The position numbers were made by a program, and so were the translations under genes. A DNA stretch of 64,000 nt, from positions 124,001-188,000 of the forward strand of contig JAATFU010000007.1 of the NCBI GenBank assembly GCA_015655045.1. Direction: 5' to 3'. This document shows, in pieces, positions 1 to 64,000 of the stretch. The notes under the pieces are model-generated. The model was not told the DNA's origin, did not search any database, and was given only the letters and a program-made list of their open reading frames with translations. The DNA is from Candidatus Saccharimonadota bacterium (GTDB lineage: Bacteria > Patescibacteriota > Saccharimonadia > Saccharimonadales > Saccharimonadaceae). Position 1 is the stretch's first letter. Each line of letters starts with the position of its first letter.

Positions 1-23
1 ATGATGCGAAGAGGAAGAAGTAA
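1..23 (+). CDS. rplB: 50S ribosomal protein L2, C-terminal end (partial)
   Basis: Only the last codons are inside the window. Frame 3 reads DAKRKK followed by TAA at 21-23, the lysine/arginine-rich end expected of L2. The gene directly precedes rpsS, the usual order in the S10 operon. Identity is inferred from the basic tail and the position. Confidence 0.6.
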
Positions 24-25
24 CT

Positions 26-292
26 ATGAGTCGTTCACTGAAAAAAGGACCATTTGTTGATTTCAAGCTCGCTAAGAAAGTGGCGGCTTTAACACCAGAT
101 GATCGTACTATCATTAAAACTTGGGCCCGTGCCAGCACCATTAGCCCTGACATGGTTGGTCGTACTATTGCCGTTCATAACGGTCGTATGCACATTCCAG
201 TCCTCGTCTCGGAAAATATGGTTGGTCATAAGCTCGGTGAGTTTAGCCCAACTCGTAAGTTCCGTAAACACGGTGGAAAGGATAAGAAGTAA
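26..292 (+). CDS. rpsS: 30S ribosomal protein S19
   Basis: 88 aa, normal length for S19. It begins [12 protein letters not shown] and ends with the basic [18 protein letters not shown] tail typical of the family. S19 sits in the small-subunit head with S13 and contacts 16S rRNA. It starts two bases after rplB ends and its stop overlaps the rplV start (TAATG), so the genes are translationally coupled. Confidence 0.97.
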
Positions 293-708
293 TGGCTGAC
301 GTTATAACAACTCCAACTATTGCTCGTTCCTATGCTAAGGAAATCAGCCAACCACCTCGTAAGGTTGCTCTTGTAGCAAGTCTTATCCGTGGCCGTACAG
401 TCGCTGATGCGCTTGTTATCCTTACCCACACACCAAAGCGAGCTGCGCTTCCCGTTGTGAAGGCTATCGAGAGCGCTCGTGCCAATGCCATTAATAGTCT
501 TGGACTCGAGAGCAAGAGCCTAATCATTGCTACTATATCTGTCACTGCCGGTACTCGCTTAAAGCGTTTTAAGCCTGCAAGCCGTGGACGCGCACTGCCT
601 TTTAAAAAGAAGACTGCTAACATCCTGGTTGAGGTAACCGGTGACTTGAAACCTAAGAAGAAACCAGTCGCTGCACCAAAGGCGACCGTGAAAGAAGAGG
701 AGAAATAA
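292..708 (+). CDS. rplV: 50S ribosomal protein L22
   Basis: 138 aa. The L22 fold is recognisable (YAKEISQPPRKVALVASLIRG near residue 14), with the long beta-hairpin around residues 80-105 that lines the exit tunnel. The C-terminus carries an extra Lys/Pro-rich tail of about 20 residues compared with common bacterial L22. It lies between rpsS and rpsC with 1-base spacing, as part of one operon. Confidence 0.96.
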   Translation: MADVITTPTIARSYAKEISQPPRKVALVASLIRGRTVADALVILTHTPKRAALPVVKAIESARANAINSLGLESKSLIIATISVTAGTRLKRFKPASRGRALPFKKKTANILVEVTGDLKPKKKPVAAPKATVKEEEK

Positions 709-709
709 T

Positions 710-1339
710 ATGGGCCAAAAAGTAAACCCAATTAGCTTCCGCCTTCAAGTTCACAAGAACTGGGAATCACGTTGGTTCGCACCAAAGCGAGACTTCTCAA
801 AAATGCTCATCGAAGACATTCGTATTCGCGAACTGATTGAGAAACGTTTTGAGAGCCGCCCAACGATTAGCCGAATTGAGATTGAACGGTCAGCTAACCT
901 TGTCACAATCACTATTCATACCGCGAAAGCTGGTGTGGTTATTGGTCGCGGTGGAGTTGGAGTGACCGAACTTAAGATGCTGATCGAAAAGTTGACAAGC
1001 CTCCCTGTTCGTTTGAATATTGAAGAGGTAAAGCGACCAGAACTCGCCGCAAAGCTTGTTGCCGAGAATATCGCTCGTCAGCTTGAGCGTCGGGCAAATT
1101 TCCGTCGTGCTATTAAAATGAGTGCGCAAAACACTATGGCAGCTGGTGCAAAGGGTGTTCGTATCCAGGTTGCTGGTCGTTTGAATAACGCCGAGATGGC
1201 GCGTCGCGAGAAGGTTATCGAGGGCTCAGTGCCACTTCATACACTTCGCGCCGACGTTGACTACTATGGCGCCCGGGCCAAGACACCCGCTGGTATTATC
1301 GGCGTGAAAGTCTGGATTTATAAGGGAGAGAGGATTTAA
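710..1339 (+). CDS. rpsC: 30S ribosomal protein S3
   Basis: 209 aa. It starts [13 protein letters not shown], the family signature. A KH type-2 domain is visible in the middle ([16 protein letters not shown], about residues 79-94), followed by the C-terminal S3 domain ending in KVWIYKGE. S3 forms part of the mRNA entry channel. It is one base after rplV and 5 bases before rplP. Confidence 0.97.
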
Positions 1340-1344
1340 TCGAT

Positions 1345-1758
1345 ATGTTGTTACCAAAGAAAACCAAGTATCGTAAAGTCCGTAAAGGCAAGAATGGCGG
1401 CGTTGCTACTCGTGGTCAATTCATTGCTTTTGGTGATTACGCATTGCAATCACAGGGGAATGAGCGTATCACCAGCCGTCAGATTGAAGCCTCTCGTCAA
1501 GCTATGACTCGTCATATCAAGCGTGGTGGTAAGATCTGGATCCGTATTTTCCCTCACACCCCAGTGACTCGTAAGCCACTCGATGTAAAAATGGGTAGCG
1601 GTAAAGGTAACCCAGAGTTCTTCGTTGCCAAGGTTAAAGCTGGCACTATCCTCTTTGAGATGAAGGGTGTTGATGAGTCAGTTGCACGTGAGGCTATGCG
1701 TCTTGCAGGCCACAAGCTTCCTATCAAGACTAAATTCATCGTAAGGGAGCAAGCATAA
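1345..1758 (+). CDS. rplP: 50S ribosomal protein L16
   Basis: 137 aa. It starts [16 protein letters not shown] and contains the [12 protein letters not shown] segment, both typical of L16, which sits near the A-site tRNA elbow on 23S rRNA. Its stop overlaps the start of rpmC (TAATG). Confidence 0.97.
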
Positions 1759-1991
1759 TGGCTGACAAGAAAGTAGTAAAGACGACAAAGAAAGCTGCTG
1801 AAGTAAAGACAGTTGATCAAATGAAGACTGATCTTATTGCTAAACAAGCTGATTTGTTACAAGCGAAACGTGGTAATGCGCAGGGTGAGTTAACGAACCC
1901 CCACATTATTACCGTAACGCGCAAAGAAATCGCTCGCCTTCACACTGCCATCCGAGCAGAGGTGATCAAGAGCACAAAGGAGATTAAGTAA
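1758..1991 (+). CDS. rpmC: 50S ribosomal protein L29
   Basis: 77 aa, slightly longer than the usual 60-70 because of a lysine-rich N-terminus of about 18 residues. The two-helix L29 core follows (QMKTDLIAKQADLLQAKRG, then NPHIITVTRKEIARLHT). L29 lies at the tunnel exit beside L23. It overlaps rplP and is one base before rpsQ. Confidence 0.93.
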   Translation: MADKKVVKTTKKAAEVKTVDQMKTDLIAKQADLLQAKRGNAQGELTNPHIITVTRKEIARLHTAIRAEVIKSTKEIK

Positions 1992-1992
1992 T

Positions 1993-2265
1993 ATGGCCAA
2001 GACATTGACTGGTATCGTGACCTCGGACGCCGCGAATAAGACCATTGCCGTCACTGTAACTAGTCGTGAAACGCATCCTATTTATGGCAAACAGTACACT
2101 GTCAGCCGCAAGTACGCCGCTCATGATGAAAACAATGAAGCAAAGATTGGTGACAAAGTCATCATCGCGGAATCACGTCCTTTTTCAAAGACAAAAGCCT
2201 TCAAGCTTGAGTCTATTGTTGAGAAATCACGTGGATCAATTGAATTGAAAGAAGAGGCGGCATAA
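1993..2265 (+). CDS. rpsQ: 30S ribosomal protein S17
   Basis: 90 aa. The OB-fold of S17 is recognisable: [18 protein letters not shown], then [19 protein letters not shown]17 binds 16S rRNA early in assembly. Its TAA overlaps the rplN ATG. Confidence 0.96.
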
Positions 2266-2633
2266 TGATCCAACAAGAATCACGCCTTAAAGTAACTGAC
2301 AACAGTGGTGCAAAGGAAATCCTTTGTATTCGTGTACTTGGCGGAACGAAGCGTCGTTACGCCCGAGTTGGTGACATCATTGTCGCAACCGTCAAGACCG
2401 CTAATCCAACTGGTGCAGTTAAACGTAAATCTGTCGTTAAGGCAGTTATTGTTCGTACACGCGACCAAATCCAACGCAAAGACGGAAGCACTATTGCCTT
2501 TGACGATAATGCAGCCGTTATTATTGGTGACGATAAGAACCCAAAGGGTACACGTGTGTTTGGTCCTGTACCACGTGAACTACGTGAAATGGGTTATGCA
2601 AAGATCATTAGCCTTGCACCGGAGGTACTCTAA
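2265..2633 (+). CDS. rplN: 50S ribosomal protein L14
   Basis: 122 aa, the standard length. It starts [18 protein letters not shown] and has the conserved [14 protein letters not shown] stretch near the C-terminus. L14 forms an intersubunit bridge with 16S rRNA. It is followed two bases later by rplX. Confidence 0.98.
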
Positions 2634-2635
2634 TT

Positions 2636-2965
2636 ATGACAACTATCAAAAAGATTACAAAAGGCGATACCGTCAAACTTATCAGTGGTGCTAAAAAAGG
2701 CACGACTGGTAAAGTCGTCAAGGTCCTCACAAAGAAGAACGCTGTTCTGATTGAAGGATTGGGTGAAATGCATCGTGATGTTAAGCCTAGCCAACAAAAC
2801 CCTCGGGGAGGCCACAAGCATATTCACGTGCCAACCCCAATTCATAAAGTAGCTCTTGTGATTGATGAGAAAACTAGCCAAACCAGCCGTGTCGGACTTG
2901 TTCGCACTGTTGAAGGCGGTAAGACACGCGTCGCTCGTCAGAACAAAGATAAGGAGATCAAGTAA
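2636..2965 (+). CDS. rplX: 50S ribosomal protein L24
   Basis: 109 aa. The N-terminal KOW motif (TKGDTVKLISGAKKGTTGKV, residues 8-27) and the family sequence NPRGGHKHIHVP mark it as L24, an early assembly protein. Its stop overlaps the rplE start (TAATG). Confidence 0.96.
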   Translation: MTTIKKITKGDTVKLISGAKKGTTGKVVKVLTKKNAVLIEGLGEMHRDVKPSQQNPRGGHKHIHVPTPIHKVALVIDEKTSQTSRVGLVRTVEGGKTRVARQNKDKEIK

Positions 2966-3543
2966 TGGTAAAAGTGACAGCCACGACTCCTCGCCTGAAA
3001 GCCTTGTACAAAGATACGTTTGTCAAGGAACTACAAGCCGAACTCAACCTCACGAATATTCATCAGGTTCCAAAGCTCGAAAAAATTGTAGTCAGCGTCG
3101 GAATCGGTAAGAACAAAGATGACAAGCACTATTACGAAGTTGTTCGTAATACGCTTACAAAGATCACCGGCCAATATCCGATTGATCGTATGGCTAAGAA
3201 GTCAATTGCTGGCTTTAAGGTTCGCGCTAAATTGAACCGCGTAGGTATTAGCGTCACACTTCGTGAAGCTCGTATGTACGAGTTCTTGGATCGCTTAGTT
3301 AACATTGCCTTACCACGTGTGCGCGACTTTCACGGCGTGGGTGCGAAGGGATTTGATAAAGCCGGTAATTATAACCTTGGTATTATCGAACAGTCGATCT
3401 TCCCCGAATTATCGTTTGAGGAAACCCAAGTACTTCATGGCCTTCAGGTGACCTTCGTCATTTCTGGTGGTTCAACTGTCTACAGTCGTGCTTTACTTGA
3501 GAAATTTGGCGTACCATTTGAAAAAATTGGAGGAACTCGTTAA
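2965..3543 (+). CDS. rplE: 50S ribosomal protein L5
   Basis: 192 aa. It has the L5 features [14 protein letters not shown] (residues 34-47), [13 protein letters not shown] and a long [21 protein letters not shown] segment. L5 binds 5S rRNA in the central protuberance. Overlap with rpsN at TAATG. Confidence 0.97.
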
Positions 3544-3812
3544 TGGCTAAAAAATCTGCCGTCGCTCGTGACGAAAAACGAAAGAAAATGATTTTGAAGT
3601 TTGCCGCTAAACGTGCTGAACTCAAAGAAATGGGTGACTTGGAAGGTCTATCTAAACTTCCTCTTAATAGTTCACCAACGAGATGGAAGAACCGTGATGC
3701 GCTTCACGGTCGACCACGAGGCTACATGCGTCGTTTCGGCCTCAACCGTATCAACTTCCGAGAAAAAGCAAGTAAGGGAGAAATCCCCGGTATCACTAAG
3801 AGTAGCTGGTAA
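3543..3812 (+). CDS. rpsN: 30S ribosomal protein S14, zinc-free form
   Basis: 89 aa, the long S14 form. The C-terminal half ([18 protein letters not shown], then IPGITKSSW) is typical. The CxxC pairs of zinc-binding S14 are absent, so this is the cysteine-free type. It lies between rplE and rpsH. Confidence 0.96.
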
Positions 3813-3827
3813 GAAAGGAAAACAATT

Positions 3828-4229
3828 ATGTCATTACAAACAACTGACCCAATCGCCGACCTCCTTACTCGCATTCGAAATGCAGTGATGGTTGGCAAGA
3901 ACGAAATCCGTGTGCCTTCAAGTAAGTTGAAGGTAACGGTTGCAAAAGAACTAAAGAAGGCCAAATACCTGACTGAAGTTAAAGTTGAAGCAACAAAGCC
4001 TCGCGATACATTAGTTATCACGATTAACCCCGCTGGAGAAAACGCCGCCATCACTGAGATTACGCGTATGTCAAAGCCCGGTCGTCGTGTCTATGTAAGC
4101 GCCAGTGACATCCCACGTATCAAGAATGGTCGTGGCATGCTACTGATCAGCACGAGTAAGGGCGTTATGCCTGGTCACGTCGCCTACAAGCAACGCCTTG
4201 GTGGTGAATTGCTACTAAAGGTTTATTAA
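3828..4229 (+). CDS. rpsH: 30S ribosomal protein S8
   Basis: 133 aa. It starts with TDPIADLLTRIRNA and ends GVMPGHVAYKQRLGGELLLKVY, both typical of S8. S8 binds helix 21 of 16S rRNA and in many bacteria also represses the spc operon. A clear Shine-Dalgarno AAAGGAAAA lies before the ATG. Confidence 0.97.
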   Translation: MSLQTTDPIADLLTRIRNAVMVGKNEIRVPSSKLKVTVAKELKKAKYLTEVKVEATKPRDTLVITINPAGENAAITEITRMSKPGRRVYVSASDIPRIKNGRGMLLISTSKGVMPGHVAYKQRLGGELLLKVY

Positions 4230-4250
4230 TAAGGAACATGGAGAACTAAT

Positions 4251-4784
4251 ATGAGTCGAATCGGAAAACTACCAATTGAACTCCCTACAGGTGTGACAAT
4301 TACGGTTGGCTCAGATGTTATCTCAGTTACGGGCCCTAAGGGCGAACTAACTGTGCCACATCTGAGCGACGTAATGGTCAGCCTTGAGGGAACTCAAGCA
4401 ATTGTTACGCGTAAAGATGATGAGCGCATCGCCAAAGCCCAACACGGCCTACAGCGTGCTCTTCTTAACAATGCCGTCATTGGTGTAACTACAGGATATG
4501 AGAAGAAACTAGAAGTTAACGGGGTTGGATTCCGCGTGAACGGTGGCGGCCACGAGATTGATATGGCCCTTGGCTTCTCTCACCCTGTAAAATATACCGC
4601 TAAAGAGGGTATTACGCTGACTGTCGATAAGATGACAATTACCGTCAGTGGTATTAACAAGCAACAAGTTGGCCAAGCAGCCGCTGAAATCCGATCATTA
4701 AAGAAACCTGAGCCATACAAAGGTAAAGGTATTAAATATGCTGATGAAGTATTGCTTCGTAAAGCTGGAAAGGCTGGTAAGTAA
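4251..4784 (+). CDS. rplF: 50S ribosomal protein L6
   Basis: 177 aa. It starts MSRIGKLPIELPTGV, has two similar alpha/beta domains and ends with the family signature PEPYKGKGIKYADE. L6 sits near the sarcin-ricin loop. The stop is followed one base later by the ATG chosen for rplR. Confidence 0.98.
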   Translation: MSRIGKLPIELPTGVTITVGSDVISVTGPKGELTVPHLSDVMVSLEGTQAIVTRKDDERIAKAQHGLQRALLNNAVIGVTTGYEKKLEVNGVGFRVNGGGHEIDMALGFSHPVKYTAKEGITLTVDKMTITVSGINKQQVGQAAAEIRSLKKPEPYKGKGIKYADEVLLRKAGKAGK

Positions 4785-4785
4785 C

Positions 4786-5139
4786 ATGGCTAATTTTGCA
4801 AAGAAATTACTAAATAAGACACTTCGTAAGAATCGTGTCCGTGCGAAAGTCACTGGAACTGCTGCCCGACCACGACTGACAGTCACTATTTCAAACAAAC
4901 ACATCAACGCGCAAATTATTGATGATGTCGCTGCTAAAACTCTCGTTGCAAGTACAACTGTCGGTACAAAACAAGATGGTAGTCTGAGTGACCAAGCCGC
5001 CTTTATCGGTAGCGATATTGCGAAGAAGGCTAAGAAAGCAAAAATTAATACTGTTGTGTTTGACCGTAATGGTCGTCAATATGCTGGGCGCTTGCATGCG
5101 CTAGCTGATGCAGCACGCAAGGAAGGTTTGGAGTTCTAA
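4786..5139 (+). CDS. rplR: 50S ribosomal protein L18
   Basis: 117 aa from the ATG at 4786 (MANFAKKLLNK). The track ORF begins 48 bases earlier inside rplF, which I reject because the family starts here and spacing to rplF is one base. L18 features: RKNRVRAKVTGTAARPRLTV and the C-terminal FDRNGRQYAGRLHALADAAR. It binds 5S rRNA with L5. Confidence 0.95.
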   Translation: MANFAKKLLNKTLRKNRVRAKVTGTAARPRLTVTISNKHINAQIIDDVAAKTLVASTTVGTKQDGSLSDQAAFIGSDIAKKAKKAKINTVVFDRNGRQYAGRLHALADAARKEGLEF

Positions 5140-5140
5140 C

Positions 5141-5743
5141 ATGGCTGAGAATACACCTACAAATACTCGTCCAAATACCCGTTCACCACGTCGCGACAAC
5201 CGTGACCAAACACCACAAGAGCCAAAGCAATTTGAAGAGCTCGTCATTAATGTCGACCGTGTTTCGCGTGTTGTCAAAGGTGGACGACGCTTCCGATTCA
5301 AAGCACTTGTCGTTGTCGGTGACCGCAAAGCCAAGGTTGGCGTTGGTGTGGCCAAGGGTGCAGATGTTCAAGCGGCAATCGCCAAAGCAACCGATGTTGC
5401 CAAAAAGCATTTAATCATTATCCCTATCGTTAATGATACGTTGCCACATGATGCTGAAGTACGCTTCTCTGGTGCTCAAGTACTGATTAAACCAGCCGCA
5501 CCAGGTACCGGTATTATTGCCGGCGGTGTTGTGCGATCAATCATTGGGGTAACCGGGATTCGAAATATGCTTTCAAAGTCACTTGGTTCAACAAACAAGG
5601 TTAACATCGCCTATGCGACTATCGAAGCACTTCGTACCTTAGTGCCTCGTGATGAATGGGTGAATGCACCTGTCAAACAGGCTGCTCTAGCTAAAAAAGT
5701 AGCGAAGCCTATCGTGGCGTCTGCAGCTGAAGGAGAAAAATAA
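5141..5743 (+). CDS. rpsE: 30S ribosomal protein S5
   Basis: 200 aa from the ATG at 5141 (MAENTPTNTRPN), one base after rplR. The N-terminal 30 residues are an unstructured Asn/Pro/Arg-rich tail. The S5 double-stranded-RNA-binding domain (FEELVINVDRVSRVVKGGRR) and the C-terminal domain (IIAGGVVRSIIGVTGI) follow. S5 acts in decoding accuracy. The stop overlaps rplO directly, with no rpmD between. Confidence 0.96.
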   Translation: MAENTPTNTRPNTRSPRRDNRDQTPQEPKQFEELVINVDRVSRVVKGGRRFRFKALVVVGDRKAKVGVGVAKGADVQAAIAKATDVAKKHLIIIPIVNDTLPHDAEVRFSGAQVLIKPAAPGTGIIAGGVVRSIIGVTGIRNMLSKSLGSTNKVNIAYATIEALRTLVPRDEWVNAPVKQAALAKKVAKPIVASAAEGEK

Positions 5744-6228
5744 TGACTAAGTATAACGAACTACAAATTAGTGCCAACAAAGATCGTAAACGTGTTGGTC
5801 GTGGTATCTCGGGTGGCCAAGGTAAGACCGCTGGTCGTGGTACTAAAGGGCAGGGCGCCCGTACAGGTAAAAAGCTTAATGCCATGTTCCAGGGTGGCCA
5901 ACGAGCACTTGTGAAGGCTGTACCAAAAGCTCGAGGCTTCAAGTCGCTCCGAGCACCCGCTCAAGTTGTCTATCTTGATCACTTGAATGCCTTTAAGGGT
6001 AAGGTAGTTGATAATGGTAGTTTGTTTGAGGCTGGCCTCATTACTTCACCATTTCAGGCGGTAAAAGTTATCCTTCGCGGTGAGTTAACTGAGAAGATCA
6101 CACTCAATGTCACGGGCGCAAGTAAAAGTGTCCAAGCGGCTGTCATCAAAGCTGGCGGTACATTTACAAAGACTGCAGTGCCTCTTAAGAAGAGTACTAA
6201 AGAAGCTGAAACTACCGACAAGAAATAG
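5743..6228 (+). CDS. rplO: 50S ribosomal protein L15
   Basis: 161 aa. The glycine/arginine-rich N-terminus (KRVGRGISGGQGKTAGRGTKG) and the GGQRALVKAVPKARGF segment identify L15, a late assembly protein. In most bacteria rpmD lies between rpsE and rplO; here they overlap. It is the last gene before a terminator. Confidence 0.97.
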   Translation: MTKYNELQISANKDRKRVGRGISGGQGKTAGRGTKGQGARTGKKLNAMFQGGQRALVKAVPKARGFKSLRAPAQVVYLDHLNAFKGKVVDNGSLFEAGLITSPFQAVKVILRGELTEKITLNVTGASKSVQAAVIKAGGTFTKTAVPLKKSTKEAETTDKK

Positions 6229-6247
6229 CGATACTTATTGCTCTTTT

Positions 6248-6276
6248 AAGACTCCTTGATTTTCAAGGAGTCTTTT
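6248..6276 (+). terminator. Rho-independent terminator after rplO
   Basis: Stem AAGACTCCTTG / CAAGGAGTCTT with a 4-base loop, followed by TTTTG. It closes the S10-spc block before secY. Confidence 0.85.
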
Positions 6277-6320
6277 GTTGTACGCATCTTTATCAACACC
6301 AAAAACTCATTGGTTGTTTT

Positions 6321-6349
6321 TTGTGTGTCGAAAACTTCTATAGTATAAT
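6321..6349 (+). promoter_or_regulatory. Promoter of secY
   Basis: A perfect -10 TATAAT at 6344-6349 with a TTGTGT -35 at 6321-6326, spacing 17. The predicted start site is about 35 bases before the secY ATG. Confidence 0.7.
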
Positions 6350-6391
6350 AGACAGTAATTGACTTAAAACCGAACGGGGCAGACTTTACTC

Positions 6392-7804
6392 ATGAACTGG
6401 AAAACCATCTTAAGATCGTTAAAGAATCGGGATATGCAGAAGCGTATCGGGATCGTCCTTGGTATCATTATTACCTATCGCTTTCTCGCGCATGTGCCTG
6501 TGCCCCTTGCCCAACCAACCCAATTAAAAGAGGTGATTAATAGTGTCGTCAATAGCACCGACTTTGGTGGTTTCCTAAACCTCCTTTCTGGTGGAGCACT
6601 AGCTAGCTTTTCTATTGTCCTCGTAGGTATGAGCCCATTCATTACTGCCTCAATTATTTCTCAACTACTGACAAAAGCGATTCCAAAGCTCGAGGAGCTT
6701 CATAAAGATGGCGAGTCTGGTCGTCGTAAGATCAATCAATGGACGCGTGTTATTGCCGTGCCTCTTGCGGTTGTCCAGTCAATTGCATTTATTTATATTC
6801 TACGTCAGACAGTACTGGCTGGTAATACTACGGTACTCGCCAGCTCCACACCAATTGATTGGATTGTTGCCGTGACAGCCATGGCAGCAGGTTCTATCTT
6901 CCTCATGTGGCTAGGAGAACTGATGACCGAGCAGGGGATTGGCAATGGTATTAGCCTTATTATCTTTGCTGGTATTATTAGCCAACTTCCAAGTACGCTG
7001 GCAACGCTCGGAACGTCCCTATTTGATACTTCCAATGGATCCCTGAGTGTCTTTGGTTGGTTTAATCTCCCAGTAAACCCGCTGTCATTCTGGGTTAGCC
7101 TCGGGCTCGCGCTAGTGTCACTACTCGTGTTATACATTCTTGTAAAAGTCAATGAAGCCCAACGGGTCATTACTATTAATTATGCCAAGCGAGTTCAAGG
7201 TAATAGCAGCTACGGTGGTGTGAAGAGTATCTTACCAGTCAAACTGATTGCGGCTGGGGTGATTCCGGTTATCTTTGCTGTAGCGTTTCTGTCGCTACCT
7301 GCTTTCCTTGGACAGGTTCTTAAGGCAACTGGCAATGCTTCATATCTTGATCTTGCGAATAATCTAATCCTTTGGTTCCAGGCACCAAGCCCTGGGGCCT
7401 TCACGGGATCAACACTTGAAGCTTTCATTTATCCAACTGCGTATTTCGCCCTTGTGATCGTCTTTACCTACTTCTATACAGGTATCGTGTTCAACTCAAA
7501 TGAAATTGCCGAGAATCTCCAAAAGCAGGGTGGCTTTATTGAGGGGGTACGCCCGGGTCTACAGACCGAGAAATACTTGAACCAGACAGTGAATCGTTTA
7601 ATTTTATTCGGATCAATCGTCCTCGGGCTGATCGCTATTATGCCATTTGCAGGTGAGTATATCCTTTATAACGTTGCGGGAGTATCAAATACCAATCTCT
7701 CAATTGGTGGTACGGGACTCTTGATTGTTGTCTCAGTCGGTCTTGAATCACTGCGTCAGATCAACTCACGCGCTCTGATGGTTACATACGACGACTATAA
7801 ATAG
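6392..7804 (+). CDS. secY: Preprotein translocase subunit SecY
   Basis: 470 aa with about ten hydrophobic membrane segments. The cytosolic N-terminus is followed by a plug-region-like stretch (NLLSGGALASFSIVLVG) and MSPFITASIISQLL. Other SecY signatures are GIGNGISLIIFAGI and the C-terminal GFIEGVRPG loop that contacts SecA or the ribosome. SecY forms the protein-conducting channel with SecE (encoded near 49.9 kb). It has its own promoter. adk and map, which often follow secY in bacteria, are absent here. Confidence 0.97.
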   Translation: MNWKTILRSLKNRDMQKRIGIVLGIIITYRFLAHVPVPLAQPTQLKEVINSVVNSTDFGGFLNLLSGGALASFSIVLVGMSPFITASIISQLLTKAIPKLEELHKDGESGRRKINQWTRVIAVPLAVVQSIAFIYILRQTVLAGNTTVLASSTPIDWIVAVTAMAAGSIFLMWLGELMTEQGIGNGISLIIFAGIISQLPSTLATLGTSLFDTSNGSLSVFGWFNLPVNPLSFWVSLGLALVSLLVLYILVKVNEAQRVITINYAKRVQGNSSYGGVKSILPVKLIAAGVIPVIFAVAFLSLPAFLGQVLKATGNASYLDLANNLILWFQAPSPGAFTGSTLEAFIYPTAYFALVIVFTYFYTGIVFNSNEIAENLQKQGGFIEGVRPGLQTEKYLNQTVNRLILFGSIVLGLIAIMPFAGEYILYNVAGVSNTNLSIGGTGLLIVVSVGLESLRQINSRALMVTYDDYK

Positions 7805-7862
7805 ACCCACCGTGAGTACTGCTCGTGTTTTTGTTCTAGCTCGCTTCCTGTTATAACTAAAT

Positions 7863-7889
7863 GTGTATTCGTGAGAGTCACAAATACAC
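7863..7889 (+). promoter_or_regulatory. Inverted repeat in the leader of the gene at 7908
   Basis: GTGTATTCGTGA and TCACAAATACAC pair over 11 of 12 positions around a 3-base loop. A TATAAC box lies just upstream (7852-7857) and the ATG at 7908 follows a GGGAAAG ribosome site. There is no U-tract, so it is more likely an operator or leader hairpin than a terminator. Confidence 0.5.
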
Positions 7890-7907
7890 TGACAGACGGG
7901 AAAGTTT

Positions 7908-8210
7908 ATGTCAAAACTAGAAGACCTTCTACTACAGCAGTATCATCGCCTCGAGGATATATTAGCGCAGGGAATGGCGGAAGGTGCCGTTGTACGCTCG
8001 ACTATCCTTCAGGAGTGGGCCGACGGACGTATACTGATTGATGCCACAACTACCGCATCACTCTATCCGGAAACGCAGCGGCCTAACCCTCGCGACCTAT
8101 ATGAGCTTCAGCTGATTCTGCGATCATTGGGTGAGGTTCGATTACGCCCAGCGATTGGCATTACTACAGACTCGGAGCCGTGCATCATTCTCTATCTTTC
8201 TAAAGATTAA
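7908..8210 (+). CDS. Conserved-context hypothetical protein between secY and infA
   Basis: 100 aa, not recognised. The N-terminal half is predicted helical (EDLLLQQYHRLEDILAQGM), followed by a mixed helix/strand region ending in IILYLSKD. No signal peptide, membrane segment or cysteine cluster. It is preceded by a hairpin and a ribosome site GGGAAAG. It occupies the place where adk and map stand in many bacteria but resembles neither. Confidence 0.75.
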   Translation: MSKLEDLLLQQYHRLEDILAQGMAEGAVVRSTILQEWADGRILIDATTTASLYPETQRPNPRDLYELQLILRSLGEVRLRPAIGITTDSEPCIILYLSKD

Positions 8211-8286
8211 TGATGTGGGTGAGGCTGACCCCCGTCTGTCCTCATCTCATATACTGTACTGTTAGAGTGTATGCGATGGGTCAATA

Positions 8287-8399
8287 TTGACGAATGAGCA
8301 TAATCCGCTACAATAGGACTATAAATTTGTCTTCACGGTTGTCATGGACGTGAAATCTTTTCCCAAGTGGTTGCCTGTATAGCGAAGATGGTGTATAAT
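8287..8399 (+). promoter_or_regulatory. Promoters upstream of infA
   Basis: Proximal promoter: TTGCCT (8371-8376), 17 bases, TATAAT (8394-8399), which gives a transcript starting only about 8 bases before the infA ATG. A possible distal promoter is TTGACG (8287-8292), 16 bases, TACAAT (8309-8314). The 8211-8414 gap contains no other gene. Confidence 0.65.
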
Positions 8400-8414
8400 C
8401 TACTACTGTAACTT

Positions 8415-8639
8415 ATGGCTAGTCAAAAGGAAGTAATTAAATTGCAGGGAAAGGTAGTGGAATCACTGCCTAATACTCAATTTAAGGTCGAACTGGAGAA
8501 TGGTCATAGTATTATCGCCCACATTTCAGGTAAAATGCGCAAGCATTATATCCGACTTGTACCAGGTGATAAGGTAGAAGTTGAGTTGACCCCTTACGAT
8601 CTTAGTAAGGGAAGAATCACCTTCCGCCTCAAGGATTAA
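8415..8639 (+). CDS. infA: Translation initiation factor IF-1
   Basis: 74 aa S1-like OB-fold protein with the IF-1 sequences [19 protein letters not shown] and [20 protein letters not shown]-1 binds the A site of the 30S subunit during initiation. The TATAAT box is so close that the mRNA should have an 8-base leader at most. Confidence 0.96.
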
Positions 8640-8669
8640 ATTAAGGGAAACGGGAGTTTTTGAACGCTT

Positions 8670-8786
8670 ATGAAAGTTCGTGCAAGTGTCAAAAAAATCA
8701 GTCCAGATGATCAGTTAGTTCGCCGTAAAGGCATTCTTCGCATCATCAATAAGAAAAAACCTAAGAACAAGCAAAGGCAGGGTTAA
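8670..8786 (+). CDS. rpmJ: 50S ribosomal protein L36, zinc-free form
   Basis: 38 aa, missing from the ORF track. It starts [11 protein letters not shown] and ends [10 protein letters not shown], the L36 signature ends. The three cysteines and one histidine that bind zinc in standard L36 are all replaced (SPDD instead of the first Cys pair region, NKKKPKN instead of the Cys/His end), so it cannot form the zinc ribbon. The stop is two bases before rpsM. Confidence 0.92.
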
Positions 8787-8788
8787 GC

Positions 8789-9175
8789 ATGGCTCGAATC
8801 GCTGGAATTGTTATTCCAACTGAAAAGCAAGTGCAGATTGCATTGACGTATATTTACGGCATTGGTCCACACTTCGCATCGACCATCCTTGCGGCGGCCA
8901 ACATTGAGCCGACCACTCGGGTGAAAGATCTCACCGAGGCTGAAGAACAACGCTTGCGAGAGTTAATCGATACCGATTACACTGTCGAAGGTGATTTGCA
9001 GCGTCAGGTAACAAATAATATCAAACGCTTGAAGGATGTAGGCACCTATCGTGGTCTTCGTCACAAAGCTGGACTTCCAGTCCACGGACAACGTACTCGT
9101 ACGAACGCACGAACTCGTAAGGGTAGAGCTATTGCCGTTGGTGGAACACAAAAGAAGGCAGCGTCTAAGACGTAG
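8789..9175 (+). CDS. rpsM: 30S ribosomal protein S13
   Basis: 128 aa. It starts [15 protein letters not shown] and ends with the [20 protein letters not shown] tail that reaches the P-site tRNA. The helix-two-turn-helix core lies between. It follows rpmJ by two bases. Confidence 0.97.
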
Positions 9176-9190
9176 AAAGGAATCTAGATT

Positions 9191-9583
9191 ATGGCAGATG
9201 CAAAAACGACAACTCGTAAGAAACAACGCCGATCAGTTCCTGCTGGTCAGCTCCACATTCAGGCAACGTTTAACAATACTATTGTGACGTTCACTGATAA
9301 AAAAGGAAACGTACTCGCCGCTTCAAGCGCTGGTGCAACAGGTTTTCGTGGAAGTAAAAAGGGTACCGCCTACGCTGCACAAGTTGCTGCAGAGAAGGCT
9401 GCCGAGACAGTCAAAAGTCTTCATGGCATGAACGCCGTTGATGTATACGTTAAAGGCGTTGGCCTTGGACGTGATTCAGCAATTCGCGCAATGAGTAATT
9501 TTGAAATTACTGTCGATAGTATTAAAGATGTGACCGGCGTACCTCATGGTGGCGTCCGTCCTCGAAAGGCAAGAAGGGCTTAG
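9191..9583 (+). CDS. rpsK: 30S ribosomal protein S11
   Basis: 130 aa. S11 hallmarks are HIQATFNNTIVTFTDKKGN and the C-terminal DVTGVPHGGVRPRKARRA. S11 forms part of the platform near the mRNA exit. A clear AAAGGAA ribosome site precedes it. Confidence 0.98.
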   Translation: MADAKTTTRKKQRRSVPAGQLHIQATFNNTIVTFTDKKGNVLAASSAGATGFRGSKKGTAYAAQVAAEKAAETVKSLHGMNAVDVYVKGVGLGRDSAIRAMSNFEITVDSIKDVTGVPHGGVRPRKARRA

Positions 9584-9586
9584 GTT

Positions 9587-10204
9587 ATGGCACGAGATAC
9601 TTCCCCTATTGTTAAGCAAAGTCGCCGTGAAGGGTATGCATTACACCCTAAGGCGCTTAAAGTTATGGCAAAGAAGACCGGTATTCCTGGTCAACACGCC
9701 AATGGTCGTCCTGGTAAGGCTAGCCTTTACCTCACTCAACTTCGCGAGAAGCAAAAGGTACGCCGTGTATATGGTTTACTTGAGAAACAATTTGCCCGCC
9801 TTATGAACGAAGCGACTCGTCGTGACGGTCTGGCTGGTGAAAACCTCCTTCAGCTACTTGAACTACGTATGGATAACGCGGTGTATCGCGCAGGTTTTGC
9901 GGTAAGTCGTCGAGCTGCTCGTCAACTCGTTGGTCATGGTCACTTTATCCTAAATGGTCGCCGTGTCGATATTCCATCTATCCGCTTAAAGCCTGGTGAT
10001 GAACTTGCTGTTCGTCCAAAAAGCGTTAAGTCTGGATACTTTAGTCAACTTGATGATGTATTAAAGAACTCCATTCAACAGCCACTAAGCTGGTTGAAGA
10101 GTGATCACAAGAAGATGACAGTTACCATTACTGGATTACCGCAGCGTACTGAAGCAGAACCAGATATCAACGAACAGCTAATCGTCGAGTATTACTCACG
10201 TTAA
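9587..10204 (+). CDS. rpsD: 30S ribosomal protein S4
   Basis: 205 aa. The N-terminal region lacks zinc-binding cysteines. The S4 RNA-binding domain is visible at about residues 95-160 (RMDNAVYRAGFAVSRRAARQL, then VRPKS). S4 initiates 30S body assembly and may act in transcription antitermination. Three bases separate it from rpsK. Confidence 0.97.
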   Translation: MARDTSPIVKQSRREGYALHPKALKVMAKKTGIPGQHANGRPGKASLYLTQLREKQKVRRVYGLLEKQFARLMNEATRRDGLAGENLLQLLELRMDNAVYRAGFAVSRRAARQLVGHGHFILNGRRVDIPSIRLKPGDELAVRPKSVKSGYFSQLDDVLKNSIQQPLSWLKSDHKKMTVTITGLPQRTEAEPDINEQLIVEYYSR

Positions 10205-10223
10205 GGGTAAGGAGCCTACTAAT

Positions 10224-11147
10224 ATGACAAAAGTTATTCACAATCCAGCACTTGCAAACATTGATGAGCACAGCGCCACCAGTGCCACGTTTGACATCGA
10301 ACCTCTGCACGCCGGTTACGGCAACACACTCGGTAATAGTCTTCGTCGCGTTCTTCTTTCGAGCATTGAAGGTGGTGCCATCGTTGCCTTCCGGATTGAA
10401 GGTGCAAGCCACGAGTTCACTACTGTAAAAGGGATTAAAGAAGATGTCGTTGATATCATGCTTAATCTCAAGAATGTCCGCCTCCGTGTTCACTCTGACG
10501 AGCCTGTTGAGCTTCGCCTAGAGAAAAAGGGAGCTGGCGTTGTTACAGCTGGAGACATCAAAACTACGGCTGACGTTGAAGTTATCAATCCTGAGCAAAT
10601 TATTGCCACGATCGATGACGCCAAAGCCTCAGTCCTTATTGACCTTGTGGCTGAATCTGGCCGTGGGTATCGAACTATTGAAGATTCGAGCGTTCAACGT
10701 ATTCATAGTGATATGATCGCGATTGACGCCATCTTTAGCCCGGTACTGCGTGTCCGTTATAAGGTTGATAGTACTCGCGTTGGACAAGAGACTAACCTCG
10801 ATAAGTTGCTGCTAAGCATCGAAACCGACGGCTCATTAACCCCACGCGAAGCATTTGAACAAGCCGCTGCCGTTCTGGTGAACCAATACACTGCGCTTGC
10901 CGGTTCTACATCTGTCGAATCTGCACCAGCTCTTGGCCAGGACGTTGACGATGAATCAAATGAGCTCAATACACCAATTGAAGAGCTTAATCTCACTGCT
11001 CGTACGGCCAATGCGCTTGTCAACAATGACATTCGTACTGTCCATGACCTTGTGACATTAAGTGAACAAGATTTGCGTGAACTCAAAGGGTTTGGTTCAA
11101 AAGCGTTAGATGAAGTTAAAGATAAACTAGCAGAACTGGAACTCTAA
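10224..11147 (+). CDS. rpoA: DNA-directed RNA polymerase subunit alpha
   Basis: 307 aa. The N-terminal dimerisation domain has FDIEPLHAGYGNTLGNSLRR (about residues 24-43). A short acidic linker leads to a C-terminal helix-hairpin-helix domain (NDIRTVHDLVTLSEQDLREL, about residues 265-285) that contacts UP elements and activators. Standard alpha operon position between rpsD and rplQ, with a ribosome site AAGGAG. Confidence 0.98.
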   Translation: MTKVIHNPALANIDEHSATSATFDIEPLHAGYGNTLGNSLRRVLLSSIEGGAIVAFRIEGASHEFTTVKGIKEDVVDIMLNLKNVRLRVHSDEPVELRLEKKGAGVVTAGDIKTTADVEVINPEQIIATIDDAKASVLIDLVAESGRGYRTIEDSSVQRIHSDMIAIDAIFSPVLRVRYKVDSTRVGQETNLDKLLLSIETDGSLTPREAFEQAAAVLVNQYTALAGSTSVESAPALGQDVDDESNELNTPIEELNLTARTANALVNNDIRTVHDLVTLSEQDLRELKGFGSKALDEVKDKLAELEL

Positions 11148-11148
11148 T

Positions 11149-11538
11149 ATGCACAGGCACGGATATGTAGGACGCAAATTCAGTCGCAAGCGCGACCAGC
11201 GTCGAGCACTGCTCAAAGGCTTAGCAACAAGTCTTGTTGAGCACGGTAAAATTGAAACAACTTTGCCAAAAGCCAAAGAGCTTGTGCGTTATATTGAAAA
11301 GTTAATTACTAAGGCTAAGAAGGGTGATCTTCACAATCGTCGTCAGGTGATTGCAGGACTCTCAACTCAAGCCGCTGCCTTTAAGTTGGTTGATGAGATT
11401 GCACCACAACTAACCGGTCGTACAAGTGGGCATGTCCGCGTGACACGAACTCGTGTTCGTGTGGGCGATGGCACTCAACTTGCTACTATTGGCTTTGTTG
11501 ACGAGCTGAAGGCTGCACCAAAAGAGGAGACCGTCTAA
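11149..11538 (+). CDS. rplQ: 50S ribosomal protein L17
   Basis: 129 aa. It starts MHRHGYVGRKFSRKRDQRRALLKGL and has LVEHGKIETTLPKAKELRR-like sequence, the L17 signature. One base after rpoA; its TAA overlaps rplM. Confidence 0.97.
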   Translation: MHRHGYVGRKFSRKRDQRRALLKGLATSLVEHGKIETTLPKAKELVRYIEKLITKAKKGDLHNRRQVIAGLSTQAAAFKLVDEIAPQLTGRTSGHVRVTRTRVRVGDGTQLATIGFVDELKAAPKEETV

Positions 11539-11981
11539 TGGCTGTTAATGCAAAGACCTACTCACAAAAACCAAGCGAAGTAACCCGTCGCTGGATCCTA
11601 ATTGATGCCTCAAGCGCACCTCTTGGACGTGTTTCGACGGTTATCGCTAAATATCTTATTGGTAAATACAAACCAACCTACACAGCACATATTGATGGTG
11701 GTGACTATGTAGTCGTGATCAACGCCGCTCAGGCAGTTGTCACGGGTGCAAAAGAGACTGACAAGAAATATTATCGTCACAGTGGTTTCCCTGGTGGAAT
11801 TAGTGACGAGAGTCTATCAGAAGTTCGCACCAAGTACCCTGAACGTATCATTGAAGCTGCGGTCAAGGGGATGATCCCTCGTAACAAACTTGCTGCTGAG
11901 CGCTTGAAGCGTCTCCGGGTTTTCCCGGGTGAGGCTCACACGCACACCGCACAGACTCCAGAGAAAGTAGAGGTTAAATAA
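11538..11981 (+). CDS. rplM: 50S ribosomal protein L13
   Basis: 147 aa. Typical L13 stretches are RRWILIDASSAPLGRVSTVIA, YRHSGFPGG and AVKGMIPRNKLAAERLKRLRVF. L13 is an early large-subunit assembly protein, paired with S9 in most bacteria as here. Confidence 0.97.
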   Translation: MAVNAKTYSQKPSEVTRRWILIDASSAPLGRVSTVIAKYLIGKYKPTYTAHIDGGDYVVVINAAQAVVTGAKETDKKYYRHSGFPGGISDESLSEVRTKYPERIIEAAVKGMIPRNKLAAERLKRLRVFPGEAHTHTAQTPEKVEVK

Positions 11982-11982
11982 C

Positions 11983-12381
11983 ATGGCTGAAGGAAAGTAT
12001 TTTTACGGCCTTGGACGACGCAAGAGCGCTACAGCTTCTGCACGTCTGTACGCAGGCAAAGGCAATGTCACGATCAACGATAAAACAGCAACTGAGTACT
12101 TTAGCGAGAACAAGACCCATGTTGCTGAGATTACTGATCCGCTTGCACTCGTCAACAAACAAAAAGATTTTGATGTCACTATCCTTGTAAAGGGTGGTGG
12201 TATCGCTGGTCAAGTTGATGCGATTAAGCTAGCAATTGCCAAAGCAATTACAGCTGGCAACGCCGATCTTCGTAGTATCTTAAAGAAGAATGACTTCTTG
12301 AAGCGTGATTCTCGAGAAAAAGAACGCAAGAAGTACGGTCTTCGTTCCGCTCGAAAGCGCGAACAATTCTCCAAGCGTTAG
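11983..12381 (+). CDS. rpsI: 30S ribosomal protein S9
   Basis: 132 aa. It has YGLGRRKSATASARLYAGKG at the N-terminus and the KKYGLRSARKREQFSKR tail, whose last residues reach the P-site tRNA. It ends the ribosomal block and is followed by a terminator. Confidence 0.98.
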   Translation: MAEGKYFYGLGRRKSATASARLYAGKGNVTINDKTATEYFSENKTHVAEITDPLALVNKQKDFDVTILVKGGGIAGQVDAIKLAIAKAITAGNADLRSILKKNDFLKRDSREKERKKYGLRSARKREQFSKR

Positions 12382-12403
12382 GAGAAATCCGCGTTTTACC
12401 CAT

Positions 12404-12431
12404 AATACTCCCTCATTCGTGAGGGAGTATT
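12404..12431 (+). terminator. Terminator after rpsI
   Basis: Perfect stem AATACTCCCTC / GAGGGAGTATT with a short loop, followed by TTGG. The promoter of the next gene starts immediately after it. Confidence 0.8.
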
Positions 12432-12454
12432 TGGTATAGTATAGAAAGATACCT

Positions 12455-13270
12455 ATGTGGGACAAAATACTTCATAAATGGCTCCATCTTCCGTATATTC
12501 TCAACGTACGGACTAATCAATATGTCAAGAAGCCCCGTGCAACCCTTCTCTTTATCCATGGTATTGGCGACAATGGTTCTGCCTGGGATACAAGTATTGC
12601 ACGACTACCGAGCGATCTCCATATCATTACGATTGATCTACTCGGTTTTGGCGATTCACCAAAACCAATCTGGGCAAAATATAATGCCTCAACACAAGCT
12701 CGCTCTGTCTTTGCAACTCTTCTCAAGCTACGGTTACAGCGTGGGCCTCTCATGGTCATTGGACACTCTCTCGGCTCACTAGTGGCCGTCGAGCTAGCGA
12801 AGAAGCACCCTCGTCGAATCGACAGCCTCATCCTCTGCAGCCCACCCTTTTATCGAGATACACCACTCACCAAACCAAGTTTACCAACTATTGACCAACT
12901 TCTTAAAAACGCCTATGAATCTATTCAAAAACAACCTTCTCGTTTCCTACGTTTTGCGCGCTTAGCGATGAAATATAAACTCATCAATACCAGTTTTAGC
13001 GTCACAGATGACAATATCCATTCCTATATGGGAGCTCTCGAGGCGAGTATTGTAAACCAAACAGCACTCCGAGATGCGCTCAAGCTTCATCTGCCCACAA
13101 CTATTCTCCATGGTACCCTCGACCCCGTCGTGGTATATAGTAACCTACGATATGTTGCAAAGCATAACCCTTCGATGAAGCTCGTAAATGTTATCGCCTC
13201 ACATGAAGTCGTCGGTCTGTTTGTACCTGCCCTAGTCAAAACAATCACAAAGCAACTCGAGAGGGGATGA
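12455..13270 (+). CDS. Alpha/beta-fold hydrolase
   Basis: 271 aa. The HGIGDNG oxyanion region (residues 35-41), the nucleophile elbow GHSLGS (Ser105), an acid at Asp223 in HGTLDPVV and His250 near the C-terminus form a complete catalytic triad. A helical lid segment lies at about residues 135-190. No signal peptide, so it is cytoplasmic. The substrate cannot be told; esterase, lipase or C-C hydrolase are all possible. TATAGT/TATAGA boxes end 9-14 bases before the ATG, so the mRNA has little or no leader. Confidence 0.85.
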   Translation: MWDKILHKWLHLPYILNVRTNQYVKKPRATLLFIHGIGDNGSAWDTSIARLPSDLHIITIDLLGFGDSPKPIWAKYNASTQARSVFATLLKLRLQRGPLMVIGHSLGSLVAVELAKKHPRRIDSLILCSPPFYRDTPLTKPSLPTIDQLLKNAYESIQKQPSRFLRFARLAMKYKLINTSFSVTDDNIHSYMGALEASIVNQTALRDALKLHLPTTILHGTLDPVVVYSNLRYVAKHNPSMKLVNVIASHEVVGLFVPALVKTITKQLERG

Positions 13271-13322
13271 GGCATAGGTTTGACCAGCGACGGATTGGCT
13301 GAAATAAGGTATAATAACAGCA

Positions 13323-14360
13323 ATGAGTAAACCAGTTATCCTAACCGGCATCCGATCCAATGAAGAACCAACTCTTGGCAACTACTTAGGGGCTTTTGTG
13401 CCTATGGTCAAGATGCAAAAAAAGTATGCCGGTGAATACCAAATTAATATGTTCGTGCCCGATCTTCATAGCTTTACGACGCCAGTTGATTACAGCCATC
13501 TGTACAGTAATACGTTGCATAATCTTAAATATTTTGTTGCCGCCGGGCTTGATCTTGAGAACGCCGATACCTACCTCTATCGCCAAAGTTTTATTCCGGC
13601 CCACAGTGAATTGACCTGGATACTCGATTGCTTTACCTATGTAGGTGAGATGAGCCGGATGACACAGTTTAAGGAGAAATCAAGTGAGCACAGCGAAAGC
13701 GTTTCGGTGGGACTCTTTAACTATCCCGTGCTCATGGCAGCCGATATTCTTCTCTACGGGGCAAAATACGTGCCTGTTGGCGAGGATCAATTTCAACACC
13801 TTGAAATTACCAGAGATATTGCCACTCGATTTAATAATAAGTTCGGCGATATCTTTACGATTCCTGAGGCGACTAAACTCCAAACACAATTTATCGAACG
13901 CGACACAGGACTACGCATCCGCAGCCTCACCGAACCTACCAAAAAAATGAGCAAGAGTTCACTTGATGAAAAGTCAAAAATCCTCCTCATTGATACTCCC
14001 GAAGCTGCTGCACAGAAGATCATGGGCGCTACCACAGATAGTATTGGTGAAATCCATTTTAACTGGGATAGACAACCGGGTATTAGTAGTCTCCTTCAAA
14101 TTCTTGCTTTATTAACAGGACGAGAACAACTCGAGGTCACTCAAGAGTGGGAAGGAAAGACGAGTTATGGCGACTTTAAGCGAGCCGTGGCCGACGCCGT
14201 TCGTGATTTTCTGACCACATTCCAAGCTCGCTATCAAAGCATCACTGACGAAGCGCTTGTAGCCAAGCTAGAGCAATCCGAGCGACTACTGACGCCAGTT
14301 GCCAATGCAACTCTATTACGGGCCCAACAGGCCGTTGGATTGCGTCAGAAGGCCCTCTAA
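13323..14360 (+). CDS. trpS: Tryptophanyl-tRNA synthetase
   Basis: 345 aa class I synthetase. The HIGH-equivalent is PTLGNYLG (about residues 16-23) and the KMSKS loop is KKMSKSS (about residue 207). GLFNYPVLMAADILLYGAKYVPVGEDQ is the TrpRS tryptophan pocket region, quoted here only in part as NYPVLMAADILLYGA. It charges tRNA-Trp, whose gene lies at 23.9 kb. TATAAT ends 7 bases before the ATG, so the mRNA is probably leaderless. Its TAATG overlaps the next gene. Confidence 0.97.
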   Translation: MSKPVILTGIRSNEEPTLGNYLGAFVPMVKMQKKYAGEYQINMFVPDLHSFTTPVDYSHLYSNTLHNLKYFVAAGLDLENADTYLYRQSFIPAHSELTWILDCFTYVGEMSRMTQFKEKSSEHSESVSVGLFNYPVLMAADILLYGAKYVPVGEDQFQHLEITRDIATRFNNKFGDIFTIPEATKLQTQFIERDTGLRIRSLTEPTKKMSKSSLDEKSKILLIDTPEAAAQKIMGATTDSIGEIHFNWDRQPGISSLLQILALLTGREQLEVTQEWEGKTSYGDFKRAVADAVRDFLTTFQARYQSITDEALVAKLEQSERLLTPVANATLLRAQQAVGLRQKAL

Positions 14361-15523
14361 TGGTCAAATTATCTAGTGGTGATATTATCGCCGTCCTGCG
14401 GCGATACGGCGTAGCAGGCGAGGAGAACGTCCCTCGTCATGTCTCAATGGTAACAATTACCAATCCACGACCCTCAAATACATTAGCCCAATTTCGTTTT
14501 AATAAGAAGCAATACTATATCCTCGTTGACGAAAATGGTGACGATGACGTGGCGTATGTCATAAGTCAAATTCAAGACGAGAGCCAAACCATTCATGGTG
14601 ATTTACTTGTTAATCCTCATGACCCCGTGAAGACATATGCTTTGCCCTTTAAAGGTAAAGAGGTCTATCTCTACGTTCAAAAATCAGAGAAAAAGCGACT
14701 TGATATTGAGTTGGTGGCTCGCTATCCAGAATTCTCTCGTAGCACATGGCAAAAATATGTTAAAGCCGGCTACGTGACGGTAAACGGTGAACCCGCTATA
14801 TCAAGTAAACAAGAGATTTTAGTGACCGACTTACTTGCCGTCACTATTCCGGACGCAGCCGACTTTAGTGCCGATACCCTCCCTATTCTTTATATTGATG
14901 ATAATGTTGTGGTGATTAATAAGCCCGTTGGTGTATTGTCTCACAGTAAAGGTGCGATGAACGACGAGTTTACTGTAGCCGAATTCTTTCGTCGCTATAC
15001 AAGCTATAACCTCGATACTAATCGTCCAGGTATTATTCATCGGCTTGATCGAGATACGAGCGGCGTCATGATTGGCGTACGCAATAGTCAAACCGCTGAG
15101 CTTTTACAAAAACAATTCGCCGACCGAAAGACAAAAAAAACATATCTGGCGATCGTGGAAGGTATACCAAAACTACCAAAAGCCCAAATTGATCTTCCTA
15201 TTGGGAGAAACCCGACAGCACCGAGTACTTTTAAAGTAGATGTGAAAGGGAAGTCGGCAATTACTACCTATGAGATACTTGCCACCCACGATAAGGAAGC
15301 TCTCGTTCGGCTTCAACCCAAGACAGGACGTACCCACCAACTTCGTGTCCATATGAAGTACATCGGTACCCCTATTAAGGGCGATAAGGTATATGGCAAA
15401 GCAGCCGATCGACTTTACCTCCATGCGGCAAGCCTTGAGATCACCATCCCCGAAAGTGATCGCCATACTTTCGAAGCCCCTATTCCGCAAAGCTTTATCG
15501 ATATTTTTCCTGAGGCAAAATAG
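14360..15523 (+). CDS. RluA-family pseudouridine synthase with N-terminal extension
   Basis: 387 aa. An S4 RNA-binding domain lies at about residues 117-160 (SRSTWQKYVKAGYVTVNG). The catalytic domain follows, with HRLDRDTSGVM holding catalytic Asp230 and the later PKTGRTHQLRVHM motif. These enzymes isomerise uridine to pseudouridine in rRNA or tRNA. The first 110 residues are not part of the usual RluA/RluD architecture and I do not recognise them. The gene overlaps trpS by one base, so the two are coexpressed. Confidence 0.9.
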   Translation: MVKLSSGDIIAVLRRYGVAGEENVPRHVSMVTITNPRPSNTLAQFRFNKKQYYILVDENGDDDVAYVISQIQDESQTIHGDLLVNPHDPVKTYALPFKGKEVYLYVQKSEKKRLDIELVARYPEFSRSTWQKYVKAGYVTVNGEPAISSKQEILVTDLLAVTIPDAADFSADTLPILYIDDNVVVINKPVGVLSHSKGAMNDEFTVAEFFRRYTSYNLDTNRPGIIHRLDRDTSGVMIGVRNSQTAELLQKQFADRKTKKTYLAIVEGIPKLPKAQIDLPIGRNPTAPSTFKVDVKGKSAITTYEILATHDKEALVRLQPKTGRTHQLRVHMKYIGTPIKGDKVYGKAADRLYLHAASLEITIPESDRHTFEAPIPQSFIDIFPEAK

Positions 15524-15525
15524 GT

Positions 15526-16359
15526 ATGCCGGCGCCTCTCATTCATCCCTCGACTCTCGCTCTTCTTCAGTCGACCAGTCTTGAGTTGCCGCAATCACTC
15601 CTTATCACAGGGCCTGAGGGTATTGGGTTAACAACCATAGCCACCTTTCTTGCCGCACAGCTTGTCGGCGTAAAGCCCGTACTAGTCTTACCGGAAAAGG
15701 ATGAAAAAGTAGATATCGAAAAGGGAGTGATTAGCGTTGGTAGTATTCGTCGCCTCTATAATCAAACCCGAACCATTCATACCCAAAAGCAGATTATAAT
15801 CATTGATTATGCTGAGCGTATGGGTAGCCAAGCACAAAATGCCTTCCTGAAGCTCCTCGAGGAGCCTGGACGCTCAGTTTACTTCATTCTCGCTACTCAT
15901 ACGCCGAGTAGGTTATTGTCGACTATAACGTCACGTACGCAACTTGTTGAACTCCGTCCCATTACTACAAGCCAATCCCAACAGCTCCTCAAGAGCCTCG
16001 CTGTTGGAGACACTCAACAACGGAGTCAACTCTTGTTTATGGCGGAGGGACTCCCGGCGGAACTAACACGTCTTGTGGCAGATCCAATCTATTTTGAGAA
16101 GAGAAGTGGAATTGTCCGAGATGCTCGTCAGCTGCTTCAGGCATCTGTATATGATCGTCTCAAGCTTGCTCAACGCTATAAAGATACTCGCAGCGATAGC
16201 TTACTCTTACTTCGGGATGCCGCTCACATTATTCGACTGAGCCTTATGAGTCCCTCCCAGGAACGGTTAGTTACGCAAGTTGAAAAGATTCTTCAGGCAT
16301 ATGACAAAATTGAGGCCAATGGCAACATCCGCCTCTGTCTTGCTCGGCTTATGCTATAA
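15526..16359 (+). CDS. holB: DNA polymerase III delta-prime-like AAA+ protein
   Basis: 277 aa. Walker A is GPEGIGLTT (about residues 27-35), Walker B is IIIIDYAERM, and a sensor-1 region ATHTPSRLLSTITSR matches clamp-loader subunits. LKLLEEP is the usual clamp-loader sequence. Walker A has Leu where Lys is expected (GIGLTT rather than GxGKT), so it probably does not hydrolyse ATP, as in delta-prime. No zinc-finger cysteines. Two bases after the pseudouridine synthase. Confidence 0.85.
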   Translation: MPAPLIHPSTLALLQSTSLELPQSLLITGPEGIGLTTIATFLAAQLVGVKPVLVLPEKDEKVDIEKGVISVGSIRRLYNQTRTIHTQKQIIIIDYAERMGSQAQNAFLKLLEEPGRSVYFILATHTPSRLLSTITSRTQLVELRPITTSQSQQLLKSLAVGDTQQRSQLLFMAEGLPAELTRLVADPIYFEKRSGIVRDARQLLQASVYDRLKLAQRYKDTRSDSLLLLRDAAHIIRLSLMSPSQERLVTQVEKILQAYDKIEANGNIRLCLARLML

Positions 16360-16368
16360 TTAATCAGT

Positions 16369-17022
16369 ATGTTAGGTTTACTTGTTATTGCATTACTCGG
16401 TACTTGGGCAATTCTTCAACGTCAAACAATCAACGAGATTGCCGTTGACCTGCCGCTCAAGCTCTCTGAAAAACTTGATCAATTGTGGAGTATTGCGCAA
16501 CAGTCCCTCCAAGACCGGAAATACTTACGAGCCGAGAAAGCGCTACTCACGATTTTGCGTGTTGACGAGCGAAATGCGAGTGCCTACAACCGCCTTGGTA
16601 TCCTCTATGCCAAACAACAAGCTTTTAAGGACGCAATCGAGTGTTTTGAGATTGCCCAATCGCTTGAGCCAAGTGCGAGTAGCCTACACAATGTTGGACT
16701 TATCTATTATGAAACTCATAACTACGAGAAAGCCGCTCTGGCCTTCGAACAAGCCTTATCATTAGATAATGAGCTTGCCTCCCGCCACATTGCCTACGCA
16801 AAAGTCCAAGAGAAGTTAGGCCACGACAAGAAAATGATCGAAGCACTCGAAAAAGCCGTTGAACTCGACCCTATTCCACAGACACTCAATATCCTCGCCG
16901 ATGCATATGATCGAACTGGTCAAACCGAACTCGCGCTCAACTTGCGTGAGAAATCAGCTAAAATGATTATTCCTCAAGTCACTGCACGCCGCGTCCGCCA
17001 ACCTCGTCGGGTGGTTATGTAG
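16369..17022 (+). CDS. TPR-repeat protein with N-terminal membrane anchor
   Basis: 217 aa. Residues 1-16 are hydrophobic (MLGLLVIALLGTWAIL), a likely single membrane anchor. Three to four tetratricopeptide repeats follow from about residue 45 to 190 (for example SAYNRLGILYAKQQAFKDAI and SLHNVGLIYYETHNYEKAAL). It ends in a basic tail. TPR proteins scaffold complexes; the partner is unknown. TATAAT at 16355-16360 ends 8 bases before the ATG, so the mRNA is probably leaderless. Confidence 0.85.
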   Translation: MLGLLVIALLGTWAILQRQTINEIAVDLPLKLSEKLDQLWSIAQQSLQDRKYLRAEKALLTILRVDERNASAYNRLGILYAKQQAFKDAIECFEIAQSLEPSASSLHNVGLIYYETHNYEKAALAFEQALSLDNELASRHIAYAKVQEKLGHDKKMIEALEKAVELDPIPQTLNILADAYDRTGQTELALNLREKSAKMIIPQVTARRVRQPRRVVM

Positions 17023-17026
17023 CCCC

Positions 17027-17275
17027 ATGGGCTCCGAAAATTCTCATCCATCTCTTGAGGCAATGCTCAGTCGACCTTTTGATCCATCAGACGACCAAAC
17101 ACATCAATTAGTTGATGAGATAAGTTCGCGACTCACCGAAGAAGGTATCATGTCTGTTGAACAGGGACTAACGCTCGTACAAGATACAATTCATACGTAC
17201 TACGTCAATCATCGTATTACCCTTGATCAGGCCGTGCATATTTTTCATACAATCGGCGTATTCAAACTGCAATAA
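17027..17275 (+). CDS. Small hypothetical protein
   Basis: 82 aa, not recognised. Acidic and mainly helical by inspection (THQLVDEISSRLTEEGIM, then LDQAVHIFHTIGVF). It begins 4 bases after the TPR gene and is followed by a strong hairpin, which supports it as the last gene of that unit. Confidence 0.7.
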   Translation: MGSENSHPSLEAMLSRPFDPSDDQTHQLVDEISSRLTEEGIMSVEQGLTLVQDTIHTYYVNHRITLDQAVHIFHTIGVFKLQ

Positions 17276-17290
17276 TGTCATGTTCTCCTC

Positions 17291-17328
17291 AACGTAAAAT
17301 GCCTGTCATACGGCAGGCATTTTACGTT
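17291..17328. terminator. Bidirectional hairpin between the 17027 gene and tRNA-Tyr
   Basis: AACGTAAAATGCCTG and CAGGCATTTTACGTT pair perfectly (15 bp). It can end the plus-strand unit and also lies directly after tRNA-Tyr on the minus strand. Confidence 0.7.
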
Positions 17329-17412
17329 GGTGCTGGAGGTAGGACTCGAACCTACGGAGCCTTACGGCGGGAGATTTACAGTCTCCTGTGATTGCCACTA
17401 CACGACTCCAGC
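17328..17412 (-). tRNA. tRNA-Tyr (GTA)
   Basis: 85 nt including the encoded CCA. The acceptor stem is GCTGGAG / CTCCAGC. The anticodon loop reads CTGTAAA, with anticodon GTA. It has the long variable arm expected for bacterial tRNA-Tyr and a T-loop GGTTCGAGTCC. Confidence 0.95.
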
Positions 17413-17427
17413 ATAGATCTATCTATA

Positions 17428-17504
17428 TGGAGCCGCCTCTCGGATTCGAACCGAGGACCCCCACTTTACAAAAGTGGTGCTCTAACCAGCTGAGCTAAGG
17501 CGGC
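17428..17504 (-). tRNA. tRNA-Thr (TGT)
   Basis: 77 nt including CCA. The acceptor stem is GCCGCCT / AGGCGGC. The anticodon stem is CCACT / AGTGG with loop TTTGTAA, anticodon TGT, for ACA-type Thr codons. T-loop GGTTCGAATCC. Directly upstream of tRNA-Tyr on the same strand. Confidence 0.95.
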
Positions 17505-17647
17505 ATGTACGTAAGATACTCAACTATTCTATCTGAGAAAGAGCCTCTTTTCAAGGCTTCGCATGATAACTGGCTAGATTATAACGTCTCCTCAATGCCA
17601 GACCACTACCACCGCAGACATTTACATGCTATATTAGTTGAGTTATT

Positions 17648-17723
17648 GCCGCGATAGCTCAGTCGGTAGAGCGCAGCAATGGTAATGCTGAGGTCAGGAG
17701 TTCGAATCTCCTTCGTGGCTCCA
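17648..17723 (+). tRNA. tRNA-Thr (GGT)
   Basis: 76 nt including encoded CCA. Anticodon stem CAGCA / TGCTG with loop ATGGTAA, anticodon GGT, reading ACC/ACT. T-loop GAGTTCGAATCTC. A second Thr isoacceptor next to the minus-strand tRNA-Thr. Confidence 0.95.
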
Positions 17724-17772
17724 AATTGATTCAAGACTGCCTCTAATGGGCAGTCTTTGCTATACTAAGACC

Positions 17773-18267
17773 ATGCCTACATTTAGTTTTGATATAGTAT
17801 CCGAGTACGATAAAGCTGAAATGAATAACGTCTTTGCTATGACCCAAAAGGAGATTACAGGACGCTACGACTTCAAAAACACCCCAGCCGAAATTGATTG
17901 GCTAGAGGATAAGAAGGGATTCAAAGTTATCGGTGCGAACAATTGGCAAATAGAAAGCATCATCGACATTATCCGCAAAAAACTCGCAAGTCGAGAACTA
18001 AGCAGTAAAGTGCTCGATCTATCAAAGACTATCGTTACCAGTAATCTCAAGGCGACCCAAGAGGTACCATTTATTGCCGGACTTGATCAAGAGAAAGCGA
18101 AGCGTATCACTAAGCTCCTTCGCGATGAGCTCCCAAAGGTGAAACCCCAAATTCAAGGTGAGGCCGTCCGGGTAGTAAGCAGTAGCAAAGACGAGCTTCA
18201 GACAGCTATGCACTTAGTTCAATCAGCCGACTTTGACTTTCCTGTTGCCTTTACTAACTATCGCTAA
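17773..18267 (+). CDS. yajQ: YajQ-family nucleotide-binding protein
   Basis: 164 aa from the ATG at 17773 (MPTFSFDIVSEYD); the track ORF starts 27 bases earlier, before the promoter box. Family features: MNNVFAMTQKEITGRYDFK and IVTSNLKATQEVPF. YajQ proteins bind nucleotides and in Xanthomonas bind cyclic-di-GMP; the role here is unknown. TATACT at 17761-17766 ends 6 bases before the ATG, so the mRNA is leaderless. Confidence 0.92.
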   Translation: MPTFSFDIVSEYDKAEMNNVFAMTQKEITGRYDFKNTPAEIDWLEDKKGFKVIGANNWQIESIIDIIRKKLASRELSSKVLDLSKTIVTSNLKATQEVPFIAGLDQEKAKRITKLLRDELPKVKPQIQGEAVRVVSSSKDELQTAMHLVQSADFDFPVAFTNYR

Positions 18268-18275
18268 GAGCTCCC

Positions 18276-18304
18276 TTGTATAATGAGCTAATCTTTGCTA
18301 TAAT
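18276..18304 (+). promoter_or_regulatory. Promoter of rpmG
   Basis: TTGTAT (18276-18281), 17 bases, TATAAT (18299-18304). The mRNA has a leader of about 30 bases with an AAGGAA ribosome site, unlike the leaderless neighbours. Confidence 0.7.
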
Positions 18305-18341
18305 TTACCCCTGATAGACGAGACAAAATATAAGGAATCTT

Positions 18342-18548
18342 ATGGCAAAGAAGAATACAAAGCGTAAATTAGTTGGATTAGTCAGTGAGCTTACTGGTCA
18401 CCGTACATACTACACAACCAAGAACGTTCAAAACACAACTGAAAAGATCTCACTGAAGAAGTATGATCCTATTGCGCGTACCCACGCAACCTACACCGAA
18501 ACCAAGAAAAACCTTGGTCGTAACGAAATTAAGCCCCGTAAAGGCTAA
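18342..18548 (+). CDS. rpmG: 50S ribosomal protein L33, zinc-free form
   Basis: 68 aa. Recognised by HRTYYTTKNVQNTTEKISLKKY, close to the NYTTTKNKRNTPERLELKKY core of L33. The cysteine pairs present in zinc-binding L33 are replaced (VSELTG in front and DPIART behind). Slightly longer than usual because of the basic C-terminal end. Confidence 0.88.
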   Translation: MAKKNTKRKLVGLVSELTGHRTYYTTKNVQNTTEKISLKKYDPIARTHATYTETKKNLGRNEIKPRKG

Positions 18549-18569
18549 TAAAGCTAAGGCTCCTGCTTT

Positions 18570-18598
18570 AATACCCCCTCCTATGAGGGGGTATTATT
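18570..18598 (+). terminator. Terminator after rpmG
   Basis: AATACCCCCTC / GAGGGGGTATT with a short loop, then ATTTAT. It also separates rpmG from the convergent minus-strand operon. Confidence 0.8.
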
Positions 18599-18606
18599 TA
18601 TCTCAT

Positions 18607-19305
18607 CTATACTTGTTCGGCAATTATATCGAGGTGATGGGCAAGCCAGATACCATCATTGACAAGCATATCCAGTAGTGAGCTACTGATGCTCTGATTA
18701 GCCGCGTAGAGATAGATGGCTCCTTCGTAGATCTCAGCTGAGAGAGGCCAAAAATGAGCACCGATAGTTCGTGCTACTGCCGCAGGAAATAACCGTTCAA
18801 CTTCAATAGCATGGGTGGGTGTAGCAAAAAGACCATAGCGTGAAGTAAATTCGGGGCTATAGTTCTCGAAGGTACCAAGCTGAATAGGTTGCAACGCGCC
18901 AAAAGTTGTAGTCAGTGCTGCATAGGTGGTTGACATATCGTCATGTTTACCGAGGAAGATATGAGGGATGTCCTTTTTGGTGTGGAGCATAACTTCTAAA
19001 ATAAGCCAGTTATGCTGCTTCGTTGTACCATCGGGCTGTTGAAGAGTATCTAAACGATCAACAAGAGTAATATCATATCCCTCATAGGTGCCAACGGTAT
19101 AGCTCTCGTCTTGATGGGTGGCGGATACAGTTAAGCCTCGGACAACATGATGCTCGTCTGAATGTTGATCCACCAGGCCAAAATAGAGAAGACCCATCTT
19201 ATCGGCAAAATGTTTAATTGTTCGTCTACGATTGTGGGCGCGGGGGCCATTACGCCACACACTATTACGGAGAGTCCGCATAGGTACAGCTAATATATGT
19301 GCCAT
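18607..19305 (-). CDS. Hypothetical protein at the end of the alpha-glucan operon
   Basis: 232 aa, not recognised. The N-terminus is basic (RNSVWRNGPRAHNRRRTIKH). The rest is mixed alpha/beta, without a signal peptide or membrane segment. Its start overlaps the end of the glucoamylase gene, so it is translated with it. Being last in a GT4-GH57-GH15 operon it may act with these enzymes, but nothing in the sequence gives a function. Confidence 0.75.
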   Translation of the reverse strand: MAHILAVPMRTLRNSVWRNGPRAHNRRRTIKHFADKMGLLYFGLVDQHSDEHHVVRGLTVSATHQDESYTVGTYEGYDITLVDRLDTLQQPDGTTKQHNWLILEVMLHTKKDIPHIFLGKHDDMSTTYAALTTTFGALQPIQLGTFENYSPEFTSRYGLFATPTHAIEVERLFPAAVARTIGAHFWPLSAEIYEGAIYLYAANQSISSSLLDMLVNDGIWLAHHLDIIAEQV

Positions 19306-21245
19306 TAGTCTATCTCCGTAATTGTATCAAGTAGAGTCGAAAGATACTCCGCTTGTGTCCACGCGAGCGGTGCTGGTGAAATAACCTCACTCGTGACAGG
19401 ATCAAATTGTTCCGCCATCATACCGGTGCTTAGCGCGTGGGATTGTGCCCAATCTATAATAGCCATTGCCGCGTCTGTGTGGCCCGCTTCAAGGTCATAT
19501 TGGGCTAGCCAAAGTGAGGTAATGAACCATAGATTACCCGTTATCTCTGAATGAGTTCGGCGGTAATCGTCATTTTCGTAGCGAGGAAGACCCAGCGCAC
19601 CAGCCTCTATACCAAACGTTGCCTTCAAGGTTGCAATAGAAGAGGTGAGCTCATCACTAGTGGGCTCAAACAGTCCAAAGAGAAAAGCACCAAAGATACT
19701 TGAAGTATCGATTGTGGCATCTTTTTGTACTTCACCATTTTTGACAATAAGACCTTTATAAAAGACTTTTCGGTCGTGATTATAAAGGTGCTTGTGAGCA
19801 GCCCGGAGAATATCCTCTGCACTGGCTCGCCAACTGACCGCATTCTTTGAGTCATGCGCTTCAGCCGCAAGATCTGAGGCCGCTAGAAGGGCCGCATACA
19901 CAACAGCGGTAGTATACGTCGTCGTCAGAAAGACCTGTTCCCATAAATCGTAACTTGGCTTTGGTAATCCCGTAAATTCGTCAACGTAGCCTGCCAGAAA
20001 GTCTGCCATAGGCTTAACAAATGGTTCGTAGAAATCCTTGAGTAACTTATCATCTGGATGCATCTGATAGAACTGGGTAAAAACGAAGAGGACAAGAGCA
20101 GTTTCATCTTCTTGAATTGGGGGAGCAACGACACCATCTTGAATGTAGGGATGCCAGCTACTACCAAGTGCTCCATCGGCTCGGTACTTATGCATAAGGT
20201 AGCCGCCAGCATGTAAGCCTCGCTTACAAAAATCAAAAAATCGATATGCTTCATCTTTATAGCCCATGCGAATTAATGGCCACAGTACGTAGGCGCCATC
20301 GCGAGGCCACGCATAAGCGTAAGCATCCCGGGAGTAATTCAACATTGTTGTATCGGTACTCGCAATAACGGCACCGTGTTTATCTATCTGCGACTTAATG
20401 ATCATGACGCTCTGAAGAAAGCTCGTTTGATGACTATGTGCAATCCGAGCAGCAATTTCTTTAGCCGGTGTGAGCCAATCCTGCCACCATGTAGCCGTTC
20501 GTCGAAGGAAAAACTGGACACCATTATCTTGAATTTGTTTATGTACGTAGAGCGCCTCCCGCAAGGAAGTACCTGCGGCAATCCAATAGTGAACCCGTTC
20601 CGAACTATGAGCTGGGATTTGAAGCTTGAAGCGGAACGTAGAGTCAACTCGCCCATGTTCAACGTTCCCAAAGCTTAGCTCCCCGTCGTCAGCATCGCGG
20701 TAGGTGCCCTCATGACCTTCAATACCAAACAAACCAACCGTATATTGATCGAATGGTTCATCGCCGTGCGTGCCAGAGATAATAAATGCTCGTCGACCAC
20801 GATAATGGAGAACCGCCTTACTGTCAGGAAGGTATTGGGCAGTATCGGTATTACTTCGAGAATCGCCAATGACAAAGGCTTGATGCATAAAGAGACGAAT
20901 ATCCCGCTCCTGATCCCACATGTTAATAACATGGATGTTACGCATAAAGGCGCTCATTGATGAATCGACAAAGTCATCAAATTCAATCATGACGCCAAGT
21001 GTTTCGTTCTTTACGAGTGTGTGCCCAATCAAGGCACCATGTGGATAGTGAAAACTCTGTGTCCAACTGCCATCATCAAGCCAGCTTACTCGATTATCAA
21101 CCCATACACCCACCAAGTGACGTAGATTCTGGCCAGCAGCGTGATTCTCAAGTCCTACGTATGGAAAATAAAAATCATGTACAAGTCCAAACTTATTCAG
21201 TCCGACATGAAGCTCTCCGTTACCAAGCACGATGGGCCTAGCCAT
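19305..21245 (-). CDS. Glycoside hydrolase family 15 (glucoamylase-like)
   Basis: 646 aa from the ATG at 21245 (MARPIVLGNG), chosen because GGGAGGG lies just upstream and the longer track start runs deep into the previous gene. An N-terminal beta-sandwich domain (about residues 1-270) precedes the (alpha/alpha)6 barrel with YAWPRDGAYVLWPLIRMGY. The likely catalytic acid lies in YDLWEQ and the base in PLAWTQAEY. GH15 enzymes release glucose from maltodextrins or split trehalose-type glucosides. No signal peptide, so intracellular use of glucan is likely. It overlaps the GH57 gene by 8 bases. Confidence 0.9.
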   Translation of the reverse strand: MARPIVLGNGELHVGLNKFGLVHDFYFPYVGLENHAAGQNLRHLVGVWVDNRVSWLDDGSWTQSFHYPHGALIGHTLVKNETLGVMIEFDDFVDSSMSAFMRNIHVINMWDQERDIRLFMHQAFVIGDSRSNTDTAQYLPDSKAVLHYRGRRAFIISGTHGDEPFDQYTVGLFGIEGHEGTYRDADDGELSFGNVEHGRVDSTFRFKLQIPAHSSERVHYWIAAGTSLREALYVHKQIQDNGVQFFLRRTATWWQDWLTPAKEIAARIAHSHQTSFLQSVMIIKSQIDKHGAVIASTDTTMLNYSRDAYAYAWPRDGAYVLWPLIRMGYKDEAYRFFDFCKRGLHAGGYLMHKYRADGALGSSWHPYIQDGVVAPPIQEDETALVLFVFTQFYQMHPDDKLLKDFYEPFVKPMADFLAGYVDEFTGLPKPSYDLWEQVFLTTTYTTAVVYAALLAASDLAAEAHDSKNAVSWRASAEDILRAAHKHLYNHDRKVFYKGLIVKNGEVQKDATIDTSSIFGAFLFGLFEPTSDELTSSIATLKATFGIEAGALGLPRYENDDYRRTHSEITGNLWFITSLWLAQYDLEAGHTDAAMAIIDWAQSHALSTGMMAEQFDPVTSEVISPAPLAWTQAEYLSTLLDTITEID

Positions 21246-22467
21246 TGAGCCCTCCCGTCTGGTGATCAACGTGTAACCTAAACCGTAGATCACGAATAGT
21301 ATTCATCACAAAGAGGAAGGCATCATACGGGGACTCATACGGACTAAAGTATGCGTGTACGTCCCCATCGGTGAACCACTTCGTACACATGTAATACAGG
21401 TGATCAGATGTCTGGAGTTTACGCCAATCGGCGATTAGACTTAGATCATTCGTTCGCAAGATATCATCCTCAAGCGAGTAAAGATATTTAACGATTTCTG
21501 TTTGCATCGTGTTACCCAACCAGGCCGTAAGATCACGTTCATTATCGGCCCACGTTATAGTGTTGGGCATCGAGATCTCACCTTGGGGCAAAAAGGCATC
21601 GATTGCGCCAGAGACAGTATAAAAGGTGTGGTCGGGGTGAGTGAGCCAACTAGTTATAAAGTTCTCGAAAAAGCTAAAGATACCCGTTTCAACCCATTGG
21701 TGTTCACCAAATGTCTCATAATCCATAAAAAGATTGACGAGAGGCTGGTCGCCCATGGACGCATTGAGCCATTCGCTATATTTCTCGACGGTGAGAGGAT
21801 ACTGGTTCCAGTCTTTATTACTAAAACGAAAGGCGAGGTCGTCACTCAGACGATAGTTCTTAAGGAGTAAAGCAATCGACTGCGTGCCAGCGGGACGATA
21901 GACATAATTGGGGCTGCGCCATTGCAAGATAGGATCCCAGCCTTCGGCGAGGATACCCTTATAACCATTTGCATCGGCCCATCGGGCGAGCTCGTCATTA
22001 TAGGCGAGCTCCGTATTTCGAAAGACCCGCATGTCAACCCCGAAGACTTCGCGAATCTTATTGCGATGTGCCTCGACTTGACGTTCAAACTCTGATCGAC
22101 TATAGAAAAAGGCAAGTGAGTGATAATAGGTTTCGGCCACAATCTCAACTCGTCCCGTCGCAACTAGCCGTTTAAAACTCTCGAGCACATCCGGTGCCCA
22201 TTGCTCAGCCTGCTCAATAAAGGTTCCCGTTATACTGAGGGATAATTTAAAGTCGGGGTGTTCGGCTAACAGCTTTTCAAGCAGCGCGTTCATAGGTCGA
22301 TAGGACTTATCGGCAACCTTTAAAAAGACACGTTGATTATTGCGATCCGTATCCGTCGCTGTCTCATCAAAGTAATCATGCGCTACCGCTGTATCAAACA
22401 CGCTATATTGACGCACCCGAAATGGCTGATGAACGTGGAGATACAGAGTAATGCCATGTGTGCTCAT
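21238..22467 (-). CDS. Glycoside hydrolase family 57 (alpha-amylase-like)
   Basis: 409 aa from the ATG at 22467, which overlaps the upstream stop as ATGA; the longer track start would lie inside the GT4 gene. GH57 region I is LHVHQP. Further family-like segments are FRNTELAYNDELARWA and LFMDYETFGEHQW, the latter holding the expected catalytic Asp. GH57 members cut or transfer alpha-1,4 or alpha-1,6 glucans. Lying between a GT4 and a GH15 gene, it probably acts on the same polysaccharide. Confidence 0.9.
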   Translation of the reverse strand: MSTHGITLYLHVHQPFRVRQYSVFDTAVAHDYFDETATDTDRNNQRVFLKVADKSYRPMNALLEKLLAEHPDFKLSLSITGTFIEQAEQWAPDVLESFKRLVATGRVEIVAETYYHSLAFFYSRSEFERQVEAHRNKIREVFGVDMRVFRNTELAYNDELARWADANGYKGILAEGWDPILQWRSPNYVYRPAGTQSIALLLKNYRLSDDLAFRFSNKDWNQYPLTVEKYSEWLNASMGDQPLVNLFMDYETFGEHQWVETGIFSFFENFITSWLTHPDHTFYTVSGAIDAFLPQGEISMPNTITWADNERDLTAWLGNTMQTEIVKYLYSLEDDILRTNDLSLIADWRKLQTSDHLYYMCTKWFTDGDVHAYFSPYESPYDAFLFVMNTIRDLRFRLHVDHQTGGLNG

Positions 22468-23687
22468 ACTAAGACCCCCTGTTTGAGGTGGGCATAGATT
22501 CGCAAACAATCTCGGGCAACATCTGTCCAGGAGAGTCGAGTGTATTCATGTTTTACATCTTGTTTGAGTGCATCACCTAAACTTGACGAGGCGGCGATAC
22601 CTACCATCTGATCTGCTAGGCGATCGATATCCCAAAAGTCATACCGGAAGATACTATGGAGTACTTCACCAACACCAGACTGACGAGAGATAATAAGTGC
22701 ATTATCATGATGGGCCGCTTCAAGTGCCGTCAGACCAAATGGTTCGCTTACAGAACTCATTACAAAGACGTCTGAGACACTATAGGCATCTCGCCATTGC
22801 TTGCCCCTGACAAAGCCAGTAAAGAATACTTTGTCGGCAATACCAAGCTCGGCTACAAGCGCAATCAACTCGTCACGCTGCTCACCATCACCCGCCAGCA
22901 GAAATGCAAGCTTATCATACTTCTCGCTCGCTCTCGCTGCGGCTCGGATAAAGTGGGTGAGTCCTTTTTGGATAGTAAAACGAGTAATGGTACTAACAAT
23001 CGTGTATCCTTCTTGTTTGAGTGCTTCGAGATAGCGATATGTGCGGCTGTCGTATTGATAGCCGTCGTTCAGAGCAGCTACATCAATTGCGTTATAGATA
23101 ACTTCAACTTTATCGGCCGGAATATGGTACTTGCGTACAATAATGTTCTTCGTGATATTACTGACTGCGATGATTCGGTCGGCCATGAGTAAGCCAGCCT
23201 GTTCGATTTCATGCACCAGAGGATTACCGTTCTCAGTTCCCGAACGATCAAATTCCGTTGCGTGGACATGCACAATAAGAGGTGAGCCGGTGAGCTCTTT
23301 GGCACGCATGCCCGCCTCCATGGTTAGCCAGTCATGGGCATGAATAGCATCAGGAGTAGTGTGTTCGACAAAGGCTTCGACAAAGGCGATATAGCGCTTC
23401 TGAACGCCTCGCATGTCGGTAAGATCCTCGGCATCAGCCTCAGTTAGCGACCGACCGAGAAATGTCTTACTGTCATAGGCCCCTAAACCATATCGCTCAA
23501 GGGGCGTTAAGGGAGTGGCGCCGTGTATGCGCATAAAGTTAATACCAGGATGGGTTGCCTGATAGGGTACTACAAAGTCAATATCGGCCCCTTGTTGGGC
23601 TAAAGCCTTTGACATCTGGTAGCACGCGACCCCTAGACCACCGCTGTTGTGAGGAGGGAGCTCCCACCCAAGCATTAATATGTTCAT
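22464..23687 (-). CDS. GT4 glycosyltransferase, glycogen synthase-like
   Basis: 407 aa. It starts MNILMLGWELPPHNSGGLG, with the glycine-rich donor/acceptor loop of GT-B enzymes. The C-terminal domain has ITRFTIQKGL and the nucleotide-sugar motif EPFGLTALEAAH (E-x7-E). The start resembles actinobacterial and archaeal alpha-glucan synthases. First gene of the four-gene minus-strand operon; its product likely elongates an alpha-glucan that the GH57 and GH15 enzymes remodel. Assignment to glgA proper is not certain. Confidence 0.85.
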   Translation of the reverse strand: MNILMLGWELPPHNSGGLGVACYQMSKALAQQGADIDFVVPYQATHPGINFMRIHGATPLTPLERYGLGAYDSKTFLGRSLTEADAEDLTDMRGVQKRYIAFVEAFVEHTTPDAIHAHDWLTMEAGMRAKELTGSPLIVHVHATEFDRSGTENGNPLVHEIEQAGLLMADRIIAVSNITKNIIVRKYHIPADKVEVIYNAIDVAALNDGYQYDSRTYRYLEALKQEGYTIVSTITRFTIQKGLTHFIRAAARASEKYDKLAFLLAGDGEQRDELIALVAELGIADKVFFTGFVRGKQWRDAYSVSDVFVMSSVSEPFGLTALEAAHHDNALIISRQSGVGEVLHSIFRYDFWDIDRLADQMVGIAASSSLGDALKQDVKHEYTRLSWTDVARDCLRIYAHLKQGVLV

Positions 23688-23767
23688 ACAACCTTGTTAA
23701 CGAATAACCAAGTGTCAGTGGTTAAACGGCCCCTCCTTTTAATGATTCGCGCGTAATTTCACCCATA

Positions 23768-23795
23768 ATTATAGGCGGACGCTTATGCTTTTACA
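23768..23795 (-). promoter_or_regulatory. Promoter of the alpha-glucan operon
   Basis: On the minus strand, TTGTAA (23795-23790), 16 bases, TATAAT (23773-23768). The leader of about 75 bases contains AAAAGGAGG-like sequence, but far from the ATG. The region 23688-23898 has no gene. Confidence 0.6.
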
Positions 23796-23846
23796 AGAGA
23801 TAAACCTAGTTCTACGTAACAGGTCTGTCGTAAACTGTGAACAACT

Positions 23847-23874
23847 TTGTCCAGACGCCCTCATCTGTTACAAT
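23847..23874 (+). promoter_or_regulatory. Promoter of tRNA-Trp
   Basis: TTGTCC (23847-23852), 16 bases, TACAAT (23869-23874), about 24 bases before the mature tRNA 5' end. Confidence 0.55.
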
Positions 23875-23898
23875 ATGCAGGTACCTACTGATAAATAT

Positions 23899-23973
23899 AG
23901 GGGCATAGTACAACGGTTAGTACATAGGTCTCCAAAACCTAGGATCGTGGTTCGATTCCACGTGCCCCTGCCA
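23899..23973 (+). tRNA. tRNA-Trp (CCA)
   Basis: 75 nt including encoded CCA. Acceptor stem AGGGGCA / TGCCCCT, anticodon stem TAGGT / ACCTA with loop CTCCAAA, anticodon CCA. T-arm GTGG TTCGATT CCAC. Its 3' end is the anchor of the repeat array that follows. Confidence 0.96.
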
Positions 23974-24062
23974 AACTGGAAATTATGAAATCAGAACTGT
24001 TAATCGGTTCTGATTTTTTATGCCAGCGTGACACATTTGAAACTTCATCTGTTATTTGGTTC
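23943..24062 (+). repeat. tRNA-Trp 3' half plus flank, left copy (candidate attachment site)
   Basis: This stretch recurs in diverged form at 27831-28016. The tRNA part is nearly identical in both. The downstream flank (around GTTAATCGGTTCTGATT, CGTGACACATTT, CATCTGTTATTTGGTTCTA) is conserved at roughly three quarters of positions by eye. It marks the left edge of a 4 kb accessory segment. Confidence 0.75.
23988..24019 (+). terminator. Terminator after tRNA-Trp
   Basis: AATCAGAAC / GTTCTGATT stem followed by TTTTTA. A degenerate version exists in the second copy near 27941-27969. Confidence 0.8.
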
Positions 24063-24081
24063 TAACCTAAATTGTTTATGT

Positions 24082-24110
24082 TTGATAATACCTACGCATA
24101 ATCTTATACT
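24082..24110 (+). promoter_or_regulatory. Promoter of the gene at 24131
   Basis: TTGATA (24082-24087), 17 bases, TATACT (24105-24110). The transcript has a short leader with AAGGAGG directly before the ATG. Confidence 0.7.
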
Positions 24111-24130
24111 GAAATAAACAAGGAGGTTAG

Positions 24131-24406
24131 ATGACAGAAATCATTACCATTAGTTACATTGAAGACGACCCTAAAGAAATAGAGCTTGTTGAAACAATCG
24201 GCGGTCGTATTCGCTCCTTAGGAGGTTTGGCTATTTTAACTCCTCTACGATTTGACGAAGATGGCCATGGCGGCGGAGAGACCCCAACAATTGATTTTCC
24301 TAATGGGAAAATACTTAGCGGAATGTCTAGCCTGAATCAACTGCTTGATAGCCAATATATTGAAGAGTACATACAGCCTGGTGTCGATATCGATATTCAA
24401 AATTAG
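24131..24406 (+). CDS. Small acidic hypothetical protein
   Basis: 91 aa, not recognised. Rich in Asp/Glu with a Gly-rich stretch (DEDGHGGGETPT), no membrane segment. Strong ribosome site AAGGAGG and a consensus-like promoter. First gene after tRNA-Trp in the accessory array. A 16-base perfect palindrome (AACCTATCGATAGGTT, 24427-24442) lies just after it. Confidence 0.7.
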   Translation: MTEIITISYIEDDPKEIELVETIGGRIRSLGGLAILTPLRFDEDGHGGGETPTIDFPNGKILSGMSSLNQLLDSQYIEEYIQPGVDIDIQN

Positions 24407-24462
24407 TACACTATTCATATATGGGAAACCTATCGATAGGTTATCCGGCTGCATCCTAAATC

Positions 24463-24542
24463 AACTTAGTTCTAATTTCGTACACGATGCTCTGCCAAGC
24501 ATAAGCACGATTATAAAAGTCTCCGAAATGGAGACTTTTTTG
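24463..24542 (+). repeat. Array module, copy A
   Basis: Contains GTTCTAA, then CTCTGCCAAGCATAAGC (24491-24507) and the hairpin AGTCTCC-GAAAT-GGAGACTTTTTT, followed by the TATGAT box of the next gene. On the minus strand it reads RAYAWQSIVYEIRTKLI and a stop. The hairpin can serve as terminator of the preceding unit. Confidence 0.75.
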
Positions 24543-24555
24543 CTATGATTAATCT

Positions 24556-24924
24556 ATGACAAAAGAACGAATGAATAGAAAAAACTTTATATTCGTATTT
24601 ATTACAGGTTTCGTTGTAGCGAATCTCTTACTAGTTATATCTTATTTTATTGATCAGATTAATACTCCACTGGGATCAGTAGTAGTCAGTCTGATAGGTA
24701 TAGTATTAATTTTATTAGCAGTCTATCTTGCGGTAGTCTGGATATTAGCAACCATCAAGAGGCTGCATGACTTCGATGTTACGGGTTGGCTTGCAATTAT
24801 ATTCTTCGTTACACCGGCACTTATCATCCTTGCTTTCATACCAGGAACGAAAGGTCCTAATCAATTTGGTGAGAAACCCAGTCGCGGGTTAGATCTTCGT
24901 TCTGTTTTTCTGTGGCGTAGATAG
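24556..24924 (+). CDS. DUF805 family membrane protein
   Basis: 122 aa. Three hydrophobic segments (about residues 10-32, 41-64 and 76-95). The family motifs are IKRLHDFDVTGW between the second and third segment and PGTKGPNQFGEKP after the third, matching DUF805 (YhaH-like). Function unknown. TATGAT at 24544-24549 ends 6 bases before the ATG, so the mRNA is leaderless. AT-rich compared with the core genes. Confidence 0.88.
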   Translation: MTKERMNRKNFIFVFITGFVVANLLLVISYFIDQINTPLGSVVVSLIGIVLILLAVYLAVVWILATIKRLHDFDVTGWLAIIFFVTPALIILAFIPGTKGPNQFGEKPSRGLDLRSVFLWRR

Positions 24925-25040
24925 AATCTATCTCATCCATGTTGAAGTTTAATTCATCCCCAAAAGTTTGGTTCACGTACTCTTCGCCCTGCCAAGCATA
25001 AGCGCAATGAAGATAGTCTCCTTTTTGGAGGCTTTTTGTT
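24917..25040 (+). repeat. Array module, copy B
   Basis: The longest form: TAGATAGAATCTATCTC, CCCCAAAAGTTTGGTTCACG, the core CCCTGCCAAGCATAAGC, then TCTCC-TTTTT-GGAGGCTTTTTGTT. The 26 bases TGGTTC-N12-CCCTGCCA match the tRNA-Trp 3' end in length, ends and 18 of 26 positions. On the minus strand it reads AYAWQGEEYVNQTFGDEL and onward to a stop, but has no start codon. Confidence 0.8.
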
Positions 25041-25081
25041 TATGCTTGCTAAAGAATATACTTCTTAACATAATAGTCATC

Positions 25082-26011
25082 ATGATTTCACCAGACACGC
25101 CAACTCCATTTGAGGGCTTAAGCAAAGCAGGAAAAGTTTGGGCGCAAGAGAATGCGCTTGGAGAGTTAAAGGATGACATAAATAAGGATCTAAAGGGACT
25201 TTATCTTGCCGGAACTTTACTATGGCAAGCGCATAGGCGCCAAATGCTCGCAGAGATCCAAAGAAACGGTGGTGTTAAGAACCTAAGAAGGCCGTCATTT
25301 AGCGGAGGACTCAATATCGTTGAACTACAAAACGGACATTCTATACTTGCTGACAAGTTCTTAAAAACACCAAAACTTCTCGTAAGCAGTGAAGTGCTTT
25401 CAGCGCAACCCGCCAGCACCACTTTTACCCAAACACACGAGCTACGTGTTGCCTTTGGTGGATCTCTCCTGGGCGGTAGCATGCAACGATCTGATTATGA
25501 CATTAACGGGCAGATGTTTGCTTCAGTTGGCCTTGATCAAATCATCAATGATGACAGTTTCTTTCCCGAAGAAATAGGGATAACAGAAAGCATTACAACA
25601 GCGATGGAGCCTAATGAGAGTGAATCTCACTCAAGAGATCACGTAAATCGAGCTCACTACTCAATCGCTACATTAATCTGGGGGTCTAGTGCGGACGCAC
25701 ACTCTTCACCTATGCCGGATCCTTATACAGACTACTCGGCTTACCGCAAGTGGGCGTTACGTGGCAACCCGCAAATGGACATCACGTTTCAGGCACCAGT
25801 ATTTCAAAAAGACTATGAGCAGCCAACAAAAGCGACTGTCATTGATAAGTATGGTAAGTTTCAGCCGAATGCGGAGGTGGCAATTACATCACTAACAAGG
25901 TTCCGCTCTTTATTGGCATATTATGCAACAAAACAATGTCCTGACCTTTTTCCAGCAAATGAAGAAGAAAAGTTTGGTTACCTTGCAGAACCAATGCTTG
26001 AACTTGAATAG
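25082..26011 (+). CDS. Nucleotidyltransferase-like protein (Pol-beta superfamily motif)
   Basis: 309 aa from the ATG at 25082 (MISPDTPTPF). The track start lies inside module B, so I reject it. Residues 126-141 (GGSLLGGSMQRSDYDI) fit the hG[GS]-x9-DhD pattern of nucleotidyltransferases, and Asp233 in QMDITF fits the third acidic residue. An N-terminal region of about 120 residues precedes the motif. Possible roles include an antitoxin- or toxin-type NTase or a CD-NTase; no membrane or nuclease effector is adjacent, so a defence role is only a guess. Two Cys or His clusters are absent. Confidence 0.6.
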   Translation: MISPDTPTPFEGLSKAGKVWAQENALGELKDDINKDLKGLYLAGTLLWQAHRRQMLAEIQRNGGVKNLRRPSFSGGLNIVELQNGHSILADKFLKTPKLLVSSEVLSAQPASTTFTQTHELRVAFGGSLLGGSMQRSDYDINGQMFASVGLDQIINDDSFFPEEIGITESITTAMEPNESESHSRDHVNRAHYSIATLIWGSSADAHSSPMPDPYTDYSAYRKWALRGNPQMDITFQAPVFQKDYEQPTKATVIDKYGKFQPNAEVAITSLTRFRSLLAYYATKQCPDLFPANEEEKFGYLAEPMLELE

Positions 26012-26086
26012 GTTCTAAGCTCATCCACTAGCGGCCGCCAAGCATAAGGATGATGATGAAAGTCTCCATTTTGGAGGTTTTTTGTT
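26011..26086 (+). repeat. Array module, copy C
   Basis: GGTTCTAAGCTCATCCACTAG, then GCCGCCAAGCATAAGGATGATG and the hairpin TCTCC-ATTTT-GGAGG followed by TTTTTTG. The left half belongs to the second sequence type (shared with D and F), the right half to the common core. Minus-strand reading PYAWRPLVDELRT. Confidence 0.75.
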
Positions 26087-26128
26087 TACGCTTGTCAGTA
26101 TTCACCTAGGGGTATAAAGTGATTATTA

Positions 26129-26542
26129 ATGGAACAAATCAAAAATAATTCAGTTCTAGTATATGAATCACCTAAAGATATGGATGATTTTGAGCGCAGT
26201 GAAGCCCAGCTAGAAGCCGCAAGAAATCGCGCAAAAAGTCTTATAGCCGATAATCGAGTGATGATAGAAGCACTTAAATCATATGGTCTCGGTCTTACAG
26301 AAGAACTAGACTTATCGACATTTATCGGACCCGTCGCCGTATATTTACAAGAAACCGAGGCTACAAATTTGAGAGATAGGCTTTTTCGCTGGTCTACTTA
26401 TTTCACACAGAATATCGATGATATCACCGTGTTTAGCGATTCGATTGAGAATGGAATATTAACTGATCCGAGTACTATGTTTGACGTAGTGGCAATGACG
26501 GAGACTCTATTAAGAGCTGCTGCAGGTGTTATCAAGAAGTAG
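26129..26542 (+). CDS. Helical hypothetical protein
   Basis: 137 aa, not recognised. It is mostly helical by inspection (ERSEAQLEAARNRAKSLIADN, quoted to 20: RSEAQLEAARNRAKSLIADN), acidic, with no membrane segment. It follows the NTase-like gene but is separated from it by module C. TATAAA at 26113-26118 ends 10 bases before the ATG, so it may be leaderless. Confidence 0.7.
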   Translation: MEQIKNNSVLVYESPKDMDDFERSEAQLEAARNRAKSLIADNRVMIEALKSYGLGLTEELDLSTFIGPVAVYLQETEATNLRDRLFRWSTYFTQNIDDITVFSDSIENGILTDPSTMFDVVAMTETLLRAAAGVIKK

Positions 26543-26546
26543 TAAA

Positions 26547-26578
26547 AGTTCGAAGCTCATCCACTAGGGGCTGCCAAA
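26547..26578 (+). repeat. Array module, copy D (half site)
   Basis: GTTCGAAGCTCATCCACTAG followed by GGGCTGCCAA. Only the left half and the GCTGCCAA end are present; the CATAAGC part and hairpin are missing. Minus-strand reading FWQPLVDELRTFTTS and stop. Confidence 0.65.
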
Positions 26579-26657
26579 AAATCACAAAAGAAAAAGATGC
26601 GATTGATTCAATACAGTATCTTTCGCATCCTTATCTACTTACAATTATAGCTAAATG

Positions 26658-27038
26658 CTACAAAATATCAATAACCTTTAGAGATTTCGTCACGATCTTA
26701 AGATGCGTGATGCTATGGTTTTGTGTTTTAAGATATGCATTAATCCGAGCAACTGCTTTGTAATAATTCATGGGCGTTCGGTTAAGATCAATGACTATGT
26801 TTGACGACTGCTTACGTGCAGAACGTAAATTATTCTCCATTGTTTTCTTGCCATTACCGAGTGGACTCTTAATTTCCCATCGGACTCCGCCAATATCCAA
26901 ATCTGGAGTCTTTTGATGCCCTGGACGAAGAAAAATTACGTCCATCTTAAAGTGTTCCGCAAGTAGTAGTGCGACAGACATTTCATGATCCTTGGGATGA
27001 TCTTTCTGAGTGGTTTCGACTATTACTTTATATTTCAT
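26658..27038 (-). CDS. CdiA-type PD-(D/E)xK nuclease-like protein
   Basis: 126 aa. The central TPDLDIGGVRWEIKSPLGNG holds the D-x(n)-ExK catalytic pattern of PD-(D/E)xK nucleases, and the RSARKQSSNIVIDL helix-strand after it resembles the CdiA C-terminal tRNase type. Such proteins act as toxins in contact-dependent inhibition or as stand-alone nucleases. No signal peptide and no evident immunity gene. TATAAT ends 9 bases before the ATG. A paralogue lies at 28669 on the other strand. Confidence 0.65.
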   Translation of the reverse strand: MKYKVIVETTQKDHPKDHEMSVALLLAEHFKMDVIFLRPGHQKTPDLDIGGVRWEIKSPLGNGKKTMENNLRSARKQSSNIVIDLNRTPMNYYKAVARINAYLKTQNHSITHLKIVTKSLKVIDIL

Positions 27039-27070
27039 CTCTAGTTTATTATACTTTCTTGGGCCTTTCG

Positions 27071-27192
27071 CAGATAGAGTCTATCTCCTCTATATCGAAG
27101 TTTAACTCATCCCCAAAAGTTTGATTGACGTACGCTTCGCCCTGCCAAGCATAAGCACGATGACTGAAGTCTCCGAAATGGAGGCTTTTTGT
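27071..27192 (+). repeat. Array module, copy E
   Basis: Closest relative of copy B: AGATAGAGTCTATCTCC, CCCCAAAAGTTTGATTGACG, the core CCCTGCCAAGCATAAGC, and TCTCC-GAAAT-GGAGGCTTTTTGTT. On the minus strand it is open from a TTG through AYAWQGEAYVNQTFGDEL to a stop 10 bases before the nuclease gene at 27038. About half the differences from copy B are synonymous in that frame. Confidence 0.8.
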
Positions 27193-27204
27193 TATACTCA
27201 AGCT

Positions 27205-27708
27205 ATGAATTTAGAGTATCCATATCAATTAACAACCTTCATAGATATCGAACCAAAGATAGGTGAATCTGTTTATTATGGTGAACGAGGGTGGTTTCCG
27301 CAGATTGCGCTCAAACGGAGGTTTAAAGCAATGGGCATTTCAGAAGCAGAATTAATTGAAATGATATCCCATTACTGTAAATCGAGAACATCTTTTATTA
27401 TTCAAACTGGAAAGCTAGTGAAACCAGAACGTATGCCCGTGAGGGTATTGGAAGTAGACGACCTACACGGTTACTTGATTGATTTTCATAAAGATTTTAT
27501 ATCGTACATGGAGAAATCCATGTCATCAAGATATCCAGATCGCGATGGAGTAAATTACCAGCCGCATGTCACTGCAGAATTTAATGGACAAATGGTGATT
27601 GATGATAAGAAGTTTACCGACAAACTGTACGAAATAAATCGAGTATTTTTGCTTAAGGACGTAGATAACGAAAACTCTGTAGCATGCGAGAGCTTTGATC
27701 TTAATTAG
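27205..27708 (+). CDS. Hypothetical protein with a 2H-phosphoesterase-like HxT motif
   Basis: 167 aa from the ATG at 27205 (MNLEYPYQL); the track start is inside module E. YQPHVTAEF near residue 133 fits the second H-x-T/S-x motif of 2H phosphoesterases and RNA ligase-like proteins. The first HxT is not evident (TTFIDI stands at the expected place), so catalytic activity is doubtful. TATACT at 27193-27198 ends 6 bases before the ATG: leaderless. Confidence 0.55.
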   Translation: MNLEYPYQLTTFIDIEPKIGESVYYGERGWFPQIALKRRFKAMGISEAELIEMISHYCKSRTSFIIQTGKLVKPERMPVRVLEVDDLHGYLIDFHKDFISYMEKSMSSRYPDRDGVNYQPHVTAEFNGQMVIDDKKFTDKLYEINRVFLLKDVDNENSVACESFDLN

Positions 27709-27714
27709 AATGAA

Positions 27715-27744
27715 AAGTTCTAAGCTCGTCCACTAGGGGCTGCC
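27715..27744 (+). repeat. Array module, copy F (half site)
   Basis: AGTTCTAAGCTCGTCCACTAG and GGGCTGCCG, the second half-site type shared with C and D. Immediately after it lies a hairpin GATCAGC-TTCT-GCTGGTC followed by TTTTTAT (27761-27780), a likely terminator of the 27205 gene. Confidence 0.65.
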
Positions 27745-27756
27745 GAATAAAATCGA

Positions 27757-27780
27757 TCAGCTTCTGCTGGTCGTTTTTAT
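27757..27780 (+). terminator. Terminator after the 27205 gene
   Basis: ATCAGC / GCTGGT stem around TTCT, followed by CGTTTTTATTTG. Lies between half site F and the second tRNA-Trp-like copy. Confidence 0.55.
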
Positions 27781-27830
27781 TTGATTGGAGAATGTCGAGT
27801 TGAAGCAGGATCTGCGAGCGCAGCGAGTAA

Positions 27831-28016
27831 GATCGTGGTTCGAGCACGAGGAGCAACGAAAATGTGTTTACATATTTTCGTGTGACGATGTTGCTATCTT
27901 TAGATATTCCACGTGCCCCTGCCAAATCAGAAATCATTAAATTAGGACTGTTAATTGATTCTAACTTTTTATGGCAACGTGACACATTTTAATTTGTATC
28001 TGTTATTTTTGTTCTA
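27831..28016 (+). repeat. tRNA-Trp 3' half plus flank, right copy, interrupted
   Basis: GATCGTGGTTCGA (27831-27843) and TTCCACGTGCCCCTGCCAAA (27907-27926) are the tRNA-Trp T-arm and acceptor strand, split exactly inside the T-loop by 63 bases. The flank after it matches the flank of the true tRNA gene at roughly three quarters of positions. The 5' half of the tRNA is missing, so this is not a functional tRNA. Confidence 0.8.
27844..27906 (+). repeat. 63-base structured insert in the tRNA-Trp-like copy
   Basis: It contains nested inverted repeats: AGCAAC (27852-27857) pairs with GTTGCT (27889-27894), and ACGAAAATGTG pairs with CATATTTTCGT inside it (one mismatch). It encodes no ORF. Confidence 0.65.
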
Positions 28017-28020
28017 GCTT

Positions 28021-28055
28021 AAAATAAAAGTGGCCGCCCCTTTCAGGGCGGACAC
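28021..28055 (-). terminator. Terminator of the 28070 gene
   Basis: On the minus strand GTGTCCGCCC / GGGCGGCCAC (one mismatch) around TGAAAG, followed by TTTTATTTT. Confidence 0.8.
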
Positions 28056-28069
28056 TCTCGCTTGAAGTT

Positions 28070-28420
28070 TCAGGACGCTGGCTCCAGCTCTGACTCTTTC
28101 ACCGTCTGAGCTTCCTCGTTCTTCTGGTCTCGCTTGTAGTTCTTGTACACGAGATACACAGCCATCAGCGCGATGAGCACGAAGGCGAAGATGAGCATCG
28201 CTGTCAGAGAGTCGACAGATCGTTGCAGGTTGTCGATTGAACTCCGTTGGTTCAAGATGTAGTTCGGGTAATCCTTCGGGTTGATGCCGCAGATGCCGTC
28301 GTCTTGCGTGGCTCCAGGAGAGCTGTTGCAGACGGCAGCACTTGCACTCGCTGCGGGAATGAGAACCGCAGTAAAGGCGAGCGTGAGCGTTCCGAGCAGA
28401 ACTGCGATGATGCGTCGCAT
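28070..28420 (-). CDS. Small exported membrane-anchored protein
   Basis: 116 aa. Signal peptide at residues 1-29 (MRRIIAVLLGTLTLAFTAVL, then ASASAA), two cysteines in the short exported region (VCNSSPGATQDDGICG), a coiled or helical stretch, and a transmembrane segment at about residues 73-93 followed by a charged cytoplasmic tail. It is visibly GC-richer than its neighbours and has a Shine-Dalgarno GGAAGG. Function unknown; likely acquired from a higher-GC genome. Confidence 0.75.
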   Translation of the reverse strand: MRRIIAVLLGTLTLAFTAVLIPAASASAAVCNSSPGATQDDGICGINPKDYPNYILNQRSSIDNLQRSVDSLTAMLIFAFVLIALMAVYLVYKNYKRDQKNEEAQTVKESELEPAS

Positions 28421-28578
28421 CGTCTTTCCTTCCAGTAGTGAGAGTTACGAAACTGAGAACGACAAGATGAGGCATCTTATCACACTCAATCTCGCACTTG
28501 CTCTATCAATTTGTAATACTTATTATAACACCAGAAGTTATGTTTGTATATTAAGTAGTTTACGGTCACTAAATTAAT

Positions 28579-28656
28579 TTGGTTCTAACTTCGTTTATAA
28601 TGCCCTGCCACGCATAAGCGCAATAAAATTAGTCTCCGATTCGGAGGCTTCTTGTT
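28579..28656 (+). repeat. Array module, copy G
   Basis: TTGGTTCTAACTTCG, the core GCCCTGCCACGCATAAGCG, and TCTCC-GATTC-GGAGGCTTCTTGTT, followed by TATAAT. Minus-strand reading CAYAWQGIINEVRTKLI and stop. Confidence 0.75.
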
Positions 28657-28668
28657 ATAATTGACTGA

Positions 28669-29079
28669 ATGACTAAAGTGGTAATTGAAAAAGAACTTGG
28701 TGCGACACCTACAATCATCGAAAGTGAGGTTGTTGATATTCTTGTACAAAACGGCATTGTAAGGGAACATGTTTTATTTTTAAAGCCAAACCGTGTAATT
28801 GGCTCAAAAACACCAGATATACAGATAGATCACGATGTAAAATGGGAAATAAAGTCTATCACTGTCGATGGAAAATATACCCTTGCACATGCGCTTCGGC
28901 AAGGTCTACTGCAATCTAAAAACCTCATTATCGATATACGTCGCTTAAGGCCAGGTATGCAAGATAAGTATAGGCAAAAAATCAATAAAGAATTCCTTAT
29001 GACTAAATCATGGCAGTCTGCAGTGATAGTATTAAAGGCCCATAAAGGTAATGTTTCATTATTGACTCTGGAGAAATAA
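28669..29079 (+). CDS. CdiA-type PD-(D/E)xK nuclease-like protein, second copy
   Basis: 136 aa. KTPDIQIDHDVKWEIKSITV has the same D...WEIKS core as the protein at 26658, and LRQGLLQSKNLIIDIRRL matches its following helix-strand. Identity outside the core is low, so the two are old paralogues or independent acquisitions. Cytoplasmic by sequence. TATAAT at 28656-28661 ends 7 bases before the ATG: leaderless. Candidate nuclease or toxin; no partner gene is adjacent. Confidence 0.65.
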   Translation: MTKVVIEKELGATPTIIESEVVDILVQNGIVREHVLFLKPNRVIGSKTPDIQIDHDVKWEIKSITVDGKYTLAHALRQGLLQSKNLIIDIRRLRPGMQDKYRQKINKEFLMTKSWQSAVIVLKAHKGNVSLLTLEK

Positions 29080-29145
29080 TTTGCTACTATAAATTGTAAA
29101 GAGACGTCGCTCCTGCTGGATAGCTCGAGCCGCGTCTCTTTTTTT
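29062..29145 (+). terminator. Terminator after the 28669 gene, with a possible internal promoter
   Basis: AGAGACG (29100-29106) pairs with CGTCTCT (29133-29139), followed by seven T. TTGACT (29062-29067), 17 bases, TACTAT (29085-29090) would start a transcript of about 48 bases that consists almost only of this hairpin. The gap 29146-29206 shows nothing else. Confidence 0.6.
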
Positions 29146-29206
29146 GAGCATATCTGTTATTTTAAAGACTATTCATAAATGACACCTAACTCCACTACCT
29201 TGAGGG

Positions 29207-29335
29207 TTAATCATTCCCAAAAGTTTGGTTCACGTACTCTACGCCATGCCAAACAGAACGAAGAGCAATTTCAAGCTCTTTTTTTGTTTTACGACCTCTG
29301 TTATTTTCTTCGTCATTTACGGTTTGGTTATTCAT
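29207..29335 (-). CDS. 42-residue protein sharing its C-terminus with the array modules
   Basis: Not in the ORF track. ATG at 29335 after AGGAGGATAGAAA, a strong ribosome site, and TAA at 29209. The N-terminus is polar and basic (MNNQTVNDEENNRGRKTKKE); the C-terminus LRSVWHGVEYVNQTFGND shares EYVNQTFG with minus-strand readings of modules B and E. Function unknown. It is the only complete gene form of that sequence in the window. Confidence 0.6.
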   Translation of the reverse strand: MNNQTVNDEENNRGRKTKKELEIALRSVWHGVEYVNQTFGND

Positions 29336-29399
29336 TTTCTATCCTCCTATTATTTCCTTAGTTTTTAATGTTTTCTGAGCCACCACTGCAGCAAATTTT

Positions 29400-29423
29400 A
29401 TCTTATCATCTTGATGATAAGAT
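29400..29423 (+). promoter_or_regulatory. Operator and promoter of the toxin-antitoxin pair
   Basis: A perfect inverted repeat, ATCTTATCATC-TT-GATGATAAGAT. It overlaps the -35 TTGATG (29411-29416), which is 17 bases from TATTAT (29434-29439). The position fits autorepression by the ribbon-helix-helix antitoxin. Confidence 0.75.
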
Positions 29424-29458
29424 GCACTTGTGCTATTATGAACATAAGGAGAAATAAT

Positions 29459-29677
29459 ATGCGTACCACAATCACACTTAATGACAAATTGTTCCGTGCC
29501 CTAAAGATCCGCGCTGCCGAAACTGACGAAACTATCAGCAGTATCGTGGAAGACGCCGTTAAGTATCAGCTACTCGAAGATTTAGAGGATATCGAAATAG
29601 CTAAAAAGCGTCAAAATGAGCCTACTCTTTCTTTCGAATCACTCGTCACAACGTTAAAGGCCGAGGGACTCTTGTAA
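29459..29677 (+). CDS. Ribbon-helix-helix antitoxin (CopG/RelB type)
   Basis: 72 aa from the ATG at 29459 (MRTTITLNDKLF), after AAGGAGAAATA. The N-terminal TITLNDKLFRALKIRAAETD fits a ribbon-helix-helix DNA-binding fold, and the C-terminal half (DLEDIEIAKKRQNEP) would bind the toxin. Next gene 22 bases downstream is a RelE-type toxin. Confidence 0.88.
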   Translation: MRTTITLNDKLFRALKIRAAETDETISSIVEDAVKYQLLEDLEDIEIAKKRQNEPTLSFESLVTTLKAEGLL

Positions 29678-29699
29678 GAGTTCTTCGATTAGGCCAGAT

Positions 29700-29960
29700 A
29701 TGTATCAAATCATATACGTTAAGCCCGTCGAGAAAGAACTACGTAAACTCGACGCCTCCATTCGTAAAGCAATCGTAAAAAAGATTCTAGCACTTGCCGA
29801 AACACCTAGGCCACAAGGAGTGACTCAACTCCATGGATCGAATAACCTTTACCGTATTCGTCATGCTGACTACCGGGTAGTGTACGAAATTCGTGATAGT
29901 AATCTAATTGTGCTTGTTATTAAAGTTGCTCATCGACGCGAAGTGTATCGAGATTTCTAA
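29700..29960 (+). CDS. RelE/ParE-superfamily toxin
   Basis: 86 aa. It starts MYQIIYVKPVEKELRKLDAS and has the family end LYRIRHADYRVVYEI followed by VIKVAHRREVYRDF. The basic and aromatic residues of RelE-type mRNA interferases are present (R in RIRHADYR, H and R in VAHRREVY). It likely cleaves ribosome-bound mRNA when released from the antitoxin. Confidence 0.9.
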   Translation: MYQIIYVKPVEKELRKLDASIRKAIVKKILALAETPRPQGVTQLHGSNNLYRIRHADYRVVYEIRDSNLIVLVIKVAHRREVYRDF

Positions 29961-29982
29961 ACTTTACGATCATTCATCTATC

Positions 29983-30075
29983 TCGAAGCTCATAGATAGA
30001 ATTTATTTCCTCTATATCGAAATTTTAACTCATCTCCAAAGTTTGATTCTAGAACTCTTTGCCCTGCTAGAGCTT
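29983..30075 (+). repeat. Array module, copy I (degenerate)
   Basis: CATAGATAGAATTTATTTCC, CATCTCCAAAGTTTGATTC and GCCCTGCTAGAGCTTAA. The 26-base block ends CCCTGCTA and is the same length as in B, E, H and tRNA-Trp. The minus-strand frame is broken here. Confidence 0.6.
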
Positions 30076-30090
30076 AATAGATTAGATAAC

Positions 30091-30180
30091 ATGGCTAAAT
30101 ACAAAAGATGGCATAGTGCCTCGCGCAAGCGTCTCTTAAAAAAGAAAGTAACAAGCCTCGAGTTCAAACTCGGTCACTAA
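30091..30180 (+). CDS. 29-residue basic peptide (uncertain)
   Basis: MAKYKRWHSASRKRLLKKKV and onward to a stop at 30178-30180. Very basic. No convincing ribosome site. The 3' part GAGTTCAAACTCGG resembles a tRNA T-arm, so this may be a tRNA or module remnant rather than a gene. Confidence 0.3.
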   Translation: MAKYKRWHSASRKRLLKKKVTSLEFKLGH

Positions 30181-30182
30181 AC

Positions 30183-30217
30183 AAGAAGTCTCCACGATGG
30201 AGACTTCTTGTTATACT
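30183..30217 (+). promoter_or_regulatory. Module hairpin and -10 box before the methyltransferase gene
   Basis: AAGAAGTCTCC-ACGAT-GGAGACTTCTT, then GTTATACT (TATACT 30212-30217). It is the right half of the array module without the CTGCCAAGCATAAGC core. The ATG follows 6 bases later. Confidence 0.65.
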
Positions 30218-30223
30218 GAGCGG

Positions 30224-31138
30224 ATGAGAAGTGATCTAATCGACAAAAGACTGAAAGAAATTAATGCTATTATTCCTTTTTCTAAGATTCTCGACCGTAA
30301 CGCTAATAATATGAACAATATCGCTAACTATTACAGGCTAAATAGGCTTGCGTATCGCTTAATCAATAGTAGAGAAGGTTTTGTACATATGGGTATCAGT
30401 AGGGATGGAGTATTTAAGGATACCGACTTTCTTGAACATGCAAATCTTATATCTAGATTTATGAATAATGTGAATACACTAGACGTGCTCGAGCTCGCTG
30501 CAGGAAAAGCGGCGACAACCAAATATCTCGCTAAAAAATATCCGACTATCTCCTTTACCGGCTTAGACCTACCGAATGGGCAACTTAATATTTCATCGAG
30601 TAAAAATACTAATTTGAGATTAGTTGAAGGTGACTATCACGATTTAACTCAATTTGATAACAATAGCTTCGACGTCGTATATATAATTGAAGCATTATGC
30701 CATGCTATCAATAAGAAACAAGTTATAAAAGAAACGAATAGGATATTGAAACCAGGGGGTGTATTTGTAATATTCGATGGCTATGCATCAAAAGAGCGAG
30801 GCTCCATGTCAGCAATAGAGACCCTTGTGTCTGATCTTACGTATAGCAGTATGATGGTGACTAAAGACGATCATTCATATGCTGAATTGCGTAGTAATCT
30901 CATCTCTTCTGGTTTTAATATTATCGAGGAAGAAAATCTTTCGAAATACGTTCTTCCTACTATGGAACGATTTGAGAAGAAAGCTATTAAATATTTCCAG
31001 AAACCCTTATATGCAAAAGTTTTAAATACAATCCTCCCAATTGAGGTAACGGGCAATGCCGTGGCCGCTTATCTTATGCCCTTATCTATTAAAGCCGGGC
31101 TACACCAGTACTGGGTTACTGTTTCGAAGAAAGAATAG
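30224..31138 (+). CDS. SAM-dependent methyltransferase, class I
   Basis: 304 aa from the ATG at 30224 (MRSDLIDKRL); the track start lies in the hairpin. Motif I is VLELAAGKAATTKYL (about residue 88), motif II FTGLDLPNGQ, then FDVVYIIEALCH and the post-motif RILKPGGVFVIFDG, matching the Methyltransf_11/UbiE type. The substrate is unknown. AT-rich, leaderless. Last cassette of the accessory region. Confidence 0.85.
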   Translation: MRSDLIDKRLKEINAIIPFSKILDRNANNMNNIANYYRLNRLAYRLINSREGFVHMGISRDGVFKDTDFLEHANLISRFMNNVNTLDVLELAAGKAATTKYLAKKYPTISFTGLDLPNGQLNISSSKNTNLRLVEGDYHDLTQFDNNSFDVVYIIEALCHAINKKQVIKETNRILKPGGVFVIFDGYASKERGSMSAIETLVSDLTYSSMMVTKDDHSYAELRSNLISSGFNIIEEENLSKYVLPTMERFEKKAIKYFQKPLYAKVLNTILPIEVTGNAVAAYLMPLSIKAGLHQYWVTVSKKE

Positions 31139-31327
31139 TTCGAGGCTCGTATGTCAGAAATTGCCGAATTATAAATCATGCATTTAGAGTCGTCAGTCGG
31201 TTCAAAGTTTCTATATTGATATGGCTCATATTAGATAGAACAAACTATCGAGTTAAATAGTTTAGTGTCGACTCTAATGCCAAGAGATAATCTGTCGTAT
31301 TATACTAATGGGGCTATACTAAGAGAT
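31139..31327 (+). other. Right edge of the accessory region
   Basis: GTTCGAGGCTCG near 31139 and TTGCCGAATT near 31162 are weak traces of the half site D/F. After this, base composition returns toward that of the core genes. No further gene is seen until the TATACT box at 31315-31320. Confidence 0.4.
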
Positions 31328-31669
31328 ATGAAACTCGTAAATAGTTGGCCTAAAATGGGATATGTCGATGTTGTGTCGGGACCAGAAGCCTCAACGCAGC
31401 TCAATATAACATATCGCGCTAATGAGATTGTTGCCATTCTTGAAGTAATGCCAAACATTCCTTTGTATGTGGGATTTAAGTCTCAGGAGGACATGGTCTT
31501 CTTAAGCAATAAAATCACTCCAGCGAATGGTCAATTCGGCATGAAGCTTGGCGATGGCGCCGTGGGCTTTTTTGTCTTCGCAGCCGATATGCAAACAAGT
31601 CTTGAGCTACACCTGGTTGGCTATGCGAGTACAACTGATCCACATTATAACGATCTCGTGGTGTACTAG
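31328..31669 (+). CDS. Hypothetical protein
   Basis: 113 aa from the ATG at 31328 (MKLVNSWPKMGYVDVV), because TATACT (31315-31320) ends 7 bases before it; the track ORF starts 21 codons earlier at a GTG. Beta-rich with hydrophobic patches (LGDGAVGFFVFAADM), no signal or membrane segment. Not recognised. Followed 9 bases later by the FBP-domain gene. Confidence 0.65.
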   Translation: MKLVNSWPKMGYVDVVSGPEASTQLNITYRANEIVAILEVMPNIPLYVGFKSQEDMVFLSNKITPANGQFGMKLGDGAVGFFVFAADMQTSLELHLVGYASTTDPHYNDLVVY

Positions 31670-31678
31670 GAAATTTCA

Positions 31679-32200
31679 ATGAAAACAGTAGACCACGAGG
31701 AATTTAATCGTCTTATACAGGTAGCTAACCTGAAACCTCGTTTGAAAAAAGAACTCAAATTCGAAAATAGTACCATTGAGCTTCCCGACGATTGGTCCGA
31801 GTTCGAACTCATCTCGATCGCTGATCGCACAGGTGATAAAGGTATTTTACTGTTACAACCCAAGGAGACGCTTTTTATAGCACCCTATGAGCTAACGCGT
31901 CGCATTATTGATTCGAGTACGGGACGTGATCGAGCTATTATCTGTGACTTTTGTTATACCTGGCAGCCCGGCTCCAATGCTGCATCTATTACCTTCTTAG
32001 ATACAGCTACGAAACATAGCGTAGGATTCTTATGTTGCAGTGATCTTGCCTGTAGCCAACACGTCCGAACGGCAACGAAGGCCTCACTTCGCTCTCGGGC
32101 TCATCTACGCGAGAATCTCTCGAATGACGAGCGCGTCTCACGGCTTAAATCACGGCTGTTAAAGAAAATTGAGCAGCTGCACCTGCAACCTATTACGTAG
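31679..32200 (+). CDS. FBP-domain protein (EF-G-binding, FusB-like zinc finger)
   Basis: 173 aa. The C-terminal half has a treble-clef cysteine pattern: CDFCYTWQPG, then CCSDLACSQHVR. This is the FBP_C type zinc finger found in FusB, which binds EF-G and rescues it from fusidic acid. The N-terminal half is helical and less conserved. A role on the ribosome is a family inference. One of few clear zinc-binding proteins in the window. Confidence 0.78.
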   Translation: MKTVDHEEFNRLIQVANLKPRLKKELKFENSTIELPDDWSEFELISIADRTGDKGILLLQPKETLFIAPYELTRRIIDSSTGRDRAIICDFCYTWQPGSNAASITFLDTATKHSVGFLCCSDLACSQHVRTATKASLRSRAHLRENLSNDERVSRLKSRLLKKIEQLHLQPIT

Positions 32201-32226
32201 TCCTGTAGTCCCTCTTATCCTACGGC

Positions 32227-32991
32227 TTATTGATCAAGCAGAATAGCATTCTCTGGCATATAGGCCGCCTCAACAGCAACCGACTGCAGATAATCAAAAT
32301 CTATGGGGGTAGGCGAAGCAACCAGCATAAGGTTCTGCTCGGCTTTTGAAGGAAAGAGATGATCTGCTTGATATAGTGCAACTGCGTTAAACTGTTCGCC
32401 AAATGTTGCGATAAGCTCGTGGGTTAGTCGTTGACGAAACGTTCGATACTCTGAAATGAAGTTTATTGTCATAAAGCCATTGATCGTTAGGTGCTGCTTA
32501 TATAAACTGACGGCTTCACGTGTCAAAAGCGAGTAGGGGATATCGTAACCAGAGAAGGCGTCAAGGATAATCATGTCATACGTGTCAGTGCTGTTCGTCA
32601 CATAGTCTCGCCCGTCGGCAATAATAATCTTCAACCGTGGATCGTCTTCAAGCTTAAAATACTGCCGGGCAAGCTCGGGTAGTAAGCTATCAATCTCCAC
32701 TACGTCGATACGAATATCATTAAATCGCTCAAGGACTGCCTTTGGCAACATAAAGACTCCACCGCCAATGAGGAGAATATGTTTTGGCCGACGACTCTCA
32801 ATCATCTCAAGGAATCGCTGATTATAATTAAAGAGTAGTTCTGGATCGTCATCCGTGGCCATGCCGGACTGTGGCGACTGCCGGTTTCCATACAAAATAC
32901 GAGCCGGCCGACCATCGTAGATTGTATCGACAACTTTATACGTGCCGAGCTCACTTGAGCCTTCAAAAAGAGTTGTGTGATGAAATGTCAT
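32227..32991 (-). CDS. Spermidine synthase-like methyltransferase-fold protein
   Basis: 254 aa. The Rossmann core is ILLIGGGVFMLPKAVLERF, VVEIDSLLPELARQYF and IIADGRDYV, with YDMIILDAFSGYDIPYSLLT matching the polyamine synthase loop. It is shorter than full spermidine synthases and the N-terminal beta domain is reduced, so the true substrate is uncertain. On the minus strand TATACT ends 6 bases before the ATG: leaderless, divergent from the GNAT gene. Confidence 0.8.
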   Translation of the reverse strand: MTFHHTTLFEGSSELGTYKVVDTIYDGRPARILYGNRQSPQSGMATDDDPELLFNYNQRFLEMIESRRPKHILLIGGGVFMLPKAVLERFNDIRIDVVEIDSLLPELARQYFKLEDDPRLKIIIADGRDYVTNSTDTYDMIILDAFSGYDIPYSLLTREAVSLYKQHLTINGFMTINFISEYRTFRQRLTHELIATFGEQFNAVALYQADHLFPSKAEQNLMLVASPTPIDFDYLQSVAVEAAYMPENAILLDQ

Positions 32992-33046
32992 ACCTTAAGT
33001 ATACAGTTCCTGGACGCATGATAGTCTTTGTGTTATAACATGAGAT

Positions 33047-33559
33047 ATGTTTTTACCTGGCGATATAGAAACCGAGATGACAGGGCTTTCCATTCGGAAG
33101 CTAACGGCCGACGACGCACCTACCTATTTTGAGGCAGTCGATAGAAACCGTGCTCACCTTAGTCAGTTTAGTGATCAGACTTCCAGCACGTATCCAAACC
33201 TTGAAAGTGTCCAGGCTTCAATCAAGGAATATCCGTATATTACCCGTACGGAACTTGGCGACGTGAGAACGCGTCTGGGTATATGGTCTCACGATACCTT
33301 TGTGGGCTCAATTAATGTGACAACTGGTAACGTTGGCGCAGAGATTGGATATTGGCTCGACGAAGCCTACACCGGAATGGGATACGCAACCTGTGCGGTT
33401 CGCGCCCTGACCGAATTTGCAAAACGGCACTACGAGACTGTTTTCGCTACCGTCTACGAGGGCAACCAGGCAAGTCGAGCGGTCTTAGAGCGCGCAGACT
33501 ATTCCCTTACAAATGTCTTTACGGTGGACGGCCATGACGTTCACCTGTTCAACGCGTAA
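33047..33559 (+). CDS. GNAT acetyltransferase (RimJ/RimL type)
   Basis: 170 aa. LSIRKLTADDAPTYFEAVDR at the start, GAEIGYWLDEAYTGMGYAT (the acetyl-CoA-binding strand and loop) and ASRAVLERADY at the end are typical. Likely N-acetylates a protein N-terminus or small molecule. TATAAC ends 7 bases before the ATG. Confidence 0.88.
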   Translation: MFLPGDIETEMTGLSIRKLTADDAPTYFEAVDRNRAHLSQFSDQTSSTYPNLESVQASIKEYPYITRTELGDVRTRLGIWSHDTFVGSINVTTGNVGAEIGYWLDEAYTGMGYATCAVRALTEFAKRHYETVFATVYEGNQASRAVLERADYSLTNVFTVDGHDVHLFNA

Positions 33560-33698
33560 GGAGAGCATCGTAGGGGGGGCATACGCCTGAGTGCAGCTAT
33601 GCTCGGCAAGTAGGCCATTGCGTACGCTCATAATAAACTCTTAATAAATCGAGGTTTGAAATAAAGCAGGTTGAACCTTCGTATAATGAACATGAAAG

Positions 33699-34217
33699 CT
33701 GCAAGACGAAACACATCTCATTCAGCAAATCATCAAAGGGAAACGTAATGCCTACGAGAAATTAGTCGAACGCTATCATGTGGGGCTTATTATCCACTGC
33801 GAGCGATTACTCGGGAATCGACAAGACGCCGAAGATATCGCCCAAGAAGCTTTTATGAAAGCATACGAAAAACTCACTGATTTTGATTCGAGCAAGGCAC
33901 GATTTTCGACCTGGCTCTACCGAATCGCAACCAATAAAGCCCTCGATGTATTACGTCAAACGAAACATACGACCAATATTGAAGACGTCGAGACATTACT
34001 TGACGACATTGCACCAACGCTCGATTTTGATGAACGCGACAGTATTCGTCGAGCAGTCGCTGACTTGATGCCACCTGAATATAGCCAGGTCATTAAGGCT
34101 TACTACTGGCAGGGGCAAAGCTACGATCAGATTGCCCAAGGCCTTCACGTTCCCCGCGCAACCATTGGTACATGGATTCGACGAGCCAAGCAACAATTAC
34201 TGGAGGTACTCTCATGA
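33699..34217 (+). CDS. ECF-type RNA polymerase sigma factor with unclear start
   Basis: About 172 aa. Region 2 reads QDAEDIAQEAFMKAYEKL, then FSTWLYRIATNKALDVLR. Region 4 reads YDQIAQGLHVPRATIGTWIRR. The track ORF starts at GTG 33780 and loses the first part of region 2; coding continues upstream (HLIQQIIKGKRNAYEKLVER) to a CTG at 33699 just after an in-frame TGA. An ATG at 33692 is one base out of frame behind TATAAT (33682-33687). So either a CTG start or a 1-base frameshift. It overlaps the membrane anti-sigma gene by ATGA. Confidence 0.82.
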   Translation: MQDETHLIQQIIKGKRNAYEKLVERYHVGLIIHCERLLGNRQDAEDIAQEAFMKAYEKLTDFDSSKARFSTWLYRIATNKALDVLRQTKHTTNIEDVETLLDDIAPTLDFDERDSIRRAVADLMPPEYSQVIKAYYWQGQSYDQIAQGLHVPRATIGTWIRRAKQQLLEVLS

Positions 34218-35476
34218 ACTATACCCAACTCGATCACTACCTAACAGCTGCCCGCAAAGGACATGGTAATAGGGGGTTTGTCACGAAAACGATGAGCCAA
34301 ATTAACCAATCTGAAACTTTTTTCCGCGTTCTCCGTACAACAAAGGACAAGCAATTAAACGGAGCACACACTATGAACAAACGACACCTTTCAGCATTCG
34401 CACTCATGGCAATTATTGCCGGTGTAGTCCTTGTACTTTCTGGTAGTACCTACGCCGCCTATAAACTCTTATGGCCAAAGCCAGACGTCCACATCTCCCA
34501 ACCGACCACTTCTGTGAGTGGGCGACAAGAAGTCGCGATTTCCTTTGCCCAATGCGGAGACGAGAATATTGCCTCTCGCTATGAACTCAAGAAGAGTGCC
34601 ACCATCACCATTGATGAAGTACCGCAGGTCGTCAAGGCTCACTGTGAACTTGATGCCATCACAACCTGGGCAAATAGCGCCTTTCCTCACGATAACGAGC
34701 TATCTTCTCCGCTGAGCACCACCGAACATGATAGTACGCGACTTTCGACTTCTATGGCGACACATATTAAATCCCAGGACAATTCAAGTATGACCTTTGT
34801 GGGCCTGACAAAGTATAACCAAACCGACACCACATTTCCCCTCACCTCAGCCACCCGCTTTATTGCCGATGGACGAGACGTCTCGGCCAGTACCCTCACC
34901 TCAGCTGATCCCGTTATGTATATTACCAGCGATACAATCCATACTGTTCCAATAGGTGACTGTACGCCCGAGCACTGTAATACATCCGGGACAATCACCG
35001 CGAGCAAGCTAGTTGCCGTTGTCAAGCTAAGCTTACCTTTTCAGTACTACGATCAGTATGCATGGCAATCACTAGCCGAACGCACCACGTGTCAAGGTAA
35101 TTCAAACGATAGCTGTTTAAGCGGCTTTGTAGGCTCGATTGACCTATATGTGGGAAACGCCAGGATTAGTGATAATAGCCTCCAAATGAAAGAAATCCAA
35201 GGTGTCGTCACTCAGCTGAGCGGGACAACTACTACCATTCGCTCATCGTCAGGGACACTCTTCACCATCTCAACCCCGACTGACGTCGTCGCGACGTATA
35301 ATACCAAGAAGGCATCTCTATATAATAACCAGCTCGTCAAGCTCGGCAGTAGCCTTATGGTTCGCTATATCGAGAAGACCGATCAACACAGTAAGGCTCT
35401 CGTCGCCAGCAGTCTCCTTTCGGTGGAACTACAGATTGAAATGGTAGGAAAAAGTGATCCAACGACCGCGTATTAG
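34214..35476 (+). CDS. Membrane-anchored anti-sigma factor-like protein
   Basis: 420 aa from the ATG at 34214, overlapping the sigma stop (ATGA); the track start is earlier and inside the sigma gene. Short cytoplasmic N-terminus (about 58 residues), one membrane segment at residues 60-83 (FALMAIIAGVVLVLSGSTYA) and a large extracytoplasmic beta-rich domain with cysteines. The coupling to an ECF sigma factor suggests it holds the sigma factor at the membrane. An internal ATG at 34373 after GGAG could give a shorter exported form. Confidence 0.75.
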   Translation: MNYTQLDHYLTAARKGHGNRGFVTKTMSQINQSETFFRVLRTTKDKQLNGAHTMNKRHLSAFALMAIIAGVVLVLSGSTYAAYKLLWPKPDVHISQPTTSVSGRQEVAISFAQCGDENIASRYELKKSATITIDEVPQVVKAHCELDAITTWANSAFPHDNELSSPLSTTEHDSTRLSTSMATHIKSQDNSSMTFVGLTKYNQTDTTFPLTSATRFIADGRDVSASTLTSADPVMYITSDTIHTVPIGDCTPEHCNTSGTITASKLVAVVKLSLPFQYYDQYAWQSLAERTTCQGNSNDSCLSGFVGSIDLYVGNARISDNSLQMKEIQGVVTQLSGTTTTIRSSSGTLFTISTPTDVVATYNTKKASLYNNQLVKLGSSLMVRYIEKTDQHSKALVASSLLSVELQIEMVGKSDPTTAY

Positions 35477-35507
35477 AATAGGCCACTTGATATAACTAAA
35501 GGAATAT

Positions 35508-35549
35508 AACAATACAGGGTTAGCTTATCGGCTAACTCTGTATTGTTTT
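35508..35549. terminator. Bidirectional terminator
   Basis: AACAATACAGGGTTAGC and GCTAACTCTGTATTGTT pair with one mismatch around TTATCG. T-rich on both sides; it ends the anti-sigma gene and the convergent 35532 gene. Confidence 0.8.
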
Positions 35550-36212
35550 GGGTTGTTCTGGCACAGAATAATCCGGCGCCCATCCGGTATCTAGTCGGGA
35601 TGAATACGAGCCATCATTTGTATCAGCATACGGAACCTGTCTATCGCGAATAGTATCGACAAGCATTTCCGCCGCTGCTGCATCAAGTGGTGATTTAGCA
35701 CGCTTCTGCTGAGGGCGATAATCTGCAAAGGGCAATATCCGTAAACTGCCCCCCAGATGTCCAGCTCGAGTTATCTGTTGAGTACGTGCAAAGGCAGTCT
35801 CGTGACCGTCAACATATGGCGCACTATCAACACTCATATAATCGAATACTTCAAAACCTGCATGTACAAAACTTGGTGTTCCAAAGTCAGATCCAAGTGT
35901 TCGTGTCACGTGTGCGTGAATCGGTACGGAGGCCTGGTCAACTGTATCAAATCGCCAATCGACAGAATCAAGCGGAGAACTAATATGACGTTCAGGCGGT
36001 AATGATACGAGAACAATTTTACCCATGAGGCGTTTTGCAATGTCTTTATTCTTTGCTAGCTTTTCAGCCTTTTCGCGAAGGCGATCAATATCGATTTGAA
36101 GCAGAGAGTCGGCGACGCGTTGCGTCTCAGCTATAAATGGCGAGAGCGTCGGGGTCTCTTCACTCTTTTGGAACTGTCTATGTTCTCCGTCACTACTTTC
36201 AATCGGTCGCAT
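35532..36212 (-). CDS. Hypothetical protein
   Basis: 226 aa, not recognised. N-terminal helical part (QIDIDRLREKAEKLAKNKDI) and a region with VLVSLPPERHI and IHAHVTRTLGSDFGTP. No signal or membrane segment. TATAAT lies 10 bases before the ATG on the minus strand. It faces the anti-sigma gene across a shared terminator. Confidence 0.65.
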   Translation of the reverse strand: MRPIESSDGEHRQFQKSEETPTLSPFIAETQRVADSLLQIDIDRLREKAEKLAKNKDIAKRLMGKIVLVSLPPERHISSPLDSVDWRFDTVDQASVPIHAHVTRTLGSDFGTPSFVHAGFEVFDYMSVDSAPYVDGHETAFARTQQITRAGHLGGSLRILPFADYRPQQKRAKSPLDAAAAEMLVDTIRDRQVPYADTNDGSYSSRLDTGWAPDYSVPEQPKTIQS

Positions 36213-36307
36213 GATGTATTTAATTATAACATCTTGAATAGATATGTCAAGATGGCAACCCTGACCAATATTCTGCCACTCTCATTAAGAGCACGTATAC
36301 TAGTACT

Positions 36308-36670
36308 ATGCATTTTGGTTCTAGATTACAGCACAGCTACGATGAGTTGAAGGATATATTCACCGACAAAGAGGCGTGGTTCCTGTTCCGTATGTCAGCC
36401 TTCCTCGAGACCTTTGGCTGGACAGTGTTGATTGTAGGGATTCTCTTTAGCGCTTTTTCGTGGCCCGGTCACGACTTTGTATTGCCGCTGGCTGGTTCTA
36501 TTCATGGGATTTTCTATTTGGTATATTTATTTATTGTGCTATTTGCTCATCGGAGTATGAGTTGGAGTATCTGGCGCTGTATCTTTGCCGAATTCATTAG
36601 TGTCGTACCCTACGGTGCACTCGTATTTGAGATGTGGGTAGCGTATCGTCGTCATCACCAGCTAACATAG
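36308..36670 (+). CDS. DUF3817 integral membrane protein
   Basis: 120 aa with three hydrophobic segments. FRMSAFLETFGWTVLIVG, AGSIHGIFYLVYLFIV and PYGALVFEMWVAYR match the small DUF3817 family. Function unknown. TATACT (36296-36301) ends 6 bases before the ATG: leaderless. Confidence 0.8.
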   Translation: MHFGSRLQHSYDELKDIFTDKEAWFLFRMSAFLETFGWTVLIVGILFSAFSWPGHDFVLPLAGSIHGIFYLVYLFIVLFAHRSMSWSIWRCIFAEFISVVPYGALVFEMWVAYRRHHQLT

Positions 36671-36776
36671 AAAAGTTGTTGCCTATATAGATGTCGTCGG
36701 CGATAGCCATAGGAGAAATCGCCACGACGACCTCATGTGCTATATACTACATAGAGTAAAGAGGGGAGACATACGT

Positions 36777-37346
36777 ATGAAAGATTCACTAACTATTGCC
36801 GTACTTGCCGGTACAACGCGCGAACAGAGACAATCAATTCGCGCTGCTCGTTACATCGCGCAATTCGGTAGCCAGTTGACGGGCATTGATATTATCTTTG
36901 TTGACCCTATGGAGTTTCACTTTGCCGGAGATGGTAATGACCCCGAAGGCAAAGACTCCCGCTATACCGATATTACATCTCGGGCGGATGCTTTCTTTAT
37001 CGTCTCGCCCGAATATAACCATAGCTTCCCCGGAAGCTTGAAGCGCATGCTCGATAGTGAACTTGAGAACTATATCCACAAACCGGTCGCTCTGGCTGGA
37101 GCAAGTAATGGCAATTGGGGTGGTGTCCGAGCTGTCGAAGCACTCGTAACAACTGTTCGTGAAATGGGGCTCGTCGCTACCTTCACAAGCCCGTACTTTC
37201 CGCGCGTCCAAGATAGCTTTGATGACCATGATCAGCCTCGTACCGAGCAAAAAGAACGCATTGATCGGAGTATTCAATCAGCCTACGATGAATTAATTTG
37301 GATGGCCAAAGCCCTCAAAGCTGCCCGAATGGATACAGCAAGTTGA
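36777..37346 (+). CDS. NADPH-dependent FMN reductase-like flavoprotein
   Basis: 189 aa from the ATG at 36777 after GAGGGGAG. Flavodoxin-like fold: IAVLAGTTREQRQSIRAARY binds the FMN phosphate, and SPEYNHSFPGSLKRMLDS is the family signature. Likely reduces FMN or quinones and azo compounds in the cytoplasm. The TATAC box upstream (near 36741) gives a leader of about 30 bases. Confidence 0.88.
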   Translation: MKDSLTIAVLAGTTREQRQSIRAARYIAQFGSQLTGIDIIFVDPMEFHFAGDGNDPEGKDSRYTDITSRADAFFIVSPEYNHSFPGSLKRMLDSELENYIHKPVALAGASNGNWGGVRAVEALVTTVREMGLVATFTSPYFPRVQDSFDDHDQPRTEQKERIDRSIQSAYDELIWMAKALKAARMDTAS

Positions 37347-37506
37347 ACGTGAAGCATGTCTCAGATTAATATAAGAAAGTTAAGAATCTTTTCATTGTCA
37401 AACTTTTAGCAAGATGCTACAGTAAATAAAAATACAAAAGTGAGAGTTGTATATCTATTATTATTGAAGTCGACTGGTGGTGGTCGAAAAGAGGAAGTCC
37501 ACGCAC

Positions 37507-39780
37507 ATGAAGACAATTGGGAAGAAATTATACCAACGAACAAGCAATGTTGCATTAGCATTTATTTTAACCGTAAGTAGTTTAAGTACAGTTGCACCGA
37601 CTTTCTTCTCCCAGGTGGCTCACGCAGACACGACCTCCTCATCCATCGTCACCACCGCGGCGACACCAAATGGCTGGAGCTCAACCGGCGCCACTGGTGC
37701 AGAGACCCGTAATGGCTCAACGGTAAGTTACGTCACCGACGCCACTGAACATACTCTTGGAAACGGTGCGCTCCACATCACAACAAGCGCCGACACAACT
37801 ACAAAGGCCCAGTTTATGAAACTAGGCAACTCTCTCCCACTCGCAAGTATTACCGGTTCCCTCGGTTACTCAACCAAACAAAATTCGGCTTCGTTTGTTG
37901 GTGGGGACGCCTCATATCAGATTCAGGTCTACCTTAATCCAGATGGCGCCAATACGAATAGTGGCTATGCTACTCTCGGTTATGAGCCTTACGTCAACGC
38001 AGGTACCGATGCAATCCACCAAGGCGTGTGGCAGAACTGGTCGATGAGTGACACAACTGGACAATTCTATTCAAGCAAGACTATTGTAGGAAATAACGGT
38101 GGCGTAAGTGCAAGCCAAGGTTCAAGCACGTATACGCTTGGTCAAATAAAGACTATGTTTCCGCATGCAGTCGTCATTGCCTACGGTCTCAACGTTGGTG
38201 GTAATAATCCAAACTACGATGTCGAGGTAGATAATTTTACCTTTAATGGCACGGCATACAACTTCGAACCAGTACTTATTTCTACTCCTACGAATTTGGC
38301 ACCCACAACGAATACATATACAAACAATGTCAACTTTAATAACACCTGGTCGGCCGTAAGTGGTGCCGTCGCGTATGAATACCAAACATCCAATGTACTT
38401 GCAAATAGCAGTACGCTCGGATCTATCATTTATCACGATTCATCGGACTTGAATGCAAACAACTACGACCTAACCTCGTCAACGGTTGTCGTACGCCACA
38501 ATAACCAAACCCCCCAGGGGACATACTATTGGCAAGTACGCGCCATTGACAGTAATGGAGTAGGGAGTAATTGGAGTAGCATTCGCAAAGTAACGGTCGA
38601 TACGACCGCACCAGCTCCCCAGATAGTTAGTTCTGCACTAGTATCAGGCGTGACTCCCATTAAGGTTCAGACAAATGATACAAACATTAATTATAGCTAC
38701 ATTGAAATCAACAAAAACGGTGCATGGAAGGCCGCAACAACTGTAAACGGCGCCAACCCGGTGTGGAACTTTGATACCACCACTCTTCCCGATGGGCTCT
38801 ATACAATTAAAGTTGATTCAGTCGACCTTGCTGGAAATGGCAAAGAAGTAACGTATAACTTTACAATCGATAATCACGCGCCCATCCTGCATCCCAACAT
38901 TACAAATGGCACAGTCAGTGGCACACAGACAATCACACTACTAATCGATGAGCCGCACCTCAAAGCTTCAAATATTCGTATCCTTGATATGCAAGGCGCT
39001 ATTGTGAGCGTCAATGGAGTTAATCAAGGTGCCTATAACGGAGTTGGCACAGGTAATCCATTGACCTACACCTGGAATACAAAGACTATTCCAGATGGAA
39101 CATATAAAATATCTTATAGTGCAATAGACACTACCGATCACAGCGCTAGTGCACTATATAGTGTCGTAGTGGATAACACACCCCCTGCGCTTACAATTAA
39201 TTCGCCAACTCAGCAGACCATTAGCGGAACAACCAGTAGTTTAACTGATCGTATTACAATTACTGATGCAGCCGGCCGGCTAGTAGGTACCGCAACGGTG
39301 GAGCCTACACAAAATGCAAATGGCTCATTTAATTGGACTTTTACCCTTCCGACCCAAATTACAGCAGCCTCGACTACTTTTAGCGTCACGAGTGTGGATA
39401 CTGCAAATAACCCCGCTACCCAGCAGGTGACTATAACCACTCCAGCTCCTGATCTCACCCAGCCGCCTGCCGGAGGCCCTAAGGTCCCACAGGGCGCAGC
39501 ACCAAAAACCGCTCCAGCTACACCTAGTACCGCTACTGGCACCGCAGACACAGACACGACAGATGCAGCCGTTTTAGGCGAGACAACTACCACGCCAAAT
39601 TCAGCTCCAGCTACACAAGATACTGGTTCTTCAGATAATCCAGCCGCAATCCTTGGTGATGCCACCACAAAGAATACCGGCATCGCCTGGTACTGGTGGA
39701 TTATCATTGCCGCCGCCGTTATTGCAATTCTCTGGTGTATTATTGCCGCCGCACGACGTCACGGACAAGAAAAAGTCTAA
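37507..39780 (+). CDS. Large surface protein with Ig-like repeats
   Basis: 757 aa from the ATG at 37507. Signal peptide with cleavage after AHA (residue 40). About three Ig-like domains follow in the middle, each opened by a DTTAPAP / DNHAPIL / DNTPPAL segment. A Pro/Thr/Ala-rich stalk lies at about residues 655-715. A C-terminal membrane helix (WIIIAAAVIAILWCIIAAA) and RRHGQEKV tail anchor it, without an LPXTG motif. Likely displayed on the cell surface, possibly for contact with a host bacterium. Low Cys content. Confidence 0.82.
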   Translation: MKTIGKKLYQRTSNVALAFILTVSSLSTVAPTFFSQVAHADTTSSSIVTTAATPNGWSSTGATGAETRNGSTVSYVTDATEHTLGNGALHITTSADTTTKAQFMKLGNSLPLASITGSLGYSTKQNSASFVGGDASYQIQVYLNPDGANTNSGYATLGYEPYVNAGTDAIHQGVWQNWSMSDTTGQFYSSKTIVGNNGGVSASQGSSTYTLGQIKTMFPHAVVIAYGLNVGGNNPNYDVEVDNFTFNGTAYNFEPVLISTPTNLAPTTNTYTNNVNFNNTWSAVSGAVAYEYQTSNVLANSSTLGSIIYHDSSDLNANNYDLTSSTVVVRHNNQTPQGTYYWQVRAIDSNGVGSNWSSIRKVTVDTTAPAPQIVSSALVSGVTPIKVQTNDTNINYSYIEINKNGAWKAATTVNGANPVWNFDTTTLPDGLYTIKVDSVDLAGNGKEVTYNFTIDNHAPILHPNITNGTVSGTQTITLLIDEPHLKASNIRILDMQGAIVSVNGVNQGAYNGVGTGNPLTYTWNTKTIPDGTYKISYSAIDTTDHSASALYSVVVDNTPPALTINSPTQQTISGTTSSLTDRITITDAAGRLVGTATVEPTQNANGSFNWTFTLPTQITAASTTFSVTSVDTANNPATQQVTITTPAPDLTQPPAGGPKVPQGAAPKTAPATPSTATGTADTDTTDAAVLGETTTTPNSAPATQDTGSSDNPAAILGDATTKNTGIAWYWWIIIAAAVIAILWCIIAAARRHGQEKV

Positions 39781-39807
39781 GTTCATACATATGACCTAAG
39801 GGCACCC

Positions 39808-39831
39808 ATAGGCTTCATGCGTGAAGCCTAT
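39808..39831 (+). terminator. Hairpin after the surface protein gene
   Basis: ATAGGCTTCA-TGCG-TGAAGCCTAT, followed by GTTTATT. Weak T-tract. Confidence 0.55.
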
Positions 39832-39865
39832 GTTTATTGCCAGAAGATGCTATACTTTAGATATT

Positions 39866-40777
39866 GTGACGACAAAAACCAAAAGAATCACTAAAAAGAC
39901 CGTTAGCCAACACGCAAAACATCTCTTGGTTCCCCATAAAGGCAACCAATACCATCCGCATCTTATTCGGGGTAAAGGGATTAGTATTATGGTTGCGGCC
40001 ATTATTATTAGCCAACTTGGCTATAATATGCTCGTTCACGGGAACATGTCAGTACTAGGTCGAACCACTACAACAACGGTAGATGGTCTGTTAGCGCAAA
40101 CAAATGAAGCGCGTCAGGCAGCCTCTCTACCACCCTTAACGCTTAACCCGAAGCTTGATCAAGCGGCATACGAAAAGGCACACGACATGCTCCAGAACAA
40201 TTACTGGGCACACGTTTCACCCACCGGCGTCCAACCATGGTCCTGGATTACGTCGGTAGGCTATAACTATAGTGCGGCTGGCGAAAATCTCGCAAAAAAT
40301 TATGACTCATCAAAAGATACGCTTGACGCATGGCTTGCATCGCCTAGCCACCGTGCAAACATCCTCAACACTCACTATACAGAGGTTGGCTTCGCGGTCG
40401 TCGATGGTAATCTCGACGGAAAAGACACCTCACTGGTTGTGGCATATTACGCCCAGCCAGCTCAGCCCTCGGTCCTTGGCGCAAACACCCCATCCACATC
40501 TGCAGCTAACTTCAGTCAACCTGCAGTTCATAGTAATAATCCTTTAACTTACCTCGGCACAATTGTTCAATCGCTTAATCCAGCAACGGTCGGAAGCCTC
40601 GCCCTTCTTACTATTGCGTTTGGGGTTGCACTCGTCACTTATCACTATCGTCGTATGTTACCAAAGAAGCTTCGCTACACCTGGAAGGCCCACCATGCAG
40701 CCTACAAAGCAGGTGGCTTTGCGGTACTCGCTATAATGATAGTATCTCTCGGTGTAATATCAACTGGTCAGATTTAA
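39866..40777 (+). CDS. CAP/SCP-domain membrane protein
   Basis: 303 aa from a GTG at 39866; TATACT (39851-39856) ends 9 bases before it, and the track start lies upstream of that promoter. A membrane segment at about residues 41-60 is followed by a CAP domain: LLAQTNEARQAASLPPL, GENLAKNY, SPSHRANILNTHYTEVGFAV. Two more membrane helices lie at the C-terminus. CAP-domain proteins are common in Saccharibacteria surface repertoires. Leaderless GTG start. Confidence 0.82.
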   Translation: MTTKTKRITKKTVSQHAKHLLVPHKGNQYHPHLIRGKGISIMVAAIIISQLGYNMLVHGNMSVLGRTTTTTVDGLLAQTNEARQAASLPPLTLNPKLDQAAYEKAHDMLQNNYWAHVSPTGVQPWSWITSVGYNYSAAGENLAKNYDSSKDTLDAWLASPSHRANILNTHYTEVGFAVVDGNLDGKDTSLVVAYYAQPAQPSVLGANTPSTSAANFSQPAVHSNNPLTYLGTIVQSLNPATVGSLALLTIAFGVALVTYHYRRMLPKKLRYTWKAHHAAYKAGGFAVLAIMIVSLGVISTGQI

Positions 40778-40915
40778 CCTCCAGCTATTGCATATTTTAA
40801 AAGAAAATGTCATACTAATCGTGTCTTAGATCCACTGAGTTTGTCGAAAGACGAATGTACGTGTTGATCAGAAGTACATATTCAGATACGCACAACCGAC
40901 AGAGAGCAGAACGAA

Positions 40916-41278
40916 ATGTCAACGCTACACAATCCTTTAGCTATTGAGGATGATGGTATGAAAGTTTTAATCCAAAGCGGGGTCATCGGACGACCGGCGC
41001 GGTTTCGCTTTCGTGAAGCAAGCGGGCTGCTCCACAACCTCACCGTTGCTTACAAAGGCAACGACGTATCCGCCGTGAAACCGCAAAAGGGTACCCATGC
41101 ATACGTCATTCTCAAAGATGACTCCCTGTTCTACGTCGCAAGTCCTCAGGCATGGACACGCTTTATAAACACCAAGCCACTTGAGGATGTAAGAAGCATT
41201 AAGCATCTTACTGACGACGAGCACAGGCAAGTCATGTCCAGCATTCATCGAACACCTGTACCAGAATCTCGGTGGTAG
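40916..41278 (+). CDS. Hypothetical protein, GC-richer
   Basis: 120 aa, not recognised. Mixed alpha/beta with VIGRPARFRFREASGLLHNL and a C-terminal helix. No signal or membrane segment. GC-richer than the neighbours. The ATG follows GAGAGCAGAACGAA, a weak ribosome site. A GC-rich inverted repeat closes the gene (41286-41324). Confidence 0.65.
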   Translation: MSTLHNPLAIEDDGMKVLIQSGVIGRPARFRFREASGLLHNLTVAYKGNDVSAVKPQKGTHAYVILKDDSLFYVASPQAWTRFINTKPLEDVRSIKHLTDDEHRQVMSSIHRTPVPESRW

Positions 41279-41285
41279 TAACCGC

Positions 41286-41324
41286 GGGGAGGTAGGGATG
41301 CATCTATTCGCACCCCGCCTCCCC
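41286..41324 (+). terminator. GC-rich inverted repeat after the 40916 gene
   Basis: GGGGAGG (41286-41292) and CCTCCCC (41318-41324), with further partial pairing between. No U-tract directly behind. Confidence 0.5.
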
Positions 41325-41359
41325 AAAGCTACTCTCTTTTGGAATAGGTATCTCTATCG

Positions 41360-41384
41360 CCACTGCCTTCGGGCAGTGGTTTTC
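41360..41384 (+). terminator. Terminator upstream of the metK leader
   Basis: CCACTGCC-TTCG-GGCAGTGG followed by TTTTCC. It isolates the riboswitch unit from upstream reading. Confidence 0.75.
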
Positions 41385-41394
41385 CAATTCTCCG

Positions 41395-41403
41395 TGTTAT
41401 ACT
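41395..41403 (+). promoter_or_regulatory. Extended -10 promoter of metK
   Basis: TGT-TATACT (-10 at 41398-41403). Predicted start near 41410, just ahead of the riboswitch. No good -35, which fits an extended -10 promoter. Confidence 0.6.
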
Positions 41404-41420
41404 AAGCGGGAACATTAAAC

Positions 41421-41526
41421 AATTCGTATCAAGAGTGCAGCGAGAGAACTAGCTCAATGACCTGCCGGCAACCAGCATTCTTTGTAATGGTGCCTCCTCT
41501 AGCCCCGCGCGGGGAAAGATAAGTCA
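41421..41526 (+). ncRNA. SAM-I (S-box) riboswitch upstream of metK
   Basis: TATCAAGAG at the 5' side and GATAAG at the 3' side form P1. The conserved ATGACCTGCCGGCAACC (SAM core), then CATT-CTTTGT-AATGGTGC (P3/P4 region) and a GCCCC / GGGG stem before AAAGATAAG follow. These match the SAM-I pattern in order. The ribosome site AAAGGAG lies 40 bases after the riboswitch, with no clear terminator between, so control is probably at translation or by a local structure. Confidence 0.85.
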
Positions 41527-41581
41527 TCTTATTCACTTCTGTATGCGTCGAGGCATGATACGCAGTAAAGGAGTTATTTTT

Positions 41582-42547
41582 ATGTCAATCTATAAAACAG
41601 CCGAGAGTGTCTCGCCGCGACATCCCGATAAAATATGTGATCAAATATCCGACGCACTCCTTGATGCGCACCTGGCTCAAGACCCTGAGGCTCGCGTCGC
41701 GATTGACGTCGCCGGAGGTCACGGTATTGTCTTTATCACCGGGGAGGTAACCTCACAGGCAACTGCCATTGATATTAAGGCCATCGTAACCCGCCTGGCG
41801 GGAGAAGTAGAGATCATTGAACATATCGCTTTGCAAAGTCCCGAGATTGCAAACGGAGTGGATACGGGCGGTGCAGGGGATCAAGGCATTATGGTTGGCT
41901 ACGCGACCGACGAGACACCAGAGTTACTACCTCGGGAAACTGTTCTCGCCCGTCAACTGAATCAATACCTCTACGACATATGGCCTTACGACGGAAAAAC
42001 TCAAGTGACACTAAGAGGTGCCGATATTGTATCTGTAGTGGCAAGCTTTCAGCACGCCCCCCATGATGAGCTATACCAAGCCGTGAGAACATGGCTTGGT
42101 CAAGTCGATGCTACCTCAAAGGCTGAACTTCATATTAACCCAGCGGGCGATTGGCAAGTTGGTGGCTTTGCAGCTGATGCGGGTCTAACTGGTCGTAAGC
42201 TCATCGTCGATAGCTATGGCCCACGTATCCCTATTGGCGGAGGCGCCTTTAGCGGTAAAGATTCAAGCAAAGTAGATCGATCAGCTGCCTACATGGCCCG
42301 CAAGATTGCCATCGAATATCTCCATAATCGACAGGCACACGAAGTGTTTGTGTATTTAGCCTATGCAATTGGCTACGACCAACCACTCCAAGCAACCGTT
42401 GTGCTTGATGGCAAAGAAGAGCAAGTGATAGGCTACGATTTATCACCAAAAGGAATCAGTACATTCCTTAATCTCAAGCAGCCGATCTATGAGCAAACAG
42501 CCCGATATGGGCACTTTGGGCATCAGACATTTAGCTGGGAAAAGTAA
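41582..42547 (+). CDS. metK: S-adenosylmethionine synthetase, short form
   Basis: 321 aa from the ATG at 41582 after AAAGGAG; the longer track start lies in the leader. Family motifs: ESVSPRHPDKICDQISDA, GAGDQGIMVGYA (ATP-binding) and GGGAFSGKDSSKVDRSAAY. It is about 60 residues shorter than typical bacterial MetK, with gaps spread through the chain. It makes SAM from methionine and ATP, and a SAM riboswitch in its leader gives feedback control. Confidence 0.93.
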   Translation: MSIYKTAESVSPRHPDKICDQISDALLDAHLAQDPEARVAIDVAGGHGIVFITGEVTSQATAIDIKAIVTRLAGEVEIIEHIALQSPEIANGVDTGGAGDQGIMVGYATDETPELLPRETVLARQLNQYLYDIWPYDGKTQVTLRGADIVSVVASFQHAPHDELYQAVRTWLGQVDATSKAELHINPAGDWQVGGFAADAGLTGRKLIVDSYGPRIPIGGGAFSGKDSSKVDRSAAYMARKIAIEYLHNRQAHEVFVYLAYAIGYDQPLQATVVLDGKEEQVIGYDLSPKGISTFLNLKQPIYEQTARYGHFGHQTFSWEK

Positions 42548-42568
42548 CGCATTTTGAAGGTTAGTCGG

Positions 42569-42994
42569 CTACTCTTGAATAGGTGTTCGCACTGTATGAA
42601 CATCATCATCTTCGATGACGTTGCGGCTTAGCGTGTCAGATGTACATAAGGTAACGAGGTATTGTACGCCGGCTCGTCCCGCTTGCATTCGAAGGGGACG
42701 ATGGCAGGTCGTGGTCAGCTCTTCGAGTGCGTCCATACTGTCTGTAATAACTTCATCAAGTACATTGAGATCTCGCGCAGCAGTCTTACGCATCAGTGCG
42801 GCTGCATCTTCTGAACTATACCCCTCGGGGAGTACTCCTCTCAGTTTAAGTACAACGGCACATGCATCAAAGCCATTTTGAATTGCACCCTGTTCTATTG
42901 CAGCCTTAGCGATGGTTGCTCTCTCAATAGTAGCTTTCTCGTGCATCACCCGTGGGCAATTTTCGCATACGTTTAGTTTGGGTGCGTCGATCAT
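42569..42994 (-). CDS. Hypothetical protein
   Basis: 141 aa, not recognised. An N-terminal CENCPR pair of cysteines, an alanine-rich helical part (ERATIAKAAIEQGAIQ) and an acidic end. No signal or membrane segment. The box TATAGT lies 9 bases before the ATG, overlapping a weak AGGT. Convergent with metK, 21 bases between stops. Confidence 0.6.
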   Translation of the reverse strand: MIDAPKLNVCENCPRVMHEKATIERATIAKAAIEQGAIQNGFDACAVVLKLRGVLPEGYSSEDAAALMRKTAARDLNVLDEVITDSMDALEELTTTCHRPLRMQAGRAGVQYLVTLCTSDTLSRNVIEDDDVHTVRTPIQE

Positions 42995-43127
42995 AATTTA
43001 CCTACTATAACATATACTGGTACATATTGGACACTTTTTTTCAAATTTCCATACCGGATGAGATAATGCTTGAGCACTACTTAATACCACGCCAATAGAT
43101 ATCCAACAGGTGCTATAAAAAGTGTAT

Positions 43128-43156
43128 TTGACAGGCTATACCCCGCGCCGTATGCT
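43128..43156 (+). promoter_or_regulatory. Promoter of the gene at 43182
   Basis: TTGACA (43128-43133), 17 bases, TATGCT (43151-43156): consensus -35. The short leader carries AAGGAG before the ATG. The upstream gap 42995-43127 shows no gene. Confidence 0.75.
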
Positions 43157-43181
43157 AGGGCTATATACATAAGGAGTTTCT

Positions 43182-43418
43182 ATGAAAAAAACATTACTGT
43201 TCCTCTCGAAGCACAAGAATACGGTTGTCCGTGGCGAACTTGCCCGTGCACATATAATGATCGGCTTGCTTGCTCTTGTCGTCGTTACCTTACTCGCCCT
43301 CGGTAATGTTGATAATTTAGTGTTTGATCCCGTTCTTAGTAGTATTGCGGCTGCCCTTCTTGTTATTGTGGCAATTATCTCGTTTGGCGTAGCATGCGCC
43401 CTGTTGCGTCGTAAGTAG
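43182..43418 (+). CDS. Small membrane protein
   Basis: 78 aa. Basic N-terminus, then two membrane helices (MIGLLALVVVTLLALG and IAAALLVIVAIISFGVACAL) and a short RRK tail. Not recognised. Strong promoter and ribosome site AAGGAG. Its stop is 16 bases before the probable start of mpg, so the two may be cotranscribed. Confidence 0.7.
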   Translation: MKKTLLFLSKHKNTVVRGELARAHIMIGLLALVVVTLLALGNVDNLVFDPVLSSIAAALLVIVAIISFGVACALLRRK

Positions 43419-43463
43419 TGCGGAGTTAGAGCCATCACGATCGACCCCCAGCTCCAAACAACA

Positions 43464-44033
43464 TTGGCTGTCAGTGCTGCCGACGCCGCTCAACGTCTCT
43501 TGGGCTGCATCCTTGAACGTACCATGCATGATGGACGCGTGGTCCGAGTTAAGATAGTCGAAACAGAAGCATATGATCAAACGGACGCGGCAAGCCATAG
43601 CTACACCGGCCGAACTCCCCGAACAGATGTCATGTTCAGTAAGCCAGGGCACTTATACGTTTATTTTACCTATGGCATGCACTATTGTTGCAACATTGTT
43701 GTCGGTCCACCCGGTTACGGCGCCGCTGTGCTGATTCGCGCCGTTGAACCACTCGATGGAGTAGAGATACTTGAATCGTATCGTCCCCGTCGTGGTATTG
43801 AACTCACAAATGGCCCCGCAAAGCTGTGTCAGGCACTCGCCATTACCACAGCCCTCAATGGCCATGACGTACGCCAACCACCCCTGCGTCTTGTGTTACA
43901 GCCAGTCTATGCCCCCGCGGAGATTACGCAAACTACTCGTGTTGGTATTAAGAAAGCTCCCTTAACTCCGTGGCGTTTTTACATTACCTCAAGTCCGTAT
44001 GTCTCTCGAAAGGACGAATCTTCTACGGTATAA
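43464..44033 (+). CDS. mpg: 3-methyladenine DNA glycosylase (MPG type)
   Basis: 189 aa from TTG at 43464, but the true start is probably upstream. Family motifs: IVETEAYDQTDAASHSYTGR (with the catalytic Glu in ETEAY), TYGMHYCCNIVVG and NGPAKLCQALAI. The enzyme removes alkylated purines from DNA. No ATG or GTG lies between the preceding in-frame stop (43416) and 43464. ATC at 43434 lies 8 bases behind GGAG and would add ITIDPQLQTT, a family-like lead-in. Confidence 0.88.
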   Translation: MAVSAADAAQRLLGCILERTMHDGRVVRVKIVETEAYDQTDAASHSYTGRTPRTDVMFSKPGHLYVYFTYGMHYCCNIVVGPPGYGAAVLIRAVEPLDGVEILESYRPRRGIELTNGPAKLCQALAITTALNGHDVRQPPLRLVLQPVYAPAEITQTTRVGIKKAPLTPWRFYITSSPYVSRKDESSTV

Positions 44034-44075
44034 TGATATATAGATACTAGCTGATAATGCCACAAGGAGAAGTAT

Positions 44076-44396
44076 ATGAATATTTCACAACTACAGGCGA
44101 CTATCCAAGACTTACGAAATCAAGTTAACGCAAAACATCAAGAGGCGAGTGACGCACGGCAAAGTGCTTCGGATGCAGCGGGCGAGGGGGATACACAAAA
44201 AGCTTCTCAAGAAACCGCTCGGGCTGCAACCATCGAGCAAACTGCTCTCAGCTTAGAGCGACAAGCAACTAAATATGAAAGTCAGGCAGCCGATCTCGAA
44301 CAGCGAGCCCAAACAATCGAATCCGAACAAGCTAACATTCAAGCTCGTCTCAATACGCTCGAGCAACAGAAACAGGCGCTTCGGGGAGACTCCTAG
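44076..44396 (+). CDS. Coiled-coil hypothetical protein
   Basis: 106 aa, almost entirely heptad-like and rich in Gln, Ala, Glu and Arg (SLERQATKYESQAADLEQRA). No signal or membrane segment. ATG after CAAGGAGAAGTAT. Likely a dimeric or oligomeric coiled coil; partner unknown. Confidence 0.7.
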   Translation: MNISQLQATIQDLRNQVNAKHQEASDARQSASDAAGEGDTQKASQETARAATIEQTALSLERQATKYESQAADLEQRAQTIESEQANIQARLNTLEQQKQALRGDS

Positions 44397-44457
44397 CAAG
44401 GGAGCGTAGCAGAGATTAATATAGGTATTTCATCATCGTTTTGCTATACTGTCATAT

Positions 44458-45072
44458 ATGAGAACGCTTAGTCTTAACAAGCCACATCTTATTATTATGG
44501 CTGGTATCCCGGGTTCGGGGAAAAGCTTTTTTGCCGAGAATTTTTCCGACACCTTTAATGCTCCTATTATTAGCTTTTCAAACCTTCAAGCCGATTTATT
44601 TAACACTCCTAGTTTTAGTCGAGAAGAGACCGCTATTATTAGCAGAGTGGCTCGTCGTTTCCTCGGTGAGCTTTTAAAAACAAAACAAACTATTATCTAC
44701 GACGGGGAAGCGGCACAACGAACTGACCGTACGATGCTTGCCAAACAGGCCCATGCAGCCGGGTATGAGACCTTGCTTGTGTGGGTACAGACCGACCCCA
44801 CAACCGCTCGACTTCGTTCAACCAAGCCTTCAAAACGAGTCAGTACACCACGCTTAACTCGGGAACAGTTCGAAGCTGGCCTGAAGCGTTTTAGTGCGCC
44901 ACACCCCACTGAGTCTCCGGTTGTCATTAGCGGCAAACATACCTATGCAAGTCAGCTTAAGACGGTTCTCCATCATTTGGTCGAACCTCGGGTTGCGTCC
45001 GAGGCCTCCCAGCCTCCTGTCTTGCCAGCGCGCCCCACTACCCCTCCGGGTAGATCGATACTAATCCGTTAG
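44458..45072 (+). CDS. P-loop kinase-like ATPase (AAA_33 type)
   Basis: 204 aa. Walker A GIPGSGKSFF (about residues 17-26), a helix and the YDGEAAQRTDR segment as in zeta-toxin/polynucleotide kinase-type P-loop proteins. The C-terminus is Pro-rich (PPVLPARPTTPPGR). Substrate unknown. TATACT (44445-44450) ends 7 bases before the ATG: leaderless. Confidence 0.75.
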   Translation: MRTLSLNKPHLIIMAGIPGSGKSFFAENFSDTFNAPIISFSNLQADLFNTPSFSREETAIISRVARRFLGELLKTKQTIIYDGEAAQRTDRTMLAKQAHAAGYETLLVWVQTDPTTARLRSTKPSKRVSTPRLTREQFEAGLKRFSAPHPTESPVVISGKHTYASQLKTVLHHLVEPRVASEASQPPVLPARPTTPPGRSILIR

Positions 45073-45080
45073 GAGATCTC

Positions 45081-45776
45081 ATGCCAATAATTCACGATGA
45101 CGAGTTTGGCAAGATCACCATCCGTCGCAGTCCACGTGCTTCGCAAGTTCGAGTTCGCGTGGCACCCGATGGCACATTACGGGCTTCACTGCCTCTCTAT
45201 GCTCCCACCTTTCTTGTGAAACGATTGCTAAAAACCTCAAGAGAGGAATTACGAGCAATTCTAGCCCAAGCTCAACCAACCGAACAATATAGCGATGGTA
45301 TGCGCATTGGGAAGAGTCATAGTCTCATTGTCCGCCCCTCTAGCCTTAATCAGGTACGCGTCTCACGACACGGCCAACAGCTGATAGTTGAGCTACCGAC
45401 TCATTACCAGTTAAATGATCCGCTGGTCGCTCGTACTATTCGTGACCAGGTGATTAGTGCCCTCCGGCTTGAGGCCAAGAGCTACTTGCCAAAACGGCTT
45501 GATTTTCTTGCTCAGAAGCTCGGCTTTACCTACGAGAGAGTGCGCTTTTCTCATGCGAGTGGCCGGTGGGGGAGCTGCAGTAGTAGCGGTACCATTAGCC
45601 TCAACATAGCTCTAATGAAGTTGCCATTTGAGTTAATTGATTATGTCATTATTCACGAACTCAGCCACACTCAGCATATGAACCATAGCACTAGCTTTTG
45701 GGAGCTTGTGCAACAAGGTGATCCTGACTATCGACTCCATCGTCGTATGCTGAAAGCTGAAAATCCTTCTATATAA
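45081..45776 (+). CDS. YgjP-type metal-dependent hydrolase (SprT-like HExxH)
   Basis: 231 aa. The C-terminal part has RWGSCSSSGTISLNIALMKL and the zinc motif HELSHTQHMNHS followed by FWELVQQGDPDYRLHRRML. This matches the YgjP/M48-like family, whose substrate is not settled. The N-terminal half is beta-rich. 8 bases after the P-loop gene, ribosome site AGGAGA, probably one transcript. Confidence 0.85.
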   Translation: MPIIHDDEFGKITIRRSPRASQVRVRVAPDGTLRASLPLYAPTFLVKRLLKTSREELRAILAQAQPTEQYSDGMRIGKSHSLIVRPSSLNQVRVSRHGQQLIVELPTHYQLNDPLVARTIRDQVISALRLEAKSYLPKRLDFLAQKLGFTYERVRFSHASGRWGSCSSSGTISLNIALMKLPFELIDYVIIHELSHTQHMNHSTSFWELVQQGDPDYRLHRRMLKAENPSI

Positions 45777-45808
45777 TTAACGCCGTAAGCTGTATACTTA
45801 AGCATAAG

Positions 45809-47449
45809 ATGTATAAGGGTGGATCGAGTTACGTAGCCAGCTCAGCAAAAATCATACGCTATGCGGGATTATTTATCCCGCTCATCCTGGTCGCCTACGG
45901 GAGTCTTATGCAGGTCGGTATTATCAGTACCAACCACATGGTAAATGCTACCAGCTTCTTTGCAATTTGTTTTTGGTGGGTATATGTCAGCATTGTACAA
46001 TTTTGCCTACCCAGTAAAACCGCCCTTGCCTCGGCTCTTCGTCTCATTGCCTACCATCTCTTAGCCGCCGCCTACCTCTTATTCGTTTCGGGGCTTGACT
46101 CACCACTTGTAAGTTGCTGGATCTTACTGATTCTAGCATCACAGATATATTTTTCGAAGCGCGGACTTCGTCTCAGCATCCTCGCGTTTATTCTTGTCGT
46201 CATTGCCGATCTGCTCCTCTGGCCAGAGCTCGGTATAAATCATGTCATTACAGATGTCATCGCCCTGATTGCCATTGTCAGTACCGCCTACGTAACTCTG
46301 CGCATTACTCATTCCCAAGATATTGCCCATAGCGCCCTCACTCGAAGTAAACAACAAGAGGCACTCCAACGTGACCGTATCTTAACCCTTATTAACAACT
46401 TAACAGTTGGCGTTATTAGTACTGACCGAAATGGAATTATTCGGGTCTATAATGCAGCCAGCCTTGACTTACTTGATACCAACGATAGCTTGAATGGGCA
46501 ACATATCAATAGCATCCTACCTGTCGTAGATCAATTAGATAAGTCGATTAATCTTTTTGACGAGCTTCAAAAAGTGAAAACGGTTGTGAAACGTGACGAC
46601 CTCAACTATGCCTTTAGCGACGGCGAGGAGATTCGTCTTGAGCTAACCTATTCGGCTATTCGCAGCAACTATAGCCGCCAAACAAAAGGCGAGAGTAATG
46701 ATGGTTACATTATTATTTTGCGCGACGTCACTAAAGCAAAGAGTCTTGAAGAAGAGCGTGATGAGTTCGTCAGCGTCGTGAGTCATGAACTGCGAACGCC
46801 ACTCACCATTGCCGAAGGGAGTCTTTCAAATGTCCAGCTCATGATGAGTCATCCTGACATTACCCAGAAGATGCTTGGCGATGCAGTCGATATGGCCCAC
46901 GAGCAAATTGTCTTCTTATCGCACATGGTCAATGACCTCAGCACCCTCTCGCGGGCTGAGCGGGGAGTGGCCGATACAAGTGAACTGATTGATATTCGAG
47001 AACTGGCGCATAAACTCCATGATGAGTATAGCGACGAGGCAACAAAGAAGAACCTCCAACTCAACCTTGACCTGAGTGCCACCCTTGGCTTTGTGAATGC
47101 TAGCCGACTCTATCTTGAAGAGCTCCTGCAAAACTTCGTAACAAACTCCATAAAATACACGAAAGAAGGGACTATTACTCTGCGCGTTAAGCAAAAGGCG
47201 GGCATTGTTACGTTTGCAGTCAAAGACACCGGCATTGGTATTAGTAAGTCAGATCAAAACAAAATCTTTCAGAAATTCTATCGGAGCGAAGACTACCGTA
47301 CTCGCGAGACGGGTGGGACGGGTCTGGGCTTATATGTGGCTGCAAAACTTGCCCATAAGCTTGGTATTACTATTAAGGTCATCAGCCGACTTAATCATGG
47401 CTCAACCTTTAGTATTGATCTGCCCGTTGTGTCAAAAAAGTCGGCCTAA
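45809..47449 (+). CDS. Sensor histidine kinase
   Basis: 546 aa. Five or six membrane helices in residues 15-190, a PAS domain (about 195-310, VGVISTDRNGIIRVYNAASL), the HisKA box SVVSHELRTPLTIAEG with His326, and the HATPase domain (NSIKYTKEG, DTGIGISKSDQNKIF, GGTGLGLYVAAKL). It should autophosphorylate His326. No response regulator is next to it. TATACT (45793-45798) ends 10 bases before the ATG. Confidence 0.92.
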   Translation: MYKGGSSYVASSAKIIRYAGLFIPLILVAYGSLMQVGIISTNHMVNATSFFAICFWWVYVSIVQFCLPSKTALASALRLIAYHLLAAAYLLFVSGLDSPLVSCWILLILASQIYFSKRGLRLSILAFILVVIADLLLWPELGINHVITDVIALIAIVSTAYVTLRITHSQDIAHSALTRSKQQEALQRDRILTLINNLTVGVISTDRNGIIRVYNAASLDLLDTNDSLNGQHINSILPVVDQLDKSINLFDELQKVKTVVKRDDLNYAFSDGEEIRLELTYSAIRSNYSRQTKGESNDGYIIILRDVTKAKSLEEERDEFVSVVSHELRTPLTIAEGSLSNVQLMMSHPDITQKMLGDAVDMAHEQIVFLSHMVNDLSTLSRAERGVADTSELIDIRELAHKLHDEYSDEATKKNLQLNLDLSATLGFVNASRLYLEELLQNFVTNSIKYTKEGTITLRVKQKAGIVTFAVKDTGIGISKSDQNKIFQKFYRSEDYRTRETGGTGLGLYVAAKLAHKLGITIKVISRLNHGSTFSIDLPVVSKKSA

Positions 47450-47500
47450 ACTCTCTTGAAGAGCTTTGACCTCTTTATCCATATAGCTTATACTTTACCC

Positions 47501-48022
47501 ATGCACGTTCGTCATACTACCCGCCCAGGTTTTACTATTGTCGAGCTCCTCGTCGTTATTGTCGTTATTGCCATCTTAGCGGCTATTACTATCGTGGCTT
47601 ATACCGGTATTCAGGCAAAGGCATATGATTCAACCGTGAAAAGCGACCTCAAGAACCTCGCTAAGCAGTTTGAGCTCTATCGAATTGATCATGGAGTTTA
47701 CCCGGCGGGCTCAACCCAGTTAAATGCTATAGGTACCAAGGTAACTAAATCAGCCTATGGCAATGGATTTAATAACGGCGTCAATAATATCCTTTATTGC
47801 CGCGTGGCTGCTGATGGTCCAAATAAATTTGCTCTTATCGCTTCGAGTAAATCGGGTACCGTCTTTACGTATACTTCCGATTCTGGTGCATTTACAACCT
47901 CAGCCGCATGGATAGATTCTAATTCAATAAATATCTGTAATAATGTAGGCATTAATCAAACCGACAGTAGCGATCGTGACATTTTTTATCTCAATGGCGC
48001 CTGGCAATCTATCGCCGAGTAG
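47501..48022 (+). CDS. Type IV pilin-like protein
   Basis: 173 aa from the ATG at 47501. Short basic leader, prepilin cleavage site PG^FTIVELLVVI (Gly10/Phe11, Glu at mature position 5) and a hydrophobic alpha-helix with AILAAITIVAYTGIQAKA. The C-terminal domain is Asn/Ser-rich with two Cys. Saccharibacteria use type IV pili for motility and host attachment. TATACT (47489-47494) ends 6 bases before the ATG: leaderless. Confidence 0.88.
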   Translation: MHVRHTTRPGFTIVELLVVIVVIAILAAITIVAYTGIQAKAYDSTVKSDLKNLAKQFELYRIDHGVYPAGSTQLNAIGTKVTKSAYGNGFNNGVNNILYCRVAADGPNKFALIASSKSGTVFTYTSDSGAFTTSAAWIDSNSINICNNVGINQTDSSDRDIFYLNGAWQSIAE

Positions 48023-48041
48023 TCATGACATCTCATAAGAA

Positions 48042-49235
48042 TTAGTGCTGGATCGTGGGAGACGTAGTTGATCGGGCAAGAATAGGCCGCCCTTTCCAGG
48101 TAACTGTCCGGCGCGCATAGTGAATAAAGCTCATGATCAAAACGATACCTTCTTGCACGATAATAACCGGCCATAACATAGCACCAAGAATCCATCCATG
48201 GCGCCATACATGGTGAAGATAACTACCGTAGATCATCATATATACAATAAGACTACCGATGCCAAGTAGCGGTAGTCTCGTCCACCCAACAAAGCCAGCC
48301 GACATAACAAGAACCAGCGGTATGAGCTGCATAAGAAGCCCAAGACTGACACCTATGACTCGTAACGGACTGACGCCTACGAGTGGGGCAAGGAGTCGTA
48401 TACTGGTATCAATTTGAGAACGCCACTTCTTTTCATATGTCACACCCAATTGTGGTGTACCAATCAGGAAGCGGTATGCATGCTGGGCATTCAACGAAGC
48501 TGCAAAATGAGTTTCGGGTTGAATATCTTGTTGATGTTTCGAGAAGCCACCTAGTTGCTCTTGGAGTACTTGGCGTCGAATCATCCAAGCACCACTCGCC
48601 ACAGCTGGTGCCTGAGGACGATGGAACAGGAGTGTCCAATAATATCTAAGGGGCGAGAATAACACGCTTACTCGTGGCCCATCTGCCCGTTGCGGTAAGA
48701 CTGATATCATGTGGGCTTTTTCTTGTTCGGCGTAGGCCACAAGCTGTTCAATACTATCAGGCGCCAGTAATGTGTCGACGTCCATATATAAAACATAGCT
48801 TCCGCTTGCCTCATCGAGTAAGCCCTGAAGGGCATAATTCTTACCAAGCCAGCCGGGAGGCAGCGCAGAGCCCTCAACAAAACGAACACCCGCGTGAGCA
48901 AACGACTTAATGAGGTAGGACGTATTATCGACTGAGCTATCATCAAGGACGATAATCTCCAACTTCGGATAAGTACTTGCAATCACCCGTTCCAGGCATT
49001 GAGCCATGGCATGCGTTTCGTTTCGGGCTGGTATACAGACACTCACGCTGGGCAGTTGATTTAACATAGTCGGCGCACTTATAAGCTGTTTCATTTTGAA
49101 ATGACGAAAAGCAAAGTGTAATTGATACGAAGCAAAGAGAGCCATGCCAAGGAGGCTGAGGAGAAACACGAGAAATAGGGTGTTGCTACCAATAAAGAGG
49201 TCCGTAAAAGTTAGTACGCCAAGTCCTTTGAACAT
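48042..49235 (-). CDS. Membrane-bound GT2 glycosyltransferase
   Basis: 397 aa. N-terminal membrane helix, then a GT-A domain: VSVCIPARNETHAMAQCL, IIVLDDSSVDNTSYLI, a DVDT metal site (YMDVDTLLAPDS). Two to three membrane helices near the C-terminus. Likely transfers a sugar onto a lipid or surface glycan. On the minus strand TATGAT lies 8 bases before the ATG: leaderless. Convergent with the pilin gene. Confidence 0.85.
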   Translation of the reverse strand: MFKGLGVLTFTDLFIGSNTLFLVFLLSLLGMALFASYQLHFAFRHFKMKQLISAPTMLNQLPSVSVCIPARNETHAMAQCLERVIASTYPKLEIIVLDDSSVDNTSYLIKSFAHAGVRFVEGSALPPGWLGKNYALQGLLDEASGSYVLYMDVDTLLAPDSIEQLVAYAEQEKAHMISVLPQRADGPRVSVLFSPLRYYWTLLFHRPQAPAVASGAWMIRRQVLQEQLGGFSKHQQDIQPETHFAASLNAQHAYRFLIGTPQLGVTYEKKWRSQIDTSIRLLAPLVGVSPLRVIGVSLGLLMQLIPLVLVMSAGFVGWTRLPLLGIGSLIVYMMIYGSYLHHVWRHGWILGAMLWPVIIVQEGIVLIMSFIHYARRTVTWKGRPILARSTTSPTIQH

Positions 49236-49278
49236 CTATATCTATCATATCATGGCATTTATAGCAAAAGCATAATCA

Positions 49279-49307
49279 TTGACATTTTATACATACAGTA
49301 GTATAAT
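49279..49307 (+). promoter_or_regulatory. Full-consensus promoter of the gene at 49355
   Basis: TTGACA (49279-49284), 17 bases, TATAAT (49302-49307): both hexamers perfect. The leader of about 42 bases contains CTTGTCAAATTGGCAAG (imperfect hairpin) and AAGGATAAC before the ATG. Confidence 0.85.
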
Positions 49308-49354
49308 ATTGTTTAACTTGTCAAATTGGCAAGCGACCAGAACTTAAGGATAAC

Positions 49355-49726
49355 ATGGCCCAGAACACGCTGTATGCAACAACAGCTCCCACGTATTCCC
49401 GAAAGGGGACTACCATGGGAGCGTATCTCACGCAGGGATGTATCGTTGGTGATGGTGTATTCATTGGCTCCGGTGCCACTGTGTATGCCGCCTCCATTGG
49501 CGACAACTCGATAATCGGTGCCGATGTCACAATTGGTATCGACACCACCATCGGTAACAATGTCGTCATCGAAGAGCGTGCACACATCGGCGCCAATTGC
49601 ATCATCCATGATGGCGCACACATCGGCGCAGATGCGCAGCTCAAGAAGGGGAATATCGTTGAGCCAGACGAGGTGGTGCCCACAAGCACCACCCGCAAGG
49701 CCGTCATCGAACCGAGTCGCCATTAG
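49355..49726 (+). CDS. Left-handed beta-helix (hexapeptide-repeat) protein
   Basis: 123 aa. Hexapeptide repeats run from about residue 28 to 105 (IVGDGVFIGSGATVYAASIG, IGADVTIGIDTTIGNNVVIE), as in acyl- or acetyltransferases, but there is no catalytic-His-like loop and it is short. It may be a scaffold-like beta-helix or part of a trimeric acyltransferase. GC-richer than neighbours; perfect promoter; closed by a 13-bp stem-loop. Confidence 0.75.
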   Translation: MAQNTLYATTAPTYSRKGTTMGAYLTQGCIVGDGVFIGSGATVYAASIGDNSIIGADVTIGIDTTIGNNVVIEERAHIGANCIIHDGAHIGADAQLKKGNIVEPDEVVPTSTTRKAVIEPSRH

Positions 49727-49744
49727 TTTGGCTTATCCTCTGGA

Positions 49745-49784
49745 GGGGTGATCGAGCAATGCCACATGGCAGCTCGATCACCCC
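49745..49784 (+). terminator. Long perfect stem-loop after the 49355 gene
   Basis: GGGGTGATCGAGC and GCTCGATCACCCC form a 13-bp perfect stem around 14 bases. No U-tract. Belongs to the stem-loop type found behind the GC-richer genes. Confidence 0.6.
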
Positions 49785-49792
49785 AGATCAAC

Positions 49793-49821
49793 TTGACTTT
49801 GTACGCCCCACCCGTTACACT
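49793..49821 (+). promoter_or_regulatory. Promoter of secE-nusG
   Basis: TTGACT (49793-49798), 17 bases, TACACT (49816-49821), about 50 bases before the secE GTG. Confidence 0.65.
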
Positions 49822-49870
49822 TTTACTTGACAGTCTGCTAAGCAGGCTTTTTAATTTGGGAGTAGAAAAC

Positions 49871-50236
49871 GTGGCCACAAAGAACAAAAAAAGCGCCCCA
49901 TCAAAAGTAGCCGAGAGTGAGACACCTCACGTTACTCGTGTCACGGCTATTGATACTGCTCCAAAGCTAAAAGCGGCTAAGCAGTCAAACGCAGATGATA
50001 CCACGACAAAGTCAGCCAAAGCGCCCCTGAGCTTTAAAAAGTTTATATACCCACTTGTGGCACTGGGTCGGTATTTTAAGGGTTCGTGGTATGAGCTTCG
50101 TCAAGTTCGTTGGCCTGATCGCAAGGCCACCTGGAGTCTTACTGCAGCTGTATTATTATTTACCGCGTTCTTTATAGTGCTGATTGTGCTACTCGACGCC
50201 GGTTTTAAGTTTTTATTTGAACAAATTTTAGGATAA
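49871..50236 (+). CDS. secE: Preprotein translocase subunit SecE
   Basis: 121 aa from the GTG at 49871 after GGGAG; the track start lies in the upstream stem-loop. The first 65 residues are a polar, Lys/Thr-rich extension. The core WYELRQVRWPDRKATWSLTA and one membrane helix (VLLFTAFFIVLIVLLDAGF) match SecE. It clamps SecY (6.4 kb). nusG follows, the usual pairing. Confidence 0.93.
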   Translation: MATKNKKSAPSKVAESETPHVTRVTAIDTAPKLKAAKQSNADDTTTKSAKAPLSFKKFIYPLVALGRYFKGSWYELRQVRWPDRKATWSLTAAVLLFTAFFIVLIVLLDAGFKFLFEQILG

Positions 50237-50244
50237 AGGATACT

Positions 50245-50790
50245 ATGTCAAACAACCGATATGATTCAACTCGTCAATGGTACGCCATTCACACTTACAG
50301 TGGTTACGAAGAAAAAGTAGCCGACAGTATTCGTCAGCGTATTAACGCCGTCGATATGGCCGATAAGATCTTTGATGTGATGGTGCCAAAGGAAAAGCAG
50401 ATTGAAATTAAAAACGGCAAACGTAAAGTAGTTGAGAAGAAAATCTTCCAAGGCTATGCGCTTGTTGAAATGAAGCTTACCGATGAAACCTGGTATATTG
50501 TCCGTAATACTCCAGGAGTCACTGGCTTCGTCGGCACCGGCACCGAACCGACTCCAGTCTCTGATAGTGAAATTTCAAAGATCAAGAAGCGCATGGGCGT
50601 TGAAGATCCTAAGCACCAAATTGACTTCAAAGAAGGCGAAGTGGTCAGCATTACCGACGGTCCTTTCAAGGGCTTCGATGGCGCAATTAGCGAAATCGAT
50701 ACACAAAAGGGTAAGATTAAGGTCATGGTCAGCATGTTTGGCCGTGATACACCAGTTGAACTGGACGCCTTACAGGTAACGAAAGTTTAA
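50245..50790 (+). CDS. nusG: Transcription termination/antitermination factor NusG
   Basis: 181 aa. NGN domain at residues 8-115 (QWYAIHTYSGYEEKVADSIR, then VEMKLTDETWYIVRNTPGVTGFVG) and a C-terminal KOW domain (FKEGEVVSITDGPFKGFDG). Binds RNA polymerase and links it to the ribosome or Rho. 8 bases after secE, followed by a terminator. Confidence 0.97.
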   Translation: MSNNRYDSTRQWYAIHTYSGYEEKVADSIRQRINAVDMADKIFDVMVPKEKQIEIKNGKRKVVEKKIFQGYALVEMKLTDETWYIVRNTPGVTGFVGTGTEPTPVSDSEISKIKKRMGVEDPKHQIDFKEGEVVSITDGPFKGFDGAISEIDTQKGKIKVMVSMFGRDTPVELDALQVTKV

Positions 50791-50800
50791 TTGAATCTAT

Positions 50801-50828
50801 AAGCCCGAATCAATCGGGCTTATTTTTT
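50801..50828 (+). terminator. Terminator after nusG
   Basis: AAGCCCGA-ATCAA-TCGGGCTT followed by ATTTTTT. Confidence 0.85.
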
Positions 50829-50831
50829 ACT

Positions 50832-51311
50832 ATGACAAATCACGAACATATACCATCCACCGAACTTCGCATCGCTGTCTTTGCACCAGACAGTGGTCAT
50901 CTAATTACACCCCTCGTCACCCATGAGAAAAAGATCGAACTGTTTCGAACACGCCCTGACAACCCTTTTCAATCTCATGAACACATTGCCCATAAACTAC
51001 TTGGGAATCTTGCTACCTATAACCTCCACACCAGTAGCCTCATGGATCTCGGCCGTATCGAGCTTGCCACGGACGATGAACCCGTCGCACCCGACAACGA
51101 TCCGGCATTAGCTGTGTATGGCTATGCCTTACGCGTACCAAAAGATGTGACAATTAATCCGCGACTCCTACGTGTCCAGCAACTTGAGCTTCAACCGCTG
51201 GTTGAATCAGTCGAACAGAATCCGGCTATCTTGACGCCCTATGACCTTGAGGTACTGAAGCGATGTCTACAAATACCCATGATTGCTGCCCGCTTACATA
51301 AAGACGAGTAG
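50832..51311 (+). CDS. Hypothetical protein between nusG and rplK
   Basis: 159 aa, not recognised. Beta strands near the N-terminus (ELRIAVFAPDSGHLITPLV) and a helical C-terminus ending RLHKDE. No signal or membrane segment. The ATG follows directly on the nusG terminator T-run, so either it relies on read-through or on TTTACT as a very close -10. Confidence 0.65.
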   Translation: MTNHEHIPSTELRIAVFAPDSGHLITPLVTHEKKIELFRTRPDNPFQSHEHIAHKLLGNLATYNLHTSSLMDLGRIELATDDEPVAPDNDPALAVYGYALRVPKDVTINPRLLRVQQLELQPLVESVEQNPAILTPYDLEVLKRCLQIPMIAARLHKDE

Positions 51312-51321
51312 CGGCTCCACT

Positions 51322-51350
51322 TGATATATCAAGCCCAATTTGCTATGCTA
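51322..51350 (+). promoter_or_regulatory. Promoter of rplK
   Basis: TTGATA (51322-51327), 17 bases, TATGCT (51345-51350). The 45-base leader holds a small hairpin (CTCG-TTAATT-CGAG) before AGAAGAAG. Confidence 0.65.
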
Positions 51351-51400
51351 TATCAGTTACGCACTCGTTAATTCGAGTACAAGAAAGAGAAGAAGTTACT

Positions 51401-51826
51401 ATGGCAAAGAAAATTATTGGAAATCTGAAGCTCCGCATTCCAGCTGGGCGAGCAACTGCAGGACCTCCCGTGGGTTCAACCCTCGGTCAATGGGGCCTCA
51501 ACATGATGGATTTTATCAATCCATTTAATGAAGGTACCAAAGACCTCATGGGTAAAGACGTTATTGTTCACCTGCAGGTATACGAAGACCGCAGCTTTAC
51601 CTGGAATTCACTCGGGCAACCCGTTGATGACCTGATCCGCGAGAAGGCAGGCATTAAAAAGGGAAGTGGTAAGCCACACAGTGAAAAAGTCGGGAAGATT
51701 ACTCGAGCCCAACTTGAGGAAATTGCCGAACTCAAAAAAGACCAGCTGAATGCGATCGACATGGATGGTCGCGTGAAAGTAATCGCTGGAACCGCCCGTT
51801 CAATGGGCGTCGAAGTCGAAGGCTAA
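51401..51826 (+). CDS. rplK: 50S ribosomal protein L11
   Basis: 141 aa. LKLRIPAGRATAGPPVGSTLGQWG is the conserved N-terminus (cut here to PAGRATAGPPVGSTLGQWG), and the C-terminal RNA-binding domain ends GTARSMGVEVEG. L11 forms the GTPase stalk base. In most bacteria rplA follows directly; here a terminator and two minus-strand genes separate them. Confidence 0.97.
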   Translation: MAKKIIGNLKLRIPAGRATAGPPVGSTLGQWGLNMMDFINPFNEGTKDLMGKDVIVHLQVYEDRSFTWNSLGQPVDDLIREKAGIKKGSGKPHSEKVGKITRAQLEEIAELKKDQLNAIDMDGRVKVIAGTARSMGVEVEG

Positions 51827-51843
51827 CTATCTAGTCCACACAT

Positions 51844-51871
51844 AAAAAGTCACCACTGCTGGTGACTTTTT
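51844..51871. terminator. Bidirectional terminator between rplK and the 51874 gene
   Basis: AAAAAGTCACCA-CTGC-TGGTGACTTTTT: perfect 12-bp stem with T-runs in both directions. Confidence 0.85.
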
Positions 51872-51873
51872 AC

Positions 51874-52158
51874 TTAGAAATCTTCATCTGGATTATCACT
51901 TGGTTTTGCACCCCAACGCCAATGTGGACGCGGACTTTTAAGACCAATGATCACAAATAGTAGTATTACTATAGCCAAGACAGCGGCCAGAAAAGTCGTA
52001 TACTGGCTCGAACTAGGATTGGTGGGGAGCTGAAAAGCTGCTAGCACGATAAGAATAAACCAGACAATGAGCGTTGCCCATCCCTGCCATGTAACGGGCG
52101 TCCACCCCCAACCAAAGCGACGACGTTTAAACCAGTAGCGTGGTGTATTTTTTTGCAT
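51874..52158 (-). CDS. Small two-helix membrane protein
   Basis: 94 aa from the ATG at 52158 (MQKNTPRYWFKRRRFGWGW); the longer track start lies inside the oxidase gene. Two membrane helices (about residues 27-44 and 53-73), aromatic-rich N-terminus FGWGWTPVTWQGW, acidic C-terminus. On the minus strand TATACT is 6 bases before the ATG: leaderless. Similar WGW...TWQGW proteins occur in many Patescibacteria as far as I recall. Confidence 0.75.
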   Translation of the reverse strand: MQKNTPRYWFKRRRFGWGWTPVTWQGWATLIVWFILIVLAAFQLPTNPSSSQYTTFLAAVLAIVILLFVIIGLKSPRPHWRWGAKPSDNPDEDF

Positions 52159-52174
52159 AGTTACAGTATAACAT

Positions 52175-53839
52175 CTAGAAATGTTCACGAATATGAGAGT
52201 AGCTATAATCCCAGTCGGCGTTAGCTTTCTTGTGTGGATTAAAGATAGCCTGTGGATCAAAGATAGTCTTCGTTTGTTTGAATAGATCGACTATATCCTT
52301 GCCATACATCTGCGTGAGCCATGGCCCACGCACCAGCCCATCGTTATGCTCACCACTGAGACTTCCTTTATACTTTAAGACTAGCTCATTGACCTCTTTC
52401 ATTGCTGGGAGGAGTTTCTCTCGGTCTTTCGGATCCTCGAGCTTCATGAGTGGAATAATATGAAAGTTACCATCGCCCATATGCCCCGCAATGGTAGCAA
52501 AAAGTTTATACTTTTTAATGATTGCCCTGATTTGGGGAAGGAATTCAGCCAGGTACTCGGGATTAACGATCAGATCGTCAATAAAGGGAGCGGTGTGTTT
52601 ATCCTTAACTTTACTGCGTAGTAATTGAAAACTATAGCGACGCATGAGCCAGAACTTTTCACTCGCGCCTTCGGTTGGGTCCTCTTCAAAACCATTAATC
52701 TCATAGCGAGCTCGCATCGGGCCAAGATCACGGTGAAGTGCCTTAATCTTATTCCGCACTTCGTCTTCAGTCGAGCCAGTAAATTCAATCATGAGAATTA
52801 GTTTTGGGATGCCCTTAATCAAGAGGATACCATCGGGAATCAGAGTGATAAGTAAGTGAATAAACTTAATTGGGCCCAGCATCTTGAGGAAGCTTGGCAT
52901 AAATCGAATACTGAGCCAGAAAGTGGCATCATCAAAACCTTCAAATGTGGCTGGATGATGTGACATAACTTTTGGAATCAGTTCCCCAAGATCATCAATA
53001 TCTCGCAGAAATAACACGAGCAGACCCGAGTGGGTCGTACGTGGCACAAGTTTTAGGGTGCCCTCGGTGATAAAGCCGAGCGTGCCCTGTGCCCCCACGA
53101 TCACCTGTGTCAAATCAAAAATACCTATTTCCCGGTCCCAGACGTCCCAGAGTCGATAGCCAGTCGAGTTCTTACTGACGTGAGGCTTGGCGGCTTTGAT
53201 TTGGTCATAATTTGCCTCAATTAGTTCAAACAGGTCCTTATAGACCATACCTTCAAAATCACTTTGATTCATCTTGGCATTGAGCTCGCTACGCGTCAGT
53301 GGTTTGACGAGCCGTTCAATACCGTCGGCAAAGACGAACTTCATCGCCGGGACGTATTTCTCAGTCTTCCCAAACTCCAGTGACTTCTCGCCACCTGAGT
53401 TATTACTCATCATACCGCCAACTGTACAAAGATCCCGACTGGCAGGAAAAGAGGGGAGTAGGCCATTATACTTGGCTGTTTCCGTGTCAAAGTCACGGAA
53501 GAAAGCACCAGGCTGAGTCACCGCTTGGTGACTATCAACGGAAATAATCTTTGTTAAGTAGCGGTTAAAGTCAACGATAATAGAGTCATTGATAGCTGCA
53601 CCACTCATATCGGTGCCTGCGCTACGAGCCGTGAGTGAGAGCTGAGGGTGAGCTTTTTTCTCTTCGGCAATAAGCGTAACGACTCGTTCCACATCTTTGG
53701 CTGATTTTGGTGCAACGACTAACTGAGGTTTAATTTCGAACATTGAAGCATCATGAGAGTAAAATTCAAGTGTCTTATCGGCATCTTCGATATCACCACT
53801 AAAGCCTTGTTGGGTCAGTTTTTGTTTTATAGGTTCCAT
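52175..53839 (-). CDS. FAD-linked oxidase (D-lactate dehydrogenase/GlcD type)
   Basis: 554 aa from the ATG at 53839 (MEPIKQK), 8 bases behind TATGAT. FAD-binding PCMH part: LSLTARSAGTDMSGAAINDS and TVGGMMSNNSGGEKSLEFG. The C-terminal substrate domain has the metal/substrate motifs GHMGDGNFHIIPL and SGEHNDGLVRGPWL. Oxidises D-lactate or a related 2-hydroxyacid. No Cys-rich iron-sulfur domain. Only the small membrane gene follows it; no electron-transfer partner is nearby. Confidence 0.88.
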   Translation of the reverse strand: MEPIKQKLTQQGFSGDIEDADKTLEFYSHDASMFEIKPQLVVAPKSAKDVERVVTLIAEEKKAHPQLSLTARSAGTDMSGAAINDSIIVDFNRYLTKIISVDSHQAVTQPGAFFRDFDTETAKYNGLLPSFPASRDLCTVGGMMSNNSGGEKSLEFGKTEKYVPAMKFVFADGIERLVKPLTRSELNAKMNQSDFEGMVYKDLFELIEANYDQIKAAKPHVSKNSTGYRLWDVWDREIGIFDLTQVIVGAQGTLGFITEGTLKLVPRTTHSGLLVLFLRDIDDLGELIPKVMSHHPATFEGFDDATFWLSIRFMPSFLKMLGPIKFIHLLITLIPDGILLIKGIPKLILMIEFTGSTEDEVRNKIKALHRDLGPMRARYEINGFEEDPTEGASEKFWLMRRYSFQLLRSKVKDKHTAPFIDDLIVNPEYLAEFLPQIRAIIKKYKLFATIAGHMGDGNFHIIPLMKLEDPKDREKLLPAMKEVNELVLKYKGSLSGEHNDGLVRGPWLTQMYGKDIVDLFKQTKTIFDPQAIFNPHKKANADWDYSYSHIREHF

Positions 53840-53941
53840 ATGCATTAATCATAACCACTATAGAAGATGGACGCAAGTAGTTAGGGTATGGACTTGATCT
53901 CCCCTTGCGAAAGCAGCCTTCCATATTCTCATTTATCATGC

Positions 53942-54016
53942 TATAATAACGGCATAAACAATCAATGTTGGGAGGCCTAAAAAGCCGTTTGCACCACAGA
54001 AAGGGTTACTAACCTT
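53942..54016 (+). promoter_or_regulatory. Promoter and leader of rplA
   Basis: TGC-TATAAT (extended -10, TATAAT 53942-53947) and a leader of about 63 bases containing GGGAGGCC-TAAAAA-GCC, a small G-rich stem. L1 represses its own mRNA in many bacteria; whether this leader is an L1 site is not shown. Confidence 0.5.
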
Positions 54017-55033
54017 ATGGCTAAAAAAGCCGAATTACTCGAACAAGCGAAAACACTTGGTCTTGAACTAACAGATAAAAGTACTATTGCCCAACTTGAA
54101 GCTGCTATTGCTGGCGTTACTGCCACTGAAGCACACGAAGGAGACACTCCATCAACAGAGGCAGTTGCCGAAGCTCCCAAAGAAGTAAAAGTTGCCAAAG
54201 CTGGTAAGCGAAGCGTTAAAGCCCTCACCGAAGCTGAAGAGAAAGCCGAAAAAGAAGCTCGCAAGGCAGCTGGCGATACTACGCCACAGTCTGAAGATGC
54301 CGAAACTCACGTTAAGGGTCCTCGTCCCGTAACTCGTCCACTCCTCGAACGACGCGGCAAAGCGTACCGTAAAGTTAATGAGCTTATTAATAAAGAAACT
54401 ATCTACAGCTTGGCCGATGCGCTTGCCCTTGCGACCAAAACAAGTCCTAGCAAGTTTGACGCGAGCGTTGAAGTTCACGTCAAGCTTGGTGTTGACCCCC
54501 GTCAAGCTGATCAGAATATTCGTGCAACAGTGTCGCTTCCCAACGGAACCGGCAAAACGATCCGCGTAGCTGTGTTTGCCCCAGAATCTGACCATGCTGC
54601 CGCTAAAAAAGCCGGTGCAGATATTATTGGCGATGAGGACTTCTTGAAGCAACTAGATAAAGAAGATATTAACTTTGATATCCTTGTCGCAACTCCTCAG
54701 TATATGCCTCGTCTTGGTAAATATGCTCGGCTGCTTGGCCCTCGTGGCTTGATGCCAAACCCAAAGAGTGGTTCGGTTGCTACCGATGTTGCCAAGGCAG
54801 TACAAGAAGCTAAAGCCGGTAAGGTTGAGTACCGCGTCGATAAACAGGCGATCGTCCACCTTGCTATTGGTAAAGTAAGCTTTGGTGTCGAGAAACTAGC
54901 GGGTAATGCAAAGGCCTTCTTTGATAGCCTGCAAAGCCAAAAGCCATCAAGCTTGAAGTCTTCATATGTTAAATCAACTCACATCAGTACCACGCAGGGT
55001 CCTGGTATCAAGGTTGAAAACGTTATCAACTAG
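54017..55033 (+). CDS. rplA: 50S ribosomal protein L1 with long N-terminal extension
   Basis: 338 aa, about 105 longer than usual. Residues 1-35 ([20 protein letters not shown], then [10 protein letters not shown]) resemble a SAP/HeH-type helix-extended loop-helix. Residues 36-105 are Ala/Glu/Lys-rich and low-complexity. The L1 core follows (about 115-338), with [19 protein letters not shown] and [19 protein letters not shown]1 forms the mobile stalk at the E site. The extension has no known function. Its terminator lies at 55048. Confidence 0.95.
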
Positions 55034-55047
55034 GTTATAGTTTAAAC

Positions 55048-55080
55048 AAAAATACCTCGCTCCACCGGGCGAGGTATTTT
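55048..55080. terminator. Terminator after rplA
   Basis: AAAATACCTCGC and GCGAGGTATTTT pair perfectly; T-rich on the plus side, also useful for the convergent 55098 gene. Confidence 0.85.
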
Positions 55081-55097
55081 AATAGTTGAACTCCACT

Positions 55098-55457
55098 TTA
55101 AGCGGCCTTGGTGTGTAGCGATGGGGGTAATTCTTCAGGGTCACTCAGGGCACGTAGCTGTTGTGGAGTACAAGCAATCTGGTCAATTGGTAAAGATGAA
55201 AGTATTCCCTCAATTCTATCTTGAGCGAGAGTGGTTGCCACTTCATCCGGAAGACCAGTGACGGCTTTGACGCCATCAATATAGTGATCATACACGGCAG
55301 CCTTATCGACACCGGAAAGATTGTTATCGTTTTTATTTAAGAAAACTTCGACGCAACTGTTCGTCATTGCATCAACCAACGCATTCGCATCGGGATTGAG
55401 GGTCTCTTCGGGTGTAGGGATCTGATTTTCAATGAATTGGGCCGATTCCATGTTCAT
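55098..55457 (-). CDS. Hypothetical protein
   Basis: 119 aa, not recognised. Mostly helical (FIENQIPTPEETLNPDANAL, then VDKAAVYDHYIDGVKAVTGL), two cysteines, acidic. An alternative start is the second Met two codons on. No clear ribosome site. Gap 55458-55626 holds only AT-rich sequence before thyX. Confidence 0.6.
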   Translation of the reverse strand: MNMESAQFIENQIPTPEETLNPDANALVDAMTNSCVEVFLNKNDNNLSGVDKAAVYDHYIDGVKAVTGLPDEVATTLAQDRIEGILSSLPIDQIACTPQQLRALSDPEELPPSLHTKAA

Positions 55458-55626
55458 ACTTTCTGTTTACTTATATATCTCTTATATGTTTGTGATGATA
55501 ATGTCGCTTACTCACAGTGTAGCATAAGTAGTACAAAATAGAATCGCTTAAAAGCGAAAGATAGGTTAAAATACCAGAAGGTGGGTGAACCTTTATAGTT
55601 TACTCTTGATCAACGTTAGGATAACA

Positions 55627-56337
55627 GTGACTACACTAGTTAATTTTCGCTCAGACGTGACGGTTGAATACCGCGACCACATGGGCGATGACAAGCGAGT
55701 GGTGGAAGCGATGCTTGTTTCTACCAATACAACCGATGCTGCCGACGACCTGAAAAGGGAGCCTGGCCGTATCAACTACCTGATGAGAGATCGTCATGGA
55801 AGCCCCTTCGAACACACGGCCCTACAGTTTGTGGTCGAAGCACCAATCTTCGTGTTTCGAGAATGGCATCGTCATCGAATCGGCTTCTCATACAATGAGA
55901 TGAGTGGGCGGTATTCGATTCTGCCCGCGACGTACTACATCCCCAGTAGTGATCGGCATTCAGTCCAGGTGGGAAAACAAGGTGCCTATACCTATGAGCC
56001 TGCCGAGACCGAAGACCAAGCCTGGTTGATTGCCGACATGAAGGCAGAGGCCATCGAGAACTATTCACGCTATGAGCGGCGCCTTGAAAAAGGTTTCGCT
56101 CGGGAGGTTGCACGGATGAGCCTAGGCGTGAACATCTTCACCAAGATGTACGTCACGCTCAACGCGCGGTCATGTATGTCATTTCTCAGCCTGAGGACAA
56201 AGCGAGAGACCTCACGGTTCCCGTCATTTCCTCAACGAGAAATCGAGATGTGTGCCGAAAAGGTCGAAGAGCACTTTGCTCGGCTTTTTCCCCTTACACA
56301 TGCGGCTTTCGAAAAAAACGGTCGTGTCGCCCCCTAA
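55627..56337 (+). CDS. thyX: Flavin-dependent thymidylate synthase
   Basis: 236 aa from the GTG at 55627 after AGGA; the track start at 55585 is an earlier GTG without support. ThyX motif RHRIGFSYNEMSGRYS (R-H-R-x7-S) around residue 81, and the NARSCMSFLSLRTK segment. It makes dTMP from dUMP using FAD, NADPH and methylene-folate. dcd and tmk follow, forming a dTTP-supply cluster. The C-terminal half is a little GC-richer. Confidence 0.93.
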   Translation: MTTLVNFRSDVTVEYRDHMGDDKRVVEAMLVSTNTTDAADDLKREPGRINYLMRDRHGSPFEHTALQFVVEAPIFVFREWHRHRIGFSYNEMSGRYSILPATYYIPSSDRHSVQVGKQGAYTYEPAETEDQAWLIADMKAEAIENYSRYERRLEKGFAREVARMSLGVNIFTKMYVTLNARSCMSFLSLRTKRETSRFPSFPQREIEMCAEKVEEHFARLFPLTHAAFEKNGRVAP

Positions 56338-56447
56338 GAGAAAGGTAAACAAATCGATGAGTTGGCTTGATGAACGAAGGTTCGTCGCTAGCTCATCGAG
56401 CTAACTCATTTGATTAATTACATTTATTTGATACAGTAAGGAAAGTT

Positions 56448-57167
56448 ATGGGAGTATATAGCAATACAGAGATTACTGCCGCCATTGCCGATGGCACCAT
56501 TGTCAGCGTGCCCTTTAATCCAAAACATATCGCCCAAGCCAGCCTCGACTTTACCCTCGGGCATTATTTTTATAAGCAAGAAGTATCTGAAGATGCACGG
56601 GTCTATAATCCATTTGATCAAACCGATGTTGACCGTTACTTCAAAGGCCCACTCGAGGCGATGCCCCACAAACAGTGGTGCGAAGAAAATGGCTATAAAC
56701 TCTTTGACAATATCCCCGAAGACCATCCAATCATCGTGCTTCGCCCTGGTGAACGTATTTTAGCCCATACCCATGAGTTTGTCGGTATTCGAGCCCACGG
56801 TGGCGCGTGTGAGGTTAAATCACGGAGCAGTTGGGGTCGCAATGGTGTAGCGGTTTGTTTTGATGCTGGCTGGGTAGATCCGGGCTACATTAATCGAATT
56901 ACTCTTGAAATTTATAATCTCAATCAACATGAATCTGTTGTACTGCCTGTTGGCGAACGGATTGGTCAACTCATCTTCCATCACACCGGGCCGGTCGAAG
57001 GGGAGTATAGCGATGGCCGCGGGGGAGTGAGTGGGAAATACCAACACACCTCAGATCTTGATGAACTCATTCGGACCTGGTCACCCGAACAAATGCTACC
57101 ACGCGCCTACAAAGACCAGCGTAAAGCCGCTCCAGTTATTGACGGACTCTCCCAGGGGATAAAGTAA
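56448..57167 (+). CDS. dcd: dCTP deaminase/dUTPase-family protein
   Basis: 239 aa. The trimeric dUTPase-fold motifs are EVKSRSSWGRNGVAV (with catalytic Glu and the Arg/Ser donor) and CFDAGWVDPGYINRITLEI. Longer than Dcd of E. coli (193 aa), with an extended N-terminal part and C-terminal tail. It gives dUTP or dUMP for ThyX. Its TAA is read in the sequence TAATC at the start of tmk. Confidence 0.85.
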   Translation: MGVYSNTEITAAIADGTIVSVPFNPKHIAQASLDFTLGHYFYKQEVSEDARVYNPFDQTDVDRYFKGPLEAMPHKQWCEENGYKLFDNIPEDHPIIVLRPGERILAHTHEFVGIRAHGGACEVKSRSSWGRNGVAVCFDAGWVDPGYINRITLEIYNLNQHESVVLPVGERIGQLIFHHTGPVEGEYSDGRGGVSGKYQHTSDLDELIRTWSPEQMLPRAYKDQRKAAPVIDGLSQGIK

Positions 57168-57175
57168 TCGCTGGT

Positions 57176-57865
57176 TTGTTTATCGCCATTGAAGGCGGGG
57201 ATGGCTCGGGGAAAGGTACCCAAACAGCGCTTCTATTTAAGTACCTCTCGAAGCAACAACGTAAAGACGTCTATCAATTAAGCTTTCCCCGTTATGGTGA
57301 ACCGTCAGCCTACTACGCTGGGAAATACCTCGATGGCGCATATGGCGCAGCCGATGATGTCTCGGCTGACCTGGCGAGCCTTGCCTATGCGCTTGATCGG
57401 TACGCTGCGAGCTCGACAATTGCAGCCCAGCTTCAAAAACCAAATGGTATAGTCATCGCCGATCGATATGTTGCTTCAAACCTGGCACATCAGGGAACCA
57501 AGTTTGCCGATACTGCGGAACGTCATGCATTCTATGCACGCACCCAAGAGACTGAGTATGATATTTTAGGTATTCCTCGACCAGACCTTAACATCGTTCT
57601 GCTAATGCCAACTGAGCTTGCCCAGGCCAACGTTGATAAGAAAGATGCTCGCTCCTATACGACAAAGAAGCGCGATATTCACGAAGCAAATAGTTCACAT
57701 CTTGAGCGAGCAAAGGCAAACTATGAAGAGTTATGTCAACTGTATCCAGATCAATTTATTGCCATCCAATGTGTTGATACACGCGGACAGATGCGCTCAA
57801 TTAACGAGATTCAGGCAGAGATTCTCTCTATCGTCAAAAGATCAACTAGTCCTATACCTATATAA
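57176..57865 (+). CDS. tmk: Thymidylate kinase
   Basis: 229 aa from TTG at 57176. Walker A EGGDGSGKGTQ (residues 6-16), the DRY/ASNLAHQG segment (IADRYVASNLAHQGTKF) and a LID-like KKDARSYTTKKRDIHE. Phosphorylates dTMP after ThyX. The SD AGGGG is 8 bases before an ATC at 57167 that overlaps the dcd stop (TAATC) and would start the protein (M)AGLFIAIEGGDG, like many TMKs. For the TTG the SD is too far, so an AUC start is possible. Confidence 0.88.
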   Translation: MFIAIEGGDGSGKGTQTALLFKYLSKQQRKDVYQLSFPRYGEPSAYYAGKYLDGAYGAADDVSADLASLAYALDRYAASSTIAAQLQKPNGIVIADRYVASNLAHQGTKFADTAERHAFYARTQETEYDILGIPRPDLNIVLLMPTELAQANVDKKDARSYTTKKRDIHEANSSHLERAKANYEELCQLYPDQFIAIQCVDTRGQMRSINEIQAEILSIVKRSTSPIPI

Positions 57866-58814
57866 GCGAAACCGTATTTAATAGAGCCCGTTGGACAAGC
57901 GCTATTTGTCTTCGATCCAAATTTTCTTCAGTCAAATAAAGTTCTTCCATGGATCTGTTACGTGAAATCGTTGTGGTAGAGCTTGGGATTGCAATCTGAT
58001 ACTCATTAGCATCAAGGAGACTCGGAACAATCGTATCAAGCTTCGCAGCCCCTCGTACAAGGTCAGCCCAGTCTTCGCCAAACTTAATACCACGCACTAC
58101 TTCCGCCACGTGAGAGTCAAGCCTTTCGAGGTCAAGTGCGAAGGTAGACCGCTCAATAATCTCCGTATCTTTATACGTTCGTGCAAGGTCAATTTCACGC
58201 GACATAAATAAGAATCTTGTTTCTTGCGGGCGAGGTAAGCTATCGCTTGTTAAGACCTCATACCGGGCACGTTTTCTTAAGAAGGTACCCCCATGCATGC
58301 CTATTGCTTCGTTAATAGATGCTCGTTGATTGTTAAGCAACTGCATCCTTTCTGGATCACCCCAAGGGTGTGTCAAACTTCCTAGCGCAACCGTCGGTAT
58401 ACCGAGTCGGGCCTGAATATGCATTAGTTCGGCAGGCGACGCGTGGCCTGTTTCACCTCGATGAATCATACCAAGCTCAATAACGTTAATGTCGTCAAGA
58501 TCGGTTTTTGCTCGACAAAGATAGTTCACTTGATTGAGCTCATTTCGTCGCACACGACGCGCGTTATATGTATCAAACATAAATGATCGTAACTCTGGTG
58601 AAGCCCACCGCGGTGCATGCCTCTTGCTAAAATACTTTGGTAGGACTACATCAACTTCGTGCTGTTGTTCGCTTATTTCGGCTTGAAATTTGAGAGGGGA
58701 AGGTGCCCAAGTAAGAGGTTCTCCAACCGGATTAGATAAAAAGACTTCAAGTTGAGCATCCCTGATTAGATCAATTCGAGGAATAAATTGTGGTTCTTGA
58801 TCTCCAGTAGACAT
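57858..58814 (-). CDS. Hypothetical protein
   Basis: 318 aa, not recognised. Mixed alpha/beta, no signal or membrane segment. GMIHRGETGHASPAELMHIQ and LGSLTHPWGDPERMQLLN are notable His-containing stretches. Last codons overlap the end of tmk on the other strand. TATAAT on the minus strand lies 9 bases before the ATG: leaderless. Confidence 0.65.
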   Translation of the reverse strand: MSTGDQEPQFIPRIDLIRDAQLEVFLSNPVGEPLTWAPSPLKFQAEISEQQHEVDVVLPKYFSKRHAPRWASPELRSFMFDTYNARRVRRNELNQVNYLCRAKTDLDDINVIELGMIHRGETGHASPAELMHIQARLGIPTVALGSLTHPWGDPERMQLLNNQRASINEAIGMHGGTFLRKRARYEVLTSDSLPRPQETRFLFMSREIDLARTYKDTEIIERSTFALDLERLDSHVAEVVRGIKFGEDWADLVRGAAKLDTIVPSLLDANEYQIAIPSSTTTISRNRSMEELYLTEENLDRRQIALVQRALLNTVSLI

Positions 58815-58928
58815 AATAAACTAATTATATCACTCTACTTAGATTCTGTCTATAGCCCCACAGGGGTGAAAAGAGCCCGCCATGACGGCGAGCTCAGCGG
58901 GTGAGATGAGAGTTAAAAAATGGCGTGC

Positions 58929-58961
58929 GCCGGGGCAATGGCTGGCTGCCATTGCCCCGGC
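58929..58961 (-). terminator. Terminator of the 58979 gene
   Basis: GCCGGGGCAATGGC and GCCATTGCCCCGGC form a 14-bp perfect stem around 5 bases. On the minus strand it is followed by GCACGCCATTTTTTAAC. Another GC-rich stem, CCCGC...GCGGG, lies at 58879-58905. Confidence 0.75.
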
Positions 58962-58978
58962 TTTGTTCTCGGTTGACG

Positions 58979-59134
58979 TTACGACGTCGTTGTCGTCTCG
59001 CGCTCCGAGTCCTTGGCCCCTGCCTCAACGGGCGAGGGCGATGCCGGTACCTCATGATCGGAGAGTTTTGCGTCTCCAATCCCGGTGAAGCTCTCCTTCT
59101 CCGGGTGATTGTTGATCAGTCTGAGACCGTCCAT
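58979..59134 (-). CDS. 51-residue hypothetical protein, GC-richer
   Basis: Not in the ORF track. ATG at 59134 after GAGAGGATAATTA, stop at 58981-58979. The product begins MDGLRLINNHPEKESF and ends in a Pro/Glu/Thr-rich tail (ASPSPVEAGAKDSERETTTT). Clear ribosome site and a perfect terminator support it. Codon use is GC-rich like the other genes of this class. Not recognised. Confidence 0.6.
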   Translation of the reverse strand: MDGLRLINNHPEKESFTGIGDAKLSDHEVPASPSPVEAGAKDSERETTTTS

Positions 59135-59318
59135 TAATTATCCTCTCTCGCTTCATCGACCATCGACAAAACGACCCTTTATCAACCAACAACCATGCAC
59201 AGCGCATAGGTGATCAATAAGTATCTTATTATATATATCACGACATCATTTGTCAATCTGTGCTAGATGTAGCACCAGGGGTGCTTCTTACTCGCTAGAG
59301 GCAGGGAGTCGTGCATTA

Positions 59319-59540
59319 TTGACAACAGCCACCTCCCTTTGGTATACTCCTGCTAGACATCACCAAAGACAGTAGCCGTGGAAACACTTAATTTGCTACC
59401 GAGGATCATGTAACACATACATTTTTCGATAGAGTCTTTGGCAGTGCGAGGTCCAAAGACTTTTTCTTTTGTCCACGCGTGCCGTCTGGTTCTTTCACAA
59501 TTTGGTCGGATATACCTAACTACAACTAAAGGAGATTTTT
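59319..59540 (+). promoter_or_regulatory. rplJ promoter and attenuator-like L10 leader
   Basis: TTGACA (59319-59324), 18 bases, TATACT (59343-59348). The leader of about 185 bases holds a terminator, AGTCTTTGG (59433-59441) with CCAAAGACT (59453-59461) and a T-run. CCAAAGAC also occurs at 59363-59370 and can pair with the same GTCTTTGG, giving an antiterminator fold. L10 leaders in other bacteria are controlled by L10 or L10-L12 binding. The rest of 59135-59318 shows no gene. Confidence 0.75.
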
Positions 59541-60068
59541 ATGGCAATTACCCGCGATAAAAAGAACACTTTGGTTGCAGAATTAGCTGAGTTATTTGCC
59601 ACCGCAAAGTCAACCGTGGGCGCCGCCTACGATGGACTAAGCGTTGCTAATATGCAAGTCCTACGTGCTGCAGCTCGTGAGAACAACGTCGTGATTAAAG
59701 TGGTTAAAAACCGCCTCGTCCGAGTTGCCCTTGCCGCTGACGGTAAGTTTGATACGGCCGACACAAGTCTTTTAACGGGTCAGCTCGTCTACGCTTTTTC
59801 AAGTGAAGATGAAGTGGCACCTGCTCAAGTACTTGCTAAGTTTGCAAAGACCCACCCAGAGCTTCGTTTGATTACCGGCTTTAATAGTGATGGAACATCA
59901 CTTGATACTGCCTCGGTCAAAGCCCTGGCCGAACTTCCAACTAAGGATCAATTACGAGGCCAGGTTGTCAGCGTTATCGCGGCACCTCTCACTCAGTTCC
60001 TGGGAGTCGCCAATGGTGCTCAACGTGGTTTTGCGCAAGTCTTATCACAACGTGCGGAAGCACTCTAA
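59541..60068 (+). CDS. rplJ: 50S ribosomal protein L10
   Basis: 175 aa. L10 features: KKNTLVAELAELFATAKSTV, VVKNRLVRVALA and the C-terminal helix (QLRGQVVSVIAAPLTQFLGV) that carries L7/L12 dimers. Ribosome site AAAGGAGA. Behind the attenuator-like leader. Confidence 0.97.
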   Translation: MAITRDKKNTLVAELAELFATAKSTVGAAYDGLSVANMQVLRAAARENNVVIKVVKNRLVRVALAADGKFDTADTSLLTGQLVYAFSSEDEVAPAQVLAKFAKTHPELRLITGFNSDGTSLDTASVKALAELPTKDQLRGQVVSVIAAPLTQFLGVANGAQRGFAQVLSQRAEAL

Positions 60069-60104
60069 TTCTGTAACCAATTATTATTACTAAGGAGAAC
60101 TATT

Positions 60105-60506
60105 ATGGCTGATACTGAAATCACCCTGACTGCTGGTCAGAAAAAAATCGTTGATGAACTCAACAAACTCTCAGCTCTTGAGCTGAGCCAAATCGTGAAA
60201 CACCTCGAAGAGGAATGGGGCGTAAGCGCTGCTGCACCTGCAGCTGCTGCGGTCGCTGCACCAACTGAAGCTGGCGCTGATGCCGCTGATGAGAAAACTG
60301 AATTCACCGTTACGCTCAAAGAAGCTGGTGTTCAGAAAGTCGCCGTTATTAAGGCTGTTAAGGAATTAACTGGTCTTGGTCTTGGTGAAGCAAAAGCAAT
60401 CGTTGATGGCGCACCTGCTCCTGTAAAAGAGAAGGTTGGCAAAGACGAAGCTGATGCTGCAAAGAAACTGCTTGAAGAAGCAGGCGCAACTGTCGAACTA
60501 AGCTAA
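60105..60506 (+). CDS. rplL: 50S ribosomal protein L7/L12
   Basis: 133 aa. Helical N-terminal dimer domain, an Ala-rich hinge ([20 protein letters not shown]) and the C-terminal domain [20 protein letters not shown], which recruits translation GTPases. Ribosome site AAGGAGAA. Followed by a terminator. Confidence 0.98.
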
Positions 60507-60546
60507 TTTGACTAATGAATATCCGATCAATCTATGGTTGAACCCT

Positions 60547-60575
60547 AAATACCGCTTCGAAAGAGGCGGTATTTT
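60547..60575 (+). terminator. Terminator after rplL
   Basis: AAATACCGCTTC-GAAA-GAGGCGGTATTTT: 11-bp stem with one G-T pair, followed by T. Confidence 0.8.
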
Positions 60576-60697
60576 GTAGGCACAAAAAATACAACGCTTT
60601 GGCTGCGACCTCATACAATCATGTGGAAAAACTTACTTCATGGTGCTTTGGTACGAAACCATGGTTTTTAGTATCCATAGGGTACATGGGCGGGTGA

Positions 60698-60726
60698 TTG
60701 ACAAAAGGATACTTGGTTGGTATATA
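60698..60726 (+). promoter_or_regulatory. Promoter of the gene at 60775
   Basis: TTGACA (60698-60703), 17 bases, TATATA (60721-60726): strong promoter. AAAAGGAAA follows 13 bases before the ATG. The rest of 60576-60697 holds no gene. Confidence 0.75.
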
Positions 60727-60774
60727 TAGGGGTGATACTACACAAAAATAGACAAAAGGAAATTGCGAGTTACC

Positions 60775-61293
60775 ATGTCTGAATTACCTGAAAAACAAGT
60801 CAAGCGTCTCCATGCGCTCATTCAAGAGGCCGAAACCAATCTAGCTGCCGCTAAAGAACTACTCATTAGCATTATCGGTGAGGACGGCACTGTCCTGACC
60901 CCAAAATCAAGTAACGCTGAAGATGTCGGCGGAAAAGTCGTTGAAGGTGTTTTTGATGGCCAGAAGATGGCCGGCCCTGATGGCAAAGAATATCCCGTAC
61001 CAGCAAACTATGCCAGTAAATCAAAGCTAGTTGAAGGCGACATCCTGAAACTCACCATTGCTGATGATGGCAGCTTTATCTATAAGCAAATTGGGCCAAT
61101 TGAGCGCCGTCAGATTATCGGTACGCTCGTGACTCATGATGGCGCGTACTACGTTGAAGCTAATGGCCATGAATACCGGATTTTGCTTGCCAGTGTAACC
61201 TACTTCCGAATTAACGTGGGTGATCAGGTCACGATTATTATCCCGGCCGATAATCCCGATGCCGAGTGGGCCGCCGTTGAAGCTGCGCTGTAG
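60775..61293 (+). CDS. Conserved-looking hypothetical protein
   Basis: 172 aa from the ATG at 60775 (MSELPEKQVKRLHALIQ); a TTG 12 bases upstream is an alternative nearer the AAGGAA. An N-terminal helix precedes a beta-rich part with KVVEGVFDGQKMAGPDGKEY and YPVPANYASKSKLVEGDILK (overlapping pieces). C-terminal acidic. I believe similar proteins exist in other Patescibacteria but do not know a function. Strong promoter suggests high expression. Confidence 0.7.
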   Translation: MSELPEKQVKRLHALIQEAETNLAAAKELLISIIGEDGTVLTPKSSNAEDVGGKVVEGVFDGQKMAGPDGKEYPVPANYASKSKLVEGDILKLTIADDGSFIYKQIGPIERRQIIGTLVTHDGAYYVEANGHEYRILLASVTYFRINVGDQVTIIIPADNPDAEWAAVEAAL

Positions 61294-61390
61294 ACCTCTC
61301 GTCTTTTACAAGTACTCATTTTATATGCCGCTTCCGATGATACCGCACTATGTTGGTGAGCTATTGTCCTTGAGTTTATGAGGTAGTTAG

Positions 61391-61476
61391 AAAAGAAAAA
61401 GCCCGATCAACTTTTTCAAGTCAATCGGGCATGGGCTCCGGGAGGACCAAGGGGAAAAGCCACAAGGTCCTCCCGG
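61391..61476 (-). terminator. Terminator and second stem-loop of the 61500 gene
   Basis: On the minus strand GCCCGATTGACTT / AAGTTGATCGGGC followed by TTTTTCTTTT (61430-61391). Just before it (61476-61438) is a separate 11-bp perfect stem CCGGGAGGACC / GGTCCTCCCGG. Confidence 0.75.
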
Positions 61477-61499
61477 ACACCCAGGAACCGAGATTCGAG

Positions 61500-62291
61500 T
61501 TACTTATTCTCCCTGAAGATCATTACAGCATCCGCGAGCCGGGGGGCATCAGCCCAGAGGACGCCGACATAGGCGCCCGAGTCATACGCGAAGTACGACA
61601 CGAAGACGGAATCGACGACCAGCCCAGCCGCAATGAAACCAGGAATGGTTTTGTAGTCGATGGCCAGGTACACCTGCGGATTGAGCGCCAGCAGCCAAGC
61701 CACTTCAAGGCCGGGCAGTCGCTTCTTGATCTTCCGAATCTCGCTAGGAACCACCCCACTAGTGGTACCCACGTAGGTCTGGATATCGAGCAGGGCGACG
61801 TCGAGCCTGGGTTTACCACTCTGCTCGCTCCCGGGAAAGAACGAGAGTCGATCCGACTCGATGTACAGCCCGAACTTCTTACCCAGTGCTTCGACTTCGA
61901 GCTTTAGACAGGCCGTTACTTCCTCCCAGTTAAAGGAGAGGTCACGACCGAGCCACAGGCTGATGCCGGTTGGGTGCAGTAGGTCAAGGTGATCGACGAG
62001 GGTGTTAGCAAACGTGTCGATTTGGCCCCTTGTGAGACCCCAACCGCGCAGCTTGTTCCACTCGCTGATTTTCGTCGCGTAGCCGCTTACAGGGTTCCAC
62101 GCGATGGGCGCGAGAGCCGAAGTGAGTGACCTGGTGAAGGCATCGAAGTCAATTCTCGAGAAGTCGGCGTGAGCCAACTTCTTGAAGAACTTACTGTTGG
62201 CAAGCAAATACTGCATCTGGTCACCGTCGGGGTCACCGAGAGCATCCACGACGAACTTCGTTGCTTGTTTCTGTGAGACGGGTGTCGACAT
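61500..62291 (-). CDS. Hypothetical protein, GC-richer
   Basis: 263 aa, not recognised. Helical N-terminus (KQATKFVVDALGDPDGDQMQ), later segments EVAWLLALNPQVYLAIDYKT and FVSYFAYDSGAYVGVLWAD. No signal peptide. GC-richer than the neighbours, with AAAGGCGG before the ATG and two long stem-loops behind. The large plus-strand ORF at 61431-61907 is its shadow. Confidence 0.7.
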   Translation of the reverse strand: MSTPVSQKQATKFVVDALGDPDGDQMQYLLANSKFFKKLAHADFSRIDFDAFTRSLTSALAPIAWNPVSGYATKISEWNKLRGWGLTRGQIDTFANTLVDHLDLLHPTGISLWLGRDLSFNWEEVTACLKLEVEALGKKFGLYIESDRLSFFPGSEQSGKPRLDVALLDIQTYVGTTSGVVPSEIRKIKKRLPGLEVAWLLALNPQVYLAIDYKTIPGFIAAGLVVDSVFVSYFAYDSGAYVGVLWADAPRLADAVMIFRENK

Positions 62292-62365
62292 GACAGTCCG
62301 CCTTTCTGCCGTAGTAATAAACTAGTCATGCACGGTGCATGGTAGCCTCACCAGGGTGAGAATTG

Positions 62366-62415
62366 AGAACGGCGTACTATATTCATCTGAAATATAAATA
62401 CACGACGCCGTTCTC
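62366..62415. promoter_or_regulatory. 11-bp inverted repeat upstream of the 61500 gene
   Basis: GAGAACGGCGT (62366-62376) and ACGCCGTTCTC (62405-62415) with an AT-rich 28-base middle that contains a smaller imperfect repeat. No T-run on either side. It may be a regulatory hairpin or operator of the minus-strand gene. The rest of 62292-62578 shows no gene. Confidence 0.45.
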
Positions 62416-62578
62416 AAAGGAGTAACCGAATTATTAAGGTTCTAGTGCAATGTATAACATAAGGCTGCATATTCTGCAACGATTGCATCAACAAACCAAA
62501 AGCAGTATGATACGTATATCACATGAGGTGAAAACAAAAAGTGTAAAAATGACGGCAGTATGAAGCGCGCGAAACGCG

Positions 62579-62584
62579 TATAAT
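62579..62584 (+). promoter_or_regulatory. -10 box of dnaX
   Basis: TATAAT at 62579-62584, 31 bases before the dnaX GTG. GAGGGGAA lies 8 bases before the start codon. No clear -35. Confidence 0.55.
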
Positions 62585-62615
62585 CAGCTGCAAGACAACG
62601 TGAGGGGAATTATTC

Positions 62616-64000
62616 GTGGCTCAGGCTTTATACCGCAAGTATCGTAGTAAAACGCTGGATGAGATTATTGGCCAGAACCATGTCACAGACATTTTGTCTC
62701 GTGCTATTGCCCAAGGCAAGATCTCTCACGCCTATCTTTTGACTGGCCCGCGTGGCGTCGGGAAGACTTCGATTGCGCGAATCTTAGCTCACGAAATTAA
62801 TGGCTTGCCCTATGACGATGATAGCCAGCATCTTGATATCATCGAGATTGATGCAGCCAGCAATAACAGTGTTGAGGATATCCGAGATTTACGTGAGAAA
62901 GTCCAGATCGCTCCTGTCTCAGCTCAGAAAAAAATCTATATTATTGACGAAGTACACATGCTCAGTAAGTCAGCTTTTAACGCGCTCTTAAAGACACTTG
63001 AGGAGCCGCCCGAGCACGTTGTCTTTATCCTAGCTACAACCGATATTGAAAAGTTACCCGCTACCATTATTAGCCGTACTCAACGGTTTAGCTTTCGTTC
63101 GATTGGCGTGGCCGATGCAACCAAACACTTAAAGGAGATTGCCAAAAAGGAGAAGATCACGATTAGCGATGACGCTCTGCAACTCATCGCCGAACGCGGC
63201 GACGGTAGTTTCCGTGATAGCATTAGTCTGCTTGACCAACTTTCAAGCCTCGCCGACGACAAAGAGGGTATCACTACTGCACTGATTGAAACCTCACTCG
63301 GTCTTGCCCCGCACACCGTAGTTGAAGCTATCTTACAAGCCGTTCAAGATCGTTCAGTGACACACGTAGTCGAACTGCTTGATGCCGCCAAGGAAGAGGG
63401 AATTAATAGTACCGTCCTGGCGGCTCAGCTAACCTATACTCTGCGCCAACGGGTCGCCGACCAACCCCAGCTACTTCCTTTACTCGATGGCCTATTAGAC
63501 GTCGCTCGCAGTAGTCAACCAGATTTAAAGCTTCTAAGCATCCTAGGGAGTGCAGCTATTCCAAAGGGTGCAGCTCGATCGGCCGCTCTTGCAGCTCCCG
63601 TCCTTGAAATTACGGCCACGATTGCGGAGCTAGAAAAACAAGCTACTCGTTCAAAACCAAAAGATAGCGTCCAGCCCCACCCAACCCCCTCGAAAGAAGA
63701 ACCTCTCGTGACAGTTGCTACTCCAAAACCCATCCAGGAAGCACCGCTTGAAGCCGTCACTCCAGCTACATTCGAGTGGGCTAAGCTGATCGATTATACC
63801 CGTGAACACTACGTCGCAATTTATAGCGTACTGAGTAAATGCCATTTTGAGCTTGCGGGTACGACCCTTACCCTCTATACCGCCAATAAGTTTTATAAGA
63901 AAAAACTCGATGATATGAAATACAGCAGCCTCCTCTATAAAAGCCTCGAAGGTATCGGGGTTTATGGACTGGAAATCCACACGATACCCACAGCGCCACC
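62616..64000 (+). CDS. dnaX: DNA polymerase III subunit gamma/tau (runs off the window)
   Basis: At least 461 aa from the GTG at 62616; absent from the track because it is open at the end. MAQALYRKYRSKTLDEIIGQ start, Walker A GPRGVGKTS, Walker B YIIDEVHML, LLKTLEEPPEHVVFILATTD and SRTQRFSFR are the clamp-loader motifs. The four-cysteine zinc module usually between Walker A and B is missing (AHEINGLPYDDDSQHLDII in its place). A Pro-rich linker follows at about residues 345-385. With holB at 15.5 kb it belongs to the replisome clamp loader. Confidence 0.93.
   Translation, partial: MAQALYRKYRSKTLDEIIGQNHVTDILSRAIAQGKISHAYLLTGPRGVGKTSIARILAHEINGLPYDDDSQHLDIIEIDAASNNSVEDIRDLREKVQIAPVSAQKKIYIIDEVHMLSKSAFNALLKTLEEPPEHVVFILATTDIEKLPATIISRTQRFSFRSIGVADATKHLKEIAKKEKITISDDALQLIAERGDGSFRDSISLLDQLSSLADDKEGITTALIETSLGLAPHTVVEAILQAVQDRSVTHVVELLDAAKEEGINSTVLAAQLTYTLRQRVADQPQLLPLLDGLLDVARSSQPDLKLLSILGSAAIPKGAARSAALAAPVLEITATIAELEKQATRSKPKDSVQPHPTPSKEEPLVTVATPKPIQEAPLEAVTPATFEWAKLIDYTREHYVAIYSVLSKCHFELAGTTLTLYTANKFYKKKLDDMKYSSLLYKSLEGIGVYGLEIHTIPTAP

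Follow-up and report, generated by a model that had tools for sequence, protein, structure and literature searches.

A tRNA-Trp-anchored array of small gene cassettes in Saccharibacteria, most likely moved by large serine recombinases

Introduction

Why should the 3′ end of a tRNA-Trp gene, together with the DNA behind it, recur in a diverged and interrupted form some 3.9 kb downstream? The question is raised by a 64,000-nt stretch of DNA (hereafter the window) from a Candidatus Saccharimonadota bacterium (GCA_015655045.1, contig JAATFU010000007.1, positions 124,001 to 188,000), whose genome of 848 kb is 99% complete. A preliminary description regarded the second copy as an old boundary of an inserted element, or as a former tRNA-Trp end displaced by later insertions. 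Our analysis, which drew on assemblies, many of them fragmented, points to an array of small, mostly single-gene cassettes that has accreted at the sole tRNA-Trp gene, most likely moved by large serine recombinases (LSRs) that would use the tRNA 3′ end as attB, a reading to which we assign a probability of about 0.75. A literature search that covered few subscription papers returned nothing relevant on Saccharibacteria or Patescibacteria in connection with integrons, tRNA-Trp or serine recombinases.

Results

An interrupted second copy of the tRNA-Trp 3′ end

The platform is a tRNA-Trp(cca) gene at 23899–23973 on the plus strand, identified by both ARAGORN and Rfam. It is the sole full tRNA-Trp match in the genome, no second one having been found elsewhere in the 848 kb, and its 3′ end (T-stem, acceptor strand and CCA) is the presumed attB. 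A repeat finder pairs 23955–24057 with 27906–28008, without gaps and at 83% identity over 103 nt, at a distance of 3951 bp; with an E value of 6e-26 against the whole genome, the repeat is not due to chance. The second copy extends about 85 nt beyond the CCA. Within the tRNA part, TTCCACGTGCCCCTGCCA is found exactly at 23956–23973 and 27907–27924, and GATCGTGGTTCGA, which makes up the rest of the T-arm, exactly at 23943–23955 and 27831–27843. In the second copy these two stretches are separated by 63 nt, with the break in the T-loop. The preliminary description was thus right that a diverged copy of the T-arm, acceptor strand and downstream flank lies 3.9 kb away, that it is interrupted, and where it lies. 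A tRNA-Trp gene split at the same place in the T-loop, by about 30 nt, is seen in a relative (L051, G027:C21, oriented 1–106), in whose genome (85% complete) no intact tRNA-Trp was found.

Eleven units behind the tRNA gene

Between 23974 and about 31166 eleven units can be recognised, all oriented on the plus strand and each, with the exception of the one named X, bearing one gene or one toxin–antitoxin pair. The repeats between the genes share a stretch of about 29 nt that ends in TGCCA, the end site, behind which a hairpin terminator usually comes. Cassette 1 (23974–24497), whose left end has its second copy, the repeated flank, at 27925, carries a 91-aa ORF (24131–24406) and closes with a type-B end site (24469–24497, tail WQSIVYEIRT). 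It is followed by cassette 2 (24498–24994) with a DUF805 ORF (24556–24924) and a type-F site (24966–24994, tail WQGEEYVNQTFGDELNF...), cassette 3 (24995–26040) with a 309-aa ORF (25082–26011) and a type-A site (26012–26040), and cassette 4 (26041–26576) with a 137-aa ORF (26129–26542) and a further type-A site (26548–26576, tail WQPLVDELRT). Cassette 5 (26577–27147) holds a CdiA_C-domain ORF on the minus strand (26658–27038) and a type-F site (27119–27147), while cassette 6 (27148–27745) holds a 167-aa ORF (27205–27708) and a type-A site (27717–27745); a homologue of cassette 6 in genome G299 (L096:14420–15019) matches it from site to site at 69% over 605 nt.

The seventh unit, X (27746–27924), to which no ORF was assigned, contains the interrupted tRNA-Trp 3′ half (27831–27843 and 27907–27924). 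It abuts Y (27925–28610), whose left end (27925–28019) is the repeated flank and which carries a membrane-protein-like ORF of 116 aa on the minus strand (28070–28420) ahead of a type-B site (28582–28610). Three units complete the array: cassette 9 (28611–29251) with a second CdiA_C-domain ORF (28669–29079) and a type-F site (29223–29251), cassette 10 (29252–30069) with an RHH/ParE toxin–antitoxin pair (29459–29960) and a degenerate site (30041–30069), and cassette 11 (30070–31166) with a methyltransferase ORF (30197–31138) and a degenerate site (31138–31166) that is the last recognised. The cargo consists of small unrelated genes, namely the DUF805, CdiA_C-domain, RHH/ParE and methyltransferase genes and several without matches, and PADLOC gave only weak hits on the array proteins. 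Between 23.97 and about 31.2 kb the GC content, apart from a local rise at 28.0–28.5 kb, is about 35–45%, against about 45–50% outside.

The right border of the array lies near 31166, although its position is uncertain. Just past it stands an FBP_C-domain gene (31679–32200), which is also found close behind tRNA-Trp in a relative (L043:576–1091) and which may be either the native right neighbour or another cassette. Further along the window, Rfam places a SAM riboswitch (41423–41525) ahead of a metK-like ORF at 41543; it also identifies an L10 ribosomal protein leader (59345–59475).

The end site in other Saccharibacteria

A weight matrix built on the end site (consensus GTTCtAAgcTCGTCCACtAGGGGCTGCCA, 39.7 bits) was run on 366 kb of Saccharibacteria loci and gave 129 copies, every one of them on the same strand. 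As many of these loci were picked for having sites, the density should not be read as a genome-wide rate. Sites of types D and F, and those at 30041–30069 and 31138–31166, lie outside the matrix and were assigned by eye. In a whole-genome pattern search, the site was present in 23 of 393 genomes of the order, with up to nine sites in 6.3 kb and no hits for a reversed control. Among 84,980 species, 20 of the 24 stretches with the exact pattern belong to Saccharibacteria-type MAGs, some of them labelled simply 'bacterium' although their contigs are those of genus members, and the relatives with the same features, where named, are Candidatus Saccharibacteria. Only 3 of 106 sites fall inside ORFs, compared with 70% of random positions; the median unit length is 679 bp, and the longest ORF lies on the array strand in 60 of 75 units. 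In seven further regions the tRNA at the head of the array is again tRNA-Trp on the same strand.

Almost every species of the genus has a different sequence directly after the CCA of tRNA-Trp, and no homologues of the array genes of the window were found at the tRNA-Trp loci of the genus, the FBP_C-domain gene being matched but lying outside the recognised array. One cassette is 98.3% identical over 363 bp, from site to site, in two species whose chromosomes are 81.4% identical up to tRNA-Trp. Blocks shared between loci start at a site in 50% of cases and end at one in 20%, where 10% is the random expectation; that the coincidence is partial is due in part to the divergence of genes inside cassettes and to the absence of type D from the matrix. 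The array behind the tRNA gene has the variable genes and the repeats of the tRNA 3′ end that define a tRNA-anchored additive genomic island.

Cassettes X and Y are separate modules

The right end of X resembles the tRNA-Trp 3′ end, its final 18 nt being identical to the tRNA. In three other species (L035, L097/L066 and L099) X is the unit next to tRNA-Trp; in the window it is the seventh. It matches the first unit in UBA6040 (L066/L097) at 87.7% over 187 nt, from CTGCC to CTGCCAA, and the first unit in L035 at 94% over 96 nt. In these three species, X is followed by different cassettes that start with AGCATAAG. The flank part of the repeat forms the left end of Y. Cassette 1, behind tRNA-Trp, has a matching left end, and in L097 the flank module begins exactly behind a site (10648/10649).

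Thus relatives have X and Y independently of each other, again bounded at the CCA, and in the three relatives with X that were compared the flank part (27925–28016) does not travel with the tRNA part. Since X and the flank module recur separately, the second tRNA-Trp end is the CCA seam at which two independent modules abut and not one duplicated block; the preliminary view of an element boundary with a repeated flank is in this respect wrong or incomplete, given that the parts before and after the CCA occur apart. Nor did any insertion-free genome show both copies in tandem as an old duplication.

X gave no Rfam match to a conserved RNA. Together with other first cassettes it is predicted to form stable folds, whose stems are inconsistently kept among about four distinct copies. 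A different first unit, free of ORFs and strongly folded, occupies the first ~200 nt behind tRNA-Trp in L036, L043, L044 and L046 and apparently also ends in a tRNA-like CCA site. A phage origin was considered and rejected: the X/Y stretch matched none of 50,697 phage records, and both the site pattern and a 30-mer of X are absent from IMG/VR.

Large serine recombinases at the same tRNA ends

LSRs are common, and in five genomes (G017, G023, G001, G146 and G299) an LSR gene abuts tRNA-Trp. The LSR elements at tRNA-Trp in G017 and G023 (L034 and L048) end in a type-B site, and that of G299 (L096), at the head of an 11-site array, has a type-A site without mismatch at its end, so that the end sites are common to autonomous LSR elements and LSR-free cassettes. 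A protein with Resolvase, Recombinase and zinc-ribbon domains lies beside the attachment site in the tRNA-Trp relatives L034, L047 and L096. More widely, in 24 of 30 loci an LSR-C homologue lies next to the 3′ end of a tRNA (tRNA-Asn, -Gln, -Gly, -Ser or -Trp), and downstream of tRNA-Asn and tRNA-Gln there are sites with the same arm, the last bases of which are changed to fit that tRNA. In G389 (L143, G389:C28), two LSR elements stand in tandem at tRNA-Asn, and the second starts at the end site of the first. A sequence search of the PDB with the LSR gave no match. There is no LSR inside the array of the window, and no LSR-C homologue was found in the source genome at E <= 1e-30; the array may therefore be immobile at present or depend on visiting elements.

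Two observations concern other possible platforms. In the same genome (L032, G000:C8:244000–262000), the terminator flank of tRNA-Asn recurs 2.5 kb away behind ...GTGAGCCA (near C8:252893 and C8:250343), and because this flank resembles the tRNA-Trp flank, tRNA-Asn may be a second platform. A tRNA-Trp 3′ fragment, GTTCGATTCCACG[T/A]GCCCCTGCCA, lies behind a shared coding end instead of a tRNA in L076 (7317–7347, G002:C1), where an LSR element follows it, and in L057 (about 5895–5925), where cassettes follow it; it is a possible secondary platform.

End sites encode recombinase tails

The LSR gene runs antisense to the tRNA and reads through the CCA. Of 36 tRNA-adjacent LSRs, 28 share the frame in which the CCA becomes a TGG codon (p = 6e-8 in a binomial test that ignores relatedness). 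Behind tRNA-Trp the LSR tail is WQGHVESNHDPRFWRPMY or similar. Read backwards, the cassette end site gives the LSR tail W-Q-P-L-V-D-E-L-R-T, about ten last codons. Among 94 distinct sites, codon position 2 is the most conserved, with an entropy of 0.49 bits compared with 0.94 and 0.99, and the substitutions that occur often are silent or exchange similar residues. The tail frame is open for a median of 16 codons, compared with 3 and 7 in the other frames. In G389, the second LSR, which lies behind a site and not a tRNA, has a tail ...NWLTLVDELRND taken from the end site of the first element; the LSR of G013 ends in WLGLVDSNFK.

Because the sites code for LSR tails, attP is apparently contained in the 3′ end of the LSR gene, and it follows from the sequence that integration would exchange the LSR tail. 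That this exchange might control the direction of the reaction is only a proposal. The common cassette left end, AAGCATAAGC, matched no LSR that we collected. Type-F sites (24920–24994, 27073–27147 and 29994–30069) are conserved over about 75 nt and give a longer antisense tail, WQGEEYVNQTFGDELNFNMDEIDSIY, and no LSR with this tail was found.

Discussion

We envisage the accretion of the array as follows. Each cassette ends in a half-site of about 29 bp, and because the final bases of this half-site are those of the tRNA 3′ end, the tRNA would stay intact at each insertion. The tRNA 3′ end would most likely serve LSRs as attB, and cassettes without an LSR, which have their end sites in common with autonomous elements, would be moved in trans. 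As the half-site corresponds to the last ~10 codons of the LSR gene, attP would be placed in the 3′ end of that gene; on integration, the native tail would be shifted to the far end of the element, while the integrated LSR would gain a tail coded by the antisense strand of the tRNA. Growth would probably take place next to the tRNA, with older units pushed away and X moved from first to seventh place. Insertion proximal to the tRNA is the simplest reading because the LSR elements observed at tRNA-Trp occupy the first place, as does X, the seventh unit here, in three species. Several points count against this model: the source genome has no close LSR-C homologue, the common left end matches no LSR that we collected, several sites were assigned by eye, the ends of shared blocks coincide with sites only in part, the 63-nt insert in X is not accounted for, and repeated insertion at the tRNA would need attP to recombine with attL, which LSRs normally do not do.

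The properties of the array invite comparison with several other explanations. It is integron-like in its one-gene cassettes in one orientation, its toxin–antitoxin cargo, its fixed platform and the site at the 3′ end of each gene, and it could be imagined as a true integron without a nearby integrase (CALIN-like), with attC cassettes moved by an IntI-type tyrosine recombinase. However, the one tyrosine recombinase in the genome (a single PF00589 match) is an XerC/D-like housekeeping gene away from the array, as in most of the genus, the consensus lacks the paired GTTRRRY / RYYYAAC ends of attC when read by eye, and the end sites are common to LSR elements, all of which makes an integron very unlikely. 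The host XerC/D-like enzyme might instead drive modules of the pdif or IMEX type, for an Xer-like recombinase is present in nearly every genome and many cassette left ends, AAGCATAA, slightly resemble an Xer arm. This too we consider very unlikely: all sites are direct, in place of the alternating orientation of pdif/Xer sites, what lies to the right of the CCA is in many cases unrelated sequence, and the ends of LSR genes account for the sites.

A site-specific recombinase could also be dispensed with altogether, if the array had been built by homologous recombination, for example after DNA uptake, with the repeated sites and terminators as the regions of homology. The lack of a cognate LSR in the genome and junction repeats that share up to about 100 nt would suit such a process, yet the boundaries fall at the CCA even though the sequence to its right is usually unrelated, and 29 nt of half-conserved homology is short, so that little probability attaches to it. 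Closest to the original interpretation is one old element, or tandem elements, at tRNA-Trp that has since been broken up, with the second copy as its far attachment site or as a displaced tRNA end. The last 18 nt of X, which are those of the tRNA, and its first place in three other species agree with this, but the copies are separated by six further sites, and the flank and tRNA parts are found apart in relatives, which leaves it improbable. From the preliminary description we retain a boundary of inserted DNA, though not of a single element, and a probable displacement by later insertions, though of cassette X.

We thus favour the array of cassettes moved by LSRs. Such an array would offer genome-reduced Saccharibacteria a concrete route by which to gain single genes across species and to stockpile them behind a tRNA gene, and a 98% identical cassette beside an 81% identical chromosome is a sign of recent transfer. 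It would be a cassette system based on serine recombinases instead of IntI, and it yields the hypothesis of a recombinase whose own tail is swapped by the reaction that it catalyses. In its boldest form, which we regard as somewhat doubtful, the hypothesis would be that of a second, integron-independent gene-cassette system in Saccharibacteria, with tRNA genes as platforms, LSRs as recombinases, the 3′ end of the LSR gene as attP, a tail swap that replaces a directionality factor in setting the direction of the reaction, and mini-cassettes that travel by means of their own copy of the tail-coding half-site.

Perhaps the closest parallel is with the additive fGIs of the Methylophilaceae (for example, fGI-2 of Ca. 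Methylopumilus), which grow behind a tRNA whose last 20 nt are found repeated, and with the tycheposons of the same study, described with a tyrosine recombinase of their own (PMC10872708). Like the array, these islands have grown by successive insertions behind a tRNA, contain copies of its 3′ end and hold mostly unknown cargo. In contrast to tycheposons, the array described here is associated with LSRs, consists mostly of single-gene cassettes and has end sites that are the ends of LSR genes; no element-borne tyrosine recombinase was encountered, nor a second tyrosine recombinase in the genome. With integron arrays it shares single-gene cassettes in one orientation, a site after each gene and a fixed platform, but it has no IntI, attC ends or attI, and its platform is a tRNA gene.

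Serine recombinases are also at work in SCC elements and related LSR islands, in which CcrAB acts at the 3′ end of rlmH and elements with or without their own recombinase stand in tandem. Insertion at the 3′ end of a gene and tandem arrangement are thus shared, whereas here the target is a tRNA, the units are much smaller and attP seems to be part of the LSR gene's own end. In this last respect the LSRs recall the SSV-type archaeal integrases, tyrosine recombinases with attP inside the integrase gene, which is split on integration. In both cases integration into a tRNA would alter the recombinase gene, but where the SSV gene is split, the LSR would exchange only its last residues.
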